Part shown: positions 1 to 64,000 of the stretch, piece after piece
How the letters are laid out: every line of letters starts with the position of its first letter
Numbering within the stretch: position 1 is the first letter of the stretch
Assembly (NCBI RefSeq): GCF_040496035.1
Contig: NZ_JBEPJZ010000001.1
Location: forward strand, 2,542,001-2,606,000
Direction: 5' to 3'
Source: Agromyces sp. SYSU T00194
GTDB taxonomy: Bacteria > Actinomycetota > Actinomycetes > Actinomycetales > Microbacteriaceae
DNA: 64,000 nucleotides
Notes under the pieces: generated by a model
The model's input: only the letters and a program-made list of their open reading frames with translations
Told to the model about the DNA's origin: nothing
Database searches by the model: none
Translations under genes and position numbers: made by a program

Positions 1-697
1 CGCCGCCGGGGATGCGGAAGCCCTTCTCGTCCCAGGGCTTCACCGCGACCGGGTTCGCCGCGATCCAGGCCTTCGCGGCGGGGATCAGCTCGTCGACGGT
101 CGGGACCACCTCGTCGACGATGCCGACCTCGAGGGCGCCCGCCGGCGTGAACTTCGTGCCGGTCATGATCACCTTGGTGAGCGCGGGCTGCAGCCCGAGC
201 ATGCGGACCGTGCGGGTGATGCCGCCGCCGCCCGGCAGGAGGCCGAGCGTGACCTCGGGCAGGCCGAGGCGAGTGCCCTTCACGTCGGCGACGACGCGGT
301 GGTGGGCGGCGAGCGCGACCTCGAGGCCGCCGCCGAGCGCGGTGCCGTTGATCGCGGCGACCACGGGCTTGCCGAGCTTCTCGAGGCGGCGCAGGTCGCC
401 CTTCACGCGCTCGACGTGCGCGGTCTGCTCGGCCGCGGTCTCGGGCGAGCCCTGCATCAGCTGGCGGAGGTCGCCACCGGCGAAGAAGCTGGACTTCGCG
501 CTGGCGAGGATGACGCCGGTCACGTCGTCGAGCTCGGCCTCGAGCCGGTCGACGACGATGCCCATCGACTCGGTGTAGGCGTCGTTCATGGTGTTGACGG
601 TGGCGTCGGGGTCGTCGAGGGTCAGGGTGACGATGCCGTCCTCGTCGCGCTCCCAGTGGATCGCGGGCGCCTCGGTCACGATGGCTTCGATGGTCAT
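1..697 (-). CDS. fadB: FadB-type 3-hydroxyacyl-CoA dehydrogenase / enoyl-CoA hydratase (N-terminal part)
   Basis: This is the amino-terminal third of a multifunctional beta-oxidation protein; about 232 codons are present and the gene runs off the left edge. What is visible is the crotonase domain. It has the oxyanion-hole segment NGTALGGGLEVAL near residue 115 and the GLPEVTLGLLPGGGG segment typical of FadB/FadJ rather than stand-alone hydratases. The hydroxyacyl-CoA dehydrogenase half lies outside the window, so the bifunctional call rests on family resemblance. The start at 697 gives MTIEAIVTEAPAIHWERD, a normal start for actinobacterial members. It is the last gene of an acyl-CoA dehydrogenase, thiolase, FadB operon, 47 nt after the thiolase stop codon. 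Confidence 0.85.
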   Translation of the reverse strand, partial: MTIEAIVTEAPAIHWERDEDGIVTLTLDDPDATVNTMNDAYTESMGIVVDRLEAELDDVTGVILASAKSSFFAGGDLRQLMQGSPETAAEQTAHVERVKGDLRRLEKLGKPVVAAINGTALGGGLEVALAAHHRVVADVKGTRLGLPEVTLGLLPGGGGITRTVRMLGLQPALTKVIMTGTKFTPAGALEVGIVDEVVPTVDELIPAAKAWIAANPVAVKPWDEKGFRIPGG

Positions 698-744
698 GAG
701 TGGGTCCAGTCCTGTCGGTTCGTGCGGGTCGGGGTCGTTCGAAC

Positions 745-1953
745 TCAGAGTCGTTCGATCACGGTCGCGATGCCCATGCCGGCGCCGACGCAGAGCGTCG
801 CCAGGCCGCGGCGGAGGTCGCGACGCTCGAGCTCGTCGAGCATGGTGCCGAGGATCATCGCGCCGGTGGCGCCGAGCGGATGCCCCATGGCGATCGCACC
901 GCCGTTGACGTTGACCTTCTCGCGCGGGATGTGGAGGTCCTTCATCCACTTGAGCACGACGGAGGCGAACGCCTCGTTGAGCTCGAACAGGTCGATGTCG
1001 TCGACGGTGAGGCCGGTCCGGTCGAGCACGCGCTGCGTAACGCTGGTCGGCCCGGTGAGCATGATGGTCGGCTCGCTGCCGAGCACGGCCGTGCCGACGA
1101 TGCGCGCGCGGGGCGTGAGGCCCATCGCGTTGCCGGCGGCCTCGCTGCCGAGCACGACGAGGGCGGCGCCGTCGACGATGCCGGACGAGTTCGCCGCGGT
1201 GTGCACGTGCGAGATCTTCTCGACCGAGTGGTACTTCTGCAGCGCCACGGCGTCGAAGCCGCCCAGGTCGCCCATGGTGGCGAAGGCCGACGGGAGCTTG
1301 CCGAGCCCGTCGACGGTGGAGCCGGGACGGCGGTGCTCGTCGTGGTCGAGCACCAGCACGCCGTTCATGTCGCGCACGGGCACGATCGACCTGTCGAACC
1401 AGCCGTTGGCCCAGGCGGCATCCGCCTTGTCCTGGCTCCACACGGCGAACTCGTCGACGTCCTCGCGGTCGAAGCCCTCGATCGTCGCGATGAGGTCGGC
1501 CGAGATGCCCTGCGGCACGAAGTAGGCGTCGTACGCGGTCGTCGGGTCCTGCGCGTAGGCGCCGCCGTCGGAGCCGATCGGCACCCGCGACATCGCCTCG
1601 ACGCCGCCGGCGACGACGAGGTCCTCCCAACCCGAGGCCACCTTCTGCGCGGCCAGGTTCACGGCCTCGAGGCCGGAGGCGCAGAAGCGATTGACCTGCA
1701 CGCCGGGGACGTGCTCGGGCAGCCCTGCGTTCAGGATCGCGGTGCGCGCGATGTCGCCGCCCTGCTCGCCCACGGGCGAGACGACGCCGAGTACGACGTC
1801 GTCGATGCGGTCGAGGTCGAGCGACGGGTTGCGCGGGCCGAGCTCGGCGAGCAGCCCGCTCGCGAGGTCGACCGGCTTCGTGCCGTGCAGTGCGCCGCCG
1901 CGGTTCTTGCCGCGCGGGGTGCGGAACGTGTCGTAGATGAATGCGTCGGTCAT
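745..1953 (-). CDS. fadA: Acetyl-CoA acyltransferase (3-ketoacyl-CoA thiolase)
   Basis: This thiolase cleaves 3-ketoacyl-CoA to acetyl-CoA and a shortened acyl-CoA. The 402-residue length is normal. The acylated cysteine lies in [11 protein letters not shown] near residue 90, the catalytic histidine in [16 protein letters not shown], and the second active-site cysteine in CVGAGMG near the C-terminus. The start at 1953 is preceded on its strand by GGGAGGA at suitable spacing. It lies 26 nt downstream of the acyl-CoA dehydrogenase and upstream of the FadB gene, so the three genes supply the whole beta-oxidation spiral. The product is inferred from motifs; substrate chain length cannot be read from the sequence. 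Confidence 0.93.
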
Positions 1954-1979
1954 GGTCCTGTGTGTCCTCCCGATCGCGG

Positions 1980-3143
1980 TCACAGCCCGAGGCTGCGGCC
2001 GACGATCTCCTTCATGATCTCGGTGGTGCCGCCGTAGATGGTCGTGATGCGCGCGTCCTCGTAGTCGCGCGCGATGCGGTACTCGCGCATGTAGCCGTAG
2101 CCGCCGTGCAGCTGCAGGCAGCGGCCCACGACCTTCTGCTGCAGCTCGGTGCACCACCACTTCGCGGCGGCCGCATCCTCGGCGGTGAGGCGGCCGTCGA
2201 CGTGCTGGCGCAGGCAGTCGTCGATGTAGGCGCGCGTGACGCGCACCTCGGTGGTGAGCTCGGCGAGCACGAAGCGGGTGTTCTGGAAGCTGCCGATGGG
2301 CTGCCCGAAGGCCTTCCGCTCCTTGACGTACGACAGCGTGCGCTCGAGCACGCCCTCGCACGCCGCGACGGCCGCGGCGGCGATGGAGATCCGCTCCTGG
2401 GGGAGGTTCTTCATCAGCCCGAGGAACCCGGCCCCCTCCGCGCCGAGCAGGTTCTCCGCGGGCACGCGCACGTCGACGAAGGAGAGCTCGCTGGTGTCCT
2501 GCGCGTGCAGGCCGATCTTGTCGAGGTTGCGGCCCCGGGAGAAGCCGGGGGAGTCGGCCGGGATCACGAGGAGGCTGAGGCCCTTGTGCCGGTCGTCGGA
2601 GGTGCGCACCGCGGTGACGACGAGGTCGGCGTTCTGCCCGTTCGAGATGAACGTCTTCGCGCCGTTCACGACGTACTCGTCGCCGTCGCGGACCGCGGAG
2701 GTGCGGATGCCCGCGAGGTCGGAGCCCGTGCCCGGCTCGGTCATCGCGATGGCGGTGACGAGCGTGCCCTCGGCGAGCCCGGGGAGCCAGCGCGCCTTCT
2801 GGTCGTCGTTCGTGAGGTCGAGGAAGTAGGGGTAGACGATGTCGTTCGACAGGGCGATGCACGCCATGCCGTCGCTGACGGGGTTGCGCGCGAGCTCCTC
2901 GCCCATGATCGCGTTGTAGCGGAAGTCGTCGATGCCCATCCCGCCGTACTCCTCCGGCACGCCGAAGCCGAGGATGCCGGCTTCCGCGGCGGCGGTGAAC
3001 AGGGAGCGGTCCACCTTGCCCTCGCGTTCCCACCGCTCCGCGTGCGGCGCGGCCTCCGCTTCGACGAAGTCGGCGACGAGCGCGCCGAACTCGCGGTGCT
3101 CCGTGTCGTACACGGTGCGCGACGTTCCGAGGTCCTTGAACAT
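1980..3143 (-). CDS. Acyl-CoA dehydrogenase, long-chain (LCAD) type
   Basis: This FAD enzyme forms trans-2-enoyl-CoA as the first step of beta-oxidation. The sequence resembles mammalian LCAD along its length, for example [23 protein letters not shown] and [12 protein letters not shown]. Because the C-terminal motif is YGGT and not YEGT, the catalytic base cannot be the MCAD-position glutamate. The LCAD/isovaleryl-type glutamate in the helix before YVKERKAFG (ACEGVLERT) is the candidate. I chose ATG 3143 (387 residues) because GTGAGGATCG lies just upstream as a ribosome site; GTG 3158 would add five residues. It is the first gene of the operon with fadA and fadB and is divergent from another acyl-CoA dehydrogenase. 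Confidence 0.9.
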
Positions 3144-3207
3144 CCGATCGATCCTCACTGATCTGCCCTGGCCGTGCGGCCCTGTCCCGACAGTGTGACA
3201 CCGATCC

Positions 3208-3235
3208 GCAGTTTTTACAACAGATTCAAAACTGC
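3208..3235. promoter_or_regulatory. Candidate operator: GCAGTTTT-N12-AAAACTGC
   Basis: This is a perfect inverted repeat with 8-bp arms (3208-3215 and 3228-3235) and a 12-bp AT-rich spacer. It lies in the 199-bp gap between two divergent acyl-CoA dehydrogenase operons, in one of the few AT-rich islands of the window. Its position suits a regulator of both operons, for example a TetR-type fatty-acid repressor. No such regulator is encoded next to it, so the protein is unknown. Confidence 0.5.
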
Positions 3236-3342
3236 ACGATGCCGTGCTTGACGTACAAGGGGTTGAGGGCGCACCATTCTGGGAGAGATTTCTAACGGTG
3301 ATTCAATACTGGGATCATCCCGAGGCGAAGGAGCCCCCAGAC

Positions 3343-4547
<1,205 letters not shown>

Positions 4548-4548
<1 letters not shown>

Positions 4549-5567
4549 TGCCCGTCGGACTCGACGTGATCGCGCTGCACCGCCACTTCTCGCAGCACCT
4601 GCCGGGCTACAACGGCGGGCTCAACGCCCGGCTCGTCTCCGGGGGGAAGTCGAATCTCACCTACCGGCTGAGCGACGGCGTCCACGACTGGGTGCTGCGC
4701 CGCCCGCCGCTCGGTCCCCTCACCCCGAGCGCGCACGACATGGTGCGCGAGTACCGCGTCATGGACGCGCTCCAGGACACGCCGGTGCCGGTGCCCGGCA
4801 CGCGCCTGCTCTGCCGCGACGAGTCGGTGCTCGGCGTGCCCTTCCTCGTCGTCGACTACGTCGAGGGGCGCACGCTGCGCAGCCATGCGGAGCTCGGGGC
4901 GCTCTCGAGCGCCGACCAGGCCGCGCTGGGCGATGAGCTCGCCGACCGCCTCGCCGCGCTGCACCGCGTCGACCCGATCGCCGTCGGCCTCGCCGACTTC
5001 GGTCGCCCCGCGGGCTACCTCGGGCGGCAGTTGCGCCGGTGGTCCGACCAGTGGTCCCGGGTCCGCACCCGCGAGTCGGCCGACTTCGAGCGCCTCGCGG
5101 TCCTGCTGGCCGATGCGCTGCCGCAGGAGTCGGGAGCGACGATCGTGCACGGCGACTACCGCATCGACAACGTCCTCGTGGCGCCCGACGCGCCGCGGAT
5201 CGAGGCGATCGTCGACTGGGAGCTGTCCACGCTCGGGGACCCGCTCGCGGACCTCGCGATGACGCTCGTCTACTGGGAACCGCTCACCGAGCCGGTGCTC
5301 GGCGTGCCGCACGTGCGCGGCGGGCCGAATGCACTGCCGTCGCCGGCCGCGTTCCTCGACCGCTACGCGCGCGGCCGGGACCTCCCCGACCTCGAGCCGT
5401 ACCTGGCGCTCGCGGCGCTGAAGCTCGCGGTGATCGCCGAGGGCATCCACTCGCGCTTCCTCGCCGGGAGCACGGTCGGCTCGGGCTTCGAGACCGCCGG
5501 GAGCGCCGTGGAGCCGCTCCTCGCCTACGGGCTCGGCCAGCTCGCCCCGGCCCGGGCGGCACGCTGA
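4548..5567 (+). CDS. APH-family phosphotransferase, candidate hydroxyacyl-CoA kinase
   Basis: This 339-residue protein has the aminoglycoside/choline kinase fold. The N-lobe has SGGKSNLTYRL near residue 38. The catalytic loop is VHGDYRIDNVL near residue 200, and the metal-binding DW follows in IVDWELSTLGDPLADL. This is the sub-family fused to acyl-CoA dehydrogenase in ACAD10/11, and related to LvaA of levulinate degradation, which phosphorylates 4-hydroxyacyl-CoA. It overlaps the upstream dehydrogenase by 1 nt and the downstream SDR by 1 nt, so all three are probably translated together. An antibiotic-resistance role is unlikely in this setting. The exact substrate is inferred. Confidence 0.82.
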
Positions 5568-6295
5568 TGCGCGCGGCGATCGTGACCGGCGGCTCCCGCG
5601 GCATCGGCCTCGCGATCACCCGTCGGCTGGCAGCCGACGGGTACGCGGTGACCATCACCGGCCGCGACCGGGCGGGGCTCGAGCGCGCCGCCGCGCAGGT
5701 GCGCGACGAACTCGGGACGCCGGTCGTCGGCGTCCCGGCCGACCTCGCCGACGAGGCGGCGGTCGACGCGCTCGTGCCCGCCCACCTCGAGCGGTTCGGG
5801 CGCCTCGACCACCTCGTGCTGAACGCGGGCATGGGCAAGGGCAGCCCGATCGCCGAGACGCCCCTGCGCCGGCTCGACCTGCACTACGCCGTCAACCTGC
5901 GCAGCACGTTCGCCCTGGTCTCGCAGGCGATCCCGCCGCTGCGTCGGGCCGCCGAGGAGCACGGCAGCGCACGCGTGGTCGCGATCGCGTCGATGACGGC
6001 CCTCGTGGCGGAGGCGGGGCTGGCCGCGTACGGCGCGACGAAGGCCGCGATCGTGTCCCTGTGCGAGGCGCTCACCCAGGAGGAGTACGCCGCGGGCGTG
6101 CTCGCCACCGCGATCTGCCCGGGCTACGTCGACACCGACATGGCCGCCTGGAAGCACGACGCGGTCCCCGCCGACGAGATGATCCGGCCCGATGACGTCG
6201 CGGAGCTCGCGATGTCGGTGCTGCGGCTCTCCCGCACCGCGGTGGTGCCGACGCTCGCGGTGGTGCGACCGGGGCCGGAGCTCTGGCGGGCCTGA
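5567..6295 (+). CDS. Short-chain dehydrogenase/reductase
   Basis: This is a 242-residue classical SDR. It has the Rossmann motif TGGSRGIG at residues 8-15, NAG near residue 86 and the catalytic pair in YGATK (Tyr and Lys) near residue 148, followed by PGYVDTDMA. An NADP(H) preference is suggested by the TGGSRGIG loop and by TGRDR after strand 2. It is the last gene of the dehydrogenase, kinase, SDR operon, starting inside the kinase stop codon. In that setting it may interconvert a keto- and a hydroxyacyl-CoA, which is inference. A terminator hairpin begins within its last codons. Confidence 0.88.
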   Translation: MRAAIVTGGSRGIGLAITRRLAADGYAVTITGRDRAGLERAAAQVRDELGTPVVGVPADLADEAAVDALVPAHLERFGRLDHLVLNAGMGKGSPIAETPLRRLDLHYAVNLRSTFALVSQAIPPLRRAAEEHGSARVVAIASMTALVAEAGLAAYGATKAAIVSLCEALTQEEYAAGVLATAICPGYVDTDMAAWKHDAVPADEMIRPDDVAELAMSVLRLSRTAVVPTLAVVRPGPELWRA

Positions 6296-6304
6296 GCTCC
6301 GGCC
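6273..6304. terminator. Bidirectional terminator between SDR and prpC
   Basis: The perfect 11-bp arms GGCCGGAGCTC and GAGCTCCGGCC are separated by 10 nt. The hairpin spans the SDR stop codon and lies 10 nt before the convergent prpC stop. There is no T-run, which is common for actinobacterial terminators. Confidence 0.65.
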
Positions 6305-6314
6305 ACCGGGCGGC

Positions 6315-7448
6315 TCAGACCGCGACGGCCTGCGGCAGGTGCCGCTGCTCCGGGCCGTCGTAGGCCGAGAGCGGGCGGATCAGCGCGTTCGCCGCCGCCT
6401 GCTCCATGATGTGGGCGGTCCAGCCCATCACCCGGCTGGCGACGAACAGCGGCGTGAACGTCGGGGTGTCGAAGCCGAGCAGGTGGTAGGCCGGCCCGCT
6501 CGGGTAGTCGAGGTTCGGCAGGATGCCCTTGCGCTCGGCCATGGCGTCGCCCAGCGTGTCGTAGAGCGCGAGCATGTCGTCGCGTCCGCGCTCGGCGATG
6601 AGTCGGTCGAGCGCAGCCTTCATGGTCGGAACGCGCGAGTCGCCGTTCTTGTAGACGCGGTGCCCGAAGCCCATGATCTTGCGCTTGCTCGCGAGGGCGT
6701 CCTCGAGCCAGGCCACGGCCGCCGAGGCGTCGCCGATCTCGTCGAACATGTGCATGACCGCCTCGTTCGCGCCGCCGTGCAGCGGGCCCTTGAGCGCGCC
6801 GACGGCAGCGACGACCGCCGAGTGCAGGTCGCTCATGGTCGAGGTGACCACGCGCGCCGTGAACGTCGAGGCGTTGAACGAGTGCTCGGCGTAGAGCACC
6901 ATCGACACCCGGAAGACGTCGACCTCGGCCTCGGTGAGCTCGGTGCCGAAGGTCATCCAGAGCAGGTTCGCCGAGTAGTCGAGGTCGTCGCGCGGAGCGA
7001 TCTCCTCGAGGCCGTGGCGGCGGCGCTGGTCGAGGGCGACCATGGCGGGCACCGCCGCGAACAGGCGCTTGGCCTTGCGCAGGTCGGCCTCCGGTGAGGC
7101 ATCCGCCGTGTCGGGGTCGATCTCGCCGTGCACGCTGATCGCGGTGCGCAGCACGTCCATCGGGTGCGCCGTGACGGGGGCGCGGGTGATCGCGTCGCGC
7201 ACCTGGGGTGCGAGGGCACGCCCGGCGCGCTCCTCGGCCTCGAACGCGGCGAGCTCCTCGGGAGCCGGCAGCTCGCCGTTCCAGAGCAGCAGCGCGACCT
7301 CCTCGACCGAGCAGTGCTCGGCGAGCTCCTGCACCGGGTACCCCCGGTACAGCAGCGAGTTGGTGGCGGGGTTCACCTTCGAGATCGCCGTCGTGTCGAC
7401 GACGACCCCGGCGAGTCCCTTCCGGATCTCGGGTGCGGTGTCGGTCAT
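6315..7448 (-). CDS. prpC: 2-methylcitrate synthase
   Basis: This 377-residue citrate-synthase-family enzyme would condense propionyl-CoA with oxaloacetate. Active-site segments are GPLHGGANEAV (His), MGFGHRVYKNGDSR (His, Arg) and FNASTFTARV. The N-terminus IRKGLAGVVVDTTAISKVN is typical of PrpC/CitZ-type enzymes in prp operons. It follows prpB with a 4-nt ATGA overlap, so the methylcitrate role rests on both sequence and operon. Side activity as a citrate synthase is usual in the family. It ends against the SDR terminator hairpin. Confidence 0.93.
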   Translation of the reverse strand: MTDTAPEIRKGLAGVVVDTTAISKVNPATNSLLYRGYPVQELAEHCSVEEVALLLWNGELPAPEELAAFEAEERAGRALAPQVRDAITRAPVTAHPMDVLRTAISVHGEIDPDTADASPEADLRKAKRLFAAVPAMVALDQRRRHGLEEIAPRDDLDYSANLLWMTFGTELTEAEVDVFRVSMVLYAEHSFNASTFTARVVTSTMSDLHSAVVAAVGALKGPLHGGANEAVMHMFDEIGDASAAVAWLEDALASKRKIMGFGHRVYKNGDSRVPTMKAALDRLIAERGRDDMLALYDTLGDAMAERKGILPNLDYPSGPAYHLLGFDTPTFTPLFVASRVMGWTAHIMEQAAANALIRPLSAYDGPEQRHLPQAVAV

Positions 7449-8404
7449 GCGTGCTCCTTTCGTCGGGGCTCCGCGTCCTCGCGGGGCGCCAGGTCGTCTG
7501 CCGCGCCCGGCACGTCGAAGGCGAAGACCTCCTCGTCGAACCGGGCGTAGTCGGCGTACTCGTTGAGTTCGTACAGGCGTGCGCGGGTCTGCATGCGCGG
7601 CACCGCGTTCGTGAGGCTCCCCTCGGCGGCCAGCTGGCGCAGGCTCCGCTCCGCCTCGCCCATCGCGAGGCGCAGCAGCGAGACGGGGTGGATCACGAGG
7701 TCGACGCCCACGGCCTCGAGCTGGGCGGCGGTGAACAGCGGGCTCTTGCCGAACTCGGTCATGTTGGCGAGGATCGGCACGTCGACCGCGGCGCGCATGG
7801 CCGCGAACTCGTCGAGGTCGGCCATCGCCTCGGGGAAGATCGCGTCGGCGCCCGCGTCGACGAGCGCCTTGGCGCGCTCGGTCGCGGCACCCAGGCCCGC
7901 GACGCCGCGCACGTCGGTGCGCGCCATGATCACGAGGTCGGGGTCGCGACGGGCGTCGACGGCGGCACGGATGCGCCGGAGCGCCGTCGCGTCGTCGACG
8001 ACGTCCTTGCCGTCGAGGTGCCCGCACCGCTTGGGGTTCACCTGGTCCTCGATGTGCAGGGCCGAGATGCCGGCGTCCTCGATCATCTGCACCGTGCGCG
8101 CGACGTTCATCGGCTCGCCGAATCCGGTGTCGGCGTCGATGAGCGTGGGCAGGTCGGTGACGCGGGCGATCTGCGCGCCGCGACCGGCGACCTCGGTCAG
8201 CGTCGTCAGCCCGATGTCGGGCAGGCCCAGGTCGGCGCTGAGGACGGCCCCGGAGATGTAGACGCCCTCGAAGCCGACGTCCTCGATGAGCCGCGCGGAG
8301 AGCGGATTGAACGCCCCGGGCATCCGCACGATCCTCGGGCCCGCGAGGGCCTCGCGGAACCGTCGCCGCTTCTCGGTGGGCGTGACCTTCGAGTGGAGCA
8401 CCAT
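7445..8404 (-). CDS. prpB: 2-methylisocitrate lyase
   Basis: This lyase cleaves 2-methylisocitrate to pyruvate and succinate in the methylcitrate cycle. It has 319 residues. The hallmark KRCGH loop with the catalytic cysteine is near residue 125, and metal-binding residues lie in LIDADTGFGEP and in ALHIEDQ. The start at 8404 reads [15 protein letters not shown] and shares one base with the prpD stop codon. The 3' end overlaps prpC by 4 nt. Oxaloacetate hydrolase or other isocitrate-lyase-superfamily activity is possible in isolation, but the operon makes PrpB by far the best reading. Confidence 0.95.
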   Translation of the reverse strand: MVLHSKVTPTEKRRRFREALAGPRIVRMPGAFNPLSARLIEDVGFEGVYISGAVLSADLGLPDIGLTTLTEVAGRGAQIARVTDLPTLIDADTGFGEPMNVARTVQMIEDAGISALHIEDQVNPKRCGHLDGKDVVDDATALRRIRAAVDARRDPDLVIMARTDVRGVAGLGAATERAKALVDAGADAIFPEAMADLDEFAAMRAAVDVPILANMTEFGKSPLFTAAQLEAVGVDLVIHPVSLLRLAMGEAERSLRQLAAEGSLTNAVPRMQTRARLYELNEYADYARFDEEVFAFDVPGAADDLAPREDAEPRRKEHA

Positions 8405-9900
8405 CAGAACAGTCCCTTCGGGGCCTCGGGGAGGCCGTCGGCGATCGGATTCAGCTCGCCCAGTTCGCCCGGGGTGAGCTCGGGCAGGCGCACCGCGAGG
8501 TCGAGGAAGCGCTCGACCTCGGAGTCGGCGAGCACGCCGTCGGCGAGCGTGCGGAACTTCTGCACGTACTGCTCGCGACCGAACGGGCGGGCGCCGAGCG
8601 GGTGCGCGTCGGCGACCGCGATCTCCTCGACGATGCGGCCACCGTCGGCGAGGGTGATCTCGACGCGACCCCCGAACGCCTTCTCGGCGATGTCGAGCGA
8701 GTGGTAGCGGCGGGTCCACTCGGGGTCCTCGACCGTGGTGACCTTGCGCCAGAGCTCGACGGTGTCGGGGCGCTGCGCGCGCTCGGGCGCGTACGAGTCG
8801 ACGTGGTGCCAGCTGCCGTCCTGCAGCGCGACCGTGAAGATGTACGGGATCGAGTGGTCGAGCGTCTCGCGCGACGCGGTCGGGTCGTACTTCTGCGGGT
8901 CGTTCGCGCCCGAGCCGATCACGTAGTGCGTGTGGTGGCTGGTCGCGATGAGGATCGACTCGACCGCGGCCGCCTCGCGCAGCTCGGGGTGCTCGGTGCC
9001 GATGCGGCGGCCGAGGTCGATGAGCGCCTGCGCCTGGTACTCGGCCGAGTGCTCCTTGGTGTACGAGTCGAGGATCGCGCGCTTCGACTCGCCCGGGCCG
9101 GGCAGCGGCACCGTGTAGCGGCCCTCTGGGCCGTCGAGCAGCCACGCGATCACGCCGTCCTCGCCCTCCCAGATGGGGGAGGGGCTGGACTGGCCGCGGA
9201 TCGCGCGGTCGACCGCCTCGACGGCCATCTTCCCGGCGAACGCGGGCGCCGACGCCTTCCAGGTCGAGATCTCGCCCTTGCGCGACTGGCGGGTGGCGGT
9301 GGTCGTGTGCAGCGCCTGGCCGATCGCCTGGAAGATCACGGCCGGGTCGAGCCCGAGCAGGGTGCCGATGCCGGCCGCGGCCGACGGGCCGAGGTGGGCG
9401 ACGTGGTCGATCTTGTGCTTGTGCAGGGAGATCGCCTTCACGAGGTCGACCTGGATCTCGTAGCCGGTGGCGATGCCGCGCACGAGCGCCGCGCCGTCGC
9501 GGCCCGCGTGCTGGGCGACCGCGAGGATGGGCGGGATGTTGTCGCCGGGGTGCGAGTACTCGGCGGCGAGGAACGTGTCGTGGTAGTCGAGCTCGCGCAC
9601 CGCGACGCCGTTCGCGTACGCCGCCCACTCGGGGCTGTAGCGACCCGCGACACCGAAGACGGTCGAGCCGGGGGAGTAGGGGTGCACCTGCGCCTGACCG
9701 CGGGCCGCGACGACCGGCGCACGGCCGAGCGAGGCGACCGCGACCGAGGCGTTGTCGATGACGCGGTTGATGATCATCTCGGTGACGTCGTCGTCCACCG
9801 CGACGGGGTCCGCGGCGATCTGGGCGATGCGCCACGCGAGCTGGTCCTCGCGCGGCAGCAGCTCGTCGCTGCGGTAGGTGCGGACCTCGAGGTCGATCAT
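8404..9900 (-). CDS. prpD: 2-methylcitrate dehydratase (MmgE/PrpD family)
   Basis: This 498-residue MmgE/PrpD-family protein dehydrates 2-methylcitrate to 2-methyl-cis-aconitate. Conserved PrpD segments are seen: [21 protein letters not shown] near residue 105, [19 protein letters not shown] near 210 and [15 protein letters not shown] near 350. The length matches the PrpD type. The start at 9900 overlaps the gntR stop by 4 nt (ATGA), and the stop touches the prpB start. No AcnD-like gene is nearby, so a general aconitase would have to complete the rehydration step. Confidence 0.94.
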
Positions 9901-10595
9901 GCGATGTGCTCCGTTCGTTGCGGGTGGGGGTCCGTGTCGGCGGCGTCGCCGGCGAGGTGGTCGAGGATGCCCTGGAGGGCGTGGTGCAGGTGCAGGTGGG
10001 TCGCGTGCGCGGCGAGCTCCGATTCGCCGTCGGCGATCGCGAGCGCGATGGCCTGGTGCTCGCGCGCCGCCTCGAGGAGGCGCTCCGCGTCGAAGCGCGC
10101 CATGCGCCGCACGCGGGCGAGGTGCGTGCGCACCGGGCGGAGCGCCGCGGCGAGGTAGCCGTTGCCCATCGCCGCGTCGAGTGCGGCGTCGAACCGGCCG
10201 ACCAGGTCGAAGTAGCGATGGCGCAGCGGGTCGTCGTGCTCGAGCAGTTCGCCGACCGCGGCGAACTCCGCGGCGAGGGCGCGGAACGGCTCGGGGGCGG
10301 CGCGGCGCGCGGCGAGGCGGGCCGCCTGCTCCTCGAGCGCCCGGCGCACCTCGAACAGCTCGCGTACGTCTTCGGCCGAGAGGTCGGTCACGACCACGCC
10401 GCGCCCGGCGTGCGGGGCGACGAGCCCGTCGGCCGCGAGGCGGGAGAGCGCTTCGCGGAGAGGCGTGCGCGAGACACCGAGGCGGGCCGCCTGTTCCACC
10501 TCGCCGAGCACGCTCCCCGGCGGGAGCTCCCACGCGACGATCTCGTCGCGGAGCGCGTCGTACGCCCGGTCGCTGGCGCGTCCTGTCGTGGTCAT
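9897..10595 (-). CDS. GntR-family regulator of the prp operon
   Basis: This 232-residue GntR regulator has an N-terminal winged helix (residues 8-75; [19 protein letters not shown]) followed by an FCD-type all-helical ligand domain (about 85-215). The start at 10595 has GGGAGG seven bases upstream; in-frame starts further up cross the operator. It is the first gene of the prp operon and overlaps prpD by 4 nt, so it would be co-expressed with its targets. Two copies of TTCTGTATACA lie just upstream of it in inverted orientation, and autoregulation through them is likely. The inducer is probably a methylcitrate-cycle intermediate, which is inference. Confidence 0.9.
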
Positions 10596-10609
10596 CGTCG
10601 GCCTCCCTG

Positions 10610-10680
10610 TGTATACAGAACGTAGCACCCGGCGCACGATTCCGCGACCATAGTGAAACTGAAGTGGATTTCTGTATACA
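10610..10680. promoter_or_regulatory. Paired inverted operators TTCTGTATACA for the GntR regulator
   Basis: TGTATACAGAA at 10610-10620 and TTCTGTATACA at 10670-10680 are identical 11-bp words in opposite orientation. Their GTATAC cores are 63 bp apart, close to six helical turns. TGTATACA fits the palindromic TGT-ACA type of many FadR-like GntR sites. They flank the likely gntR promoter (TATGGT on the minus strand near 10650) and also lie upstream of proS. Looping between two dimers is possible. Confidence 0.7.
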
Positions 10681-10726
10681 TTCAGGGGTCGGATCCGGCC
10701 GCCCGGGGGCATCCGCCCGCCGCCCC

Positions 10727-10732
10727 TAGACT
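10727..10732 (+). promoter_or_regulatory. Leaderless -10 box of proS
   Basis: TAGACT ends 6 nt before the GTG start of proS. With normal -10 geometry transcription would begin at or next to the start codon. Confidence 0.6.
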
Positions 10733-10738
10733 GTTCGG

Positions 10739-12505
10739 GTGCCCGTACGCCTGACGAACTACTTCCTCCGCACGCTCCGCGAAGACCCCGCCGACGCCGA
10801 GGTCGCGAGCCACAAGCTGCTCGTGCGCGCCGGCTACATCCGCCGCCAGGCGCCGGGGGTGTTCGCGTGGCTCCCGCTCGGCCTGCGGGTCAAGGAGAAG
10901 CTGGAGCGCGTCATCCGCGAGGAGATGGCCGCTGCCGGTGCCCACGAGGTGCACTTCCCGGCGCTGCTGCCGAAGGAACCGTACGAGGCGACCGGGCGCT
11001 GGGACGAGTACGGCGACGGCATCTTCCGCCTCCAGGACCGCAAGGGCGCCGACTACCTGCTCGCGCCCACGCACGAGGAGGTCTTCACGCTCACGGTGAA
11101 GGACCTCTACTCGTCGTACAAGGACCTGCCGCTGACGATCTTCCAGATCCAGGACAAGTACCGCGACGAGGCGCGTCCGCGCGCGGGCCTCCTGCGCGGC
11201 CGCGAGTTCACCATGAAGGACGCGTACTCCTTCGACCACACGGATGCCGGGCTCGACGCGTCGTACCAGGCGCAGCGCGACGCGTACGAGCGCATTTTCG
11301 CCCGCCTCGGCCTCGAGTACGTGATCGTGCAGGCGGATGCCGGTGCCATGGGCGGCTCCCGCAGCGAGGAGTTCCTGCACCCCACGCCCGTCGGCGAGGA
11401 CACCTTCGTGCGCTCCGACGGCGGCTACGCGGCCAATGTCGAGGCGTTCACGACGGTCGTGCCCGAGGCGATGCCGATCGAGGGTCTCCCCGACGCGGTC
11501 GTGCTCGACTCGCCGAACACGCCGACCATCGCGACGCTCGTCGACCTCGCGAACGCCGAGTACCCGAGGCCCGACGGCCGCGCCTGGACCGCCGCGGACA
11601 CGCTGAAGAACGTCGTGCTCGCCCTCGTCCAGCCCGACGGCACGCGCGAACTGGTCATCATCGGCCTGCCCGGCGACCGCGACGTCGACGACAAGCGCGT
11701 CGAGGTGGCGTTCTCCCCGGCCGAGGTCGAGGCGGCCACTGAGGCGGACTTCGCCGCGCACCCCGGGCTCGTGAAGGGCTACATCGGTCCCTGGTCGCCG
11801 GACGGCGCCGTGCTCGGCGAGGAGTCGACCACGGGCATCCGCTACCTCGTCGACCCGCGCGTGGTCGACGGCACCGAGTGGATCACCGGCGCGAACCTCG
11901 ACGAGCAGCACGTGTTCGGCCTCGTCGCCGGACGCGACTTCACCGCCGACGGCACGATCGAGGCCGCCACCGTGCGCGAGGGCGACCCCGCGCCCGACGG
12001 CTCCGGCGCGGTGCACCTCGCGCGCGGCATGGAGATCGGCCACGTCTTCCAGCTCGGCCGCAAGTACGCCGACGCGCTCGGCCTCAAGGTGCTCGACGAG
12101 AACGGCAAGCTCGTGACCGTCACGATGGGCTCCTACGGCATCGGCGTGACCCGCATCCTGGCGATCATCGCCGAGGAGCACAACGACGAGAAGGGCCTCG
12201 TGTGGCCCGCGTCGATCGCGCCGTTCGACGTGCACGTGGTCGCCACCGGCAAGGACCCGGCCGTGTTCGAGGCCGCCGAGCGGGTCGTCGCAGACCTCGA
12301 GGCGAGCGGATGCGACGTGCTGTTCGACGACCGCCCGAAGCTGTCGCCCGGGGTCAAGTTCGCCGACGCCGAGCTCATCGGCGTGCCGAGGGTCGTGATC
12401 GTCGGCCGCGGCGTCGCCGACGGCGTGGTCGAGGTGTGGGACCGCGCCTCGGGGGAGCGCACGACCGTGCCGCTCGCCGACGCGGTCGCCGCCGTGCGCG
12501 GCTGA
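10739..12505 (+). CDS. proS: Prolyl-tRNA synthetase
   Basis: This 588-residue class II aminoacyl-tRNA synthetase is of the bacterial ProS type, with an editing (YbaK-like) insertion between motifs 2 and 3. Class II motifs are visible: [20 protein letters not shown] (motif 2 region) near residue 143 and [15 protein letters not shown] (motif 3) near residue 463. A C-terminal anticodon-binding domain starts around [11 protein letters not shown]. The GTG start has no ribosome site but a TAGACT box six bases upstream, so it is probably a leaderless mRNA. It is divergent from the prp regulator and convergent with a DUF1206 gene. Confidence 0.97.
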
Positions 12506-12532
12506 CCGGCGCGTCCCCGGCGGCCGGCCGGC

Positions 12533-13342
12533 TCAGAGCCGGGCGTACTTCGCGCGCGCGACCGAGTACGCGCCGTAGGCGATGAGGCCGAGGCCGATCG
12601 CCCAGAGCAGCACGACGCCGAACGGGAGCCCGAGCAGGCTCTTCAGCGCCGCGTCGAGGCCGCCGGCCTGCTCGGGGTCGAGGGTGAACGCGGCGATCAC
12701 GAAGAGCACGCCCACGATGCCGACGCCGATGCCCTTCGCGACGTAGCCGGCGACGCCGAGGGCGACCAGCGCCGAGCCGACGGGGCCGGACGGCACGTCG
12801 ATGCTCTCGGTGAAGTCGAGTCGCACGCCGCGCCAGACGAACGCGCCGCCGATGCCGAGCACGACGAGCCCGATGAGGCCGAGCACGAACACCCCGCCCG
12901 GCGCCTGGATCAGCATCGCGGCGACACCCTGGCTCGACTGGTCGGAGTCACTGCTGCCGCCCATGGCGAACACCAGGGCGGTCCACCCGATGGCGACGTA
13001 GGTGACGGCCTTGCCGCCCTCCTTGAGCCGCTCGCCCCACTTCTCCTTCGCGTCCGAGCCCCGCGCGAGCAGCGCCTCGGCGACCGACCAGATCGCCAGC
13101 GCGAACAGGCCGATCGCGATCGCCCAGAGCAGCACGCCGCCGAAGGGCGTCTTCGCGATCTGCTGCATCGCCCCGGACTGGTCCGCCTCGCCGCCGCCGC
13201 CGCCCGAGGCCACCGAGATGGCGATCGCGCCGATGATGGCGTGGATCACGCCGAGCACGACGTAGCCCGAGCGTGCGAACACCTGGAAGGTCCGCGAGCG
13301 TTCCGCAGTGCGTGCGGCGTCCTTGGGGGAGTCGATGTCCAT
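12533..13342 (-). CDS. DUF1206 integral membrane protein
   Basis: This 269-residue membrane protein has six predicted hydrophobic segments arranged as three similar pairs, the internal threefold pattern of the DUF1206 family. The repeat is marked by related openings such as ARSGYVVLGVIHAIIG, YVAIGWTALVFAMGG and YVAKGIGVGIVGVLF. The function of the family is unknown. The start at 13342 has no Shine-Dalgarno sequence but TAGGGT six bases upstream on its strand, so it is probably leaderless. It ends convergent with proS, with only 27 bp between the stop codons. Confidence 0.85.
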   Translation of the reverse strand: MDIDSPKDAARTAERSRTFQVFARSGYVVLGVIHAIIGAIAISVASGGGGGEADQSGAMQQIAKTPFGGVLLWAIAIGLFALAIWSVAEALLARGSDAKEKWGERLKEGGKAVTYVAIGWTALVFAMGGSSDSDQSSQGVAAMLIQAPGGVFVLGLIGLVVLGIGGAFVWRGVRLDFTESIDVPSGPVGSALVALGVAGYVAKGIGVGIVGVLFVIAAFTLDPEQAGGLDAALKSLLGLPFGVVLLWAIGLGLIAYGAYSVARAKYARL

Positions 13343-13348
13343 TCCGTC

Positions 13349-13354
13349 ACCCTA
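13349..13354 (-). promoter_or_regulatory. Leaderless -10 box of the DUF1206 gene
   Basis: TAGGGT on the minus strand ends 6 nt before the ATG at 13342. Confidence 0.55.
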
Positions 13355-13438
13355 GTCACGACACGTGTCGCGAACCGGGGCTTGACGCGGCGGCGCCGAC
13401 GTGCGAGCGCGCCGTCGCCGATCCGCGGGCGCGGATGT

Positions 13439-13456
13439 CGCGCCGATATCGGCGCG
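13439..13456. repeat. 18-bp perfect palindrome in the DUF1206/alsT gap
   Basis: CGCGCCGATATCGGCGCG is fully self-complementary. A second GATATC word lies 27 bp downstream (13482-13487). It sits between the DUF1206 promoter and a small ORF and could be an operator for the latter. No regulator is assigned. Confidence 0.4.
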
Positions 13457-13500
13457 CGCGAGGCTCGGACCATCCAGATATCCGGGAGACGGAGGCACCG

Positions 13501-13604
13501 ATGTCCACCACAGCCACGAACCCCGCGCCTACGCGGTCCAGGTCGAGATGCGGCCCGGCCCGCACCCGCCCCCCATGGTCGGCATCATGGTCCTCCAGCG
13601 CTGA
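13501..13604 (+). CDS. Candidate 34-residue small protein, reading frame interrupted
   Basis: A strong ribosome site (GGAGG, five bases from ATG 13501) opens a frame reading MSTTATNP. The frame with coding-like third positions from about 13521 on is a different one. It reads RAYAVQVEMRPGPHPPPMVG and onward to ..IMVLQR, and stops with TGA at 13602-13604, two bases before a strong terminator hairpin. A single extra C in the CCCC run at 13521-13524 would join the two into one 34-codon gene. So this is either a small gene with a sequencing error or real frameshift, or chance. No homologue is recognised. Confidence 0.4.
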
Positions 13605-13606
13605 TC

Positions 13607-13645
13607 CGTGGGCGTCCGGGCGCCGCAGGGCCCCGGACGCCCACG
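13607..13645. terminator. Strong bidirectional terminator downstream of alsT
   Basis: Perfect 14-bp arms, CGTGGGCGTCCGGG (13607-13620) and CCCGGACGCCCACG (13632-13645), have an 11-nt loop. The hairpin ends five bases from the alsT stop and starts two bases after the small ORF stop at 13604, so it can end transcription from both sides. Confidence 0.75.
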
Positions 13646-13649
13646 TCGG

Positions 13650-15158
13650 TCAGTCCTCCTGGTGGTGCAGGTGGTCGCGATGCTTGGCGGCCTCGTGCTC
13701 CTTGGTCTCGATGTCGATCGGGCCGGTGACCGAGAGCTCGTCCTCCCAGCACTCGATGCCGTCGAGGTCGGGCACGAGCGCCCGCGTGAAGACCGGGTTG
13801 CGTCCCTCGCGTCGCTGCCGGGTGTAGTCGCGCAGCAGCCGGAACGCGACGCCCGACAGCAGGCCGATGGCGATCAGGTTGACCAGCGCCATGAGCCCCA
13901 TGACCGAGTCCGCGGTGTTCCAGACCACGTCGGCCGATGCCACGGAGCCGACGAAGATCGCGAGCACGACGACGACCCGGAAGCCGGTCAGCACGCCGCG
14001 GTGGGTCGTGATGAAGTCGATGTTCGCCTCGCCGTAGTAGTAGTTGCCGAGGATCGAGCTGAACGCGAGCAGGAAGATCACGATGCTGAGCAGCACGCCC
14101 GCCCAGGTGCCGAGGTTCCCGGTGACGGCGCCCTGGGTCAGCCCGATGCCGCGCTCGGCGTTGGCGAGGTCGGGGCTCGAGACGAGGATGATGAACGCCG
14201 TGATCGAGCAGATCAGGAACGTGTCGAAGTAGACGCCGAGCGTCTGCACCAGGCCCTGCTTGACCGGGTGGGTGACGGCGGCGCTCGCGCCCGCGTTCGG
14301 CGCCGACCCGAGGCCCGCCTCGTTCGAGAACATGCCGCGACGCACGCCGTTCAAGATGATCGTGCCGAACGCCGCGCCCACGACCTCGTTGAACCCGAAC
14401 GCCTCGGTGAAGATCGACGCGAACACCGACGGCAGTTCGGAGATGTTCATGGCCACGATCACCAGGCCGACCAGCAGGTAGAGCAGTGCCATGAGGGGCA
14501 CCACCGCCTGCGTGACGTGTGCGATGCGACGGATGCCGCCGAAGACCACCAGGGCCGTCAGCAGCGCCAGCACGATCCCGACCACCCAGGCGATCCACGC
14601 GGGTGCGCCGTCGCCGGCGACGGTCGTCGAGACGGTGGCGCTGATGGTGTTGGCCTGCAGGGCGGAGAACACGAACGGGAAGCAGATGATGAGGGTGATC
14701 GCGAAGACGACGCCCATCCACCGTGCCTTCAGGCCCTTCTCCATGTAGTACGCCGGGCCGCCGCGGAACCCGTCCGCGTCGCGCACCTTGTAGAGCTGGC
14801 CGAGGGTCGACTCGACGAACGCGCTCGCGCCGCCGACGAAGGCCATCAGCCACATCCAGAACACCGCCCCCGGGCCGCCGATCGCGATGGCGGTGCCGAC
14901 GCCGGCGATGTTGCCGACGCCGACGCGCGACGCCGCCGACACGGTGAACGCCTGGAAGGCCGAGACCGACTGCGGCTTCCCGTCGGTCGTGCGCGGTGTC
15001 TTGTCGGTCAGCGTGCGGAACATCTCGGGTATGAGCCGGAACTGCACCACCCCGCTCCGCACCGTGAAGTAGAGGCCGAGCAGCACCACCAGCGGCAGCA
15101 CGAGCCAGGTCCAGAGCAGGTCCCCCGAGAAGAGGACGAATTCGTTGACAGCGTCCAT
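13650..15158 (-). CDS. Sodium:alanine/glycine symporter family protein
   Basis: This 502-residue AlsT/AgcS-type amino-acid carrier has about eleven membrane segments. Family motifs are visible: VSAASRVGVGNIAGVGTAIA, GGPGAVFWMWLMAFVGGAS and MFSNEAGLGSAP. It would import a small amino acid such as alanine or glycine with Na+ at the inner membrane. The hydrophilic C-terminus is His-rich (HRDHLHHQED). I chose ATG 15158 (MDAVNEFVLFSG), since the extra upstream codons are Arg-rich and unlike the family. It is divergent from nusA across 168 bp and sits in a place where rimP is often found. Confidence 0.9.
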   Translation of the reverse strand: MDAVNEFVLFSGDLLWTWLVLPLVVLLGLYFTVRSGVVQFRLIPEMFRTLTDKTPRTTDGKPQSVSAFQAFTVSAASRVGVGNIAGVGTAIAIGGPGAVFWMWLMAFVGGASAFVESTLGQLYKVRDADGFRGGPAYYMEKGLKARWMGVVFAITLIICFPFVFSALQANTISATVSTTVAGDGAPAWIAWVVGIVLALLTALVVFGGIRRIAHVTQAVVPLMALLYLLVGLVIVAMNISELPSVFASIFTEAFGFNEVVGAAFGTIILNGVRRGMFSNEAGLGSAPNAGASAAVTHPVKQGLVQTLGVYFDTFLICSITAFIILVSSPDLANAERGIGLTQGAVTGNLGTWAGVLLSIVIFLLAFSSILGNYYYGEANIDFITTHRGVLTGFRVVVVLAIFVGSVASADVVWNTADSVMGLMALVNLIAIGLLSGVAFRLLRDYTRQRREGRNPVFTRALVPDLDGIECWEDELSVTGPIDIETKEHEAAKHRDHLHHQED

Positions 15159-15326
15159 CGCCACAGTATGGCCGCGCATCGAGTGCCGCCGCCAGAGGCC
15201 GCGCGGGTTCGTCACGTGCCGGTGACATCCGCGTCACGTTCGCGTTGGCCCCGGCATCCGGTACCGTTGTCTCCTGGCCCGTCGAGTGGTGGGGCGACGG
15301 CGAGAGTTGAATAGAGGAGGCCGGCT

Positions 15327-16328
15327 GTGGACATCGACCTCAGCGTCCTGAGAATGATGGAGCGCGAGAAGGAGATCCCCTTCGACGAGCTCGTCCGGAT
15401 CATCGAGCAGGCGATCCTCATGGCGTACCTGAAGCACACCAACCCCGGCCAGCACGGGCACGCCAACCCGCTCGGCGCACGCGTCGAGCTCGACCGCAAG
15501 ACCGGGCACGTCACCGTCTACGTGCCCGAGCACGACGAGGACGGCAACGTCATCGGGGAGGTCGTCGACAGCCCGAGCGACTTCGGGCGCATCGCCGCGT
15601 TCGCCGCGAAGCAGACCATCAACCAGCGCCTGCGCGACATCGCCGACGACGCGGTGCTCGGCGAGTTCCGCGGCCGCGAGGGCGACATCGTCGCCGGCAT
15701 CATCCAGCAGGGGCCGAACCCGCGCATGGTGCACATCGACCTGGGCACGGTCGAGGCGATCCTCCCGCCCGAGGAGCAGGTGCCCGGCGAGGAGTACCGT
15801 CACGGCGCGCGCATCCGCGTCTACGTGACGAGCGTCACGAAGGGGCTGAAGGGCCCGTCGATCACCGTCTCGCGCACGCATCCGGCACTCGTGCGCAAGC
15901 TGTTCGCGCTCGAGGTGCCCGAGATCGCGTCGGGCGTCGTCGAGATCGTCTCGCTGGCCCGCGAGGCCGGTCACCGCACCAAGATCGCCGTTCGCGCGAC
16001 CCAGCCCGGCGTGAACGCCAAGGGCGCGTGCATCGGCGAGCTCGGCCAGCGCGTGCGCTCGGTGACGGCGGAACTGAACAACGAGAAGATCGACATCGTC
16101 GACTACTCCGACGACCTCGCGTCGTTCGTCGCGAGCGCGTTGTCGCCCGCGAAGGTGTCCAAGACCGTCGTCGTCGACCCGGAGCTGCGGGCGGTCCGCG
16201 CGTTGGTGCCGGATTACCAGCTGTCGCTCGCGATCGGCAAGGAGGGGCAGAACGCCCGCCTGGCTGCGAAGCTCACCGGGGCCAAGATCGACATCCAGCC
16301 CGACTCCCGTGCGGAGACCGGCGCGTGA
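15327..16328 (+). CDS. nusA: Transcription termination/antitermination factor NusA
   Basis: This 333-residue protein has the actinobacterial NusA architecture. An N-terminal RNA-polymerase-binding domain (1-105) is followed by an S1 domain (about 112-185; [20 protein letters not shown]) and two KH domains (about 190-325; [14 protein letters not shown] and [21 protein letters not shown]). It lacks the acidic repeats of E. coli NusA, which is normal outside proteobacteria. The GTG start at 15327 has GAGGAGG six bases upstream. It begins the nusA, ylxR, infB, rbfA cluster. The 168 bp between alsT and nusA hold the promoter region but no rimP. Confidence 0.97.
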
Positions 16329-16355
16329 GTCGGGGTCCGCTCGTCGAGGTGTAGG

Positions 16356-16601
16356 ATGGATCCGGTCAGAACGTGCATCGGATGCCGTTCGCGCACCGAA
16401 CGTTCCTCGCTTCTGAGGGTCGTCGCCCGAGAATCCCGAGTCGTGGTGGATACCGCCGCGTGCTTGCCCGGGCGTGGCGCGTGGCTGCATCCGGACCGTG
16501 AGTGCCTCCGGCTCGCACTGCGCCGCCGCGCCTTCGGGCGGGCGTTGCGCGTGACCGGCGAACTGGACACGAACGACTTAGAGAACAGGCTGAACGGCTG
16601 A
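16356..16601 (+). CDS. ylxR: YlxR family protein (DUF448)
   Basis: This 81-residue basic protein of the YlxR family has the diagnostic VRTCIGCR near residue 4, GRGAWLH near 40 and LRLALRRRAFGRAL near 53. YlxR proteins bind nucleic acid and have been linked to control of rRNA processing or RNase P; the precise role is unsettled. The start at 16356 has a GAGGTG ribosome site. It lies 27 nt after nusA and 87 nt before infB, the standard actinobacterial order. Confidence 0.92.
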   Translation: MDPVRTCIGCRSRTERSSLLRVVARESRVVVDTAACLPGRGAWLHPDRECLRLALRRRAFGRALRVTGELDTNDLENRLNG

Positions 16602-16644
16602 TGGACAACCGATGAACGGCTCGAAATGAGACCCGTCCGCTAGG

Positions 16645-16682
16645 TATGGTCTGCCCCTGTCCGGGCGCAGACCCGGAACAGG
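16645..16682 (+). promoter_or_regulatory. infB promoter and alternative leader hairpins
   Basis: TATGGT (16645-16650) resembles a -10 box. The following leader can fold two ways that exclude each other: GTCTGC (16649-16654) with GCAGAC (16667-16672), or CCTGTCCGGG (16656-16665) with CCCGGAACAGG (16672-16682, one bulged base). The second fold takes in the start of the infB ribosome site (ACAGGAG). This looks like a local switch for IF2 synthesis; no published element is recognised. Confidence 0.4.
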
Positions 16683-16688
16683 AGAGAT

Positions 16689-19502
16689 GTGGCTGCCAAG
16701 CCCCGTGTACATGAGATCGCGAGCGAGCTCGGCGTCGACAGCAAGGTCGCGCTCGAGAAGCTCAAGGAGATGGGCGAGTACGTCAAGGGACCCTCGTCCA
16801 GCGTCGAGCCCCCCGTCGCGCGCCGCCTGAAGGCCGCGCTGGCCGGCGCCGCGGGAGGCGCCGGCAACGGCGCTCCCGCGAAGCCCGGTGCCGCCCCGAA
16901 GCCCGGTGCGGCCAAGCCCGGCGCTGCCCGGCCGGGTGCCGCCAAGCCCGCGGCCGCGAAGCCCGCTGCCAAGCCCGCCGCGGCCGAGCCCGCTGCGTCG
17001 TCGCCGGCACCTTCGGCCGACCAGCCGATGAGCGTGGCCGAGCGCCAGGCCCGTGCCGAGGCCGCGAAGCCGGCCGAGGCCCCGAAGCCCGAGACCGCCG
17101 CGCCCGCCGCGGACGCGGCCAAGCCCGGTGGCGCGCCGAAGCCCGGCAACGCGCCGAAGCCCGGTGGAGCAAAGCCCGGCGCGCCCAAGCCCGGCGGTTC
17201 CGCACCGCGCCCGGGCGGTGCCCCGCGCCCCGGCAACAACCCGTTCGCCTCGTCGCAGGGCATGGGCAAGCGCCCGGCGCAGCCCCGCCCCGGCAACAAC
17301 CCGTACTCGAGCTCGCAGGGCATGGGCCAGCGCCCGACCCCGGGCAACATCCCCCGGCCGTCGATCCCGCGTCCCGGCGCGCCCCGTCCCGCGGGCGCCG
17401 GTCGTCCCGGCGGTGGCGGTCGTCCCGGCGGCGGCGGTCGTCCCGGCGGCGCCGGTGGCGGTCAGCGCCCCGGCGGCGGTGGCGGCTTCACCGGAGCTCC
17501 GGGGCGTCCCGGCGGCTTCGGCCCGCGTCCGGGTGGTGGCGGCGGCCGTGGCCGCGGTCCCGGCGGCGGCACCGCGGGTGCCTTCGGCCGCGGCGGCGGC
17601 AAGAGCCGCTCGCGCAAGTCGAAGCGGACGAAGCGGCAGGAATTCGAGATGCGGGAGGCGCCGTCGATCGGCGGCGTGCAGGTCCCGCGCGGCGACGGCA
17701 ACACCGTCGTCCGCCTGCGTCGCGGCGCGTCGATCTCCGACTTCGCCGACAAGATCGACGCGAGCCCCGGCAACCTGGTCACCGTGCTGTTCCACCTCGG
17801 TGAGATGGCGACGGCGACCGAGTCGCTCGACGAGGCCACCTTCGAGGTGCTCGGCGAGGAGCTCGGCTACAAGATCCAGATCGTCTCGCCCGAGGACGAG
17901 GACAAGGAGCTCCTCGAGGGCTTCGACATCGACCTCGAGCAGGAGCTCGAGGACGAGTCCGACGAGGACCTCGAGTGGCGTCCGCCGGTCGTGACCGTGA
18001 TGGGCCACGTCGACCACGGTAAGACGCGACTGCTCGACGCGATCCGCAACGCGAACGTCGTCGCGGGCGAGGCCGGCGGCATCACGCAGCACATCGGTGC
18101 GTACCAGGTGCACACCGAGCACGAGGGCCGCGACCGCGCGATCACCTTCATCGACACCCCGGGTCACGAGGCGTTCACCGCCATGCGTGCCCGCGGTGCG
18201 CAGGTGACCGACATCGCGATCCTCGTGGTCGCCGCCGACGACGGCATCATGCCGCAGACGGTGGAGGCGCTGAACCACGCCCAGGCGGCCGACGTGCCGA
18301 TCGTGGTCGCGGTGAACAAGATCGACAAGCCCGACGCGAACCCGCAGAAGGTGCGCCAGCAGCTGACCGAGTTCGGCCTCGTGGCCGAGGAGTACGGCGG
18401 CGACGTCATGTTCGTCGACGTGTCGGCCCGCGAGGACATCGGCATCAACGACCTGCTCGACGCGGTGCTGCTCACCGCCGACGCCGGTCTCGACCTGCGC
18501 GCGAACCCCGACAAGGACGCGCGCGGCGTCGCGATCGAGGCCAAGCTCGACAAGGGCCGCGGCGCGGTGGCGACCGTGCTCATCCAGTCGGGCACGCTGC
18601 GCGTCGGCGACGCGATCGTCGCGGGCACGGCCTACGGCCGCGTGCGCGCCATGGTCGACGAGAACGGCGATGCGGTCGACGAGGCCACGCCGTCGCGTCC
18701 CGTGCAGGTGCAGGGCCTGTCGACCGTGCCCCGCGCGGGCGACACGTTCCTCGTGACCGGCGACGACCGCACCGCGCGCCAGATCGCCGAGAAGCGCGAG
18801 GCCGCCGAGCGCAACGCGCAGCTGGCGAAGGCACGCAAGCGCATCTCGCTCGAAGACTTCACGCGTGCGCTCGAGGAGGGCAAGGTCGAGGCGCTCAACC
18901 TCATCATCAAGGGCGACGTCTCGGGTGCCGTGGAGGCGCTCGAGGAGTCCCTGATGAAGATCGAGGTCGACGACTCGGTGCAGCTGCGCATCCTGCACCG
19001 CGGTGTGGGCGCCGTCACCGAGTCGGACATCGACCTGGCCACGATCGACAACGCGATCGTGATCGGGTTCAACGTCCGGCCCGACGTGAAGGCGCGCGAG
19101 CGTGCCGCCCGCGAGGGCGTCGACGTGCGCTTCTACAACGTCATCTACAACGCGATCGACGACATCGAGAACTCGCTCAAGGGCATGCTGAAGCCTGAGT
19201 TCGAGGAGGTCCAGTCGGGCGTCGCGGAGATCCGGGAGGTGTTCCGCTCCTCGAAGTTCGGCAACATCGCCGGTTCGATCGTGCGCTCGGGCACCATCAC
19301 GCGCAACGCCAAGGCGCGGGTCATCCGCGACGGCGTGGTCGTCGCGGACGGGCTCGCGATCGAGTCGCTGCGTCGGTTCAAGGACGACGTCACCGAGGTC
19401 CGCACGGACTTCGAGTGCGGTATCGGCCTCGGCAAGTTCAACGACATCCAGGTCGGCGACGAGATCGAGACGACCGAGCTGCGCGAGAAGCCGCGGGTCT
19501 AG
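16689..19502 (+). CDS. infB: Translation initiation factor IF-2
   Basis: This 937-residue IF2 brings initiator tRNA to the ribosome. The N-terminal 320 residues are a long, low-complexity Ala/Pro/Gly/Lys-rich region typical of actinobacteria. It has an IF2-N subdomain at the very start ([19 protein letters not shown]) and two PGNNP-SSQGMG repeats around 185-215. The GTPase domain begins near residue 430: G1 GHVDHGKT, G3 DTPGHEAF near 488 and G4 NKID near 543. Domains II to IV follow. The start is GTG 16689 ([10 protein letters not shown]) after AGGAGAGAT; the out-of-frame ATG two bases earlier is not used. Confidence 0.98.
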
Positions 19503-19508
19503 TTTCCG

Positions 19509-19536
19509 GTCCGGGGCGGCGCGAGCCGCCCCGGAC
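19509..19536 (+). terminator. Intra-operon hairpin between infB and rbfA
   Basis: GTCCGGGGCGGC and GCCGCCCCGGAC form a perfect 12-bp stem closed by a GCGA tetraloop, six bases after the infB stop and 20 bases before rbfA. It has no T-run. It may partly end transcription or protect the infB 3' end, so that rbfA is made in smaller amount. Confidence 0.6.
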
Positions 19537-19555
19537 GTTCTCGGAAGGGGAGAGC

Positions 19556-19990
19556 ATGGCTGATCCGGCACGGGCCAGGAAGATGGCCGACCGCATCAAG
19601 GAGATCGTCGCGCGGCGGCTCGACAAGGGCATCCGCGACCCTCGTCTGGGGTTCGTGACGATCACCGACGTGCGGGTGACGGGAGACCTCCAGCACGCGA
19701 GCGTGTTCTACACGGTGTACGGCACCGACGAGGAGCGCGCCGACTCGGCGGCCGCGCTGAAGGCGGCGACCGGCATGCTCCGCAGCGAGGTCGGCCGGAA
19801 CATCACGGCGCGGCTGACGCCGAGCCTCGAGTTCATCCTCGATGCGATCCCCGAGAACGCCCAGCACATCGAGGACCTGCTCCGCGAGGCGCGCGAGCGC
19901 GACGCGGAGACCTCGAAGTCGGCGAGCACCGCCCAGTACGCGGGTGAGGCCGACCCGTACGTCAAGCCGCGCGAGGCCGACGAGGAGTAG
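19556..19990 (+). CDS. rbfA: 30S ribosome-binding factor RbfA
   Basis: This 144-residue cold-shock ribosome assembly factor helps mature the 16S rRNA 5' helix. The KH-like fold is recognisable from ADRIKEIVARRLDKGIRDPRLGFVTITDVRV and from DLQHASVFYTVYG. The C-terminal 25 residues are acidic, as in other actinobacteria. The start has GGAAGGGGAGA just upstream. It follows infB after a 12-bp hairpin and ends directly against the convergent mutY stop, with no spacer. Confidence 0.96.
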   Translation: MADPARARKMADRIKEIVARRLDKGIRDPRLGFVTITDVRVTGDLQHASVFYTVYGTDEERADSAAALKAATGMLRSEVGRNITARLTPSLEFILDAIPENAQHIEDLLREARERDAETSKSASTAQYAGEADPYVKPREADEE

Positions 19991-20878
19991 TCACTCCGGC
20001 AGCGCGAGCCCGTCGGGCTGCGCGACCGCCAGCCCGTCGGCGACGAGCGAGTCGATCGCGCGCGCGAGCTGATCGGCGTCCGGCCAGGCCGGCGCCAGTT
20101 CCGCGCGCGTCACCGGCCGGTGCGCGGCGCGGAGCTCGCGCATGACGATGCCCCGCACCTGCCGGTCGGAGCCGGCGAAGCTCGCCTGGGCGCGCCGGCG
20201 CGGACCGTCGTACGCCGGGTAGCCGGCCGCGCGCCAGGCGCACAGCCCGGCGACCGGGCAGCGATCGCAGGCGGGGGAGCGGGACGTGCACGCCACCGCC
20301 CCCAGCTCCATCATGCCCGCGTTGAACGCCTGCGCGGCGGGCTCGTCCGCGGGCAGCAGCGCGTCCATCGCCGCGAGTTCCCGTCGCGGGTCGGGCGGTC
20401 CCGCGTCGCCCCGCCCGTCAACCGCGCGCGCGATGACCCGGCGGGTGTTGGTGTCGACGACCGGATGGCGCCGCCCGAACGCGAACGCGGCCACGGCCCG
20501 CGCCGTGTAGGGGCCGACGCCGCGCAGCGCGAGGAGCGCGTCGACGTCGGCGGGCACCTCGCCGTCGTGCCGCTCGACGATCTCGACCGCCGCCCGGTGC
20601 AGCCACATCGCACGTCGCGGGTAGCCGAGGCCGCCCCAGGCGCGCACCGCTTCGGAGGCGGGTTCCGCCGCGAGGGCGCCGGGCGTCGGCCAGCGCCGCA
20701 TCCACGCCTCGAACGCGGGCACGACCCGCGAGACCTGCGTCTGCTGCAGCATGAACTCGCTGACGAGCACGCCCCACGGGCTGCAGTCGGCCCGGCGCCA
20801 GGGCAGGTCGCGCGCCGTCTCGGCGAACCAGCGCACGACGGGGTCCGCGAGGGCCGAGCCCGACCCGGTGTCAGGCAT
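19991..20878 (-). CDS. mutY: A/G-specific adenine glycosylase
   Basis: This 295-residue DNA glycosylase removes adenine opposite 8-oxoguanine. It shows the MutY features MLQQTQV near residue 43, the helix-hairpin-helix LRGVGPYTARA near 118 and the catalytic-aspartate segment VVDTNTRRV near 140. Four cysteines spaced C-x6-C-x2-C-x5-C (ACTSRSPACDRCPVAGLC) form a [4Fe-4S] cluster. The C-terminal NUDIX-like domain of long MutY proteins is absent; a small winged-helix-like tail replaces it, as is usual in actinobacteria. Its start overlaps the 3' end of the panE-like gene by 8 nt, so the two are probably one transcript. Confidence 0.95.
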   Translation of the reverse strand: MPDTGSGSALADPVVRWFAETARDLPWRRADCSPWGVLVSEFMLQQTQVSRVVPAFEAWMRRWPTPGALAAEPASEAVRAWGGLGYPRRAMWLHRAAVEIVERHDGEVPADVDALLALRGVGPYTARAVAAFAFGRRHPVVDTNTRRVIARAVDGRGDAGPPDPRRELAAMDALLPADEPAAQAFNAGMMELGAVACTSRSPACDRCPVAGLCAWRAAGYPAYDGPRRRAQASFAGSDRQVRGIVMRELRAAHRPVTRAELAPAWPDADQLARAIDSLVADGLAVAQPDGLALPE

Positions 20879-21866
20879 CGACCGCCCCGAGCACCTCGTC
20901 GACCGGCAGGTGCTCGCCGGTCTCCTCGACGCGGTGCACCAGCGCCGTGAGCGCGCGGTTCACGGGCGCGGGCACGCCCGCGGCATCCGCCCGCCGCACC
21001 ACCGCGCCGTTCAGGTGGTCGATCTCGGTGCGCTGCCCGCGCCGGATGCTCTGCAGCGTCGAGCCGAGGTTGGGCACGCGGCCCATGCGCACGCCCATGA
21101 GCAGCGGCAGGGCCTGCCCGAGCGCGAGGGGCAGGCGGGCGAACAGCCGGAGCCGACGGTCGCCGAGGCCCTGCAGGGCGCCGAAGCGGACGCCGCTCGC
21201 GACGCCGACGCGCACGGTCTCGCGCATCGACGCCGTCAGCACCCGGCGGAGGCGGCGGTCGGCGATGACCGCCTGCACGCTCAGGCCCGTGATCGCGGGC
21301 AGGGCGTTCAGCATGTTCACCACGAGCTTGGTCCACTGGGCGCCCGCGAATCCGTCGATCGCGACGACGGGCACCGCCTCCGAGAGCAGTGCGGCGACGC
21401 GTCGGGATCCGTCGTCGGCGGGCCCGGCGTCGCGGCCGAGGTAGCTCGCGGCCGTCGTCGTGATGCGTACGTGCCCGGGCTCGGTGTAGTTCGCGGCGAT
21501 GATGGACAGCACGCCGTAGCAGTCGGCGCCGGGCAGCAGCTCGCGCGCGGTGTCGACGCCCTCGAGGCCGTTCTGCACGACGACCACGGTGGTCCCGTCG
21601 AGCGCGTCGCGGTTGTCGGCGATGGCCGCGCGGGCGTCCTGCGCCTTGGTGCAGACCAGCGCGAGGTCGGGGCGGGACGACAGCCGGTCGGATGCCGCGA
21701 CGCGCACGTGCACCTCGCCGTAGCCGCCGCTCAGCCGGACGCCGTCGTCGCGGATGGCGCGGAGCCCGTCGCCGCGGGCCGTGACCTCGACCTCGTGGCC
21801 GGCACGTGCGAGCAGTGCCGCGAACGCCCCTCCGAGCGCCCCGGCGCCGACGATCCCGATCCTCAC
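20871..21866 (-). CDS. 2-dehydropantoate 2-reductase family protein
   Basis: This 331-residue protein is of the ApbA/PanE family. It has the N-terminal NADPH-binding motif GAGALGGAFAA, the VQNGLEG segment near residue 98 and a catalytic lysine in FAGAQWTKLVVN near 183. The C-terminal helical domain carries RGQRTEIDHLNGAVV. This is a ketopantoate-reductase fold, but the family includes paralogues of other function, so I leave the symbol blank. The GTG start has no ribosome site and TAGGCT seven bases upstream, which makes it leaderless. It is divergent from truB across only 59 bp. Confidence 0.85.
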   Translation of the reverse strand: MRIGIVGAGALGGAFAALLARAGHEVEVTARGDGLRAIRDDGVRLSGGYGEVHVRVAASDRLSSRPDLALVCTKAQDARAAIADNRDALDGTTVVVVQNGLEGVDTARELLPGADCYGVLSIIAANYTEPGHVRITTTAASYLGRDAGPADDGSRRVAALLSEAVPVVAIDGFAGAQWTKLVVNMLNALPAITGLSVQAVIADRRLRRVLTASMRETVRVGVASGVRFGALQGLGDRRLRLFARLPLALGQALPLLMGVRMGRVPNLGSTLQSIRRGQRTEIDHLNGAVVRRADAAGVPAPVNRALTALVHRVEETGEHLPVDEVLGAVDA

Positions 21867-21873
21867 CCGCGCA

Positions 21874-21917
21874 AGCCTACGTGCCCGCGCGGGACGCGGG
21901 TCGCACGCTGGTAGCCT
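21874..21917. promoter_or_regulatory. Divergent leaderless promoters for panE-like gene and truB
   Basis: On the minus strand TAGGCT (21874-21879) ends seven bases before GTG 21866. On the plus strand TAGCCT (21912-21917) ends eight bases before GTG 21926. Both genes thus have -10 boxes placed for leaderless mRNAs within one 59-bp gap. Confidence 0.6.
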
Positions 21918-21925
21918 TGACCCCC

Positions 21926-22819
21926 GTGACCAGCGGCATCCTCCTCGTCGACAAGCCGCAGCAGATCACCAGCCACGGGGTCGTCGGCCGGGTGCGTCGG
22001 CTCGCCGGCACCCGCAAGGTGGGGCACGCCGGCACCCTCGACCCGATGGCCACGGGCCTGCTCGTGATCGGCATCGGCACCTCCACGCGCCTGCTGCACC
22101 ACATGGTCGGCCTCGACAAGCGGTACGAGGCGACCATTCGCCTGGGCGTCGCGACCGTGACCGACGACGCCGAGGGCGAGGTCGTCCGGGCCGCGGACCC
22201 CGCGCGGGTCGCGGCGGTCCCCGCGGCGGCGATCGAGGCGGGCGTCCGAGCCCTCACCGGACCGATCGAGCAGGTGCCGAGCGCGGTCAGCGCCATCAAG
22301 GTCGACGGCCGGCGCGCATACGACCGCGTGCGGTCGGGCGAGGACGTCGAGCTCGCCGCGCGCGCCGTGACCGTGCACGCGTTCGAGGTCGAGGCGGAGC
22401 GTCGCGGCGAGGGCTGGATCGACCTGGACGTCGTCGTCGACTGCTCGTCGGGCACGTACATCCGGGCGCTGGCCCGCGACCTCGGTGCCGGCCTCGGCGT
22501 GGGCGGGCACCTGACGCGCCTGCGCCGCACGCGCGTCGGGCCGTTCGACGTGGCCGACGCCGTCGTGCTCGCCGACGACACGGACGTGCCGGGGGCGCTC
22601 ATCGCTCCCGCCGACGCCGCGTCGCGCGTGCTGCCGCGCGTCGACGTCGACGCCGTCCAGGCGACCGACCTCGGGCACGGCAAGCGCGTCGCCATCGACC
22701 CGGGCGCGCGCGGGCCGTTCGCGGCCGTCGACCCGGTGGGCCGGCTGGTCGCCATCGTCGAGCGACGCGGTGGCGCCCTCGCCGTCGTGACCGGGTTCCC
22801 CGCGGAGGAGGCACCGTGA
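21926..22819 (+). CDS. truB: tRNA pseudouridine(55) synthase
   Basis: This 297-residue TruB makes pseudouridine 55 in the tRNA T-loop. The catalytic aspartate lies in GHAGTLDPMATGLL near residue 40. Conserved YEATIRLG, SAIKVDGRRAYDRVR and SSGTYIRALARDLG follow, and there is an actinobacterial C-terminal domain from about residue 225. The GTG start gives VTSGILLVDKPQQ and is probably leaderless. The stop codon overlaps the GTG of the next gene (GTGA), so the truB-to-ribF set is likely one operon. Confidence 0.96.
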   Translation: MTSGILLVDKPQQITSHGVVGRVRRLAGTRKVGHAGTLDPMATGLLVIGIGTSTRLLHHMVGLDKRYEATIRLGVATVTDDAEGEVVRAADPARVAAVPAAAIEAGVRALTGPIEQVPSAVSAIKVDGRRAYDRVRSGEDVELAARAVTVHAFEVEAERRGEGWIDLDVVVDCSSGTYIRALARDLGAGLGVGGHLTRLRRTRVGPFDVADAVVLADDTDVPGALIAPADAASRVLPRVDVDAVQATDLGHGKRVAIDPGARGPFAAVDPVGRLVAIVERRGGALAVVTGFPAEEAP

Positions 22820-23184
22820 TCGAGTGGTTCGCCCTGCTGCAGGTCGGCATCGCCACGGCGGCCGGGCTGCTGTGCGTCGTGCTGGGACTGGCCGGCCGGG
22901 TGCCGAGCGACCTCAGCATGGGCGCGCTCGCGCTCGTGGAGCTGCTGCTGGTCGCGCAGGTGGTCGTGGCGATCGCCGCGCCGGCGTTCGGCAACGCCCC
23001 GACGGGCGACCCGCTGGAGTTCTGGGTCTATCTCGTCTCCGCGGCGCTGCTGCCGGCCGCCGCCGGGTTCTGGGCCCTGCTCGACCGCAGCCGCTGGAGC
23101 ACCGTCGTGCTCGGGGTCGCGGCGTTCGCCGTCGCGGTGATGGTCTACCGCATGCTGCAGATCTGGACCGTGCAGCAGGCGTGA
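22816..23184 (+). CDS. Small four-helix membrane protein between truB and ribF
   Basis: This 122-residue protein has four hydrophobic segments (about 5-27, 38-58, 68-88 and 95-113) and few charges. The GTG start overlaps the truB stop, and GGAGGAG lies five bases upstream inside truB, so it is translationally coupled. I do not recognise a named family. Its place in the truB-ribF operon may be conserved among relatives, but I cannot confirm this. Function unknown. Confidence 0.7.
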   Translation: MIEWFALLQVGIATAAGLLCVVLGLAGRVPSDLSMGALALVELLLVAQVVVAIAAPAFGNAPTGDPLEFWVYLVSAALLPAAAGFWALLDRSRWSTVVLGVAAFAVAVMVYRMLQIWTVQQA

Positions 23185-23211
23185 CGCGCCCGTTGCGATA
23201 ATCGAGGAACC

Positions 23212-23655
23212 ATGACCGAAGTCGACCACCCCCTGGACGCCCCTGCGACCCGGCCGCGCATGAGCGGCATCGGGCGCGTGCTCGTCGCCGTGTACGCCGT
23301 GCTCGCCCTCGCGGCGACCGGGCGTTCCTTCGTGCAGATCGCCACGAAGTTCGACGAGGCGCCGCTGGCGTACGTGCTGTCGGCGCTCGCCGCGGTCGTG
23401 TACATCGTCGCGACGGTGGCGCTCGTGCGGCGCGGCCGCGCCTGGTACGTGGTGGCCTGGGCGACCATCGCGTTCGAGTTCACGGGCGTGCTGGTGGTCG
23501 GCACGCTCTCGCTCGTCGACCCGGCGCTGTTCCCGCACGACACCGTGTGGTCGGCCTTCGGCCGCGGCTACGTGTTCATCCCGGTCGTGCTGCCGGTGCT
23601 CGGCATGTGGTGGCTCGCCCGCCACCCGGTGCGTCGCGGGGAGGATGCCGCGTGA
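23212..23655 (+). CDS. Four-helix membrane protein upstream of ribF
   Basis: This 147-residue protein has a short hydrophilic N-terminus and four membrane segments (about 22-42, 54-73, 83-103 and 115-133). The start ATG 23212 has GAGGAA at a usable distance, and GATAAT just upstream could be a -10 box. The stop overlaps the GTG start of ribF (GTGA). It resembles uncharacterised actinobacterial integral membrane proteins. Function unknown; coupling to ribF does not by itself show a flavin role. Confidence 0.7.
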   Translation: MTEVDHPLDAPATRPRMSGIGRVLVAVYAVLALAATGRSFVQIATKFDEAPLAYVLSALAAVVYIVATVALVRRGRAWYVVAWATIAFEFTGVLVVGTLSLVDPALFPHDTVWSAFGRGYVFIPVVLPVLGMWWLARHPVRRGEDAA

Positions 23656-24581
23656 GGGTGTTCGACGGCCTGGCCGACGTGCCGGGCGACGCCGGGCCGT
23701 CCGTCGTCACGATCGGCAAGTTCGACGGCGTGCACACCGGCCACCGCGCCGTGATCGGCGAGCTGCGCCGACGGGCCGAGGCCCTCGGCGTCGCGTCCGC
23801 GGTGGTCACCTTCGACCGGCATCCGCTCGCCCACCTCGCGCCCGAGAAGTGCCCGGAGCCGCTCGTGAGCGTGCGACAGAAGCTCGACCTGCTGGCCGAC
23901 ACGGGCATCGACGAGACGCTGCTGCTGCACTTCGACGCGCGACTCGCCTCCGTCGAGCCGGACGAGTTCGTGCGCTCGGTGCTGGTCGACGGGCTGCACG
24001 CGCGCGAGGTGCTCGTGGGCGGCGACTTCCGCTACGGCCACCGGGGCGCGGGCGACGTGGCGAGCCTCGCCGAGGCCGGCGAGCGGCACGGGTTCGCCGT
24101 GCGCGTGGTGGACGACGTGGTGCCGGAGGCAGATCGCCGCGTGTCGTCGACCTGGATCCGCGAACTGCTCGACGCGGGCGACGTGGCGGCGGCGGGGCGG
24201 CTGATGGGCCACCTGCCGACGGTGCGCGGCATCGTCGTGCACGGTGCCGCCCGCGGCCGCGAGCTCGGCTTCCCGACGGCGAACCTCGCACCCGAGTCCG
24301 AGGGGCTCATCCCCGCCGACGGCGTCTACGCCGGCTGGCTGGTCGATGGCGGCGAGCGCCTGCCCGCGGCGATCTCGGTGGGGGACAACCCGACCTTCGA
24401 GGGCGTGCCGCAGCGCCAGGTCGAGGCGTACGTGCTCGATGCCGACATCGACCTGTACGACCACGTCGTCGACATCGCGTTCGCCGAGCGGATGCGCGGC
24501 ATGGTCGCCTATGCGGGGCTCGAGCCGCTCATGGCGCAGATGCGGCAGGACGTCGAGGACGTGCGGCGCACGCTCGCCTGA
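23652..24581 (+). CDS. ribF: Bifunctional riboflavin kinase / FAD synthetase
   Basis: This 309-residue enzyme makes FMN from riboflavin and then FAD. The N-terminal adenylyltransferase domain (1-170) shows TIGKFDGVHTGHRAVI with the nucleotide-binding GxxH, and VVGGDF-like LVGGDFRYGHRGAGD. The C-terminal riboflavin kinase domain (about 185-309) carries GAARGRELGFPTANL with the ATP/Mg-binding PTAN. It is the last gene of the truB operon and ends in a bidirectional hairpin shared with the convergent ROK gene. Confidence 0.96.
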   Translation: MRVFDGLADVPGDAGPSVVTIGKFDGVHTGHRAVIGELRRRAEALGVASAVVTFDRHPLAHLAPEKCPEPLVSVRQKLDLLADTGIDETLLLHFDARLASVEPDEFVRSVLVDGLHAREVLVGGDFRYGHRGAGDVASLAEAGERHGFAVRVVDDVVPEADRRVSSTWIRELLDAGDVAAAGRLMGHLPTVRGIVVHGAARGRELGFPTANLAPESEGLIPADGVYAGWLVDGGERLPAAISVGDNPTFEGVPQRQVEAYVLDADIDLYDHVVDIAFAERMRGMVAYAGLEPLMAQMRQDVEDVRRTLA

Positions 24582-24597
24582 GGTCGCGTCAGGCGAG
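24573..24597. terminator. Bidirectional terminator between ribF and the ROK kinase
   Basis: CTCGCCTGA and TCAGGCGAG form a perfect 9-bp stem with a 7-nt loop. The ribF stop codon lies in the left arm, and the convergent ROK stop is 9 bp beyond the right arm. Confidence 0.6.
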
Positions 24598-24605
24598 GTC
24601 GCGCG

Positions 24606-25535
24606 TCAGGCCAGGTCGTGCGGCCGGTGCACGAGTGCGGCCGCGCCGATCAGCGGCCCGTCACCGGACAGCGCCGACGGCACGATCTCGAGCCGCGTGA
24701 CGAAGCCGAAGCCGGTGCGTTCGGCGAGCGCGGCACGGGCATGGTCGAAGAACTCGGGCGCGACGTGCGAGAACCCGCCGCCGATCGCGACCAGGTCGAG
24801 GTCGAGCAGGCTCGTGGCCGACGCGATCGCGCGTCCGACCGCGGTGCCCGCGCGGCGCACGGCCGCGATCGCGACCGCGTCGCCCACGGCGTGCGCGGCG
24901 GCGAGCTCCTCGCCGGTCGCGCCGGCGAATCCCTGCGCGCGCGCCCAGGCCACCGTGCGGGGACCGGATGCGACGGCCTCGACGCACCCCGTACCGCCGC
25001 AGGGGCACGCGTCGTCGAACCCGCCGACCTCGATGTGCCCGACGTGCCCGCCGTTGCCGGTCGGGCTCGCCACCGCCCTCCCGTCGAGGATGAAGCCGCC
25101 GCCGATGCCGGTCGAGACGACCATGCCCATCATCGCCCCCACGCCGCGCCCGGCGCCGACCCAGTGCTCGGCGAGCGTGATGCACAGGCCGTCGATGCGC
25201 AGGGTGACCGGCACGCCGGGCAGGGCGCGCTCGACGAGGTCGACCAGGGGGAAGCCCCGCCAGACGGGCAGGTTCAGGGGCGAGACGAGACCGTCGACGA
25301 GGTCGACCGGCCCGGCCGCGCCGATGCCGCAGCCGACGAGTGCGCCGTCGTCGGGCAGGCCCGCGGCGGTCGCGGTCACCGCCTGCGCGACGTGCGCGGC
25401 GAGTTCGTCGGAGGTGGCGGTGGGTCCGGTCGGGCGCCGATGCCGCGATCCGGGCACGAGTGCGCCCGTGTCGTCGACGAGGGCGCTCTCGACCTTCGTG
25501 CCGCCGATGTCGACGGCGAGGGCGAGGGGGCGCAT
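24606..25535 (-). CDS. ROK-family sugar kinase (glucokinase-like)
   Basis: This 309-residue ROK protein has the phosphate-binding DIGGTKVESALV at residue 9, a zinc-binding CPCGGTGCVE near 178 and GHVGHIEV just before it with the ROK histidine. The usual END-x-N catalytic segment reads RIDGLCITLAEHW. The aspartate is kept, but the neighbouring asparagines are lost, so the substrate may not be plain glucose. The start at 25535 has TAGGCT seven bases upstream and no ribosome site, so it is probably leaderless. It is divergent from the deoxyribose regulator gene. Confidence 0.83.
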   Translation of the reverse strand: MRPLALAVDIGGTKVESALVDDTGALVPGSRHRRPTGPTATSDELAAHVAQAVTATAAGLPDDGALVGCGIGAAGPVDLVDGLVSPLNLPVWRGFPLVDLVERALPGVPVTLRIDGLCITLAEHWVGAGRGVGAMMGMVVSTGIGGGFILDGRAVASPTGNGGHVGHIEVGGFDDACPCGGTGCVEAVASGPRTVAWARAQGFAGATGEELAAAHAVGDAVAIAAVRRAGTAVGRAIASATSLLDLDLVAIGGGFSHVAPEFFDHARAALAERTGFGFVTRLEIVPSALSGDGPLIGAAALVHRPHDLA

Positions 25536-25542
25536 GGAGCCC

Positions 25543-25548
25543 AGCCTA
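25543..25548 (-). promoter_or_regulatory. Leaderless -10 box of the ROK kinase gene
   Basis: TAGGCT on the minus strand ends 7 nt before ATG 25535. Confidence 0.55.
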
Positions 25549-25593
25549 GTGAGCGGCGGCGCGCCGACGCTGCGCCGCGGGAGGCATCCGCAC

Positions 25594-25607
25594 TGCTCAT
25601 CTGAGCA
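25594..25607. promoter_or_regulatory. Candidate operator TGCTCATCTGAGCA
   Basis: TGCTCA-TC-TGAGCA is an inverted repeat with perfect 6-bp arms. It is about 67 bp upstream of the SorC/DeoR-type regulator and 46 bp from the ROK -10 box. It is the only clear inverted repeat in the gap, so it is the best candidate site for the regulator encoded next to it. Confidence 0.5.
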
Positions 25608-25673
25608 GGAAGCGCTGCATGTGTTGCTGCGCGGGCGAACCGGGCGTACCGTGGAGGAGTCGGAAGGAGCGTG

Positions 25674-26618
25674 ATGGTCGAGACCGACGAACTCCTCTCG
25701 ATCCGTGCGGCGGAGCTCTACTACGAGGAGAACAAGACCCAGGACGAGATCGGGCAGGCACTGCACCTCACCCGGTGGAAGGTCGGCCGGCTGCTGTCGC
25801 AGGCGAAGGCCAAGGGCTACATCCGCATCGAGATCGTCCATCCGCGCGCCAGGCGCCTGCCGATCGAGCGTCGGCTGCGCGAGGAGCGCGGCCTCGACGA
25901 CGCGATCGTCGTCTCCACCGCCGGGGTCGACGGCCCCGACGAGGTGCAGATCCGCACCGCGCAGGCCGCCGCCGACTACCTGACCGCGCTGCGGCCGGTG
26001 CCGCGCACCCTCGGCGTCAGCTGGGGCCGCACCCTCCACCTGGTCGCGCAGCACCTCCGGCAGGGCTGGGCGTCCGGGGTCAGCGTCGTGCAGATCAACG
26101 GCGGCGTGAGCCTCAACCGGCGTGCCGGCACGGCGGCGGCGACCGCGGTCGCGATCGCGCAGAAGGCCGCAGGCCAGGCGACGCTGCTGCCGAGCCCCGC
26201 GATCCTCGAGCGCATCGAGACGAAGCAGGCCATCGAGTCCGACCGCGTGGTGGCGGGCGTCATCGACCAGGCCCGCTCGGCCGGCGCCTACCTCTTCAGC
26301 GCCGGCGCCGCCGACCACGACTCCGTGCACGTGGAGAGCGGGTACCTGTCGGCGGGCGAGGTCGACGAGCTCGTCCGCAAGGGCGCCGTCGGCGACGTCG
26401 TCGGCCGCTACATCGACCCCGACGGCAACATCGTCGACCCCGCCCTCGACGCCCGCACCGTCGGACTCACCCTCGACGAGCTCCGTGACGCCGACCAGGC
26501 CATCGCGGTGATCGCCGGCCGCAGCAAGCACGCGGTCGCCGACGCGGTCGTCCGCAGCGGCCTCTGCACCGTCCTCGTCACCGACGAGGAGACGGCCCTC
26601 CACATCCTCGACGGCTAG
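25674..26618 (+). CDS. SorC/DeoR-type sugar-binding transcriptional regulator
   Basis: This 314-residue regulator has an N-terminal helix-turn-helix (EENKTQDEIGQALHLTRWKV, residues 19-38) and a large C-terminal SorC sugar-phosphate-binding domain. The latter includes the GVSWGRTL loop near residue 117 and GGVS near 142. Members next to deoC sense deoxyribose 5-phosphate (known for DeoR of Bacillus), which fits the downstream genes. I take ATG 25674 over the adjacent GTG 25671 because of its spacing from AAGGAG. deoC begins 28 nt after its stop. Confidence 0.9.
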   Translation: MVETDELLSIRAAELYYEENKTQDEIGQALHLTRWKVGRLLSQAKAKGYIRIEIVHPRARRLPIERRLREERGLDDAIVVSTAGVDGPDEVQIRTAQAAADYLTALRPVPRTLGVSWGRTLHLVAQHLRQGWASGVSVVQINGGVSLNRRAGTAAATAVAIAQKAAGQATLLPSPAILERIETKQAIESDRVVAGVIDQARSAGAYLFSAGAADHDSVHVESGYLSAGEVDELVRKGAVGDVVGRYIDPDGNIVDPALDARTVGLTLDELRDADQAIAVIAGRSKHAVADAVVRSGLCTVLVTDEETALHILDG

Positions 26619-26646
26619 TCCGTCCAGACGAAGGAAGTCACCACCC

Positions 26647-27657
26647 ATGTCCGGTTCCCAGCTCGTGCACCACGCACGCGAGCGCGCCGTCGCCATCCTC
26701 GGCGGCGAGCCCGACGACGCGACCCTGCGCCGCTACCTCCACGGCATCCCCGGCGTCGATGCGGTCGGGCTCGAGCAGCGCGCCGCGTCGCTCGGCACCC
26801 GCTCGATCAAGACCACGTCCAAGGCGTGGGCGATCGACCGCATCATCGAGCTCATCGACCTCACGACGCTCGAGGGCGCCGACACCCCGGGCAAGGTCCG
26901 CTCGCTCGTCGCGAAGGCGCTGCGTCCCGACCCGTCGGAGCCCGGCACGCCGCGCGTCGCCGCCGTGTGCGTGTACGGCGACATGGTGCCGTACGCCGTC
27001 GAGGCCCTCGGCGCGGCCCACGGCGACCCCGACGACGGACTCGTCTCGGTCGCCGCGGTGGCCACCGCGTTCCCGAGCGGCCGCTCGTCGCTCGCGATCA
27101 AGCTCCAGGACACCGCCGACGCCGTCGCCGCGGGCGCCGACGAGATCGACATGGTCATCGACCGCGGCGCGTTCCTCGCGGGGCGCTACGGCCAGGTCTT
27201 CGACGAGATCGTGCGGGTCAAGGAGGCCTGCGCGCGTCCCGACGGCACCTCCGCGTCGCTCAAGGTGATCCTCGAGACCGGCGAGCTGGTGACCTACGAC
27301 AACGTGCGTCGCGCCTCGTGGCTCGCGATCCTCGCCGGCGGCGACTTCATCAAGACGTCGACCGGCAAGGTGCAGCCCGCCGCGACGCTCCCGGTGACGC
27401 TGCTCATGCTCGAGGTCGTCCGCGACTGGTACCGCCTGACCGGCCAGCGCATCGGGGTGAAGCCGGCCGGCGGCATCCGCTCGTCGAAGGACGCGATCAA
27501 GTACCTCGTGACCGTCGCCGAGACCGTGGGCGAGGAGTGGCTGGCGCCGCACCTGTTCCGGTTCGGCGCATCGAGCCTGCTGAACGACATGCTGATGCAG
27601 CGCCGGAAGCTGGCGAGCGGCCACTACTCCGGACCCGACTACCTGACGATCGACTGA
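26647..27657 (+). CDS. deoC: Deoxyribose-phosphate aldolase
   Basis: This class I aldolase splits 2-deoxyribose 5-phosphate into glyceraldehyde 3-phosphate and acetaldehyde. At 336 residues it belongs to the longer DeoC type that is also found in eukaryotes, with about 75 extra N-terminal residues. Active-site lysines lie in SASLKVILETG near residue 206 (Schiff base) and in GVKPAGGIRSSKDA near 275. FIKTSTGK near 235 is conserved. A GAAGGAAG ribosome site precedes ATG 26647. It is followed 11 nt later by two ALDH-family genes, which would take care of the acetaldehyde. Confidence 0.96.
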   Translation: MSGSQLVHHARERAVAILGGEPDDATLRRYLHGIPGVDAVGLEQRAASLGTRSIKTTSKAWAIDRIIELIDLTTLEGADTPGKVRSLVAKALRPDPSEPGTPRVAAVCVYGDMVPYAVEALGAAHGDPDDGLVSVAAVATAFPSGRSSLAIKLQDTADAVAAGADEIDMVIDRGAFLAGRYGQVFDEIVRVKEACARPDGTSASLKVILETGELVTYDNVRRASWLAILAGGDFIKTSTGKVQPAATLPVTLLMLEVVRDWYRLTGQRIGVKPAGGIRSSKDAIKYLVTVAETVGEEWLAPHLFRFGASSLLNDMLMQRRKLASGHYSGPDYLTID

Positions 27658-27668
27658 GGAGTCGAACC

Positions 27669-29186
27669 ATGAGCTTTCTCGAGTACGCGCCGGCTCCCGA
27701 GTCGCGCGCGATCCTGAACCTGCGCGACGCGTACGGCCTGTTCATCGACGGCGAGTTCGTCGACGGCAACGGCACGCCGTTCCAGACGATCTCGCCCGCC
27801 TCCGAGGAGCGGATCGCGACCGTCTCGACCGCCGACGCGGCGGACGTCGACGCGGCCGTGGCCGCCGCGCGCCGCGCGTACCAGCGCACCTGGTCGCGCA
27901 TGTCCGGCCGCGACCGCGGCAAGTACCTGTTCCGCATCGCGCGCCTGCTGCAGGAGCGCGCCCGCGAGCTGGCGGTGGCCGAGAGCCTCGACAACGGCAA
28001 GCCCATCAAGGAGAGCCGCGACGTCGACGTGCCGCTCGTGGCCGCCTGGTTCTTCTACTACGCGGGCTGGGCCGACAAGCTCGACCACGCGGGACTCGGC
28101 GCCGACCCGCGCTCGCTCGGCGTGGCCGCGCAGGTGATCCCGTGGAACTTCCCGCTGCTCATGCTCGCCTGGAAGATCGCGCCCGCCCTCGCGGCCGGCA
28201 ACACGGTCGTGCTGAAGCCGGCGGAGACCACGCCGCTCACGGCGCTCCTGTTCGCCGAGATCGTGCAGCAGGCCGACCTGCCGCCCGGCGTGGTGAACAT
28301 CATCACGGGCGCCGGCGAGACCGGTGCCGCGCTCGTCGCGCACGACGACGTCGACAAGGTCGCCTTCACCGGCTCGACGGGGGTCGGCCGCGCCATCGCG
28401 CGGCAGGTCGCGGGCACGCACAAGAAGGTCACCCTCGAGCTCGGCGGCAAGGCCGCGAACATCGTCTTCGACGACGCGCCCATCGACCAGGCGATCGAGG
28501 GCATCGTCAACGGCATCTTCTTCAACCAGGGCCACGTCTGCTGCGCCGGCAGCCGACTGCTCGTGCAGGAGAACGTGCACGACGAGGTCGTCGAGCGGCT
28601 GAAGGCGCGCCTGTCGACGCTCCGCCTCGGCGACCCGCTCGACAAGAACACCGACATCGGCGCGATCAACTCGCGCGAGCAGCTCGACCGCATCCGCGAG
28701 CTGAGCGCGGCGGGCGAGGCGGAGGGCGCCGAGCGCTGGAGCGCCGACTGCGAGATCCCCGACGAGGGGTTCTGGTTCGCGCCGACCATCTTCACGAACG
28801 TCTCCACGAGCCACCGCATCGCGCGCGAGGAGATCTTCGGACCGGTGCTCTCGGTGCTGACCTTCCGCACGCCGGCCGAGGCGGTTGCGAAGGCGAACAA
28901 CACGCCGTACGGGCTCTCCGCCGGCATCTGGACCGACAAGGGCAGCCGCATCCTCGCGGTCGCCGACAGGCTCCGCGCAGGCGTCGTGTGGGCGAACACG
29001 TTCAACCGGTTCGACCCCGCGAGTCCCTTCGGCGGCTACAAGGAGTCGGGCTACGGCCGCGAGGGCGGCCGCCACGGGCTCGCGGCGTACCTCGCGCCCG
29101 CCGCTCGGGACCGGGCGGCGATCACGCCGCCCGAGGAGCAGCCCGCACGAACGCCCAAGCGCCAGGCGAAGGGAGCGAAGCGATGA
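27669..29186 (+). CDS. Aldehyde dehydrogenase (N-terminal half of a split ALDH16-like pair)
   Basis: This 505-residue NAD(P)-dependent aldehyde dehydrogenase has a full active site. IPWNFPLLM is near residue 156, the catalytic glutamate is in LELGGKAANIVF near 255, and the nucleophilic cysteine is in NQGHVCCAGSRL near 290. It ends with a basic, proline-rich tail. Its stop overlaps the next gene, a shorter ALDH-like protein. The two together add to 791 residues, like ALDH16 with its complete and truncated ALDH domains. In this operon the likely substrate is acetaldehyde from DeoC. GAGGAG precedes the ATG at 27669. Confidence 0.9.
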   Translation: MSFLEYAPAPESRAILNLRDAYGLFIDGEFVDGNGTPFQTISPASEERIATVSTADAADVDAAVAAARRAYQRTWSRMSGRDRGKYLFRIARLLQERARELAVAESLDNGKPIKESRDVDVPLVAAWFFYYAGWADKLDHAGLGADPRSLGVAAQVIPWNFPLLMLAWKIAPALAAGNTVVLKPAETTPLTALLFAEIVQQADLPPGVVNIITGAGETGAALVAHDDVDKVAFTGSTGVGRAIARQVAGTHKKVTLELGGKAANIVFDDAPIDQAIEGIVNGIFFNQGHVCCAGSRLLVQENVHDEVVERLKARLSTLRLGDPLDKNTDIGAINSREQLDRIRELSAAGEAEGAERWSADCEIPDEGFWFAPTIFTNVSTSHRIAREEIFGPVLSVLTFRTPAEAVAKANNTPYGLSAGIWTDKGSRILAVADRLRAGVVWANTFNRFDPASPFGGYKESGYGREGGRHGLAAYLAPAARDRAAITPPEEQPARTPKRQAKGAKR

Positions 29187-30043
29187 GCCGGCTGGCCGTG
29201 CCGAAGACGTACAAGCTCGCGATCGGCGGGAAGTTCCCGCGCAGCGAGTCCGGCCGCACCTACGAGGTGCGCGCCGCCGACGGGTCGTTCCTCGCGAACG
29301 CCGCCAAGGCCTCGCGCAAGGACGCGCGCGACGCGGTCGTCGCGGCGCGCTCCGCGTTGTCCGGCTGGGCGGGTGCGACCGCGTACAACCGCGGCCAGGT
29401 GCTCTACCGCATCGCCGAGCTGCTCGAGGGCCGGCGGGCGCAGTTCGTCGACGAGGTCATGCAGCTCGAGGGCGTCACCCGCGCCGCGGCGACCGCGCAG
29501 GTCGACGAGGCCATCGACCGCTGGGTCTGGTACGCGGGCTGGTCCGACAAGTTCGCCCAGGTGGCCGGCAACGCCAACCCGGTCGCGGGCCCGTACTTCA
29601 ACATCTCGGTGCCCGAGCCGACCGGGGTCGTCGCCGTCGTCGCCCCGCAGGACACGGCCCTGCTCGGCCTGGTCTCGTCCGTCGCGCCCGCGCTCGTCGC
29701 GGGCAACGCCGTGGTCGTGATCGCCAGCGAGCCGTACCCGCTGCCGGCGATCAGCCTCGCCGAGGTGCTCGCCACCAGCGACGTGCCCGGCGGCGTGGTG
29801 AACACGCTCACGGGCTCGCCGGCCGAGATCGCGCCCTGGCTCGCCAGCCACGACGACGTCAACGCCATCGACCTCGTCGGCGCGGGGGCGCTCGACTGGG
29901 TCGACCTCGAGATCGCCGCGGCCGAGACGCTGAAGCGCGTGCTCCGCCCCGAGCAGGGGCCGGATGCCGCCGCGCCGTCGCTCGACCGCATCACCGCGTT
30001 CACCGAGACGAAGACGGTCTGGCACACCAAGAGCATGATCTGA
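29183..30043 (+). CDS. Truncated ALDH-family protein lacking catalytic residues (ALDH16 C-domain-like)
   Basis: This 286-residue protein aligns with the N-terminal, coenzyme-binding part of aldehyde dehydrogenases, with YKLAIGGKFPRSESG, ITGxx-like LTGSPAEIAPW and VSVPEPTGVVAVVAP. It then ends in a short tail instead of the catalytic domain. The glutamate and cysteine motifs are missing, so it cannot be an active dehydrogenase alone. It overlaps the full-length ALDH by 4 nt (ATGA). The pair mirrors the two-domain ALDH16 proteins, whose second domain is truncated in the same way. It probably binds the first protein and shapes the assembly, which is inference. Confidence 0.85.
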   Translation: MSRLAVPKTYKLAIGGKFPRSESGRTYEVRAADGSFLANAAKASRKDARDAVVAARSALSGWAGATAYNRGQVLYRIAELLEGRRAQFVDEVMQLEGVTRAAATAQVDEAIDRWVWYAGWSDKFAQVAGNANPVAGPYFNISVPEPTGVVAVVAPQDTALLGLVSSVAPALVAGNAVVVIASEPYPLPAISLAEVLATSDVPGGVVNTLTGSPAEIAPWLASHDDVNAIDLVGAGALDWVDLEIAAAETLKRVLRPEQGPDAAAPSLDRITAFTETKTVWHTKSMI

Positions 30044-30110
30044 GGTCGCCGGGAATCCGGCCCTCCCGGCGCCGGGCTCACGTAGCGTGGTGAGCCGGGA
30101 GGGGGACGAC

Positions 30111-31631
30111 ATGGGACGACGGGTGCTGGTGACCGGCGCGACCGGCTACATCGGCGGGCGCCTCGCGCCGCGGCTCGCGGCGGCGGGGCACGACGTGCGG
30201 GTGCTGGCGCGCTCGCCGCAGCGGCTGCGCGACGTGCCGTGGGCCGGGGACGTCGAGGTCGTCCAGGGCGACCTGGTCGACGAGGCATCCGTCGCGCGTG
30301 CCTGCGAGGGCGTCGAGGTGCTCTACTACCTCGTGCACTCCATGGGCGGGCGCGGCGACTTCGCCGCGGAGGAGCGGGCGATCGCACGCAACGTGGCGCG
30401 GGCGGCGCGGGCGGCGGGCGTGGAGCGCATCGTCTACCTCGGCGGGCTGCACCCCGACTCCGACCGGCTCTCGCGGCACCTCGCGTCCCGCGTCGAGGTG
30501 GGGGAGATCCTGCTGCACTCCGGCGTGCCGACGATCGTGCTGCAGGCGGGCGTCATCATCGGCTCCGGCTCGACGTCGTTCGAGATGATCCGGCACCTCA
30601 CCGAGGTGCTGCCCTACATGCCCGCGCCGCGCTGGGTGCGCAACCGCATCCAGCCGATCGCGGTGCGCGACGTGCTGCACTACCTGGTGGAGGCGGCCGA
30701 CGTGCCGGGCGCGGTGAACCGCACGTTCGACATCGGCGGACCCGACGTGCACCGGTACGGCCAGCTCATGAACGGGTACGCGGTCGAGGCGGGCCTGCAC
30801 CAGCGGCCCATCGCTGCGCTGCCGGTGCTCACGCCGTACCTCGCGAGCCAGTGGGTGAACCTCGTCACGCCCATCCCGCGACGCCTCGCGGTGCCGATCA
30901 TCGAATCGCTGCAGTTCGAGTGCGTGGCGCGCGAGCACGACATCGACGCGCTCATCCCGCCGCCCGAGGGCGGGCTGACGCCCTACCGCCGGGCGGTGCG
31001 GCTGGCGCTCGAGCGCGAGCGCCGCGGCGACGTCGAGACGAGCTGGCGCAACGCCGAGGTGCTCGGCGCCCCGAGCGACCCGCTGCCGAGCGACCCCGAC
31101 TGGGCGGGCTACACGGTCTACACCGACCTGCGCGAGCGGCGCTCGCCCGCACCCGTCGCTGACCTGTGGGCGGTGATCGAGGGCGTCGGCGGCGAGAACG
31201 GCTGGTACTCCTTCCCGCTCGCCTGGGCGCTGCGGGGCTGGATCGACAAGCTCGTCGGCGGCGTGGGGCTCCGCCGCGGGCGGCGCGACCCCGACGAGCT
31301 GCACCCGGGCGACGCGGTGGACTTCTGGCGGGTCGAGCGCATCGACCGCGGGCGGCTGCTGCGCCTGCGCGCCGAGATGCGACTGCCCGGGCGGGCATGG
31401 CTGGAGATGTCGGCGGAACCCGACGGGGAGGCATCCGTCTACCGCCAGCGCGCGGTGTTCTTCCCCAAGGGGCTGCCCGGCCGGCTGTACTGGTTCGCGA
31501 TCCTGCCGTTCCACGGCGTGATCTTCTCCGGCATGGCGAACCGCATCACGGCGCGGGCGCTCGCCGAGGCGCAGGCGTCGGATGCGCGGGGTCAGGACTC
31601 GACCGCGACCCCGGCCTCCTCCGCGGCCTGA
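30111..31631 (+). CDS. NAD(P)-binding SDR-DUF2867 fusion protein
   Basis: This 506-residue protein has an atypical SDR domain (residues 1-290; [30 protein letters not shown]) fused to a C-terminal DUF2867 domain (about 345-490; [25 protein letters not shown] and [16 protein letters not shown]). The enzymatic SDR tyrosine is replaced, as in NmrA-like regulators. Homologues are widespread in actinobacteria, but their reaction is unknown. ATG 30111 has GGGAGGGG upstream, and a TAGCGT box lies at 30083-30088. Its last 40 bp overlap the end of the convergent macro-domain gene. Confidence 0.85.
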
Positions 31632-32137
31632 GCGAACACCCGGTGCGTCGCGGCGCTGAAGAGGACGAACCGCACCAGGCCGGGGGAGGCGGATGCCGCC
31701 GCGACGGCGCCGATCGCGACGCGCGCCGCGTCGCCCATCGGCCAGCCGTAGACGCCCGCCGAGATCGCCGGGAACGCGATCGAGTCGGCGCCGAGTTCCG
31801 CGGCCAGCAGCAGCGAGGAATCGTAGGCGCCCGCGAGCAGCTCGCGCCGCGCGTCGGCCTCGTCGCCCGGGCCGGGCCAGACCGGCCCGACGGTGTGGAT
31901 CACCCAGCGCGCCTCGAGCAGGCCCGCCGTCGTGGCGACGGCCTCGCCCGTGCCGAGCCCCTCGGGCAGCACCGACTGGCGCAGCGCCCGGCACTCCGCG
32001 AGGATCGCCGGGCCGCCGGCGCGGTGGATCGCGCCGTCGACGCCCCCGCCGCCCAGCAGCGTGGAGTTGGCGGCGTTGACGATCGCGTCGACGCGTTCGT
32101 GCGTGAGGTCCCCGGTCACGAGCTGCAGCCGGGGCAC
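31592..32137 (-). CDS. Macro-domain protein (O-acetyl-ADP-ribose deacetylase-like)
   Basis: This 181-residue macro domain binds ADP-ribose and probably hydrolyses O-acetyl-ADP-ribose or mono-ADP-ribosyl links. MacroD/YmdB signatures are clear: [34 protein letters not shown] at residues 9-42, and [17 protein letters not shown] near 123. The GTG start at 32137 is 2 nt after the stop of the CsoR-like regulator, so the two are one operon. Its 3' end runs 40 bp into the convergent SDR-DUF2867 gene, so antisense interference between the two transcripts is possible. Confidence 0.92.
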
Positions 32138-32139
32138 GG

Positions 32140-32418
32140 TCAGCTCCGGTTGTTGGAGAGCTCGAACAGCCGCACGAGCTCGGCGACGGCCGCCTCGCGC
32201 TCCTCGCCGCCCGCCTCGTACATGTGGCTGACGTGCGTGCGCAGGTGGTTCTCGACGAGGAGCTTGTTGAGCGAGGCGAGCGACTTCTGCACCGCGAGCG
32301 ACAGCGTGACGATGTCGACGCAGTACTCCTCGCTCTCGATCATCTTCTCGATGCCGCGCAGCTGGCCCTCGATGATCCGCGTGCGGTGCAGCGCGCGCTT
32401 CTTGATGTCCTCGATCAC
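32140..32418 (-). CDS. CsoR/FrmR-family metal- or formaldehyde-sensing repressor
   Basis: This 92-residue all-helical repressor of the CsoR/RcnR/FrmR family has [18 protein letters not shown] near residue 10. Sensor positions are Cys33, His58 and His62. Copper CsoR has Cys-His-Cys, so the last cysteine is replaced by histidine, closer to the nickel/cobalt RcnR set. The effector is open. The GTG start at 32418 has TACCCT six bases upstream and no ribosome site, so it is leaderless. The macro-domain gene follows by 2 nt and is the only evident operon partner; no metal exporter is nearby. Confidence 0.87.
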
Positions 32419-32424
32419 GCTCTC

Positions 32425-32430
32425 AGGGTA
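32425..32430 (-). promoter_or_regulatory. Leaderless -10 box of the CsoR-like gene
   Basis: TACCCT on the minus strand ends 6 nt before GTG 32418. Confidence 0.5.
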
Positions 32431-32490
32431 GTCCCACCGCGCCGCGGCCCGGCACGGCGGTCCGCGTGGCGACCACGCGCGGGTTGCGGC

Positions 32491-32698
32491 TAGACTGGAC
32501 GCCGCGCCGGTCGAGCCTGCTTTTCTCGTTCCGACGGTGTCGAGTGGCCACCCGCCAGAAGCTCGCACCTTGCTCGGACACCGGTCTCGGCGCACCCCGT
32601 CACGACGGCGGCACCCCTCGGGCGCCGGCGCGGTCGACGGGAACGGGGCATCCGCCCGGGGGCGCACCGCACCGGGCGGTGAGGAGTTTTGGAGGACC
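32491..32698 (+). promoter_or_regulatory. Promoter and long structured leader of the SNF2 helicase
   Basis: TAGACT (32491-32496) is a good -10 box, placing the start of transcription near 32503 and giving an mRNA leader of about 195 nt, unusually long for this window. Just before the ribosome site, CCGCCCGG (32652-32659) pairs with CCGGGCGG (32672-32679), followed by GAGGAGTTTTGGAGG. CGCGTGG-CGA-CCACGCG (32463-32479) is an inverted repeat over the -35 region. No known riboswitch is recognised. Confidence 0.45.
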
Positions 32699-34819
32699 AT
32701 GGCCAGCACGAGGCAGCGCACGCGCTCCCGCGACGACGACGCGCCCATCATCCCGATCCTCGCGCGCAAGGTGCGCGAGGTCGAGGCGAAGGCCCAGAAG
32801 GGCAAGGTGGGGCCGACCAACCGCACCAAGTTCCAGGTGATCGCGCTGCTCATGCGCGAGGAGCGGTCGCGGGTCAGGGGCGACGCGTCGATCGACGACG
32901 GACCCCGGGCCGAACTGCTGAAGCGCCTCGACGGCATCGCGCAGATCCTCGCGAAGACGGCGGCCCGCGACACGAGCCTCATCTCGCTGCTCGAGCCGGA
33001 TGCCTCGATCTCCACGGTCGCGCAGCGGTTCCGCCGCGACTGGCTGCTCGAGTCGGGCGCCGAGCTGAGCCCCGACGAGCTGATCATCTCGCGCGAGCCG
33101 GAACCGGCCGCCGAGCCGATCAGCGAGAACCAGGTCGTGCCGCAGTCGGTGCGGGCGCGCCAGCTGGCGAACCCGTTCCTGGCGCCGGACCTGAGCGCGC
33201 CGCGGAAGGCGCCCGTGCCCGTGCGCCGCCTGGCGAACTGGGAGCTGCTGCAGCCGCTGTTCAAGGCGTTCGAGCAGGGGGCCGGCGGCCGCGCGGCCAC
33301 CATGGAGCTGCCCGAGGCGCCGGCGATCGATCGCCTGTCGCCGCGGCACCTGGAGCTCATGCGGCACCAGGCCCGCTTCATCGAGGCCGCGCGCGAGGGG
33401 CATCGCACGTTCCTGCTCGCCGACGAGCCGGGCCTCGGCAAGACGGCCCAGAGCGTGCTCGCGGCGTCGGTCGCCGACGCGTACCCGCTGCTCGCGGTCG
33501 TGCCGAACGTCGTCAAGATGAACTGGGCGCGCGAGGTCGAGCGCTGGACGCCGCACCGCCGCGCGACCGTGATCCACGGCGACGGCGACACCCTCGACGC
33601 GTTCGCCGACGTGGTCATCGTCAACTACGACGTACTCGACCGGCACATGTCGTGGCTGTCGACGCTCGGCTTCCGCGGCATGGTGGTCGACGAGGCGCAC
33701 TTCATCAAGAACCTGCAGTCGCAGCGCTCCCGCAACGTGCTGCAGCTCGCGCAGCGCATCCGCGAGCGCGCGCCCGGCGGCGACCCCCTGCTGCTCGCGC
33801 TGACGGGCACGCCGCTCATCAACGACGTCGACGACTTCCGCGCGATCTGGCGGTTCCTCGGCTGGATCGACGGCGACAAGCCGGCTCCGCAGCTGCTCGC
33901 ACGACTCGAGGAGACGGGGCTGACGCCCGCCGACCAGGGGTTCTACCCGGAGGCACGGCAGGCCGTGGTCGACCTCGGCATCGTGCGTCGCCGAAAGGTC
34001 GACGTCGCCGCCGACCTGCCCGACAAGCGCGTGGCCGACCTCCCGGTGGAGCTGGACGACGAGCTCGGCCGCTCCATCCGCCAGGCCGAGCGCGAGCTCG
34101 CCCAGCGCCTCGCCGAGCGGTTCCGCACGCTCGTCGCGAGCCGCGACCTGCGCGTCGGCGACCTCGACGACGACCAGCGCGACGCGTTCATCCGGGCCGT
34201 GGCGAGCGCCGAGCTCGAGGAGTCGCGCAGCGCCAAGTCGGGCGACAACGTCTTCACCATGGTGCGCCGCATCGGCCAGGCCAAGGCCGGCCTGGCCGCC
34301 GACTACGCCGCGCAGCTGGCGCGGTCGGCCGGCAAGGTCGTGTTCTTCGCCAAGCACATCGACGTCATGGACCAGGCCGAGGCCGCGTTCGCGGCGCGCG
34401 AGCTGCGCTCGGTGTCGATCCGCGGCGACCAGTCGGCGATCGCACGCCAGGCCGCCATCGACGCGTTCAACTCCGACCCGGACGTGCACGTCGCGGTCTG
34501 CTCGCTCACGGCGGCGGGCGTGGGCGTCAACCTGCAGTCGGCGTCGAACGTCGTGCTGGCCGAGCTCAGCTGGACGGCCGCCGAGCAGACGCAGGCGATC
34601 GACCGCGTGCACCGCATCGGCCAGGACGAGCCGGTCACCGCGTGGCGCATCATCGCCGCGCACACGATCGACACGCGCATCGCCGAGCTGATCGACGCCA
34701 AGCAGGGCCTCGCCGCCCGCGCGCTCGACGGCTCCGACGTCGACCCGGGCTCGGCGGACTCGGTGCAGCTCGACGCGCTCCAGCACCTGCTGCGGCAGGC
34801 GCTGGACGGCACCCTCTGA
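32699..34819 (+). CDS. SNF2-family DEAD/DEAH-box helicase
   Basis: This 706-residue Swi2/Snf2 ATPase has helicase motifs LADEPGLGKTAQS (motif I, near residue 240), VVDEAHFIKN (motif II, near 329), LALTGTPLIND (motif III, near 364) and QAIDRVHRIGQ (motif VI, near 640). The glutamine-rich turn before it is typical of SNF2 proteins. The first 215 residues are charged and not assigned to a domain. ATG 32699 has GGAGG four bases upstream. It may move along double-stranded DNA in repair or restart; the target is unknown. pfkA follows after 94 bp with its own promoter. Confidence 0.88.
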   Translation: MASTRQRTRSRDDDAPIIPILARKVREVEAKAQKGKVGPTNRTKFQVIALLMREERSRVRGDASIDDGPRAELLKRLDGIAQILAKTAARDTSLISLLEPDASISTVAQRFRRDWLLESGAELSPDELIISREPEPAAEPISENQVVPQSVRARQLANPFLAPDLSAPRKAPVPVRRLANWELLQPLFKAFEQGAGGRAATMELPEAPAIDRLSPRHLELMRHQARFIEAAREGHRTFLLADEPGLGKTAQSVLAASVADAYPLLAVVPNVVKMNWAREVERWTPHRRATVIHGDGDTLDAFADVVIVNYDVLDRHMSWLSTLGFRGMVVDEAHFIKNLQSQRSRNVLQLAQRIRERAPGGDPLLLALTGTPLINDVDDFRAIWRFLGWIDGDKPAPQLLARLEETGLTPADQGFYPEARQAVVDLGIVRRRKVDVAADLPDKRVADLPVELDDELGRSIRQAERELAQRLAERFRTLVASRDLRVGDLDDDQRDAFIRAVASAELEESRSAKSGDNVFTMVRRIGQAKAGLAADYAAQLARSAGKVVFFAKHIDVMDQAEAAFAARELRSVSIRGDQSAIARQAAIDAFNSDPDVHVAVCSLTAAGVGVNLQSASNVVLAELSWTAAEQTQAIDRVHRIGQDEPVTAWRIIAAHTIDTRIAELIDAKQGLAARALDGSDVDPGSADSVQLDALQHLLRQALDGTL

Positions 34820-34833
34820 TCACCGGCTGTCGA

Positions 34834-34839
34834 TAGACT
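34834..34839 (+). promoter_or_regulatory. -10 box of pfkA
   Basis: TAGACT about 75 bp upstream of the pfkA ATG; the mRNA would have a leader near 70 nt including AAGGAG. Confidence 0.5.
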
Positions 34840-34913
34840 GCGGCAGACCCGCCCCGGGGCACCGGGTCGGCACCACCACCCGCACCGATGATCGACAAGG
34901 AGTCGTGCATCCC

Positions 34914-35945
34914 ATGAAGATCGGTCTGCTCACCAGCGGCGGCGACTGCCCCGGACTGAACGCCGTCATCCGCGGTGCCGTGCTGAACGGCGTCATCTCG
35001 CACGACGACGAGTTCGTCGGGTTCCGCAACGGCTGGCGCGGCGTCGTCGAGGGCGACTTCACCGAGATCGTCCGCCACGACGTGCGCGGGCTCTCCAAGC
35101 AGGGCGGCACGATCCTCGGGTCGAGCCGCACCAACCCCTTCGAGGGCGAGGGCGGCGGGCCCGAGAACATCCAGCGCATGCTCGACGAGAACGGCATCGA
35201 CGCGATCATCGCGATCGGCGGCGAGGGCACCCTGACGGCCGCGCGCCGCCTCGTCGACGAGGGCGGCATCAACATCGTCGGCGTGCCCAAGACCATCGAC
35301 AACGACCTCGCCGCCACCGACTACTCGTTCGGCTTCGACACCGCCGTGCAGATCGCCACCGAGGCGATCGACCGCCTGCGCACCACGGCCGACTCGCACG
35401 GTCGCTGCATGGTGGTCGAGGTCATGGGCCGTCACGTCGGCTGGATCGCGCTGCACTCGGGCATGGCCGGGGGCGCCCACGCGATCCTCATCCCCGAGCA
35501 GCCGAAGACCATCGAGCAGATCTGCGAGTGGGTCGAGTCGGTCCGCGATCGCGGACGCGCACCGCTCGTGGTGGTCGCCGAGGGATTCACCCTCGAGGGC
35601 ATGTCGGAGGCGCACTCGCACAAGGGGCTCGACGCGTTCGGGCGTCCGCGTCTCGGCGGCATCGGCGAGCTGCTCGCGCCGATGATCGAGGAGCGCACCG
35701 GCATCGAGTCGCGCGAGACCGTGCTCGGGCACATCCAGCGCGGCGGCGCCCCGTCGGCCTTCGACCGCGTGCTCGCCACCCGGCTCGGCATGTCCGCCAT
35801 CACGGCCGTGCACGACCACGCGTGGGGTTCCATGGTCTCGCTCACCGGCACCGACATCGAGGTCGTGAGCATCGCCGACGCGACCGGCGGGCTCAACGTG
35901 GTGCCGCAGTCGCGCTACGACGAGGCCAAGATCCTGTTCGGCTGA
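34914..35945 (+). CDS. pfkA: 6-phosphofructokinase
   Basis: This 343-residue PfkA-family kinase has LTSGGDCPGLNAVIRG at residue 5, IGGEGTLTAARR near 100 and GVPKTIDNDLAATDYSFGF near 123 with the catalytic aspartate. Two specificity positions can be read. The residue equivalent to E. coli Gly104 is glycine (GGEGT), which favours ATP over pyrophosphate. The equivalent of Gly124 is lysine (PKTIDND). This glycine-lysine combination is the mixed type described in actinomycete ATP-PFKs. I chose ATG 34914; the GTG nine bases earlier is too close to AAGGAG. The Nudix gene follows after 5 nt. Confidence 0.94.
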   Translation: MKIGLLTSGGDCPGLNAVIRGAVLNGVISHDDEFVGFRNGWRGVVEGDFTEIVRHDVRGLSKQGGTILGSSRTNPFEGEGGGPENIQRMLDENGIDAIIAIGGEGTLTAARRLVDEGGINIVGVPKTIDNDLAATDYSFGFDTAVQIATEAIDRLRTTADSHGRCMVVEVMGRHVGWIALHSGMAGGAHAILIPEQPKTIEQICEWVESVRDRGRAPLVVVAEGFTLEGMSEAHSHKGLDAFGRPRLGGIGELLAPMIEERTGIESRETVLGHIQRGGAPSAFDRVLATRLGMSAITAVHDHAWGSMVSLTGTDIEVVSIADATGGLNVVPQSRYDEAKILFG

Positions 35946-35950
35946 GCATC

Positions 35951-36430
35951 GTGCTGCCCCGGGTCTGCGTCTGCTACCTGCTCCGCGACGGCGAGGGCGG
36001 GCGGCAGGTGCTGCTCGGGCGCAAGAAGGAGGGGCTCGGCGCCGGGCGGCTGGTCGGGCTCGGCGGCAAGCTCGAACCCGGGGAGTCCGCGGTGGCGGCG
36101 GCCGTGCGCGAGGTGTACGAGGAGTCGGGCGTCACCGTCGCGGCATCCGACCTCGAGCACCGCGGCCGCCTGACCTACCGGTTCCCGACCCGGAGCGCAT
36201 GGAGCCAGGAGTCGGACGTGTTCGTCACGGAGCGGTTCGACGGCGTGCCGGGGGAGTCGGACGAGCTGGTGCCGGCCTGGTACCCGGTGGCCCGGCTGCC
36301 GCTCGGCGAGATGTGGGACGACGCGAGGTTCTGGTTGCCCGGGGTGCTCGCCGGCGGTCGGGTGCGTCGCGCCTTCCGGTTCGGCAGCGACCTGGCGAGC
36401 GTCGTCGCGGAGGACGATCCGGCCGCCTGA
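35951..36430 (+). CDS. Nudix hydrolase, MTH1-like (8-oxo-dGTP diphosphatase family)
   Basis: This 159-residue Nudix protein has a complete box, GGKLEPGESAVAAAVREVYEESG, at residues 37-59. The layout (VCVCYLLRDG start, GAGRLVGLGGKLE, then WSQESDVFV) resembles MTH1/NUDT1-type enzymes that remove oxidised purine nucleotides. The substrate is inferred. The GTG start lies 5 nt after the pfkA stop, so the genes are co-transcribed; no clear ribosome site is seen, and coupling to pfkA translation is likely. Confidence 0.83.
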   Translation: MLPRVCVCYLLRDGEGGRQVLLGRKKEGLGAGRLVGLGGKLEPGESAVAAAVREVYEESGVTVAASDLEHRGRLTYRFPTRSAWSQESDVFVTERFDGVPGESDELVPAWYPVARLPLGEMWDDARFWLPGVLAGGRVRRAFRFGSDLASVVAEDDPAA

Positions 36431-36506
36431 GCGCGCGAGCGGTTTGCCCGCGGGGCCCGCGCGTGACAGGATGCTTCGGTTCACGTCCCTCCACAGAGAG
36501 CATCCG

Positions 36507-37682
36507 GTGGATCTCACCCTCGTCGTCCTGCTGGTCGTCGTACTGGCACTCTTCTTCGACTTCACCAACGGGTTCCACGACACCGCCAATGCGATGGCGA
36601 CCCCCATCGCGACCGGTGCGCTCCGCCCGAAGGTGGCCGTCGCGCTCGCGGCGGTGCTGAACCTCATCGGCGCGTTCCTCTCGACGGAGGTGGCGCGCAC
36701 GATCTCCGGCGGCATCATCCGCGAGGGCGAGGACGGCGTGCTGATCACGCCGACCCTGATCTTCGCGGGGCTGCTCGGCGCGATCATCTGGAACATGGTG
36801 ACCTGGCTGTTCGGCCTGCCGTCGAGTTCCAGCCACGCCCTGTTCGGCGGGCTGATCGGTGCGGCGCTCGTCGGCGCGGGCCTCCAGGCGATCGACCTGT
36901 CGGTGCTGGCGTCGAAGGTGCTGCTGCCCGCCGTGCTCGCGCCGCTCACCGCCGGGCTCGTCGCGTTCTGCGCGACCCGGCTGGCGTACTGGATCACCCG
37001 GCGCAACGACCGCAAGCCCGACGGCCGCGACGGCTTCCGCCGCGCGCAGGTGTTCTCGAGCTCGCTGGTGGCGCTCGCGCACGGCACGAACGACGCGCAG
37101 AAGACGATGGGCGTCATCACCCTCGCGTTCATCGCGGCGGGGCTGCAGTCCACGGGTACCGGACCGCAGGGCTGGGTGGTCGTCGCGTGCGCGATCGCGA
37201 TCGCGCTGGGCACCTACGTCGGCGGCTGGCGCATCATCCGCACCCTCGGCACGGGGCTCACCGACGTCAAGCCCGCCCAGGGCTTCGCCGCCGAGACGAG
37301 CACCGCGGCGACGATCCTCGCCTCGAGCCACCTCGGCTTCGCGCTCTCGACCACGCAGGTCGCGTCGGGCTCGGTCATCGGCTCGGGCCTCGGCCGCCGC
37401 GGGTCGACGGTGCGCTGGTCCACCGCGGGCCGCATCGGCATCGGCTGGCTGCTCACGCTGCCCGCGGCGGGCATCATCGGCGCGCTCGCGGCGCTCGTCG
37501 CGAACCTCGGCGTCGCCGGCATCCTGATCGACGCGGTCGCGGGCTTCGCCGCGATCATCGGGCTGTACCTCGTCTCCAAGCGCGACGAGGTCAACCAGCA
37601 CAACGTGACCAGCGAGGTCGCGGCCTCCGGCCGAGCGGTCCGCATCCCGCGCGATGCCAAGCGGAAGGGGGCCCGCTCGTGA
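36507..37682 (+). CDS. pit: Low-affinity inorganic phosphate transporter (Pit family)
   Basis: This 391-residue PHO4/Pit permease has about ten membrane segments. Both family repeats are visible: DFTNGFHDTANAMATPIAT near residue 15 and LAHGTNDAQKTMGV near 190. It would carry metal-phosphate with protons. The GTG start at 36507 has GAGAGA upstream. Its stop overlaps the GTG start of a small membrane protein, a pairing that suggests a shared role. Confidence 0.93.
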   Translation: MDLTLVVLLVVVLALFFDFTNGFHDTANAMATPIATGALRPKVAVALAAVLNLIGAFLSTEVARTISGGIIREGEDGVLITPTLIFAGLLGAIIWNMVTWLFGLPSSSSHALFGGLIGAALVGAGLQAIDLSVLASKVLLPAVLAPLTAGLVAFCATRLAYWITRRNDRKPDGRDGFRRAQVFSSSLVALAHGTNDAQKTMGVITLAFIAAGLQSTGTGPQGWVVVACAIAIALGTYVGGWRIIRTLGTGLTDVKPAQGFAAETSTAATILASSHLGFALSTTQVASGSVIGSGLGRRGSTVRWSTAGRIGIGWLLTLPAAGIIGALAALVANLGVAGILIDAVAGFAAIIGLYLVSKRDEVNQHNVTSEVAASGRAVRIPRDAKRKGARS

Positions 37683-38011
37683 TCGACTGGTTCTCGTTCC
37701 TCGTCGTGCTCGTCGCGTCGATGCTCGGCGCCTGCGTCGTGGTCGCCGCCTACGCGCTCGGAATCCGGCTGCTCGTGGTCTCGGGCCGGGCGCCCGTGGT
37801 GAGCCCCGCCGAGTTCACCGACGCGATCACGATCATGACGCCCGCCGAGATCCGCGCGGCCGAGAAGCGCGCGGCGAAGGCGGCCAGGAAGAGCCCGCTC
37901 GGCGAGGGAGCGAAGCGACTCGCCCTCGTCGGCGCCTGGGCCTGCTTCGCCCTCAGCGGACTCGCGGTGCTGTTCGGCATCTACCTGATCGTGCCCGCCT
38001 TCCACGGCTGA
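37679..38011 (+). CDS. Two-helix membrane protein coupled to pit
   Basis: This 110-residue protein has a membrane segment at about 8-30, a charged middle (KRAAKAARKS around residue 67) and a second membrane segment near 80-103. The start GTG overlaps the pit stop (GTGA), and GGAAGGGG lies upstream. It may be an accessory of the phosphate transporter; that is based only on coupling. No named family recognised. Confidence 0.7.
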   Translation: MIDWFSFLVVLVASMLGACVVVAAYALGIRLLVVSGRAPVVSPAEFTDAITIMTPAEIRAAEKRAAKAARKSPLGEGAKRLALVGAWACFALSGLAVLFGIYLIVPAFHG

Positions 38012-38072
38012 GCGGGCGGACCACCGCCGCAGGACGGGGGTTCACCGGATGTCGCCGGCCCGGCCGCGACCG

Positions 38073-38078
38073 TAGCGT
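38073..38078 (+). promoter_or_regulatory. Leaderless -10 box of the DUF4190 gene
   Basis: TAGCGT ends 7 nt before ATG 38086. Confidence 0.55.
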
Positions 38079-38085
38079 GGATGTC

Positions 38086-38400
38086 ATGACCACCACCGTC
38101 CCCACCACCCCCGCCCCGACCGCCGACTACGGCCCCAGCGCCACCGCGGCCGCACCCCGCGGGCTCGGCATCGCCAGCCTCGTGCTCGGCATCGTCTCCA
38201 TCCTCACCGGCGGCGGTGCCGTGATCGGTCCCATCGCCGGCCTCGTGCTCGGCTGCCTGGCGCTGACCCGCGAGCCCGCCGGTCGCACCCTGGCGATCTG
38301 GGGCATCGTGCTGAACGCCGTCGTGATCGGGTTCGGCGCGCTCGCCCTCGTCGGCACCGCGGTCTTCACCGTCGCGATGCTGCCGTTCGCGCTCTTCTGA
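38086..38400 (+). CDS. DUF4190 domain membrane protein
   Basis: This 104-residue protein has a Thr/Pro/Ala-rich N-terminus of about 25 residues followed by two membrane segments (27-55 and 66-98). The DUF4190 pattern is RGLGIASLVLGIVSI, then AGLVLGCLAL and LAIWGIVLNAV. The function of the family is unknown. It has no ribosome site, and a TAGCGT box sits seven bases upstream, so it is leaderless and monocistronic. Confidence 0.8.
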   Translation: MTTTVPTTPAPTADYGPSATAAAPRGLGIASLVLGIVSILTGGGAVIGPIAGLVLGCLALTREPAGRTLAIWGIVLNAVVIGFGALALVGTAVFTVAMLPFALF

Positions 38401-38460
38401 CGCGCACCCGCGGCGCACCGGTCACGGGCCGTCCCGCTGTCGCGGGGCGGCCCGCGACGG

Positions 38461-38466
38461 TAGGCT
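38461..38466 (+). promoter_or_regulatory. -10 box upstream of the aspA leader ORF
   Basis: TAGGCT ends 8 nt before the ATG at 38475. This places the start of transcription at or next to the first codon of the small ORF, so the aspA mRNA would begin there. Confidence 0.5.
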
Positions 38467-38474
38467 CGGAGGGC

Positions 38475-38573
38475 ATGCCGGCGACCCACCGGCGCACCAC
38501 CACCGATGGCGATGGAGATCCCATGAACCTGCGACCCCTCATGCACTGCGACGACGAGGGGAGGGGCGAATGA
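38475..38573 (+). CDS. Candidate 32-residue leader peptide of aspA
   Basis: This small ORF begins 8 nt after TAGGCT and ends with a TGA that overlaps the aspA ATG (ATGA). The peptide opens MPATHRRTTTDGDGDP and has an inner start, MNLRPLMHCDDEGRGE, at 38523 preceded by GGAGA. Asp, Glu and Asn make up several of the last ten codons (CDDEGRGE), suggestive next to an aspartase gene. It could couple or attenuate aspA translation. No homologue is recognised, and it may simply be an untranslated leader. Confidence 0.45.
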   Translation: MPATHRRTTTDGDGDPMNLRPLMHCDDEGRGE

Positions 38574-40024
38574 GCGAGCTCGGGCCGATGCGCGTCGAGT
38601 CGGATTCGCTCGGCCAGGTGGAGGTCCCGGCCGACGCCTACTGGGGCGTGCACACGCGTCGCGCGCTGGACAACTTCCCGATCTCCAAGCGTCCCATCTC
38701 GGTGTATCCCGAGCTGATCGTCGCGCTCGCCTCGGTCAAGCAGGCCGCCGCGCGCGCCAACCTCGAGGTCGGTGCGCTGCGCGCCGAGACGGCCGGCCGC
38801 ATCGACGCCGCCTGCCAGCGGATCATCGACGGCGAGTTCCACGACGAGTTCGTCGTCGGCGTGATCCAGGGCGGCGCCGGCACCTCGACCAACATGAACG
38901 CGAACGAGGTCATCGCGAACGTCGCCCTCGAACTCGCCGGCTTCGAGAAGGGCCGCTACGACGTCATCCACCCCATCGACGACGTCAACCGCAGCCAGTC
39001 GACCAACGACACGTACCCGACCGCGCTGAAGATCGCGCTGTCGCTCTCGCTGCGCACGCTGCTCGACGAGCTGGAGGAGCTGCGCCGGTCGTTCCACCGC
39101 AAGGCCATGGAGTTCCGCGAGGTGCTCAAGGTGGGCCGCACGCAGCTGCAGGACGCCGTGCCGATGACGCTCGGGCAGGAGTTCCACGGCTACGCCACGA
39201 CGCTCGGCGAGGACCGCGCGCGGCTCGAGGAGACCCGCTGGCTGCTCGCCGAGATCAACCTCGGCGCGACCGCGATCGGCACCGGCATCACGGCCGACCC
39301 GGGCTATGCGGCGGCGGCGGTGCGGCACCTCAACGAGATCACCGGCCTGGGCCTGGAGACCGCACCCGACCTGATCGAGTCGACGAGCGACACGGGCGTG
39401 TTCATGTCGTTCTCCGGCTCGCTGAAGCGCAGCGCGATCAAGCTCTCGAAGATCTGCAACGACCTGCGGCTGCTCTCGTCTGGCCCCCAGACCGGCCTCG
39501 GCGAGATCAACCTGCCGCCGAAGCAGGCGGGCTCGTCGATCATGCCCGGCAAGGTCAACCCGGTGATCCCGGAGGCGGTCAGCCAGGTCGCCTTCCAGGT
39601 CGCGGGCACCGACGTGACCGTGACGATGGCGGCCGAGGCCGGCCAGCTCCAGCTGAACGCGTTCGAGCCGGTCATCGCGCACTCGCTGCTGCAGTCGATC
39701 ACCTGGATGCGCCAGGCCTGCTGGACGCTGCGGGTCAACTGCGTGGACGGCATCACCGCGAACACCGAGCGCCTCGGCGAGATGGTCGCCTCGAGCGTCG
39801 GCGTGATCACGGCGCTGATCCCGTTCATCGGCTACGGGCAGGCCGCCGAGCTCGCCAAGGAGGCCCTGCGCACGGGCCGGCCGGTGGCCGACCTGGTGGT
39901 CGAGGCGGGGCTGATGACCCGCGAGGCCGTGACGCACCAGCTCTCGCCCGACCGGCTGTCGGGCATGGAGCCGATCACCAGCGCCATCCCGGTCGTGCAG
40001 CTCCAGGCCGAGCCCTCCGACTGA
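38570..40024 (+). CDS. aspA: Aspartate ammonia-lyase (aspartase)
   Basis: This 484-residue member of the aspartase/fumarase superfamily converts aspartate to fumarate and ammonia. The signature GSSIMPGKVNPVIPEAV near residue 322 has VIPE, as in aspartases, where fumarases have TQCE. The N-terminus VEVPADAYWGVHTRRALDNF and GAGTSTNMNANEVIA also match aspartase. Class II fumarase is the alternative. The ATG at 38570 has GAGGGGAGGGG upstream and overlaps the stop of a small upstream ORF. It converges with a hydrolase gene only 16 bp away, without a clear terminator. Confidence 0.9.
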   Translation: MSELGPMRVESDSLGQVEVPADAYWGVHTRRALDNFPISKRPISVYPELIVALASVKQAAARANLEVGALRAETAGRIDAACQRIIDGEFHDEFVVGVIQGGAGTSTNMNANEVIANVALELAGFEKGRYDVIHPIDDVNRSQSTNDTYPTALKIALSLSLRTLLDELEELRRSFHRKAMEFREVLKVGRTQLQDAVPMTLGQEFHGYATTLGEDRARLEETRWLLAEINLGATAIGTGITADPGYAAAAVRHLNEITGLGLETAPDLIESTSDTGVFMSFSGSLKRSAIKLSKICNDLRLLSSGPQTGLGEINLPPKQAGSSIMPGKVNPVIPEAVSQVAFQVAGTDVTVTMAAEAGQLQLNAFEPVIAHSLLQSITWMRQACWTLRVNCVDGITANTERLGEMVASSVGVITALIPFIGYGQAAELAKEALRTGRPVADLVVEAGLMTREAVTHQLSPDRLSGMEPITSAIPVVQLQAEPSD

Positions 40025-40040
40025 CGCCGGTGCGGGGCGC

Positions 40041-40916
40041 TCAGACCACGCGGCAGTGCGTCGTGAGCGCCCCGATGGCGTCGATCGAGACCGTCACGGT
40101 CGAGCCGTCGTGCAGGAACACGGGGGGCTTGCGCGAGTAGCCGGCGCCGCCGGGGCTGCCGGTCGAGATGAGCGTGCCCGGAGGGATGGTCGCCGAGCGC
40201 GACAGGTACGAGATGATCTCCGCGACGGAGCGCACCATCTCGTCGGACGACGCGTCCTGCAGGATGTGCCCGTCGACGTTGGTGGTGAGCCAGACGTCCT
40301 GCGGGTCGGGGATCTCGTCGGCGGTGACGACGACCGGTCCGGTGGGGGTGAACCCGTCGAACGACTTGCAGCGCGACCACTGGGCCTCGGAGAACTGGAT
40401 GTTCCGGGCCGTGATGTCGTTGACGACCGTGTAGCCCCACACGTAGTCGAGCGCGTCCTGCACGCGCACGCCGCGGGCGGGCCGGCCGATGATCACGCCG
40501 AGTTCGGCCTCGTAGTCGACCTCGTTCGAGAGCTCGTCGGGCCAGGTCGTGGTGCCGCCGTGCGCGGCGAGCGAGTTCGGCCACAGCGAGAAGACGGTCA
40601 TCGCGGTCTCGGAGCGCAGCTTCAGCTCGGAGGCGTGGGCGGCGTAGTTCGCGCCGATGGCGAGGATGTGCGGGGGGCGCAGCACGGCGGAGGCGTGCCG
40701 CAGGTGGGCGACGGCGTGCGTGGGGGCGTCGGCGGCGATGGCGGCGTCGGCGAGGCCGCGGACGTGCGCGAGGCCCTCGGGGCCGCGTTCGATGAGGTCC
40801 TGGAGGTCGCGCGGCGGATCGTCGACCACCTCGTCGAGGAAGAGCGCGCGGTCGCCGTGCACCACCGCGAGCCGGGGGGTGCGCTGGCCGTCGACCCTGA
40901 GGTGTGCGAATCTCAC
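40041..40916 (-). CDS. Fumarylacetoacetate hydrolase family protein
   Basis: This 291-residue FAH-family protein has metal-binding residues in SNEVDYEAELGVIIGRPARG near residue 132 (Glu, Glu) and in GYTVVNDITARN near 163 (Asp). GxxYxxHA-like IGANYAAHASEL is near 87 and STGSPGGAGYSRKPP near 252. Such proteins act as 2,4-diketo-acid hydrolases, decarboxylases or oxaloacetate-type hydrolases; the substrate is not determined by sequence. The GTG start has TAGCCT six bases upstream. That box lies inside the 3' end of the Ada-AlkA gene, and if the latter is frameshifted its true stop would overlap this GTG. Confidence 0.88.
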   Translation of the reverse strand: MRFAHLRVDGQRTPRLAVVHGDRALFLDEVVDDPPRDLQDLIERGPEGLAHVRGLADAAIAADAPTHAVAHLRHASAVLRPPHILAIGANYAAHASELKLRSETAMTVFSLWPNSLAAHGGTTTWPDELSNEVDYEAELGVIIGRPARGVRVQDALDYVWGYTVVNDITARNIQFSEAQWSRCKSFDGFTPTGPVVVTADEIPDPQDVWLTTNVDGHILQDASSDEMVRSVAEIISYLSRSATIPPGTLISTGSPGGAGYSRKPPVFLHDGSTVTVSIDAIGALTTHCRVV

Positions 40917-40922
40917 CCCCTC

Positions 40923-40928
40923 AGGCTA
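40923..40928 (-). promoter_or_regulatory. Leaderless -10 box of the FAH-family gene
   Basis: TAGCCT on the minus strand ends 6 nt before GTG 40916. Its TAG is also the annotated Ada-AlkA stop codon. Confidence 0.5.
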
Positions 40929-42494
40929 TCGAGACCGGGTGGGGCGGACTTGTCGTGCGGGTACAACAGATCCTGCAGTTCCTGCCACGGATCCCACGGC
41001 TGTTCCCCCGGGTGCGCCGGCGGCGGCGCGCCAGAGGTGCATCGACGCGTAGCTCCGCCACGGGGCCCAGTCCGCGCCTCGCCCGGCCAGCGCCCGGGCA
41101 TCGGCGGGGAGCCCGAGTCGTGCGGCGCCGCTCCGGAGCGCGGAGTCGCCCGTGAGCAGCACGTCGGGGTCGCCGGTGACGCGCATGGCCACGTACCCGG
41201 CCGTCCACGGGCCGATGCCGGGCATGGCGAGCAGCGCCTCCCGGAGCTCGTGGCGCGGCACGTCGACGTCGACGCGGAGGTCGCCGGAGGCGAGCGCGGC
41301 GGCGGTGCCGACGATCGACGCGACGCGCGCGGCGGGCCCGCGCAGCACCTCGGCGCCCCGCTCGGCGATGGTCGCGGCGCTCGGGAACAGCCGCCACTGC
41401 GCGCCGTCCAGGTCGACCCGATCGCCGAGCGCGTCGACGAGGCGGGTGAGCGCGGTGCGCGCCGACGCGACGGAGACCTGTTGGCCGAGCATCGCCCGGA
41501 ACAGCAGTTCGTGCGCGTCGAGGCATCCGGGCACCCGCATGCCGGGCTCGGCCGCGACGGCCCCCGCGAGCGCGGGATCGCCGGCCAGCGCGGTCGAGAT
41601 CGCGTCGACGTCGGCGTCGAGGTCGAACAGGCGCCGCACGCGGGCCACCAGGGGCGGCAGGTCGGCGAGCGAGGCGAGCCTGGCGGTGACCCGCACCCCC
41701 GGCTCGTGCGGGTCCGCCTCGAGGCGCACGAGCGACGGCCCGCCGGGCAGCCGCAGCGCCCGCGTGAAGGCGCCGTCGGCCGGCGTCTCCATGCCGGCGA
41801 CGGCGCGGGCCGCGAGCCAGTCGAGCACCCCGGCCGCGTCGAAGGGCGCGCGAGCGGGCAGGCGGAGCACGATCTGGCCGGCGTCGCCGTGCTCGGGCGC
41901 GCCGCGTCGCCGCCGGGCGAGCGCGCGCAGTTCACTCGGCGTGCGCTCGTAGACGGCGCGCACCGTGTCGTTGCACTGGCGCACGCTGCCGAACCCCGCG
42001 GCGAACGCGACGTCGGCGACGGGCAGGTCGCTGCCGACGAGGAGCGCCCGCGCGGTCTGCGCCCGGTGCGCGCGGGCGAGCGCGAGGGGGCCGGCGCCGA
42101 GCTCGGCGGTGAGGATGCGGCCGAGGTGGCGCGGGGTGTAGCCGAGTCGCCCGGCGAGCCCGGGCACGCCCTCGCGCTCGACGACGCCGTCGCCGATGAG
42201 GCGCATGGCCCGCGCGGCGAGGTCGTCGTGGAGGTCCCAGCGCGGCGAGCCGGGCACGGCGTCGGGCAGGCAGCGCTTGCAGGCGCGCAGGCCCGCCTCG
42301 TGGGCGGCCGCCGCGGTGAGGTAGAAGCGCACGTGCTCGGGCTTGGGCGTGGTCGCGGGGCAGCTCGGCCGGCAGTAGATGCCGGTCGAGTGCACGCCGG
42401 TGATGAACTGCCCGTCGAAGCGCGCGTCGCGCGAGCTCATGGCCAGGTAGCGCTCCCGGAACTCCGGGTCGTGGATGCGATCGACGGCCTGCAT
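40926..42494 (-). CDS. Ada regulator - AlkA DNA-3-methyladenine glycosylase fusion, probable frameshift at the end
   Basis: This 522-codon fusion starts with the zinc Ada domain (residues 1-80): [19 protein letters not shown] with the methyl-accepting Cys, and later ACKRC. An AraC-type HTH pair follows (about 95-190; [19 protein letters not shown]), and then an AlkA glycosylase domain (about 205-490; [28 protein letters not shown] with the catalytic Asp region). The Ada methyltransferase C-domain is absent. After [11 protein letters not shown] the third-position GC falls sharply. A one-base change in the C5 run at 41005-41009 would give a coding-like tail, [19 protein letters not shown], ending at 40913. 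It serves adaptive repair of alkylated DNA. Confidence 0.88.
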
Positions 42495-42575
42495 GCGTCC
42501 AGCCTCGCACCCCTCGGGGCGATTCGGTAGCGGGAATCGGACATCGCCGCGCGACGCCCGCCGGCGCCGCAGCCG

Positions 42576-42581
42576 TAGGGT
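42576..42581 (+). promoter_or_regulatory. Leaderless -10 box of the GlcD-type oxidase
   Basis: TAGGGT ends 6 nt before ATG 42588. Confidence 0.55.
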
Positions 42582-42587
42582 GATCGC

Positions 42588-43988
42588 ATGGCATCCGACG
42601 TCATCGACGAACTGCGCCGCGTCCTCGGGGACGCGGTCTCGACCGAGCCCGCCGCGCGCGAGGCCGCCCGGGGCGACGCGTCGGGCTGGCGCACCGACAG
42701 CCCGCCGGACGCGATCGTGCACGCCGCATCCGTCGCCGACGTGCAGGCCGTGCTGCGCATCGCCTCGGCGACCGGCACGCCCGTCGTCGCCCGTGGTGCC
42801 GGCTCGGGCCTCGCGGGCGGCGCGAACGGCCGGAGCGGGCAGATCGTGCTCGACACCACGCGCATGGACCGGGTGCTCGAGATCGACGTCGAGGACGAGC
42901 TGGCGGTCGTCGAGCCGGGCGTGATCAACGACGACCTGAACCGGGCGCTCGCGCCGCACGGCCTCTGGTACTCGCCCGACCCGGCCAGCAAGGCGATCTC
43001 GACCATCGGCGGGAACATCGCGACCGGCGCGGGCGGGCTGCTCTGCGCGAAGTACGGGGTCACCCGCGAGGCCGTGCTCGGCCTCGTCGTGGTGCTCGCC
43101 GACGGCTCGCTGCTGCGCACCGGGCACCGCACCGTCAAGGGCGTCACCGGATACGACCTCACGGCCCTGCTCACCGGCTCCGAGGGCACGCTCGGCGTCA
43201 TCGTCGAGGCCACCCTGCGGCTGCGACCCGCGCCGCGGCACGAGCCGGTGACGATCGCCGCCGCCTACGCCGACGTCGAGTCCGCCGCGGAGGGTGCGGC
43301 GGCGGTCGTGCGCGCGCACCTCCGCCCCGCGATGCTGGAGCTGCTCGAACCCGCGGGGCTCGGCCGCATCCGCTCGCACCTGGGGCCGGCCGCGCTGGAC
43401 GGCACGCCCCTCGCCGCGGGTGTCGCGCCCGACGATGCGGCGTTCCTCATCGCCCAGTGCGACGGCCCGGCCGCGCCGGCGGAGGCGGCGGAGGTCGCCG
43501 CGGCGCTCGCGAGCGCGGGCGGCACGGTCGAGCTCGCGGCGGATGCGGCCGAGGGGGAGCGCCTCCTGGCCGTCCGCCGCTCGTTCCACGCGGCGCTCGC
43601 CGCGACCGGCGAGGTGCTGATCGAGGACGTCGCGGTGCCGCGTTCGCAGCTGCCCGCGATGTTCCGCGAGATCGCGCGGATCGGCGCCGCGTACGACCTG
43701 GAGATCCCCACCGTCGCGCACGCGGGCGACGGCAACCTGCATCCGAACTTCGTCTACTCCGGCGACGAGGTGCCCGAGCGGGTCTGGGCGGCCGCGGACG
43801 AGCTGTTCCGCACCGCGGTCCGGCTGGGCGGGACCCTGACCGGCGAGCACGGGGTCGGCGTGCTGAAGCGCCGCTGGCTGCGCGACGAGCTCGGCGACGG
43901 GCAGCACGACCTGCAGCGCCGCATCAAGGCCGCGTTCGACCCGGCGGGCATCCTGAACCCGGCCGCGATGTTCGAGCCGGTCGCGTGA
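42588..43988 (+). CDS. FAD-binding oxidoreductase, GlcD / D-lactate dehydrogenase type
   Basis: This 466-residue flavoprotein is of the FAD-binding type 4 family. The PP-loop segment [15 protein letters not shown] is near residue 66. [21 protein letters not shown] near 138 and [21 protein letters not shown] near 184 bind FAD. The C-terminal metal-binding part carries [13 protein letters not shown] near 377 and [15 protein letters not shown] near 420. It oxidises a 2-hydroxy acid such as glycolate or D-lactate; which one is open. It is leaderless by its TAGGGT box, and its stop overlaps the next gene (GTGA). Confidence 0.9.
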
Positions 43989-45133
43989 GCGGCCACGCGC
44001 CGAACGGGCCCGTCGGCCCGCAGCCGCACCTGCGGCCGACCTCGCCGCGCACCTCGCGGTCGCGCGGCGCCGGCCTCGCCGCGGTCGGCATCGTGCTGGC
44101 GTCGCTCGTCGGCCTCGCCGTGGCCGCCTACTTCGTCCAGGCGCTCGGCACGGGCGCCGCCGCCGCGGGCGCCGTGCTCGCGCTCGTGCCGCTGGCGGCC
44201 GTGCTCTGGGCGGTGCGCTGGATCGACCGCTGGGAGCCCGAGCCCCGCGGCGCGCTGTGGTTCGCGTTCCTGTGGGGCGCGACCGTGTCGGTCGCGCTCG
44301 CGCTGCTCGTCGACCTCGCGCTCGTCGTGCTCGGCGGCATCGACGACGAGTTCCTCGGCGCGGTCGTGCAGGCCCCGATCGTCGAGGAGCTCGCGAAGGC
44401 CGCGGGGCTGCTCGTGCTCGCCGCGGTCGCGCGCGCGCACCTCGACGGCCCCGTCGACGGCCTCGTCTACGCGGCGACCATCGCGGCGGGCTTCGCGTTC
44501 ACGGAGAACGCGTTGTACTTCGGCGTCGCGCTGCTCGAGTCGGGGCCCGACGGGCTCGGTTCGGTCTTCTTCGTGCGCGGCGTGATGTCGCCGTTCGCGC
44601 ATGTCATGTTCACCGCGTGCACGGGCATCGCGATCGGGACCTTCGTCGCCCGGGGCCGCAGCGCGCTGCTCGGCGCGCTCGTCGGCCTGGTGCCCGCGAT
44701 CGGCCTCCACGCGCTCTGGAACGGCGCCCTGTTCGTCGTCGACGACTTCTTCGGGTACTACCTGCTCGTGCAGGTGCCGCTGTTCGTGCTCGCGATCGGC
44801 ATCACGGTGTGGCTGCGCCGCCTCGAGCGCCGCGTCCTGCGCCGACGCCTGGCGGAGTACGCCGCCGTCGGCTGGTTCAGCGCCGGCGAGCTCGAGATGT
44901 TCACCACGCCGGAGGGGCGTCGGCGTGCGCGGGCGAACGCCTCGGCGCGCGGTGCCGTCGCGCGGCGCACGATGGACGCGCTCATCCGCGACACCACCCA
45001 CCTCGCGTTCACCCGGGAGCGCATCGCCTCGGGTCGCGCCGCATTCGGCGGGCGCGACGGCGGGCGGGCCGCCGCCGACGAGCAGGCGCTGCTCGCCTCG
45101 ATCGTCGCCGCGCGCGCATCGCTGCTCGCCTGA
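43985..45133 (+). CDS. PrsW-family intramembrane metalloprotease
   Basis: This 382-residue membrane protein has eight or nine segments between residues 28 and 278. All PrsW motifs are present: PIVEELAK (motif 1, near 131), [10 protein letters not shown] (motif 2, near 170), [11 protein letters not shown] (motif 3, near 200) and GLHALWNG (motif 4, near 240). PrsW of Bacillus cleaves the anti-sigma factor RsiW; the substrate here is unknown. The RskA-like anti-sigma factor encoded 7 kb away is one possibility, not supported by linkage. The GTG start overlaps the upstream oxidase stop. Confidence 0.92.
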
Positions 45134-45150
45134 CGTATCCGTGCCCGGCG

Positions 45151-45156
45151 TATGCT
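45151..45156 (+). promoter_or_regulatory. -10 box of the GAF regulator gene
   Basis: TATGCT 35 bp upstream of ATG 45192. A short leader with GGAG before the start is predicted. Confidence 0.5.
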
Positions 45157-45191
45157 GGGCCCACCCGGACGACGTCGATCGGAGCCCACGG

Positions 45192-46487
45192 ATGCCCGCA
45201 GCCGACGACGCGATGCGCACCGAGGCGCCGATCGCGTGGCGCGACGCGCTGCTCGCCGCGCGCGAGCGCGTGGCTGCGGGCGACGATCCCGGCCCCGGGC
45301 TCTCCCTGCGCCCCCTGGTGCACGACGCCTGGCGTCGCGCACTGTCGCACGCCGTCGACCCCGAGCGCTCGCTCCCCGGCATCGTCCTCGGCGACGACGA
45401 GTTCCGCGAGTACCGCGCGCAGCACGAGCTGACCGGCGCGCTGCCGGTGATCCGGAGGCTGCTCGCCGACGACGCCGACGAGAACGGCCTGCTGGTCGCG
45501 GTGGGCGACGCGCGCGGCCGCCTGCTCTGGGTCGAGGGCGACCGCACCCTGCGGCGCCGGGCCGAGGACATGCGCTTCGTCCCGGGCGCCGACTGGTCGG
45601 AGGAGCGCATCGGCACGAGCGCCCCGGGCACCTCGCTCGCGCTCGACCGGGCGGTGCAGATCCGCGGCGCGGAGCACTTCCACTCGATCGTGCACCCGTG
45701 GAGCTGCACCGCGGCACCGGTGCACGACCCCGTCTCGGGTGCGATCCTCGGGGTCATCGACATCACCGGGGACGACCAGGCGGTCGCGCCGCACACGCTC
45801 GCCCTCGTCTCCGCGACCGTCGCCGCGGTCGAGTCCGAGCTGCGCATCCAGCGGCTGCAGACCGACGTGCAGGCCACCATCCGCCGGTCGCGCATGCGGC
45901 GAGCCGCGCCCGACCGCGCGCTGCACGTGCAGGGCGGCGATCCGCCGCGGCTGGGCGGGCTGCGCCTCAGCCTCCGCCACGCCGAGATCCTGCTGCTGCT
46001 CGCGTGGCACCCCGAGGGCCTCACGGCCGAGCGCCTGGCGGGCCTCCTCTACGAGACGGATGCCTCGTCGGTGACGCTCCGCGCCGAGCTCGTGCGCCTG
46101 CGCCGCGTGCTCGAGGGCGCGGGCGTGCCCGTGCCCGCCTCCCGTCCGTACCGCCTCGCCGAGCCGATCGCGACCGACGCGCGCGAGGTGCTCGACCTGC
46201 TCGACCGCGGTGCGCACCTGCGGGCGCTGGAGCACGCGGCCGGTCCCGTGCTGCCGGAGTCGACCGCGCCGGGCGTCGCGCGCATCCGCGCCGAGGTCGC
46301 GTCGCGCCTGCGCGAGGCGATGCTCGCCGACGCCGCCGTGGAGCACCTCGTGCGCTACGCCGACACCGAGGCCGCCCGCGACGACCTCGAGGTGCAGCAG
46401 GCGTGCCTGCGCCTGCTGCCGTCGCGCTCGCCGAAGCGGGCGCGCGTCGTCGCCCGCATCGAGGCGATCCAGCGCGAACTCGCCTGA
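45192..46487 (+). CDS. GAF-domain transcriptional regulator of the aldehyde dehydrogenase unit
   Basis: This 431-residue regulator has an N-terminal AcoR-like region ([15 protein letters not shown] near residue 48) and a GAF sensor (about 75-215; [16 protein letters not shown] and [17 protein letters not shown]). The C-terminal winged-helix region (about 255-320; [19 protein letters not shown]) replaces the AAA+ and Fis domains of classic AcoR. It therefore should not act with sigma-54. It lies 112 bp upstream of, and co-directional with, an aldehyde dehydrogenase whose promoter has three phased repeats, so it is the likely activator responding to an alcohol or aldehyde. Confidence 0.87.
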
Positions 46488-46494
46488 GCACGCC

Positions 46495-46525
46495 CGCTGC
46501 AACCCCGCTGCAACGTCGCTGCAAC
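46495..46525 (+). repeat. Three phased CGCTGCAAC direct repeats (aldehyde dehydrogenase promoter)
   Basis: Identical CGCTGCAAC words begin at 46495, 46506 and 46517, exactly 11 bp apart, so all face the same side of the helix. They end 11 bp before the TACCGT box. They are the best candidate sites for the GAF regulator encoded directly upstream. Confidence 0.7.
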
Positions 46526-46536
46526 CTTCCTCGACC

Positions 46537-46568
46537 TACCGTGTCGACACGTGCCCGTCACGGGCACG
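46537..46568 (+). promoter_or_regulatory. Promoter and palindromes before the aldehyde dehydrogenase
   Basis: TACCGT (46537-46542) fits a -10 box next to the phased repeats. It overlaps the 12-bp palindrome CGTGTCGACACG (46540-46551), followed by CGTGCCCG-TCA-CGGGCACG (46550-46568), which could fold in the mRNA leader. Confidence 0.5.
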
Positions 46569-46599
46569 CCGACAACGGAGTCAGGAAACAGGAGGACCG

Positions 46600-48123
<1,524 letters not shown>

Positions 48124-48127
48124 GCCG

Positions 48128-48529
48128 ATGTCGCTCGAATCGCTCCGCACCATCGTGGGGTCGATCACGGTCGAGGGTGACGCGTCGCCGCGGGTGGAGC
48201 TCACGCCCGCGGCGGCCGCGCTCATCGACCGGCTGTGGTCGGCCCACGGCCCGCTGATGTTCCACCAGTCGGGCGGATGCTGCGACGGGAGCTCGCCCAT
48301 GTGCTACCCGGCGGGGGAGTTCGCCACCAGCGCGGCCGACATGCTCCTCGGCGACCTCGCACTGGACGAGGACCGCTCCGTGCCCTTCTGGATGTCCGCC
48401 GAGCAGTTCGCCCTCTGGCGGCACACGTACCTCACGGTCGACGTGGTGCCGGGCCGGGGCAGCGGCTTCTCGCTCGAGGCGCCGGAGGGGGTCCGCTTCC
48501 TCATCCGGTCGCGCCTGATGGGCGACTGA
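48128..48529 (+). CDS. DUF779 protein (aldehyde dehydrogenase partner)
   Basis: This 133-residue DUF779 protein has the family core MFHQSGGCCDGSSPMCYPAGEF near residue 45, with three cysteines that could bind metal or act as thiols. Later conserved segments are PFWMSAEQFALWRHTYL and FSLEAPEGVRFLIRSR. Members are nearly always next to an ExaC-type aldehyde dehydrogenase, as here with 4 nt between; their biochemical role is not established. It probably supports that enzyme or disposes of a side product. Confidence 0.88.
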   Translation: MSLESLRTIVGSITVEGDASPRVELTPAAAALIDRLWSAHGPLMFHQSGGCCDGSSPMCYPAGEFATSAADMLLGDLALDEDRSVPFWMSAEQFALWRHTYLTVDVVPGRGSGFSLEAPEGVRFLIRSRLMGD

Positions 48530-48547
48530 CCGGGAGGACCAAGAGCT

Positions 48548-48655
48548 CCACCGGGCGACGAGACGCCTGCCTGCGCGAAGCCGGGGGAACGGCCCACGCA
48601 TGAAACTCGTCGCCCGGTGGTGTGGCACTGCCGACAACGCTGCTCGGGCGACGAG
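48548..48655. repeat. Inverted-repeat element with three CGGGCGACGAG cores
   Basis: CCACCGGGCGACGAG (48548-48562) and its exact complement CTCGTCGCCCGGTGG (48606-48620) enclose 43 nt. A third core, CGGGCGACGAG, follows at 48645-48655 with GTTTC-like flanks matching the middle copy. The 15-bp stem can fold as RNA or cruciform. The 234-bp gap between DUF779 and the FKBP gene holds little else. It may be a mobile intergenic repeat, a small RNA or a terminator. Confidence 0.6.
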
Positions 48656-48763
48656 TTCGTGGGTTTCAGGATGCATCCGCATCGATGCCCGCGCAAGCAG
48701 AAGAGGGACACGCGTCCCTCACCCGCGTTGCCGGAGGCGGGTGCATCCGATTGGATGGAACCC

Positions 48764-49135
48764 ATGACAGACACCAACAGCAAGCCCGAGGTCGACGCAC
48801 CGGAGGGCCCCGCGCCCGTCGAACTCGTGATCGAGGACATCGTCGTCGGCGACGGCGCCGAGGCCCAGCCGGGCTCGACCGTCGACGTGCACTACCTCGG
48901 CGTCGAGTACGACTCCGGTGCCGAGTTCGACTCCTCGTGGAGCCGCGGGCAGTCCATCAACTTCCCGCTCGCCGCGCTCATCGCCGGCTGGCAGGAGGGC
49001 ATCCCCGGCATGAAGGTCGGCGGGCGCCGCAAGCTCACCGTGCCGCCGCACCAGGCCTACGGCCCCGCCGGCGGCGGCCACCAGCTCTCGGGCAAGACGC
49101 TCATCTTCGTGATCGACCTGCTCGGCGTCAGCTGA
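48764..49135 (+). CDS. FKBP-type peptidyl-prolyl cis-trans isomerase
   Basis: This 123-residue single-domain FKBP has VDVHYLGVEYDSGAEFDSSW near residue 38, FPLAALIAGWQEGIPGMKVG near 66 with the active-site Val/Ile-Trp positions, and the C-terminal LIFVIDLLGV. No signal peptide is seen, so it acts in the cytoplasm. ATG 48764 is the usual position; ATG 48755 would add MEP. It converges with the emfourin-like gene, with a strong hairpin in the 52-bp gap. Confidence 0.93.
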   Translation: MTDTNSKPEVDAPEGPAPVELVIEDIVVGDGAEAQPGSTVDVHYLGVEYDSGAEFDSSWSRGQSINFPLAALIAGWQEGIPGMKVGGRRKLTVPPHQAYGPAGGGHQLSGKTLIFVIDLLGVS

Positions 49136-49149
49136 GCCGCAGCAGCACC

Positions 49150-49182
49150 CGAACGGCCCGACGCGATGCGTCGGGCCGTTCG
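49150..49182. terminator. Strong bidirectional terminator between FKBP and emfourin genes
   Basis: A perfect 15-bp stem (CGAACGGCCCGACGC with GCGTCGGGCCGTTCG) is closed by a GAT loop, placed between two convergent stop codons. Confidence 0.8.
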
Positions 49183-49187
49183 TCGTC

Positions 49188-49463
49188 TCAGGCGCGCTCG
49201 CGCTCGCCGCGCTCCTGCACGCGGTCGACCAGCTCGCGCCACGGGCCGTCGAGCTGGCGCTCGGCCAGCTGCGCCTCGTGCGGGCGGCACTCGATGCGGT
49301 AGGTGAACCGGTCGGGCTGGGCGGGCGGCTGCGGCGCGTCGTCCCACGGGATCGACGCGATCAGCACGTGCCAGGCGTCGGCGTCGGGCTGGTCGTCCAC
49401 GTGCACCCGCCAGCGCACGGACAGCCCCGCGAACCCGCCGCTGCGCGACACGGTGACGTCCAT
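49188..49463 (-). CDS. Emfourin-like protease inhibitor
   Basis: This 91-residue protein matches the emfourin (protealysin inhibitor) pattern. The N-terminus has a single beta strand with the SGGFAGLSVRW loop at residues 7-17, later PDRFTYRI near 49, and a terminal helix DGPWRELVDRV. Emfourins bind and block M4 metalloproteases of the protealysin type, and their genes normally adjoin the protease gene. Here an M4 gene of that type lies 3.1 kb upstream on the same strand, separated by a plus-strand block. ATG 49463 has TACGAT six bases upstream, so it is probably leaderless. Confidence 0.82.
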   Translation of the reverse strand: MDVTVSRSGGFAGLSVRWRVHVDDQPDADAWHVLIASIPWDDAPQPPAQPDRFTYRIECRPHEAQLAERQLDGPWRELVDRVQERGERERA

Positions 49464-49469
49464 GACGCG

Positions 49470-49511
49470 ATCGTACCCCGGTGCATCCGATCGGCCCGGT
49501 GCATCCGATCG
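49470..49511. repeat. TACGAT box and tandem CCCGGTGCATCCGATCG repeats
   Basis: TACGAT on the minus strand (49470-49475) ends 6 nt before the emfourin ATG. Beside it two 17-bp direct repeats (49477-49493 and 49495-49511) lie 18 bp apart in the 118-bp gap that also feeds the DUF4397 gene. They may be operators or the scar of an insertion. Confidence 0.5.
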
Positions 49512-49581
49512 CCCCCCTCGACCGGAAGACATGGGTGACAGCAGTTCTCCGCCCCTGCCGGGGCCAGATGAGGAGGAACCC

Positions 49582-50424
49582 ATGCGCACCAGAACAGTCG
49601 CCGGCGCCGCAGCCGGCATCGCCGCGGGAGCGGTGGTCGCGCTCGCCGCGATCGCACCCGCTTCCGCCGACGAGCACGAGACCGCGATGCTGAGCGTGCT
49701 GCACGGCGTGCCCGCGCTGACGGTCGACGTGTACGTGAACGACGAGCTCACGCTCGAGGACTTCGAGCCCGGCGACCTCGCTGGACCGCTCGAGCTCGCC
49801 GGCGGCACGTACACCGTGCAGATCAACGCGGCCGACTCGGAGGACGCGGCGATCGGCCCGGTCGACCTCACGCTCGAGGGCGGCATGGACTACACCGCGG
49901 CGGCCCACCTCGACGCCGACGGTGCGCCCACCGCGACGCTGTTCACCGACGACACGTCCTCGTCCGCGGCCGGCGAGGGCCGGCTCACGGTGCGGCACAT
50001 CGCGGCGGCACCCGCCGTCGACGTGCTCGCAGGCGGCGACGCGGTGATCACCGACCTCGCGAACCCCGATGAGGCCTCGCTCGACCTGCCGGCCGGCACG
50101 ATCTCCGCATCGGTCGCCGCAGCCGGCACGACCGACCCCGTGCTCGGGCCGGCCGACGTGACCGTCGCCGAGGGCGAGCTCACGATCGCCTACGCCTGGG
50201 GCAGCCTCGAGGACGAGAACCTCGCCCTCGCCGTGCAGACCGTCGGCGGACTCCACTCCACCCCGGGCGACGTGCCCGCGGGCGAGGCGGGGCTCGCCGC
50301 GACGAACGCGCCCGTCGACGCAGCGGTGTGGTGGCTCGGTGCCTCCGCCGCCGTGCTGCTGCTGGGTGCGGCCGTGGCGATCGGCGTGGCCGACCGTCGC
50401 AGCCCGATCCGGAGCAGGCGCTGA
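49582..50424 (+). CDS. DUF4397 surface protein with sorting-like C-terminus
   Basis: This 280-residue exported protein has an N-terminal signal peptide (RTRT start, hydrophobic core, cleavage near PASA at about 30). Two DUF4397 repeats follow (about 35-125 and 130-220; LSVLHGVPALTVDVYVND and LTVRHIAAAPAVDVLAGG). A C-terminal tail reads LAATNAP, a hydrophobic segment and RRSPIRSRR. The tail resembles a cell-wall sorting signal, but with LAATN in place of LPXTG. A class F sortase gene follows 5 nt after the stop. ATG 49582 has AGGAGGAA upstream. The function is probably envelope-related. Confidence 0.85.
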   Translation: MRTRTVAGAAAGIAAGAVVALAAIAPASADEHETAMLSVLHGVPALTVDVYVNDELTLEDFEPGDLAGPLELAGGTYTVQINAADSEDAAIGPVDLTLEGGMDYTAAAHLDADGAPTATLFTDDTSSSAAGEGRLTVRHIAAAPAVDVLAGGDAVITDLANPDEASLDLPAGTISASVAAAGTTDPVLGPADVTVAEGELTIAYAWGSLEDENLALAVQTVGGLHSTPGDVPAGEAGLAATNAPVDAAVWWLGASAAVLLLGAAVAIGVADRRSPIRSRR

Positions 50425-50429
50425 GCGCC

Positions 50430-51128
50430 ATGGTCCGGACGAGGGAGGTCTCCGTCGCAGCAGCGTGCTGCGCGGGGGCCGCCCTCGCGGCGCTGCTCGC
50501 CGCGGGCCTGGTGCTCGCGGGCGCGGCAGGCTCGACGGATGCCGCGGGGCCGGCGCCGGTGCAGGTCATCGACGCGTCCGTGCCCGCGCCCTCCGCGGCA
50601 TCCGTCGAACCCGCCGCCCGACCCGCCGCCGAGGTCGAGGTCCGCAGCGCGTCGCTCGACGAGCTGCCGGGCGATCCGACCGAGGCGCCGGTCCGCCTGC
50701 AGGCAGGCGGCATCGGGGTGGACGTCGAGGTCGTCCCGGTCGGGGTGACCGACGGCGACGTCATGGAGCTGCCGCGCGATCCCGCCGTGGCGGGATGGTA
50801 CCGATACGGGCCCGGCATCGGCGACGATGCGGGCGCGGTCGTGGTCGCCGCGCACGTGGACTCGCTCGAGTACGGGCTCGGCCCGTTCGCGGCGTTCGCG
50901 GACGCGCCGGCCGGCACGGAGATCGCGCTGACCGCAGCCGACGGCTCCGCCGAGCGCTACGCGATCGTCGCCCGGGAGACGTCCCGCAAGGGATCCGTCG
51001 ACTGGGACGCGGTGTTCGACCGGGAGGGCGCGAAGCGGCTCGCGATCATCACCTGCGGCGGCGAGTTCGACTGGGAGCGACGCACGTACCTCGACTCGGT
51101 CGTGGTGTGGGCGGAGCCGATCGGATGA
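50430..51128 (+). CDS. Class F sortase
   Basis: This 232-residue membrane-anchored transpeptidase has an N-terminal membrane segment at about 8-32 and an Ala/Pro-rich linker to residue 65. The sortase barrel follows, with the catalytic histidine in VVVAAHVDSLEYG near 143, the cysteine in AIITCGGEFD near 207 and the arginine in ERRTYLDSVVVW near 217. This His-Cys-Arg set and the order match actinobacterial class F sortases. It is in an operon with the DUF4397 protein, its likely substrate. The role in cell-wall attachment is inferred. Confidence 0.88.
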   Translation: MVRTREVSVAAACCAGAALAALLAAGLVLAGAAGSTDAAGPAPVQVIDASVPAPSAASVEPAARPAAEVEVRSASLDELPGDPTEAPVRLQAGGIGVDVEVVPVGVTDGDVMELPRDPAVAGWYRYGPGIGDDAGAVVVAAHVDSLEYGLGPFAAFADAPAGTEIALTAADGSAERYAIVARETSRKGSVDWDAVFDREGAKRLAIITCGGEFDWERRTYLDSVVVWAEPIG

Positions 51129-51140
51129 GGCGGCGATCAC

Positions 51141-51146
51141 TATGCT
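51141..51146 (+). promoter_or_regulatory. -10 box of the ECF sigma operon
   Basis: TATGCT about 90 bp upstream of GTG 51235. The ATG inside this box opens a longer in-frame reading that I reject as a start. Confidence 0.45.
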
Positions 51147-51234
51147 GGTGGACACGATCCAGGCGACGGCGCCCGGTGCGCCGCACCCGTTCGTGTCGCA
51201 TCGCACGACGACCGCGAGGAGGCAGCGGAAGCAC

Positions 51235-51783
51235 GTGGACGACCCCGCACAGGACGACCGGCGGCTCGCCGAGGCCTTCCGCGACGGCGAGGAGTGGGCC
51301 GTCGCCGCGGCCTACGGGAGGTGGTCGAGACTCGTGTTCACGATCGCCGTGCGCTCGCTCGGCAACAGCCAGGACGCCGAGGACGTGACCCAGCAGGTCT
51401 TCGTGAAGGCGTGGCGCTCGCGCGAGCGGTTCGATCCCGAGCGCTCCCTGTCGGCGTGGCTGACGGGCATCACCCGCTACGCGGTCGCCGACATGCACGA
51501 GGCCAGGTCGCGCGAGCGGCGCCTGGCCGAGGCCGCGGCCGGCGAGCTCTCGGTCACCGAGACGGTCGACCCGCGGTTGGAGGAGCGCGTGCTCGTGGCC
51601 GACGAGCTGCAGCAGCTGCCGCCCGAGCCGCGGCGGATCATGCACCTGGCCTACTGGGAGGGGCTCACCCACGGGCAGATCGCCGAACGGACGGGCATGC
51701 CGCTCGGCACCGTGAAGAGCCACGTCCGACGAAGTCTCACCCGCATGCGCGCACGATTGGAGGTGGATGATGCCGCACTGTGA
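51235..51783 (+). CDS. ECF RNA polymerase sigma factor
   Basis: This 182-residue sigma-70-family ECF factor has region 2 at about 20-88 (DAEDVTQQVFVKAWRSRERFD with -10 recognition) and region 4 at about 120-175 (LTHGQIAERTGMPLGTVKSHVRRSL). GTG 51235 (MDDPAQDDRRLAEAF) is preceded by GGAGG and GGAAG. It overlaps the following zinc anti-sigma factor gene by 14 nt, the usual pairing. Its targets are unknown; the adjacent DUF4397-sortase pair is a candidate. Confidence 0.93.
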   Translation: MDDPAQDDRRLAEAFRDGEEWAVAAAYGRWSRLVFTIAVRSLGNSQDAEDVTQQVFVKAWRSRERFDPERSLSAWLTGITRYAVADMHEARSRERRLAEAAAGELSVTETVDPRLEERVLVADELQQLPPEPRRIMHLAYWEGLTHGQIAERTGMPLGTVKSHVRRSLTRMRARLEVDDAAL

Positions 51784-52558
51784 CGACGACGAGCTCGCCG
51801 TGATCGCCCTCGGCGACCGCGAGCCGACGCCCGACGAGCGGGCGCACCTCGACGAGTGCCTGCGCTGCACCGGCGAGCTGGACGCGCTGCGCGCGGCATC
51901 CGACCTCGCGCGCGAGGCGGCGGGTGCGCCGCTCGAGGCGCCGCCGGCGTCCGTGTGGGCGGGCATCCACGCCGAGCTCGGCCTCTCCGACTCGGTGCGG
52001 GCCGTGCCGACGGATGCCTCGCAGCAGGGTGACGCCGCAGCGCCTGAGCCCGCCCCGGCGGAACCGCCGGCCGCGACGCCCGCCCCGGTGGACCTCGCGG
52101 CTCGTCGCCGCGCGCGCGGCGCCCGGTTCTGGGCGCCCCTGCTGGCCGCGGCGGCCGTGCTCGGCCTCGTCGCGGGCATCGCGGGCGGGGTCTGGTGGAA
52201 CTCGCGCGAACCCGACGTGTCGGTGCTCGCCGAGGCCGACCTCGAGGGCTTCCCCGGCTGGCCGGGTGCGAGCGGCGTCGCGGTCGTCGAGGAGCTGCCC
52301 GACGGCACCCGGGAGGTCGTGGTGAACCTCTCCGGCGTCGATGACCCCGACGACCTGCTCGAGGTGTGGCTGATCCGGGGCGACGCGTCGGGGCTCGTGA
52401 GCATCGGGCTGCTCGACGGCGCGAGCGGGCGGTTCACGGTGCCGGCCGGCATCGACCTGGGCGAGTACCCGCTGGTCGACGTCTCGGCCGAGCCCGACGA
52501 CGGCGACCCCGCCCACTCGGGCGACTCGATCGTGCGGGGCGACCTGCGCGGCGCCTGA
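51770..52558 (+). CDS. Zinc-containing anti-sigma factor, RskA-like
   Basis: This 262-residue single-pass membrane protein has an N-terminal anti-sigma domain with the zinc motif HLDECLRC (residues 24-31). A Pro/Ala-rich linker (85-110), a membrane helix (about 122-145) and an extracytoplasmic RskA-like domain (150-262; DDPDDLLEVWLIRGDASGL) follow. It would hold the ECF factor inactive until a surface signal triggers proteolysis. GGAGG precedes ATG 51770. The gene ends at a small hairpin facing the M4 protease gene. Confidence 0.9.
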   Translation: MPHCDDDELAVIALGDREPTPDERAHLDECLRCTGELDALRAASDLAREAAGAPLEAPPASVWAGIHAELGLSDSVRAVPTDASQQGDAAAPEPAPAEPPAATPAPVDLAARRRARGARFWAPLLAAAAVLGLVAGIAGGVWWNSREPDVSVLAEADLEGFPGWPGASGVAVVEELPDGTREVVVNLSGVDDPDDLLEVWLIRGDASGLVSIGLLDGASGRFTVPAGIDLGEYPLVDVSAEPDDGDPAHSGDSIVRGDLRGA

Positions 52559-52565
52559 GGCGCCG
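52549..52565. terminator. Hairpin between anti-sigma and M4 protease genes
   Basis: CGGCGCC-TGA-GGCGCCG: a perfect 7-bp stem with the anti-sigma stop codon as its loop, 6 bp from the convergent M4 stop. Confidence 0.45.
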
Positions 52566-52571
52566 AGGGCG

Positions 52572-53687
52572 TCAGGCGGCGATGACGCCGACCTCGGCCC
52601 ACCCCTCGGCGACCGCGAGCGCCTCCGCGGAGGTGTCGCCGTAGCGGGCGCGGGCCGTGTCGATCGTCGCCGCGGCGAATCCGGCGAAGTCGGTGTCGCG
52701 GTCGATGAGGTCGCCCGTGAGGGTGTCGTACCAGATACGTCCGGCGCGCTCCCAGGCGGGCCCGCCGAGCCGCAGCGCGGCGACGACGAACGCGCGGTTC
52801 GGGATGCCCGAGTTCAGGTGCACCCCGCCGTTGTCCTCGGTGGTCTCGATGTAGTCGCGCAGGTGCGCCGGCTGCGGGTCGCGGCCCAGCACGTCGTCGT
52901 CGTACGCGGTGCCGGGCGCGATCATCGAGCGGATCGCGACGCCCTCCACCTGGTCGGTGAACAGGCCCTCGCCGATCAGCCAGCTCGCCTCGTGCGCGTC
53001 CTGCCGGCGCACGTACTGCTCGAGCAGCGCGCCGAACACGTCGGAGACGTGCTCGTTGAGCGCGCCCGACTGGCCCTGGTAGCGCAGGTTCGCGGTGCGC
53101 TCGGTGACCCCGTGGGCGAGCTCGTGCCCGATGACCGACAGCGAGTTCGTGAAGCCCTGGAAGACCTCGCCGTCGCCGTCGCCGAAGACCATGCGCTCGC
53201 CGTCCCAGAACGCGTTGTCGTACTGCCGGCCGTAGTGCACCGTGGCATCGAGCGGCAGGCCCGCCCCGTCGATCGAGTCGCGTCCGTACGCCTCGAACAG
53301 GAAGCCGAACATGTCGCCGAGGCCCTCGTACGCCTCGGTCACGGCCTCGTCGCCCGTGTCGGGATCGCCCTCGGCGCGCACGAGGCGCCCGGGGAGCACC
53401 TCGACGCCGCCGGCGTCGGAGATGCGGCGGAACGGCGTGCCGGCCGGGTGGTCGGCCGGATGCACGTCGGTGAGCACGCCCGGGTGCGGCGCGTTCGGCG
53501 GGCGCTCGTCGCTGCAGCGGAACTCGCGGAACGGGGCGTCCCGGTCGAGCGTGCGGCGCGCGGCCATCGCCGCGTGCTCGAGCTGGGGCTGCACGGCGAT
53601 GCGGGCAAGGAGGTACGGGGGGACGATCCAGGAGCGGCGCTCGAGGGGCTGGGTGCGGGGGTCGGCTCGAGGCATCCGTGTCGTCAT
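52572..53687 (-). CDS. M4-family metallopeptidase, protealysin-like
   Basis: This 371-residue zinc protease has the HExxH motif in SVIGHELAHGVTE near residue 192 and the third ligand in ALNEHVSDVFGALLE near 215. The second catalytic His lies in DNGGVHLNSGIPNRAF near 289. The short N-terminal propeptide with the PPYLL motif near residue 23, and no signal peptide, marks it as the protealysin group, not thermolysin. ATG 53687 is chosen; ATG 53675 is the alternative. An emfourin-type inhibitor for this group lies 3.1 kb downstream beyond an opposite-strand block. Confidence 0.93.
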   Translation of the reverse strand: MTTRMPRADPRTQPLERRSWIVPPYLLARIAVQPQLEHAAMAARRTLDRDAPFREFRCSDERPPNAPHPGVLTDVHPADHPAGTPFRRISDAGGVEVLPGRLVRAEGDPDTGDEAVTEAYEGLGDMFGFLFEAYGRDSIDGAGLPLDATVHYGRQYDNAFWDGERMVFGDGDGEVFQGFTNSLSVIGHELAHGVTERTANLRYQGQSGALNEHVSDVFGALLEQYVRRQDAHEASWLIGEGLFTDQVEGVAIRSMIAPGTAYDDDVLGRDPQPAHLRDYIETTEDNGGVHLNSGIPNRAFVVAALRLGGPAWERAGRIWYDTLTGDLIDRDTDFAGFAAATIDTARARYGDTSAEALAVAEGWAEVGVIAA

Positions 53688-53776
53688 GGATCGATGCTCG
53701 CACGGGCCGCCGACGGCTCCCTCGCGCACGCGCCGGGGCGTCGGCGCCGGGGCATCCGATGTGCGATCCTGAATCG

Positions 53777-54619
53777 GTGACCGCCGCTCCCGCCGCCCCG
53801 CCCGCGACGCGCACCGCCCGCTCGTGGGCGCTCCTGCCCGCCGTGGTGGTCTGCGGCGCGGCCGTGCTGCTGTTCGGCGTGCAGGTCGTCTGGGCGGGCT
53901 ACGCGATGCTCGCCGTGGGCCTCGCCGCGGCGTGGCTCGTCGAGCGCGTCACCGGGGAGCACGCGCTGCTGCGCGACCTCGGCCTCATCGCCCTCGGCCA
54001 GGTGATCATCTCGACGATCTCGCTCGAGGCCGACATCAGCTACCCGAACATGGCGCTCATGGGCACGGTGCTCGCGCTCGCGGTGGCGGTGCCGTACGTG
54101 ATCTCGCGGTACGTGTTCGGCGACCGCGTCATCCGCTTCCCGTGGCGTACCGGCCACCGCTGGACGCCCGTGCAGTGGTCGTACCTGGGCCTCGTGGTGC
54201 TGCTCGGCTGGCTGATCCTGCCGTTCTACTTCATCACCTCGGGCGTCTACGCGAACTGGCCGACGGTCACCGAACCCGACGAGATCGCGCGCCTGTTCGT
54301 CGGCGTCAACGCGGTCGGCATCTGGGACGAGCTGTTCTTCATCGTCACGTGCTTCGCGCTGCTGCGCCGGCACTTCCCCGACTGGCTGGCGAACGGCCTG
54401 CAGGCGATCGTGTTCGTGTCGTTCCTGTGGGAGCTCGGCTACCAGTCGTGGGGTCCGCTGCTGACGATCCCGTTCGCGCTGCTGCAGGGGTGGACCTTCC
54501 GGCTCACCAAGTCGCTCACGTACGTGATCACGGTGCACCTGTTGTTCGACCTCGTGGTGTTCCTCGTGATCGTGTACGCGCACCTCGGCGTGCCGCCGAT
54601 CTTCCTGCTCGCCCCGTAG
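53777..54619 (+). CDS. CPBP-like intramembrane protein
   Basis: This 280-residue membrane protein has about eight segments. Its C-terminal half resembles CPBP/Abi-family intramembrane proteases: GIWDELFFIVTCFALLRR near residue 176 (the first motif, with Asp-Glu for Glu-Glu), FVSFLWELGYQSW near 214 and VHLLFDLVVF near 253 with the final His and Asp. The loss of one glutamate and of the usual FxxxH leaves activity uncertain. The GTG start at 53777 has GATCCT six bases upstream and no ribosome site. It converges with a DUF488 gene. Confidence 0.72.
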   Translation: MTAAPAAPPATRTARSWALLPAVVVCGAAVLLFGVQVVWAGYAMLAVGLAAAWLVERVTGEHALLRDLGLIALGQVIISTISLEADISYPNMALMGTVLALAVAVPYVISRYVFGDRVIRFPWRTGHRWTPVQWSYLGLVVLLGWLILPFYFITSGVYANWPTVTEPDEIARLFVGVNAVGIWDELFFIVTCFALLRRHFPDWLANGLQAIVFVSFLWELGYQSWGPLLTIPFALLQGWTFRLTKSLTYVITVHLLFDLVVFLVIVYAHLGVPPIFLLAP

Positions 54620-54630
54620 CGGCGGGTCGC

Positions 54631-54978
54631 TCAGGCGGCGGTGAGGTACTCGGCCAGCACGACCGCGTGGTTGTGCTCGCGGTCCTTCGCTCCGTAGAGC
54701 AGCGTCACGTGGGGGTGCGTGCGCACGTAGCTGCGCAGGTGCTCGGCGGCCACGTTGGTCGCGAGCTCGGTTCGGTACTGGTCGGCGAACTCGTCCCAGC
54801 GTTCGAGGTGCGCATGCCACTCCGCCCGCAGCGCGGGGGAGGGCGCGACGTCCTTGGACCACGAGTCCAGCACGGCCCGTTCCTGGGTCATGCCGCGCGG
54901 CCAGAGTCGGTCGACGAGGATGCGCACCCCGTCGTCGGGTTCGGGATCGTCGTAGACCCGCTTCAGTCTGACGTCCAT
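54631..54978 (-). CDS. DUF488 family protein
   Basis: This 115-residue DUF488 protein is of the YeaO type, with KRVYDDPEPDDGVRILVDRLWPRG at residues 6-29, LRAEWHAHLERWDEFADQYR near 50 and VTLLYGAKDREHNHAVVLAEYL at the end. The biochemical function of the family is not known, though it is often found with stress genes. ATG 54978 has AGGAGG 12 bases and GAGG closer upstream. It is divergent from the ArsR-ArsC fusion gene, and the two share a 104-bp gap. Confidence 0.9.
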   Translation of the reverse strand: MDVRLKRVYDDPEPDDGVRILVDRLWPRGMTQERAVLDSWSKDVAPSPALRAEWHAHLERWDEFADQYRTELATNVAAEHLRSYVRTHPHVTLLYGAKDREHNHAVVLAEYLTAA

Positions 54979-55068
54979 ACCTCGATCATCCTCCTGTTGA
55001 AGCGTTTCGGTGCGATTTCCCCACGATCGCCGCCGATTCGTGTCCTCCGTGCATCGGCGTCCCACTCG

Positions 55069-55084
55069 ATAGACTGGCGTCTAT
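55069..55084. promoter_or_regulatory. ArsR-type operator ATAGA-N6-TCTAT over a leaderless promoter
   Basis: ATAGACTGGCGTCTAT is an inverted repeat (ATAGAC-N4-GTCTAT). It overlaps the -10 box TAGACT (55070-55075) and the ATG at 55083, so a bound repressor would block the leaderless transcript. The same ATAGA-N6-TCTAT layout recurs before arsC. Confidence 0.72.
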
Positions 55085-55982
55085 GAATGGCAGGTCGGCG
55101 GATGCCCCTGAGTCGGACGGATCGCTCACGGTGCTCGCCGACCCGAGCCGCGTGCGCATCGTGCGGCTCATCCGCGACGCCGACGGCGGTCGTGCGCTCG
55201 TCGGCCGCCTCGCCGACGCGCTCGGCGTCTCGCAGCCGACCGTGAGCCACCACATGCGCGCCCTGCTCGCGGAGCGTGTCGTGGTGCGGGAGCCCGACGG
55301 GCGGCGCGCCTGGTACTCGATCGATCCCGATCGGCGCGATCAGGTCGACGCCGTGCTCGGTGCAGCGGCACGGCCCGCGTCACCGGCCGACCTCGACCGC
55401 ATCTCGCGCGACCTCGCCGAGCGCTACCGCGGCACGTTCAGCCGGGAGACCGTCGCCCACTACGTCGCCGACAGCCATCGCCTGCTCGCCGCCAGCGGTC
55501 CGGCCGCACGCCTCTCCTCCCGCACCGCGGCCTTCGCGGCCGAGCGGCTCGAGGCGCTCGGTCGCGAGCAGGGAGCCGAGGCGACCACGCCCGAGGTGCT
55601 CTTCGTGTGCGTGCAGAACGCCGGGCGTTCCCAGATCGCCGCGGCGATCCTCCACCAACTCGCGGGCGACCGCGTGACGGTGCGCACGGCCGGGTCCGCC
55701 CCGGCGGGCGAGGTGCGCGGCACCGTGGTCGCGGCGCTCGACGAGATCGGCGTGCCGCTCGGCGGCGAGTTCCCGAAGCCGCTCACCGACGAGGCCGTGC
55801 GGGCGGCCGATGTCGTGATCACCATGGGCTGCGGCGACGCGTGCCCCGTGTTCCCGGGGCGGCGATACCTCGACTGGGAGCTGGACGACCCCGCCGGCCG
55901 GCCCCTCGACGAGGTGCGCGCGATCCGCGACGACATCGAGTCGCGGGTGCGGGCGCTCCTGGCTGAACTTCTCATCGCATAG
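55083..55982 (+). CDS. ArsR repressor fused to arsenate reductase (ArsC)
   Basis: This 299-residue fusion has an ArsR winged-helix domain (residues 10-95; LGVSQPTVSHHMRALLAERVV). A three-helix segment (about 100-140; RISRDLAERYRGTFSRETV) follows, as in the N-terminus of some actinobacterial ArsC proteins. The last part is an LMW-phosphatase-like arsenate reductase (165-299) with the CX5R loop VCVQNAGRSQ and the aspartate loop DWELDDPAG. Mycothiol is the likely reductant. The ArsR part lacks the classic ELCVCDL cysteine motif, so metalloid sensing must differ. It is leaderless and self-regulated by its operator. arsC follows 43 nt later; no exporter is in the window. Confidence 0.9.
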   Translation: MNGRSADAPESDGSLTVLADPSRVRIVRLIRDADGGRALVGRLADALGVSQPTVSHHMRALLAERVVVREPDGRRAWYSIDPDRRDQVDAVLGAAARPASPADLDRISRDLAERYRGTFSRETVAHYVADSHRLLAASGPAARLSSRTAAFAAERLEALGREQGAEATTPEVLFVCVQNAGRSQIAAAILHQLAGDRVTVRTAGSAPAGEVRGTVVAALDEIGVPLGGEFPKPLTDEAVRAADVVITMGCGDACPVFPGRRYLDWELDDPAGRPLDEVRAIRDDIESRVRALLAELLIA

Positions 55983-55997
55983 ATCACGGTCTATGCT
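55977..55997. promoter_or_regulatory. Operator GCATAGA-N6-TCTATGC and -10 box of arsC
   Basis: A perfect 7-bp inverted repeat with a 6-bp spacer overlaps TATGCT (55992-55997), the likely arsC -10 box. Its core ATAGA-N6-TCTAT is identical in layout to the site at the start of the upstream fusion gene, so both are probably bound by the fusion's ArsR domain. Confidence 0.75.
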
Positions 55998-56025
55998 TTC
56001 TCGTGTCGAGAGAAAGCGAGCCCCC

Positions 56026-56439
56026 ATGGCCGACACGCCCACCGTCCTGTTCGTCTGCGTGCACAACGCGGGTCGCTCCCAGATGGCCGCGGGGTACCTC
56101 CGCGCCCTCGGCGGCGACCGCGTCGAGGTGTTGTCGGCCGGTTCGGCTCCGAAGGATGCGATCAACCCGGTCGCGGTCGAGGCGATGGCCGAGGAGGGCA
56201 TCGACATCGCGGGAAACACCCCGAAGGTGCTCACGGTCGACGCCGTGAAGGAGTCGGACGTCGTCATCACGATGGGCTGCGGCGATGCGTGCCCGATCTT
56301 CCCGGGCAAGCGCTACGAGGACTGGGAGCTCGACGACCCGGCGGGCCAGGGCATCGAGGCCGTCCGCCCGATCCGCGACGAGATCCGCCGCCGCATCGAG
56401 GTGCTGCTCGCCGAGCTGGTGCCGGCCGCGCAGGGCTGA
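56026..56439 (+). CDS. arsC: Arsenate reductase, LMW-phosphatase type
   Basis: This 137-residue ArsC reduces arsenate to arsenite. It has the CX5R loop VCVHNAGRSQMAAGYL at residues 9-24 and DWELDDPAGQG near 102. A CGDACPIFPG loop near 84 may hold a resolving cysteine. It is 60-70 percent alike by eye to the reductase half of the upstream fusion, pointing to duplication. It probably uses mycothiol, as in related actinobacterial enzymes. It has its own promoter overlapped by an ArsR-type operator. An arsenite pump must lie elsewhere in the genome. Confidence 0.93.
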   Translation: MADTPTVLFVCVHNAGRSQMAAGYLRALGGDRVEVLSAGSAPKDAINPVAVEAMAEEGIDIAGNTPKVLTVDAVKESDVVITMGCGDACPIFPGKRYEDWELDDPAGQGIEAVRPIRDEIRRRIEVLLAELVPAAQG

Positions 56440-56485
56440 GCCGCGCCGGGCTGGGTCGCCTCATCGGGGTGAACCGGCGAACCGG

Positions 56486-57601
56486 TCAGCCCCAGAGTCG
56501 TCCGAACCAGCCGAACAGCCAGTACAGGCCGACCGCGCCGGCGGCGATGCCCACGGTCGACGTGGTCAGCGTGCGCCGACGGCGCAGGCGGGCGCCCCCG
56601 GAAGCGACCCGATCGTGGGCGAGGCGCGAGGTGAGTGCGGATGCCTCGGGTGCCGCCGCATACACGGGGGCGGCCCGATCGTCGGCGTACCTGCTCGACC
56701 TGCCGGCGAGGCGTTCACCGACGACCGACCGGATGCGGTGCAGCCGTCGCCAGGTCTCCGGCCCGAGCAGGTCGAACGGTTTCGCGGAGTAGACGTACAG
56801 CCAGTCGTCGACGACCTCGACGTCGTAGGCCGACGCCTCGTCGATGAGCAGCGCCATGACGTCGGGCGTGAACAGGTAGAGCGCGTCGGTCTCGTACTCG
56901 CGGGGGCAGTAGAGCGCGAAGTGGCGGTCGAAGTCGCCCTCGAGCGAGAGACGCTGATTCGTCGCGAACCCGATCGGCAGGTTCGAGACCCCGAACGCGC
57001 CGTCGTTGCGGGTGGCGTCGAGCAGCAGATGGGGGAGGCGGCGGTCGAGGCGCACGGCGAGGTAGCCCCAGCGGTATTCGGTCGCATCCTTCCTGCGGGA
57101 CGAGGACCTCACCTCGTACACGCGCGTGCCGACCTCGACCTCGCGCCGGTCGGGCTCGTCGGGCAGCAACCGGAACACGTCCTCGTCGCGCCCGGCCGTC
57201 CCGACCTGGAAGATGACGCCGTCGTGCCGCCGCCCGGGAATTCGCGGCTCGTAGTCGAACCCGTTCGCGCGGGCGAACGACGCGAGCCGTGCGTACCGTT
57301 CGCGCCGACGCTGCTGCAGCTGCAGCCACGAGAGCCAGCCGACGGCGATGAGGGCCGCCGCGAGCAGCGCGACGACGACGCCCAGCACGCGCGCGCCGAC
57401 CGGGGCGTCGGCGAGTCCGACGGCGAACGGGCCGAGCACGAAGACCGCGAGCAGTCCGAAGATCGCGAGCGGGATGATGCGCGAGGCCCCCGACCGGCGC
57501 AGCGTCTCACCGAGCGTCGGCGTCGGTGCGTACGCGTGGGCGTCCTGCATGGCCTCGGTGCTCACGGGTTCGCGCAGCGGGCGGACGTCGGGCTCCCTCA
57601 C
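56486..57601 (-). CDS. Hypothetical membrane protein
   Basis: This 371-residue protein has two membrane helices near the N-terminus (about 42-62 and 68-90). A soluble domain of roughly 200 residues follows (FARANGFDYEPRIPG near 113, RWGYLAVRLDRRLPHLLLDA near 180, YCPREYETDALYLFTPDVM near 230). A single C-terminal membrane segment ends in WLFGWFGRLWG. The pattern resembles actinobacterial proteins of unknown function with a LURP-like or beta-rich core, but I cannot name a family. The GTG start has TACGAT six bases upstream and is probably leaderless. Confidence 0.75.
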   Translation of the reverse strand: MREPDVRPLREPVSTEAMQDAHAYAPTPTLGETLRRSGASRIIPLAIFGLLAVFVLGPFAVGLADAPVGARVLGVVVALLAAALIAVGWLSWLQLQQRRRERYARLASFARANGFDYEPRIPGRRHDGVIFQVGTAGRDEDVFRLLPDEPDRREVEVGTRVYEVRSSSRRKDATEYRWGYLAVRLDRRLPHLLLDATRNDGAFGVSNLPIGFATNQRLSLEGDFDRHFALYCPREYETDALYLFTPDVMALLIDEASAYDVEVVDDWLYVYSAKPFDLLGPETWRRLHRIRSVVGERLAGRSSRYADDRAAPVYAAAPEASALTSRLAHDRVASGGARLRRRRTLTTSTVGIAAGAVGLYWLFGWFGRLWG

Positions 57602-57607
57602 GGGTCG

Positions 57608-57613
57608 ATCGTA
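57608..57613 (-). promoter_or_regulatory. Leaderless -10 box of the hypothetical membrane protein
   Basis: TACGAT on the minus strand ends 6 nt before GTG 57601. Confidence 0.5.
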
Positions 57614-57642
57614 GCGAGACGCTGCGATACGATGCGAGACCC

Positions 57643-58995
57643 CTACGCGGCAGGGTCGGCCGGCCTTCCAGCCGCCCATGGCGGCTCCGGCTCGTCGCCG
57701 TCGCCGTCAGCGGCGCCGGGCTCGGATGCCCCGGGCGGCGGCTTCTCGCGGAACGGCGACTCGGGGCCGGTCAGGTACTCGCGGCCCGCGGGTGAGACCC
57801 AGTGCAACTCGCCGCCGGCGTCCTGCGTGACCCGCCAGGCGGTGCGGTGCTTGAGGCGATGATGCGTTCGGCACAGGTGCGCGACGTTGTCGTGGCGGGT
57901 GTGGCCGCCGTGGGCCCAGTCGACGGTGTGGTCGAGGTCGCAGCGTTCGGCGCGACGTGAGCAGCCGGGGAAGCGGCAGCTGCCGTCGCGCACGCGCAGG
58001 TAGCCGGTGAGGTCCGCGGGTACGCGGTAGGTGGTGCGGCCGTAGGAGAGGTAGGCGCCCGTCTCGGGGTGGGTGAGGATGCGCTGGAAGGACGGGGCGT
58101 GCGCGGCCAGTCGGCGCGCGGTGTCGGCGTCGATCGGGCCATAGCCGTCGAGTTCTGCGGGTTCGTCGCTCACGCCGAGCAGGGTCATGACCGGCACCGT
58201 CACGTAGACCTTCGGCGTGACCGCGCCCAGCGGCGAGGTCGGCGGCGCGAGCGGCGACCCGGCGGGCGCGTCGTGGAGCCAGCCGCCGAGGAGGAGGTCG
58301 GCCGCGGCGTCGGTGCGGCGCTGCATGGGCGTGCGCGGGTCGCCTGCCTCGTCGTCGGACCCCGCCACGTCGGCGAACGCGTCGAGCCGGGACATGATCG
58401 CTCTGCCGCGCTCGGCCTCGAGGTGGATGCTGAGCCAGGCCATGCCGTCGGGTGCGGGGTCGAGCCCGACGCTGCGCTCGGCGCGCGCGACCTCGTGCCG
58501 TTCGATCGCCTCGACGGGGTGCAGGCGTTCGCGCAGCTTCCGGGCGCGACGCCGGAACGCCGACGGTGTGTCGCCGGCACCATGTTCGAGGGCCTCGCGT
58601 TCGAACTCGGGCTGGGTCTCGGCGGGCAGTTGGCTGGCGAACTCGAGCAGGGTGCGCACGCGCCCGAGGCACATCGACCCGTCGGAGAGGGTGTGCAGGG
58701 TCGAGGTGAACCGGCCGGTGAGCTGTTCGGCGTCGCCGACCATGCGGCCTGCGGTGCGCTCGTGCACGGTGAGCGAGGTGGCGAGCTCGGCGATGAACGC
58801 ACGGGTCGCGAACTCCCGGTGCGTGAACGTGCTCAGCTCGTCGACGCCCTCGACGTCGGCGGCGAGGCGCCGCGCACGCTCGATGCGCCGCAGCTGCTCG
58901 GCCTGCGCGGCGCGGATCGACCGGTCGAGTTCGACGATCGCCGCCAGCTCGGCAGACAGTGCCGTGCGTGGGTCGGTGATCGCGGCGGGCCCCAC
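57643..58995 (-). CDS. DUF222 / HNH endonuclease domain protein (13E12-type)
   Basis: This 450-residue protein has an N-terminal DUF222 domain (about 20-320) and a C-terminal HNH nuclease (about 340-395). The nuclease has zinc/HNH residues in CRFPGCSRRAERCDLDHTVDWAHGGH, seen here as CRFPGC and DLDHTVDWAHGG, then NVAHLCRTHHRLKH. A disordered Pro/Glu-rich tail follows. Such proteins are multicopy in actinobacteria and of uncertain role. A perfect LexA-type SOS box lies 25 bp upstream of the GTG start, as known for several mycobacterial 13E12 genes, so induction by DNA damage is likely. Confidence 0.92.
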   Translation of the reverse strand: MGPAAITDPRTALSAELAAIVELDRSIRAAQAEQLRRIERARRLAADVEGVDELSTFTHREFATRAFIAELATSLTVHERTAGRMVGDAEQLTGRFTSTLHTLSDGSMCLGRVRTLLEFASQLPAETQPEFEREALEHGAGDTPSAFRRRARKLRERLHPVEAIERHEVARAERSVGLDPAPDGMAWLSIHLEAERGRAIMSRLDAFADVAGSDDEAGDPRTPMQRRTDAAADLLLGGWLHDAPAGSPLAPPTSPLGAVTPKVYVTVPVMTLLGVSDEPAELDGYGPIDADTARRLAAHAPSFQRILTHPETGAYLSYGRTTYRVPADLTGYLRVRDGSCRFPGCSRRAERCDLDHTVDWAHGGHTRHDNVAHLCRTHHRLKHRTAWRVTQDAGGELHWVSPAGREYLTGPESPFREKPPPGASEPGAADGDGDEPEPPWAAGRPADPAA

Positions 58996-59019
58996 GGGTG
59001 CGTCCCTTCGAAGGATGGT

Positions 59020-59040
59020 TCGAACGTATGTTCGATTCTA
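59020..59040 (-). promoter_or_regulatory. LexA SOS box and -10 of the DUF222-HNH gene
   Basis: TCGAAC-GTAT-GTTCGA (59020-59035) is a perfect actinobacterial SOS box. On the minus strand TAGAAT (59035-59040) is the likely -10 box, so LexA would cover the transcription start. Confidence 0.88.
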
Positions 59041-59208
59041 CCGTGAGAAACAACCGCTGATCAAGGGTTTGTGCGGGCGAAATCGGCTCTCCACTGGGTG
59101 CTTCCGGCGGGTGTGATGCGCGCGGGTCCCTGTTGCATCCGCCCGAGGACGGGTCGGTCGGAGCGCCGATCCGGAATGCAGGCCGCGCTTCTCCCGTTCC
59201 ACCTGCAC

Positions 59209-60225
59209 ATGCAGGCGATCGTCTACTCCCGTCCCGGTGACTCCTCCGTGCTCTCGCTCGTCGACCGGCCGCTGCCCGTTCCCCCGGCTGGGGAGGTGCG
59301 CGTGCGCATCGCCGTCTCGGGCGTCAACCCCACCGACTGGAAGGCGCGCGCGAGCAACCCGACCGTGCCCGGCGAGGTCGTGCCGAACCAGGACGGCGCG
59401 GGCGTGGTGGACGCCGTCGGCGACGATGTCGCCGGTCTCGCGGTCGGGGACCGCGTGTGGGTGCACCTGGCGGCGCACGGGCGCCCGACCGGCACGGCCC
59501 AGGAGTACACCGTCGTACCGGCGGAACGCGTCGTGCCCCTGCCCGACGACGCGAGCTTCGAACTCGGTGCGAGCCTCGGCGTTCCCGCGATGACGGCGCA
59601 CCGGGCCTTGACGGTGCACGAGTTCGGTCCCACGCGACTCGCGCCCGGCGCGCTCACGGGGCGGGTCGTGCTCGTCGCGGGTGGCGCCGGCGCCGTGGGG
59701 CACGCCGCCATCCAGCTCGGGCACTGGGCCGGAGCGCTCGTGATCGCCACGGTCAGCTCGCCCCTGAAGGCGGCGCTCGCGACCGCCGCGGGCGCCGACC
59801 ACGTGATCGACTACACGACGGAGGACGTCGCGTCGCGCATCCGCGAGATCGCCCCCGACGGGGTCGACCAGGTCGTCGAGGTCTCCCTCGCGGCGAATGC
59901 AGAGCTCGATGCCGAGATCGCCGCCAACCACGCCTCGGTCGCCTACTACGCCGACGACGGCGGTGCGGGCTTCACGATGCCGATCCGCCCGAGCTTCGCG
60001 AAGAACGTCCGGGTCCAGGGGCTCCTGCTCTACACCGTCGGCCGGTCCGCGTTGGATGCCGCCGCCGACGACGTCGCCGCCGCCGTGCGCGACGGCGCGC
60101 TCCCCGTCGGCGAGGCGGCGGGCCTGCCGCTGCACGAGTATCCGCTCGCGCAGACGGCCGCCGCCCACGACGCCGTCGAGCACGCCGCCGTCGGCAAGGT
60201 CCTCGTCCGCGTCGCCGACCTCTGA
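59209..60225 (+). CDS. Zinc-independent quinone oxidoreductase (MDR family)
   Basis: This 338-residue medium-chain reductase is of the NADPH:quinone reductase type. SGVNPTDWKARA near residue 37 and the NADPH-binding AGGAGAVGHAAIQLGH near 156 are clear. The structural-zinc cysteines of alcohol dehydrogenases are missing. I chose ATG 59209 (MQAIVYSRPG) by family; ATG 59176 would add eleven residues, and neither has a good ribosome site. CCTGCA-CA-TGCAGG spans the chosen start (59202-59215) and may be an operator. It is divergent from the SOS-controlled HNH gene; oxidative-stress defence is possible. Confidence 0.85.
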   Translation: MQAIVYSRPGDSSVLSLVDRPLPVPPAGEVRVRIAVSGVNPTDWKARASNPTVPGEVVPNQDGAGVVDAVGDDVAGLAVGDRVWVHLAAHGRPTGTAQEYTVVPAERVVPLPDDASFELGASLGVPAMTAHRALTVHEFGPTRLAPGALTGRVVLVAGGAGAVGHAAIQLGHWAGALVIATVSSPLKAALATAAGADHVIDYTTEDVASRIREIAPDGVDQVVEVSLAANAELDAEIAANHASVAYYADDGGAGFTMPIRPSFAKNVRVQGLLLYTVGRSALDAAADDVAAAVRDGALPVGEAAGLPLHEYPLAQTAAAHDAVEHAAVGKVLVRVADL

Positions 60226-60276
60226 CCCCGCCCGCGGCCGCACCCCGGCCGTTCCTCCGGACGCCCCCGCCTCTGG

Positions 60277-60372
60277 TAGACTCTTCAGGTTGCCGTCATG
60301 ACGGCCGCGGACAAAGAGCGCTCGGGCATCCGGCCCGGAGCACCGCGCAACGAGTAGGAAGGGGATCCCTCT
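60277..60372 (+). promoter_or_regulatory. rpsO promoter and leader
   Basis: TAGACT (60277-60282) is a strong -10 box. The leader of about 83 nt starts with the palindrome GCCGTCATGACGGC (60292-60305) and ends with GGAAGGGG before the ATG. S15 controls its own mRNA through leader structures in several phyla. This leader is a candidate, but I cannot match it to a described motif. Confidence 0.55.
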
Positions 60373-60642
60373 ATGGCACTGGATGCAGAGACCAAGAAGG
60401 CGATCATCGACGAGTACGCGACCCACCCCGGTGACACTGGATCCCCCGAGGTCCAGATCGCGATCCTCAGCACCCGCATCAAGGACCTCACCGAGCACCT
60501 GAAGGAGCACAAGCACGACCACCACTCGCGTCGTGGCCTGCTCCTCCTGGTCGGTCAGCGTCGTCGTCTGCTCGGCTACCTCGCCGACGTCGACATCGAC
60601 CGCTACCGTGCGCTCATCGGGCGTCTCGGGCTGCGCCGCTAG
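60373..60642 (+). CDS. rpsO: 30S ribosomal protein S15
   Basis: This 89-residue S15 binds the central domain of 16S rRNA early in 30S assembly. It matches along its whole length: [15 protein letters not shown] near residue 22, [20 protein letters not shown] near 42 and [20 protein letters not shown] at the end. The length is standard. It has its own promoter and leader and is closed by a hairpin terminator. The usual downstream neighbour pnp is not present; an EamA transporter follows instead. Confidence 0.98.
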
Positions 60643-60668
60643 TCGTCGGCGACACCGCGAACTTCTTC

Positions 60669-60702
60669 ACGACGGCCTCCGCCCACGGGCGGGGGCCGTC
60701 GT
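60669..60702 (+). terminator. rpsO terminator
   Basis: ACGACGGCCTCCGC and GCGGGGGCCGTCGT form a 14-bp stem with one T-G wobble and a 6-nt loop, 26 bp after the rpsO stop. No T-run follows. Confidence 0.65.
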
Positions 60703-60741
60703 CGTCTCCCCGGAACCATCACGAGCAGTAGGAGCACCACC

Positions 60742-61734
60742 GTGCGCGCATCACGCGGACTCGCCGGCATCGTGGTCGGCCTCGCCGCCGGCCTCGCGTT
60801 CGGCGGGGGCGGTGCCGTCGTCAAGCCGCTCCTCGAGGCCGGCTGGTCGCCCGGCGCGGCGGTCTTCGCGCGCATCGCGGTCGCGGCGGTCGCACTCGCG
60901 ATCCCCGGCCTCGCCTCCATGGGCTGGAGCCTGCGCCCGCTGCTGGCCGCCTGGCGCACGGTGCTCGCGTTCGCATTGCTCGGCGTGGTGCTCACCCAGG
61001 TGGCGTTCTACGCGGCGATCGAGCGCATCCCGGTCAGCCTCGGCCTGCTGATCGAGTACCTCGCGCCGGTCGTGCTCGTGCTGCTGGCCTGGGTGCGCCT
61101 CCGCCGCCCACCGCAGGGCGTCGTCATCGCCGGCTCGATCGTGGCGATCGCCGGCCTCGTGCTCGTGATCGGCCCGGGAGGCGGCGACCTCGACGCGATC
61201 GGCCTGCTGCTCGCGGGCCTGGCCATGCTCGGCATGTGCGTCTACTACGTGCTGGGCGAGCGGGCGGATGCCTCGGTGCCGCCGCTCGCGCTCGCGGCAT
61301 CCGGCTTCGTGGTCGGCGCGCTCGCGCTCGGGCTGATCGGCCTCACCGGCATCCTGCCGTTCGAGTTCGCGTTCGTCGACGGGGTCGTCTTCCTCGGCGG
61401 CACCGCCCCGTGGTACGTGCCGGTGCTCGTGGTCGGCCTCGTCTCGACGGCGTTCGCGTACGTGGCGGGCATCACGTCGATCCGCCTCCTCGGCACCCGC
61501 CTGGCGTCGTTCCTCGGCCTCTCCGAGGTGATCTTCGCCGCGATCGTGGCGTGGATCGTGCTGGGCGAGGTCATCACGCCGCTCCAGATGCTGGGCGGGG
61601 TCCTGATCCTCGCGGGCATCGTGCTCGTGCGCTTCGAGCGCGACGACCGCAGCGGGCTCGACGAGGTGCCGGGCGTGGAGCCGCTGCCGCTGCCCGCCGA
61701 CGCGGAGGCGGAGACGCGCCGCGACGACGCCTAG
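60742..61734 (+). CDS. EamA/DMT-family transporter
   Basis: This 330-residue membrane protein has ten predicted helices forming two EamA repeats (about 5-130 and 150-295; conserved IEYLAPVVLVLLAW and SEVIFAAIVAWIVLGE). The C-terminal 25 residues are acidic and soluble. Family members export or import amino acids or other metabolites; the cargo is unknown. GTG 60742 has AGGAG upstream. The stop codon TAG is part of the TAGACT box that drives the next gene. Confidence 0.9.
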   Translation: MRASRGLAGIVVGLAAGLAFGGGGAVVKPLLEAGWSPGAAVFARIAVAAVALAIPGLASMGWSLRPLLAAWRTVLAFALLGVVLTQVAFYAAIERIPVSLGLLIEYLAPVVLVLLAWVRLRRPPQGVVIAGSIVAIAGLVLVIGPGGGDLDAIGLLLAGLAMLGMCVYYVLGERADASVPPLALAASGFVVGALALGLIGLTGILPFEFAFVDGVVFLGGTAPWYVPVLVVGLVSTAFAYVAGITSIRLLGTRLASFLGLSEVIFAAIVAWIVLGEVITPLQMLGGVLILAGIVLVRFERDDRSGLDEVPGVEPLPLPADAEAETRRDDA

Positions 61735-61737
61735 ACT
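61732..61737 (+). promoter_or_regulatory. Leaderless -10 box of the LLM gene
   Basis: TAGACT, which also contains the EamA stop codon, ends 8 nt before ATG 61746. Confidence 0.55.
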
Positions 61738-61745
61738 CGACCACC

Positions 61746-62675
61746 ATGCGCGTCGGCATCGTCATCCTCCCGCAGTTCGACTGGCCCGAGGCGGCCCGGT
61801 ACTGGCGCGGCGCCGAGGAGCGCGGCTTCGACCACGCCTGGACCTACGACCACCTGTCCTGGCGCTCGCTCGCGGGCGAGCGCTGGCACGCGACCGTGCC
61901 GACGCTGACCGCCGCGGCCATGGTGACCGAGCACATCCGGCTCGGCACGTTCGTCGCGAGCCCGAACTACCGCCACCCGGTGCCGTTCGCGAAGGACATC
62001 GCCACGGTCGACCAGGTCTCGGGCGGGCGCGTCCTGCTCGGGCTCGGCTCGGGCGGCACGGGCTTCGACGCGCACGTCATGGCCCAGCCCGAGCTCACCC
62101 CGCGCGAGCGCGTCGACCGGTTCGCCGACTTCACGGCGGCCCTCGACCAGCTGCTGCGGTTCGAGGGCGAGGGGCGGGCGGATGCCTCCGGCGGCATCTC
62201 CCACGAGGGCGCCTGGTACACCGCGCGGGACGCCCGCATGGTCGGCGAGCCTGCACAGGTGCCGCGCATGCCCTTCATCGTGGCCGCGAACGGACCGCGC
62301 GCCCTGCGCATCGCCGTGACCCACGGGCAGGGCTGGGTCACCACCGGGCCGTACGTCGGCGCGAGCGACGCCGACTGGTGGCGGGCGGTCGGCGACCTCT
62401 CGGCGCGCCTCGACGACGCCTGCGCGGCGGCCGGTCGCGACCCCAGCAGCATCGAGCGGCACCTCAGCCTCGACCGCGACGAGTCGTACGCGATGCGCAG
62501 CGTCGACGCGTTCGAGGAGGCGGTCGGCCTGGCCCGCGAGCGCGGCTTCACCGACGTGATCACGCACTGGCCGCGCACCTCGGGAATCCACGCGGGTGAT
62601 GAGCGCGTGCTCGACGAGGTCGCGTCCCGGCTCGACGCCATTCGCGCGGACGGAGCGCCCGCCGATCGCGGCTAA
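61746..62675 (+). CDS. LLM-class flavin-dependent oxidoreductase
   Basis: This 309-residue luciferase-like (LLM) protein is of the F420- or FMN-dependent group, with DHAWTYDHLSWR near residue 28, LGTFVASPNYRHPVPFAKD near 65, SGGRVLLGLGSGG near 92 and VTHGQGWVTTGP near 196. The cofactor is not decided by sequence, but F420 is common in this order. It has no ribosome site and a TAGACT box eight bases upstream. The S9 peptidase gene starts 11 nt after its stop. Confidence 0.9.
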   Translation: MRVGIVILPQFDWPEAARYWRGAEERGFDHAWTYDHLSWRSLAGERWHATVPTLTAAAMVTEHIRLGTFVASPNYRHPVPFAKDIATVDQVSGGRVLLGLGSGGTGFDAHVMAQPELTPRERVDRFADFTAALDQLLRFEGEGRADASGGISHEGAWYTARDARMVGEPAQVPRMPFIVAANGPRALRIAVTHGQGWVTTGPYVGASDADWWRAVGDLSARLDDACAAAGRDPSSIERHLSLDRDESYAMRSVDAFEEAVGLARERGFTDVITHWPRTSGIHAGDERVLDEVASRLDAIRADGAPADRG

Positions 62676-62678
62676 CGT
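62673..62678 (+). promoter_or_regulatory. Possible -10 box of the S9 peptidase gene
   Basis: TAACGT ends 7 nt before ATG 62686, but GGAGG also precedes this ATG, so a led transcript from upstream is equally possible. Confidence 0.35.
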
Positions 62679-62685
62679 GGAGGCC

Positions 62686-64000
62686 ATGCCCTTCGACTCG
62701 CTCGACGACTACATCCGCATCCCGAGAGTCGAGGCACTCGCCCTCTCGCCCGACGGCACGCGTGCGGTGCTCACGGTCGCCACGCTCTCGAAGGACGGCA
62801 CGACCTTCGAGCGGGCGCTGTGGAGCGTGCCCGCCGACGGCACGGGCGCACCGACGCGCCTGACCCGCTCCGCGAAGGGCGAGGCGGGCGCCGTGTTCAC
62901 CGGCAGCGGCGAGCTGCTCTTCGTCTCGGGGCGTCCCGACGCCGAGGGCGACGCCGAGAGCGAGGCGTCCCAGCTCTGGCTGCTGCCCGCCGCCGGTGGG
63001 GAGGCGCGCCCGATCACGCGGCTCGCCGGCGGGGTCGCGGGCATCGCCGCTGCCGCCGAGGGCTCCGACCGCGTGGTCGTCGGCGCCGAGCTGCTGCCGA
63101 CGCCCGACGACCTCGAGGCCGAGCAGGCGCTGCGCGGCCGACGGAAGCAGGCGAAGGTCGCCGCGATCCTGCACGAGTCGTACCCGGTGCGCTACTGGGA
63201 CCACGACCTCGGGCCCGCCGAGCCGCACCTGCTCGCGCTCGACCTCGCCGGGCTCGTCGATGCGGTGCCGACGGCGGAGGCGCCGGACGACGACGCATCG
63301 GACGACGACGCGCCCGCCCCGTACCCGACGAGCCTGCCCCGCCCGATCGACCTCACGCCGCACCCCGGCCGCTCCGCGGACGTGTCGGGTGCTGCGACGA
63401 CGCCCGACGGCGCAACCGTGATCGCCTCGATGCGCGTGCCCGGCCCGCAGGACGGCCGGCGGGTGCTCGTCGCGATCGACACGGCGACACGCGAGCACCG
63501 CACGATCGTCGACCTCCCCGACGTCGACGCGACCGCGCCGGTGATCAGCCACGACGGCACGCGCCTCGTGCACGTGCGCACCGCGAAGCCCTCGCCCGCC
63601 GGCCCCACCGACCAGGAGCTGTGGCTCAGCGCCCTCGACGGCGGCGACGCACGCCGTCTCGCGGCCGGCTGGGACCGATGGCCCACGTCGATCACGTTCG
63701 CCGCCGCCGACGACGCGCTGGTCGTCACCGCCGACTCCGACGGCCGTGGCCCCGTCTTCCGCATCCCGCTCGACGGCTCGGCCCCCGTGCAGCTCACGCA
63801 CGACGACTTCGCGTACACCGACGTGCGCACCGCGGCGGGCACCGGCGACCTCGTCGCGCTCCGCTCGTCGTACCTCGCCCCGCCGCATCCGGTGCGCATC
63901 GCGGCCGACGGCACCGTGACCCCGCTCGCCACCCCCGCCCCGGCCGTGGAGATCGACGCGCGCCTCGAGGACGTCGAGACGACGGCCGCCGACGGCACCC
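62686..64000 (+). CDS. S9-family prolyl oligopeptidase-like peptidase (N-terminal part)
   Basis: The gene is cut by the right edge after 438 codons. The part seen is the beta-propeller domain of an acylaminoacyl- or dipeptidyl-peptidase-like S9 enzyme. It has WD-like blades such as VEALALSPDGTRAVLTV near residue 15, PVISHDGTRLVHVRTA near 285 and QLTHDDFAYTDVRTA near 365. An acidic loop (DDDASDDDAP) lies near 205. The catalytic alpha/beta-hydrolase domain with Ser, Asp and His would follow outside the window. ATG 62686 has GTGGAGG just upstream. Confidence 0.88.
   Translation, partial: MPFDSLDDYIRIPRVEALALSPDGTRAVLTVATLSKDGTTFERALWSVPADGTGAPTRLTRSAKGEAGAVFTGSGELLFVSGRPDAEGDAESEASQLWLLPAAGGEARPITRLAGGVAGIAAAAEGSDRVVVGAELLPTPDDLEAEQALRGRRKQAKVAAILHESYPVRYWDHDLGPAEPHLLALDLAGLVDAVPTAEAPDDDASDDDAPAPYPTSLPRPIDLTPHPGRSADVSGAATTPDGATVIASMRVPGPQDGRRVLVAIDTATREHRTIVDLPDVDATAPVISHDGTRLVHVRTAKPSPAGPTDQELWLSALDGGDARRLAAGWDRWPTSITFAAADDALVVTADSDGRGPVFRIPLDGSAPVQLTHDDFAYTDVRTAAGTGDLVALRSSYLAPPHPVRIAADGTVTPLATPAPAVEIDARLEDVETTAADGT

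Follow-up and report, generated by a model that had tools for sequence, protein, structure and literature searches.

Two adjacent, overlapping genes in an Agromyces genome of 3.69 Mb are, judged by their sequences, ALDH16 in split form, one gene (alpha) encoding the catalytic aldehyde dehydrogenase (ALDH) half and the next (beta) the catalytically dead half, downstream of deoC. We think it likely that split ALDH16 is an obligate alpha-beta enzyme that arose by complementary loss, is made by coupled translation and oxidises the acetaldehyde derived from DeoC. This proposal draws on observed sequence, homology, gene linkage, operon conservation and complementary domain loss. The split form is real, and among the matches listed in a search of the open-licence literature (titles and the starts of abstracts) no earlier mention of the split form, or of a link between ALDH16 and deoC, was found.

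The two genes and their relationship to ALDH16

The window, i.e., the whole stretch of 64,000 nucleotides that was analysed, contains the following features of the locus.

25671..26618, plus strand, SorC/DeoR-type sugar-binding transcriptional regulator, likely the regulator of the operon (Pfam Sugar-bind, 187.5 bits)
26647..27657, plus strand, deoC, deoxyribose-phosphate aldolase, acetaldehyde-releasing (TIGR00126, 158.7 bits, cut-off 117.3)
27669..29186, plus strand, alpha, the catalytic subunit, orthologous to the N-terminal part of ALDH16 (PF00171 Aldedh, 547 bits; 6mvr match; tree)
28056..28148, plus strand, shortened stretch of alpha at the hairpin site of ordinary ALDHs (17 residues between anchors, against 25-26 in four ordinary ALDHs)
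28437..28439, plus strand, catalytic Glu codon of alpha, residue 257, in LELGGK (read from the sequence)
28539..28541, plus strand, catalytic Cys codon of alpha, residue 291, in GHVCCAG (read from the sequence)
29183..29186, plus strand, ATGA stop-start overlap of alpha and beta (read from the sequence)
29183..30043, plus strand, beta, the catalytically dead subunit, orthologous to the C-terminal domain of ALDH16, with a Rossmann-type part and the oligomerisation elements but no catalytic domain (PDB match, tree, model, alignment)
29576..29626, plus strand, oligomerisation hairpin retained in beta, NPVAGPYFNISVPEPTG (strands 138-146 and 149-153 in the model; span length)
30002..30028, plus strand, C-terminal oligomerisation strand retained in beta, TETKTVWH region (strand 274-282 in the model; alignment with ordinary ALDH C-termini)

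The regulator, deoC, alpha and beta follow one another in this order and are all plus-strand genes; 28 bases separate the regulator from deoC and 11 bases deoC from alpha, and alpha and beta share the 4-base ATGA. The coordinates and sizes given in the initial annotation were correct, with alpha of 505 aa and beta of 286 aa joined by ATGA and deoC ending 11 bases before alpha. The regulator scored 231 bits against the NCBIfam DeoR model NF053881, under the cut-off of 420.

Alpha is a complete ALDH with a basic tail of ~30 residues. The catalytic Glu and Cys that it had been said to keep were located at Glu257 (LELGGK) and Cys291 (GHVCCAG), and both residues were invariant across 47 chains (alignment A2). 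Catalytic Cys and Glu motifs were present in 156 of the 158 alphas, as expected of the active N-terminal part of ALDH16, and a KPAE or KPAD motif was read in 152 of the 158. NAD+-dependent aldehyde oxidation would be the predicted activity of alpha. Its top PDB match was 6mvr, residues 11-482 (543 bits), with the next other protein at 430.

Beta matched the Pfam Aldedh profile at 137 bits over positions 8-216 of 461, and in the PDB it best matched the C-domain of ALDH16 from Loktanella, at 7.6e-56 and 193 bits over residues 500-762 of 6mvr (chain E), with the next other protein at 108 bits. The catalytic Glu, Cys and Asn motifs were missing in all 165 betas and the Lys motif in 163 of them, so that beta is an ALDH-like domain devoid of catalytic residues, as is the C-terminal domain of ALDH16. 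The initial annotation was right that beta is without both catalytic motifs and wrong that the protein ends before them. The C-terminal end of beta, TAFTETKTVWH, aligned with KFTELKTIW of E. coli PuuC, the C-terminal oligomerisation strand, so that it is the catalytic domain, of ~200 residues, that is deleted internally, with the C-terminal strand kept. The model of beta was of high quality (pLDDT 92.7, pTM 0.90), and a Foldseek search with it placed three ALDH16 chains at the top (TM 0.90-0.91), the other 47 rows listed being at or below 0.80. The nearest relatives of beta were from Agromyces and 92% identical. Named beta copies, among the matches listed, bore general ALDH names alone, e.g., 'aldehyde dehydrogenase family protein'.

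The trees placed alpha among the N-parts of ALDH16 and beta among its C-parts. A quick tree, which carried long-branch warnings, united six N-halves of alpha and fused ALDH16 (support of 96) apart from 5 other ALDHs, and in this tree 73 betas and fused C-parts fell on the same side of a branch with support of 100. Beta thus grouped with ALDH16 C-domains, with 6mvr as its best match, and not with random truncated ALDHs, and the ALDH16 domain order proposed at the outset is supported, alpha being the N-part and beta the C-domain. ALDH16 is a single polypeptide of ~770-800 residues, whereas two genes were found here and none of 84 actinomycetote loci was fused (3 could not be judged). For the trees, 74 usable split loci were thinned to 39, and 24 fused chains were chosen, of which 22 were used in the combined tree, with P0122 and P0123 excluded; a fused gene with a frame break in its N-part (L089) was left out of trees and alignments.

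Distribution and order of the split and fused states

Beta was found in 84 of 396 actinomycetote genomes, alpha in 82 (strict alpha search) and both in 81. Beta/C-domain matches in the 84 genomes scored at least 245 bits, and the next matches at most 110.5 bits. One genome had alpha only and three had beta only (G135, G211, G267 and G287), with the copy at a contig edge in all four; loss of beta beside an intact alpha was accordingly seen in 1 of the 82 alpha genomes, at a contig edge. Two sets of loci were examined, the 80 closest database loci (first set) and the 84 actinomycetote genome loci (second set). The first set comprised 79 split loci, no fused locus and one with no alpha found; the second comprised 78 split loci, no fused locus, three that ran off the contig and three without an adjacent alpha. 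In a plasmid collection, the fused C-domain matched 158 records at E <= 1e-24 and beta 151, and among the 60 rows listed per query all were from Pseudomonadota except Nonomuraea and one weak Mycobacterium match.

In the combined tree of 71 rows, the fused Pseudomonadota chains formed a sister clade (100/100) separate from the Actinomycetota. The 22 fused chains of the actinobacterial clade lay at several points among 39 split ones, giving 9 changes of state, at least six of them forced by well supported branches, a count that by itself gives no direction of gain or loss. Assembly errors may account for some of the isolated fused chains, but groups such as P0135-P0152, which have seven rows in the tree, long linkers and clusters that range from 1 to 15 members, look genuine; another fused chain, from Nakamurella (P0212), stands outside the tree. 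Since none of the 84 sampled loci was fused, fusion is the rarer state there, and we read the scattered actinobacterial fused chains as repeated fusions.

The root obtained with an ordinary ALDH outgroup lay between the fused Pseudomonadota and the Actinomycetota clades, the two phyla sampled, and both polarities are therefore equal in cost. This tree leaves room for fission, in which ALDH16 began as a single chain and came apart into two genes at the base of the Actinomycetota, so that the split form would be derived and no relic. We regard fission as a serious possibility, with a probability somewhat under even; the equal cost is in its favour, and it has to be set against the scattering of actinomycetote fused chains among split ones, whose number of changes gives no direction, and against the consideration that an origin by gene duplication would require a two-gene stage at some point. 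Tentatively, and at distinctly less than an even chance, we suggest that the pair is a living relic of a two-subunit, alpha2-beta2 stage, in which the copies of a duplicated ALDH divided the catalytic and the oligomerisation parts between them, were kept for oxidising DNA-derived acetaldehyde and were later fused into single chains several times, once towards Pseudomonadota and perhaps animal ALDH16A1. The split form suggests a route from homo-oligomer to pseudo-dimer via complementary domain loss and repeated gene fusion.

Linkage to deoC and the candidate substrate

The arrangement is far from accidental. On the same strand, deoC lay upstream of beta in 79 of the 80 closest loci (in 78 with alpha between) and in 73 of the 84 genome loci; among the other 11, eight stretches were too short, the window copy (L001) included, and three had room and no deoC. 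The DeoC match ended within 350 bases of the alpha match in all 78 first-set loci and in 63 of the 71 second-set loci that hold both, the remaining eight having it 0.5-1.9 kb before. Fused ALDH16 of Pseudomonadota was found directly after deoC in all 11 loci opened, which were picked from match lists and not at random: two of Phyllobacterium (one with a frame break), two of Paracoccus, and one each of Sinorhizobium, Caballeronia, Nitratireductor, Pacificitalea, Agrobacterium, Pseudochrobactrum and Shinella. The survey of the gene order deoC-ALDH-short ALDH thus upheld the linkage noticed in the window and extended it to both phyla examined.

Of the 75 closest loci whose stretch left space for one, 54 had a homologue of the regulator close upstream of deoC and in the same orientation. 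None was found upstream of deoC in six distant actinomycetote loci, nor in 9 of the 11 Pseudomonadota loci tested; the other two had one, in Phyllobacterium zundukense as the immediate upstream neighbour of deoC and in Shinella two genes upstream of it. The operon of one distant actinomycetote (G001, L218) faces genes for a PnrA-type nucleoside transporter, cytidine deaminase, pyrimidine nucleoside phosphorylase and a PNP/UDP phosphorylase. At a second locus (G214, L219), pyrimidine phosphorylase and adenosine deaminase were two of the five proteins tested, and at a third, probably of Streptomyces (L216), DeoC was one of five proteins tested and the other four were not of the nucleoside-breakdown kind. 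Several fused loci also carried ribokinase-like, epimerase and sugar transport genes.

DeoC releases acetaldehyde, according to Price et al. (2019; PMC6365646). Because the genes are linked to deoC and nucleoside genes and DeoC releases acetaldehyde, the adjoining ALDH would be a natural sink, making acetaldehyde the predicted substrate. The gene neighbourhood is strong evidence for a part in deoxyribonucleoside breakdown. The conserved deoC linkage in two phyla suggests a concrete candidate role for bacterial ALDH16, namely the removal of acetaldehyde from deoxyribonucleoside breakdown. The main substrate could instead be another aldehyde, in which case the deoC linkage would mirror a larger regulon for nucleosides or sugars. 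ALDHs commonly accept a range of substrates, and the ribokinase-like, epimerase and sugar transport genes of several fused loci would fit such a regulon. We consider this rather unlikely, because deoC was the direct upstream neighbour in every opened Pseudomonadota locus and usually so in Actinomycetota, and because acetaldehyde is the aldehyde product of DeoC that glycolysis leaves unused.

Division of parts between alpha and beta, and comparison with known systems

An ordinary ALDH is the product of one gene. Its subunits are identical, every one of them has both a catalytic and an oligomerisation part, and each packs its hairpin and C-terminal strand against its partner. In alignment with E. 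coli AldB, BetB and PuuC, these parts were divided: alpha and the fused N-part had a short hairpin stretch and no C-terminal strand, and beta and the fused ALDH16 C-domain kept the hairpin and the C-terminal strand and were missing the catalytic domain. The hairpin span of alpha was 17 in 144 of 152 measured, 15, 16 or 18 in five and 24-26 in three. It was 15 in all 10 fused Pseudomonadota N-parts, and in actinobacterial fused N-parts 17 in 18 of 23 and 21-24 in five. The beta span was at least 28 in all 158 measured, including seven values of 45-46 for which the anchors may be misplaced, and was 25 in all eight fused Pseudomonadota C-parts measured; four of four ordinary ALDHs measured, a small control, had spans of 25-26. 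No hairpin measurement was obtained from 6 of 158 alphas, 7 of 165 betas, 2 of 10 fused Pseudomonadota C-parts and 5 of 9 other ALDHs. The C-terminal strand motif was missing in 151 of 153 complete alphas and in 10/10 fused Pseudomonadota N-parts; four of the six ordinary ALDHs that could be read had it, and the beta counterpart, which is another pattern, was present in 159 of 165 betas. The window alpha, with a span of 17 and no strand motif, thus differed from an ordinary homomeric ALDH, as far as these small controls define one. Since the hairpin and strand that it lacks pack on the partner, alpha looks unable to form an ordinary homodimer, and beta would supply the missing part. The complementary loss would fit a dead domain packed on the catalytic part as the second subunit is in an ALDH dimer.

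The AlphaFold model of a fused chain from a near relative (P0122, an apparent natural fusion) was poor, did not reproduce the ALDH16 arrangement (TM 0.52-0.55) and speaks neither for nor against it; the chain itself aligned to alpha only up to residue 458. Pairwise distances over 68 loci correlated at r of 0.80 for alpha-beta, 0.77 for alpha-DeoC and 0.73 for beta-DeoC; they were not counted as evidence of contact because the alpha-beta value was barely higher than the others. Alpha might be active alone, with beta as a separate regulatory or scaffolding protein and no structural half, an arrangement compatible with the beta model, in which the ALDH fold is mostly preserved apart from the catalytic domain, and with the separation of the two genes in three loci. 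We judge it unlikely, given that most alphas are without the hairpin and C-terminal strand of ordinary ALDHs, that the two genes co-occur almost perfectly and that several apparent natural fusions exist.

The alpha/beta overlap was 4 bases in 75 of the 79 closest split loci. Among the 78 split loci of the second set, the gap was -8 in 16, -4 in 25, -1 in 9 and 0 or more in 18, giving an overlap of 8, 4 or 1 base in 50; nine further loci had gaps of -152 to -1226, at which the start or the alpha end was probably mispicked, and were counted as split by frame. Such short overlaps are typical of coupled genes. In three loci (L124, L133 and L200), alpha was 1-2 kb from beta on the same strand, and the genes between, named by reading their translations, were an ECF-sigma-like pair, a metallophosphoesterase-like ORF and a VapBC-like pair. 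As these are unrelated genes, beta is its own translation unit there. An only apparent split, arising from a frameshift or sequencing error or from programmed frameshifting at ATGA into one chain, is very improbable: some database chains do resemble frame-error fusions (P0122, P0124), but the frame of the gap varies among genomes and other genes intervene in 3 of the 84 loci. That beta is a decaying, functionless copy of a truncated ALDH, as its missing catalytic motifs might suggest, has next to nothing in its favour against its clear gap in score from all other matches, 27 positions invariant among 53 split and fused sequences, and its retention in the three loci with unrelated genes in between.

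In the obligate alpha-beta enzyme that we favour, alpha is the catalytic half, with the NAD-binding and catalytic domains, and has lost its own hairpin and C-terminal strand. Beta is a dead ALDH that has kept the oligomerisation elements but lost the catalytic domain, along with key residues of the cofactor site and the active site. The obligate pair may thereby imitate the dimer of an ordinary ALDH, and two such pairs, as alpha2-beta2, may imitate the ordinary tetramer, by analogy with two ALDH16 chains. The stop-start overlap probably couples translation, which would yield the products at ~1:1. DeoC cleaves deoxyribose-5-phosphate from DNA nucleosides to glyceraldehyde-3-phosphate and acetaldehyde, and alpha-beta would oxidise the acetaldehyde to acetate with NAD+.

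Few ALDH classes are as poorly understood as ALDH16. Its structure is reportedly the subject of a 2019 paper by Liu and Tanner. A two-protein ALDH16 after deoC in actinobacteria suggests a hint at the purpose of bacterial ALDH16 and at the origin of the single chain. The split form also offers a handle on the dead domain that fused ALDH16 cannot, since the catalytic and the dead half can each be produced or deleted without the other and combined at will, which makes the role of the dead domain directly testable.

The closest solved relative of alpha and beta by sequence is the ALDH16 of a Loktanella sp. (PDB 6mvr, 6mvs, 6mvt and 6mvu; species name from PMC8160307). It has the same domain order, a catalytic part followed by a dead C-domain, but its PDB entry shows a single chain, 767 residues long, where two genes and two proteins are found here. 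In the crystal structure of fused ALDH16, two chains imitate the classical tetramer, as described in PMC8160307, which also describes human ALDH16A1 as a pseudoenzyme without the catalytic Cys. By description, the human protein shares the family name and the two-part layout with the split pair. E. coli AldB, BetB and PuuC share the fold and catalytic residues with alpha, and with beta the fold minus the catalytic domain. The deoK/deoC kinase/aldolase pathway of deoxyribose (Price et al. 2019, PMC6365646) has in common the DeoC step leading to acetaldehyde; the available text of that paper names no dedicated acetaldehyde dehydrogenase, and its main text has no word starting with 'aldehyde'. The fused ALDH16 of Sinorhizobium, Agrobacterium, Caballeronia, Paracoccus and others lies directly after deoC, in several cases near sugar transport and kinase genes, and has the same division of hairpin and strand, but, unlike the split pair, forms a single chain of 772-799 residues.

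Genes between and downstream of alpha and beta

The genes for the catalytic aldehyde dehydrogenase subunit (alpha) and the catalytically dead beta were separated by unrelated genes in three actinomycetote genomes, although both were retained, on the same strand, despite the following intervening genes (coordinates within each locus; identities by reading).

L124, 1454-3566: ECF-sigma-like pair
L133, 2991-3959: metallophosphoesterase-like ORF
L200, 3196-3866: VapBC-like pair

The window itself carries a further gene past beta.

Window 30087-31631: epimerase-like, NAD(P)-binding protein that carries DUF2867; its gene begins 43 bases past beta

As this gene lay directly downstream in only 18 of the 74 close loci with room, it is not a fixed member of the operon.

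Source labels of database records

Two metagenome-assembled contigs labelled as Acidobacteria (L049) and Fimbriimonadaceae (L085) carried the actinobacterial split operon, with beta identities of 77% and 72%, respectively, reflecting either misbinning or transfer. The Nonomuraea record NZ_LT559118.1 (L093) is filed as a plasmid; its size of 11.85 Mb indicates a chromosome.

Irregular fused and fused-looking chains

Phyllobacterium sp. A18/5-2 has a fused ALDH16 gene (L089, 4406-7843) whose reading is open in two frames, the break falling in the N-terminal part; the record table carries no annotation for it. The insect Bradysia odoriphaga is given as the source of P0124, a fused-looking chain. 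Compared with Microbacterium loci, P0124 showed 97% identity to alpha and 92% to beta, and it likely represents bacterial contamination combined with a frame error.
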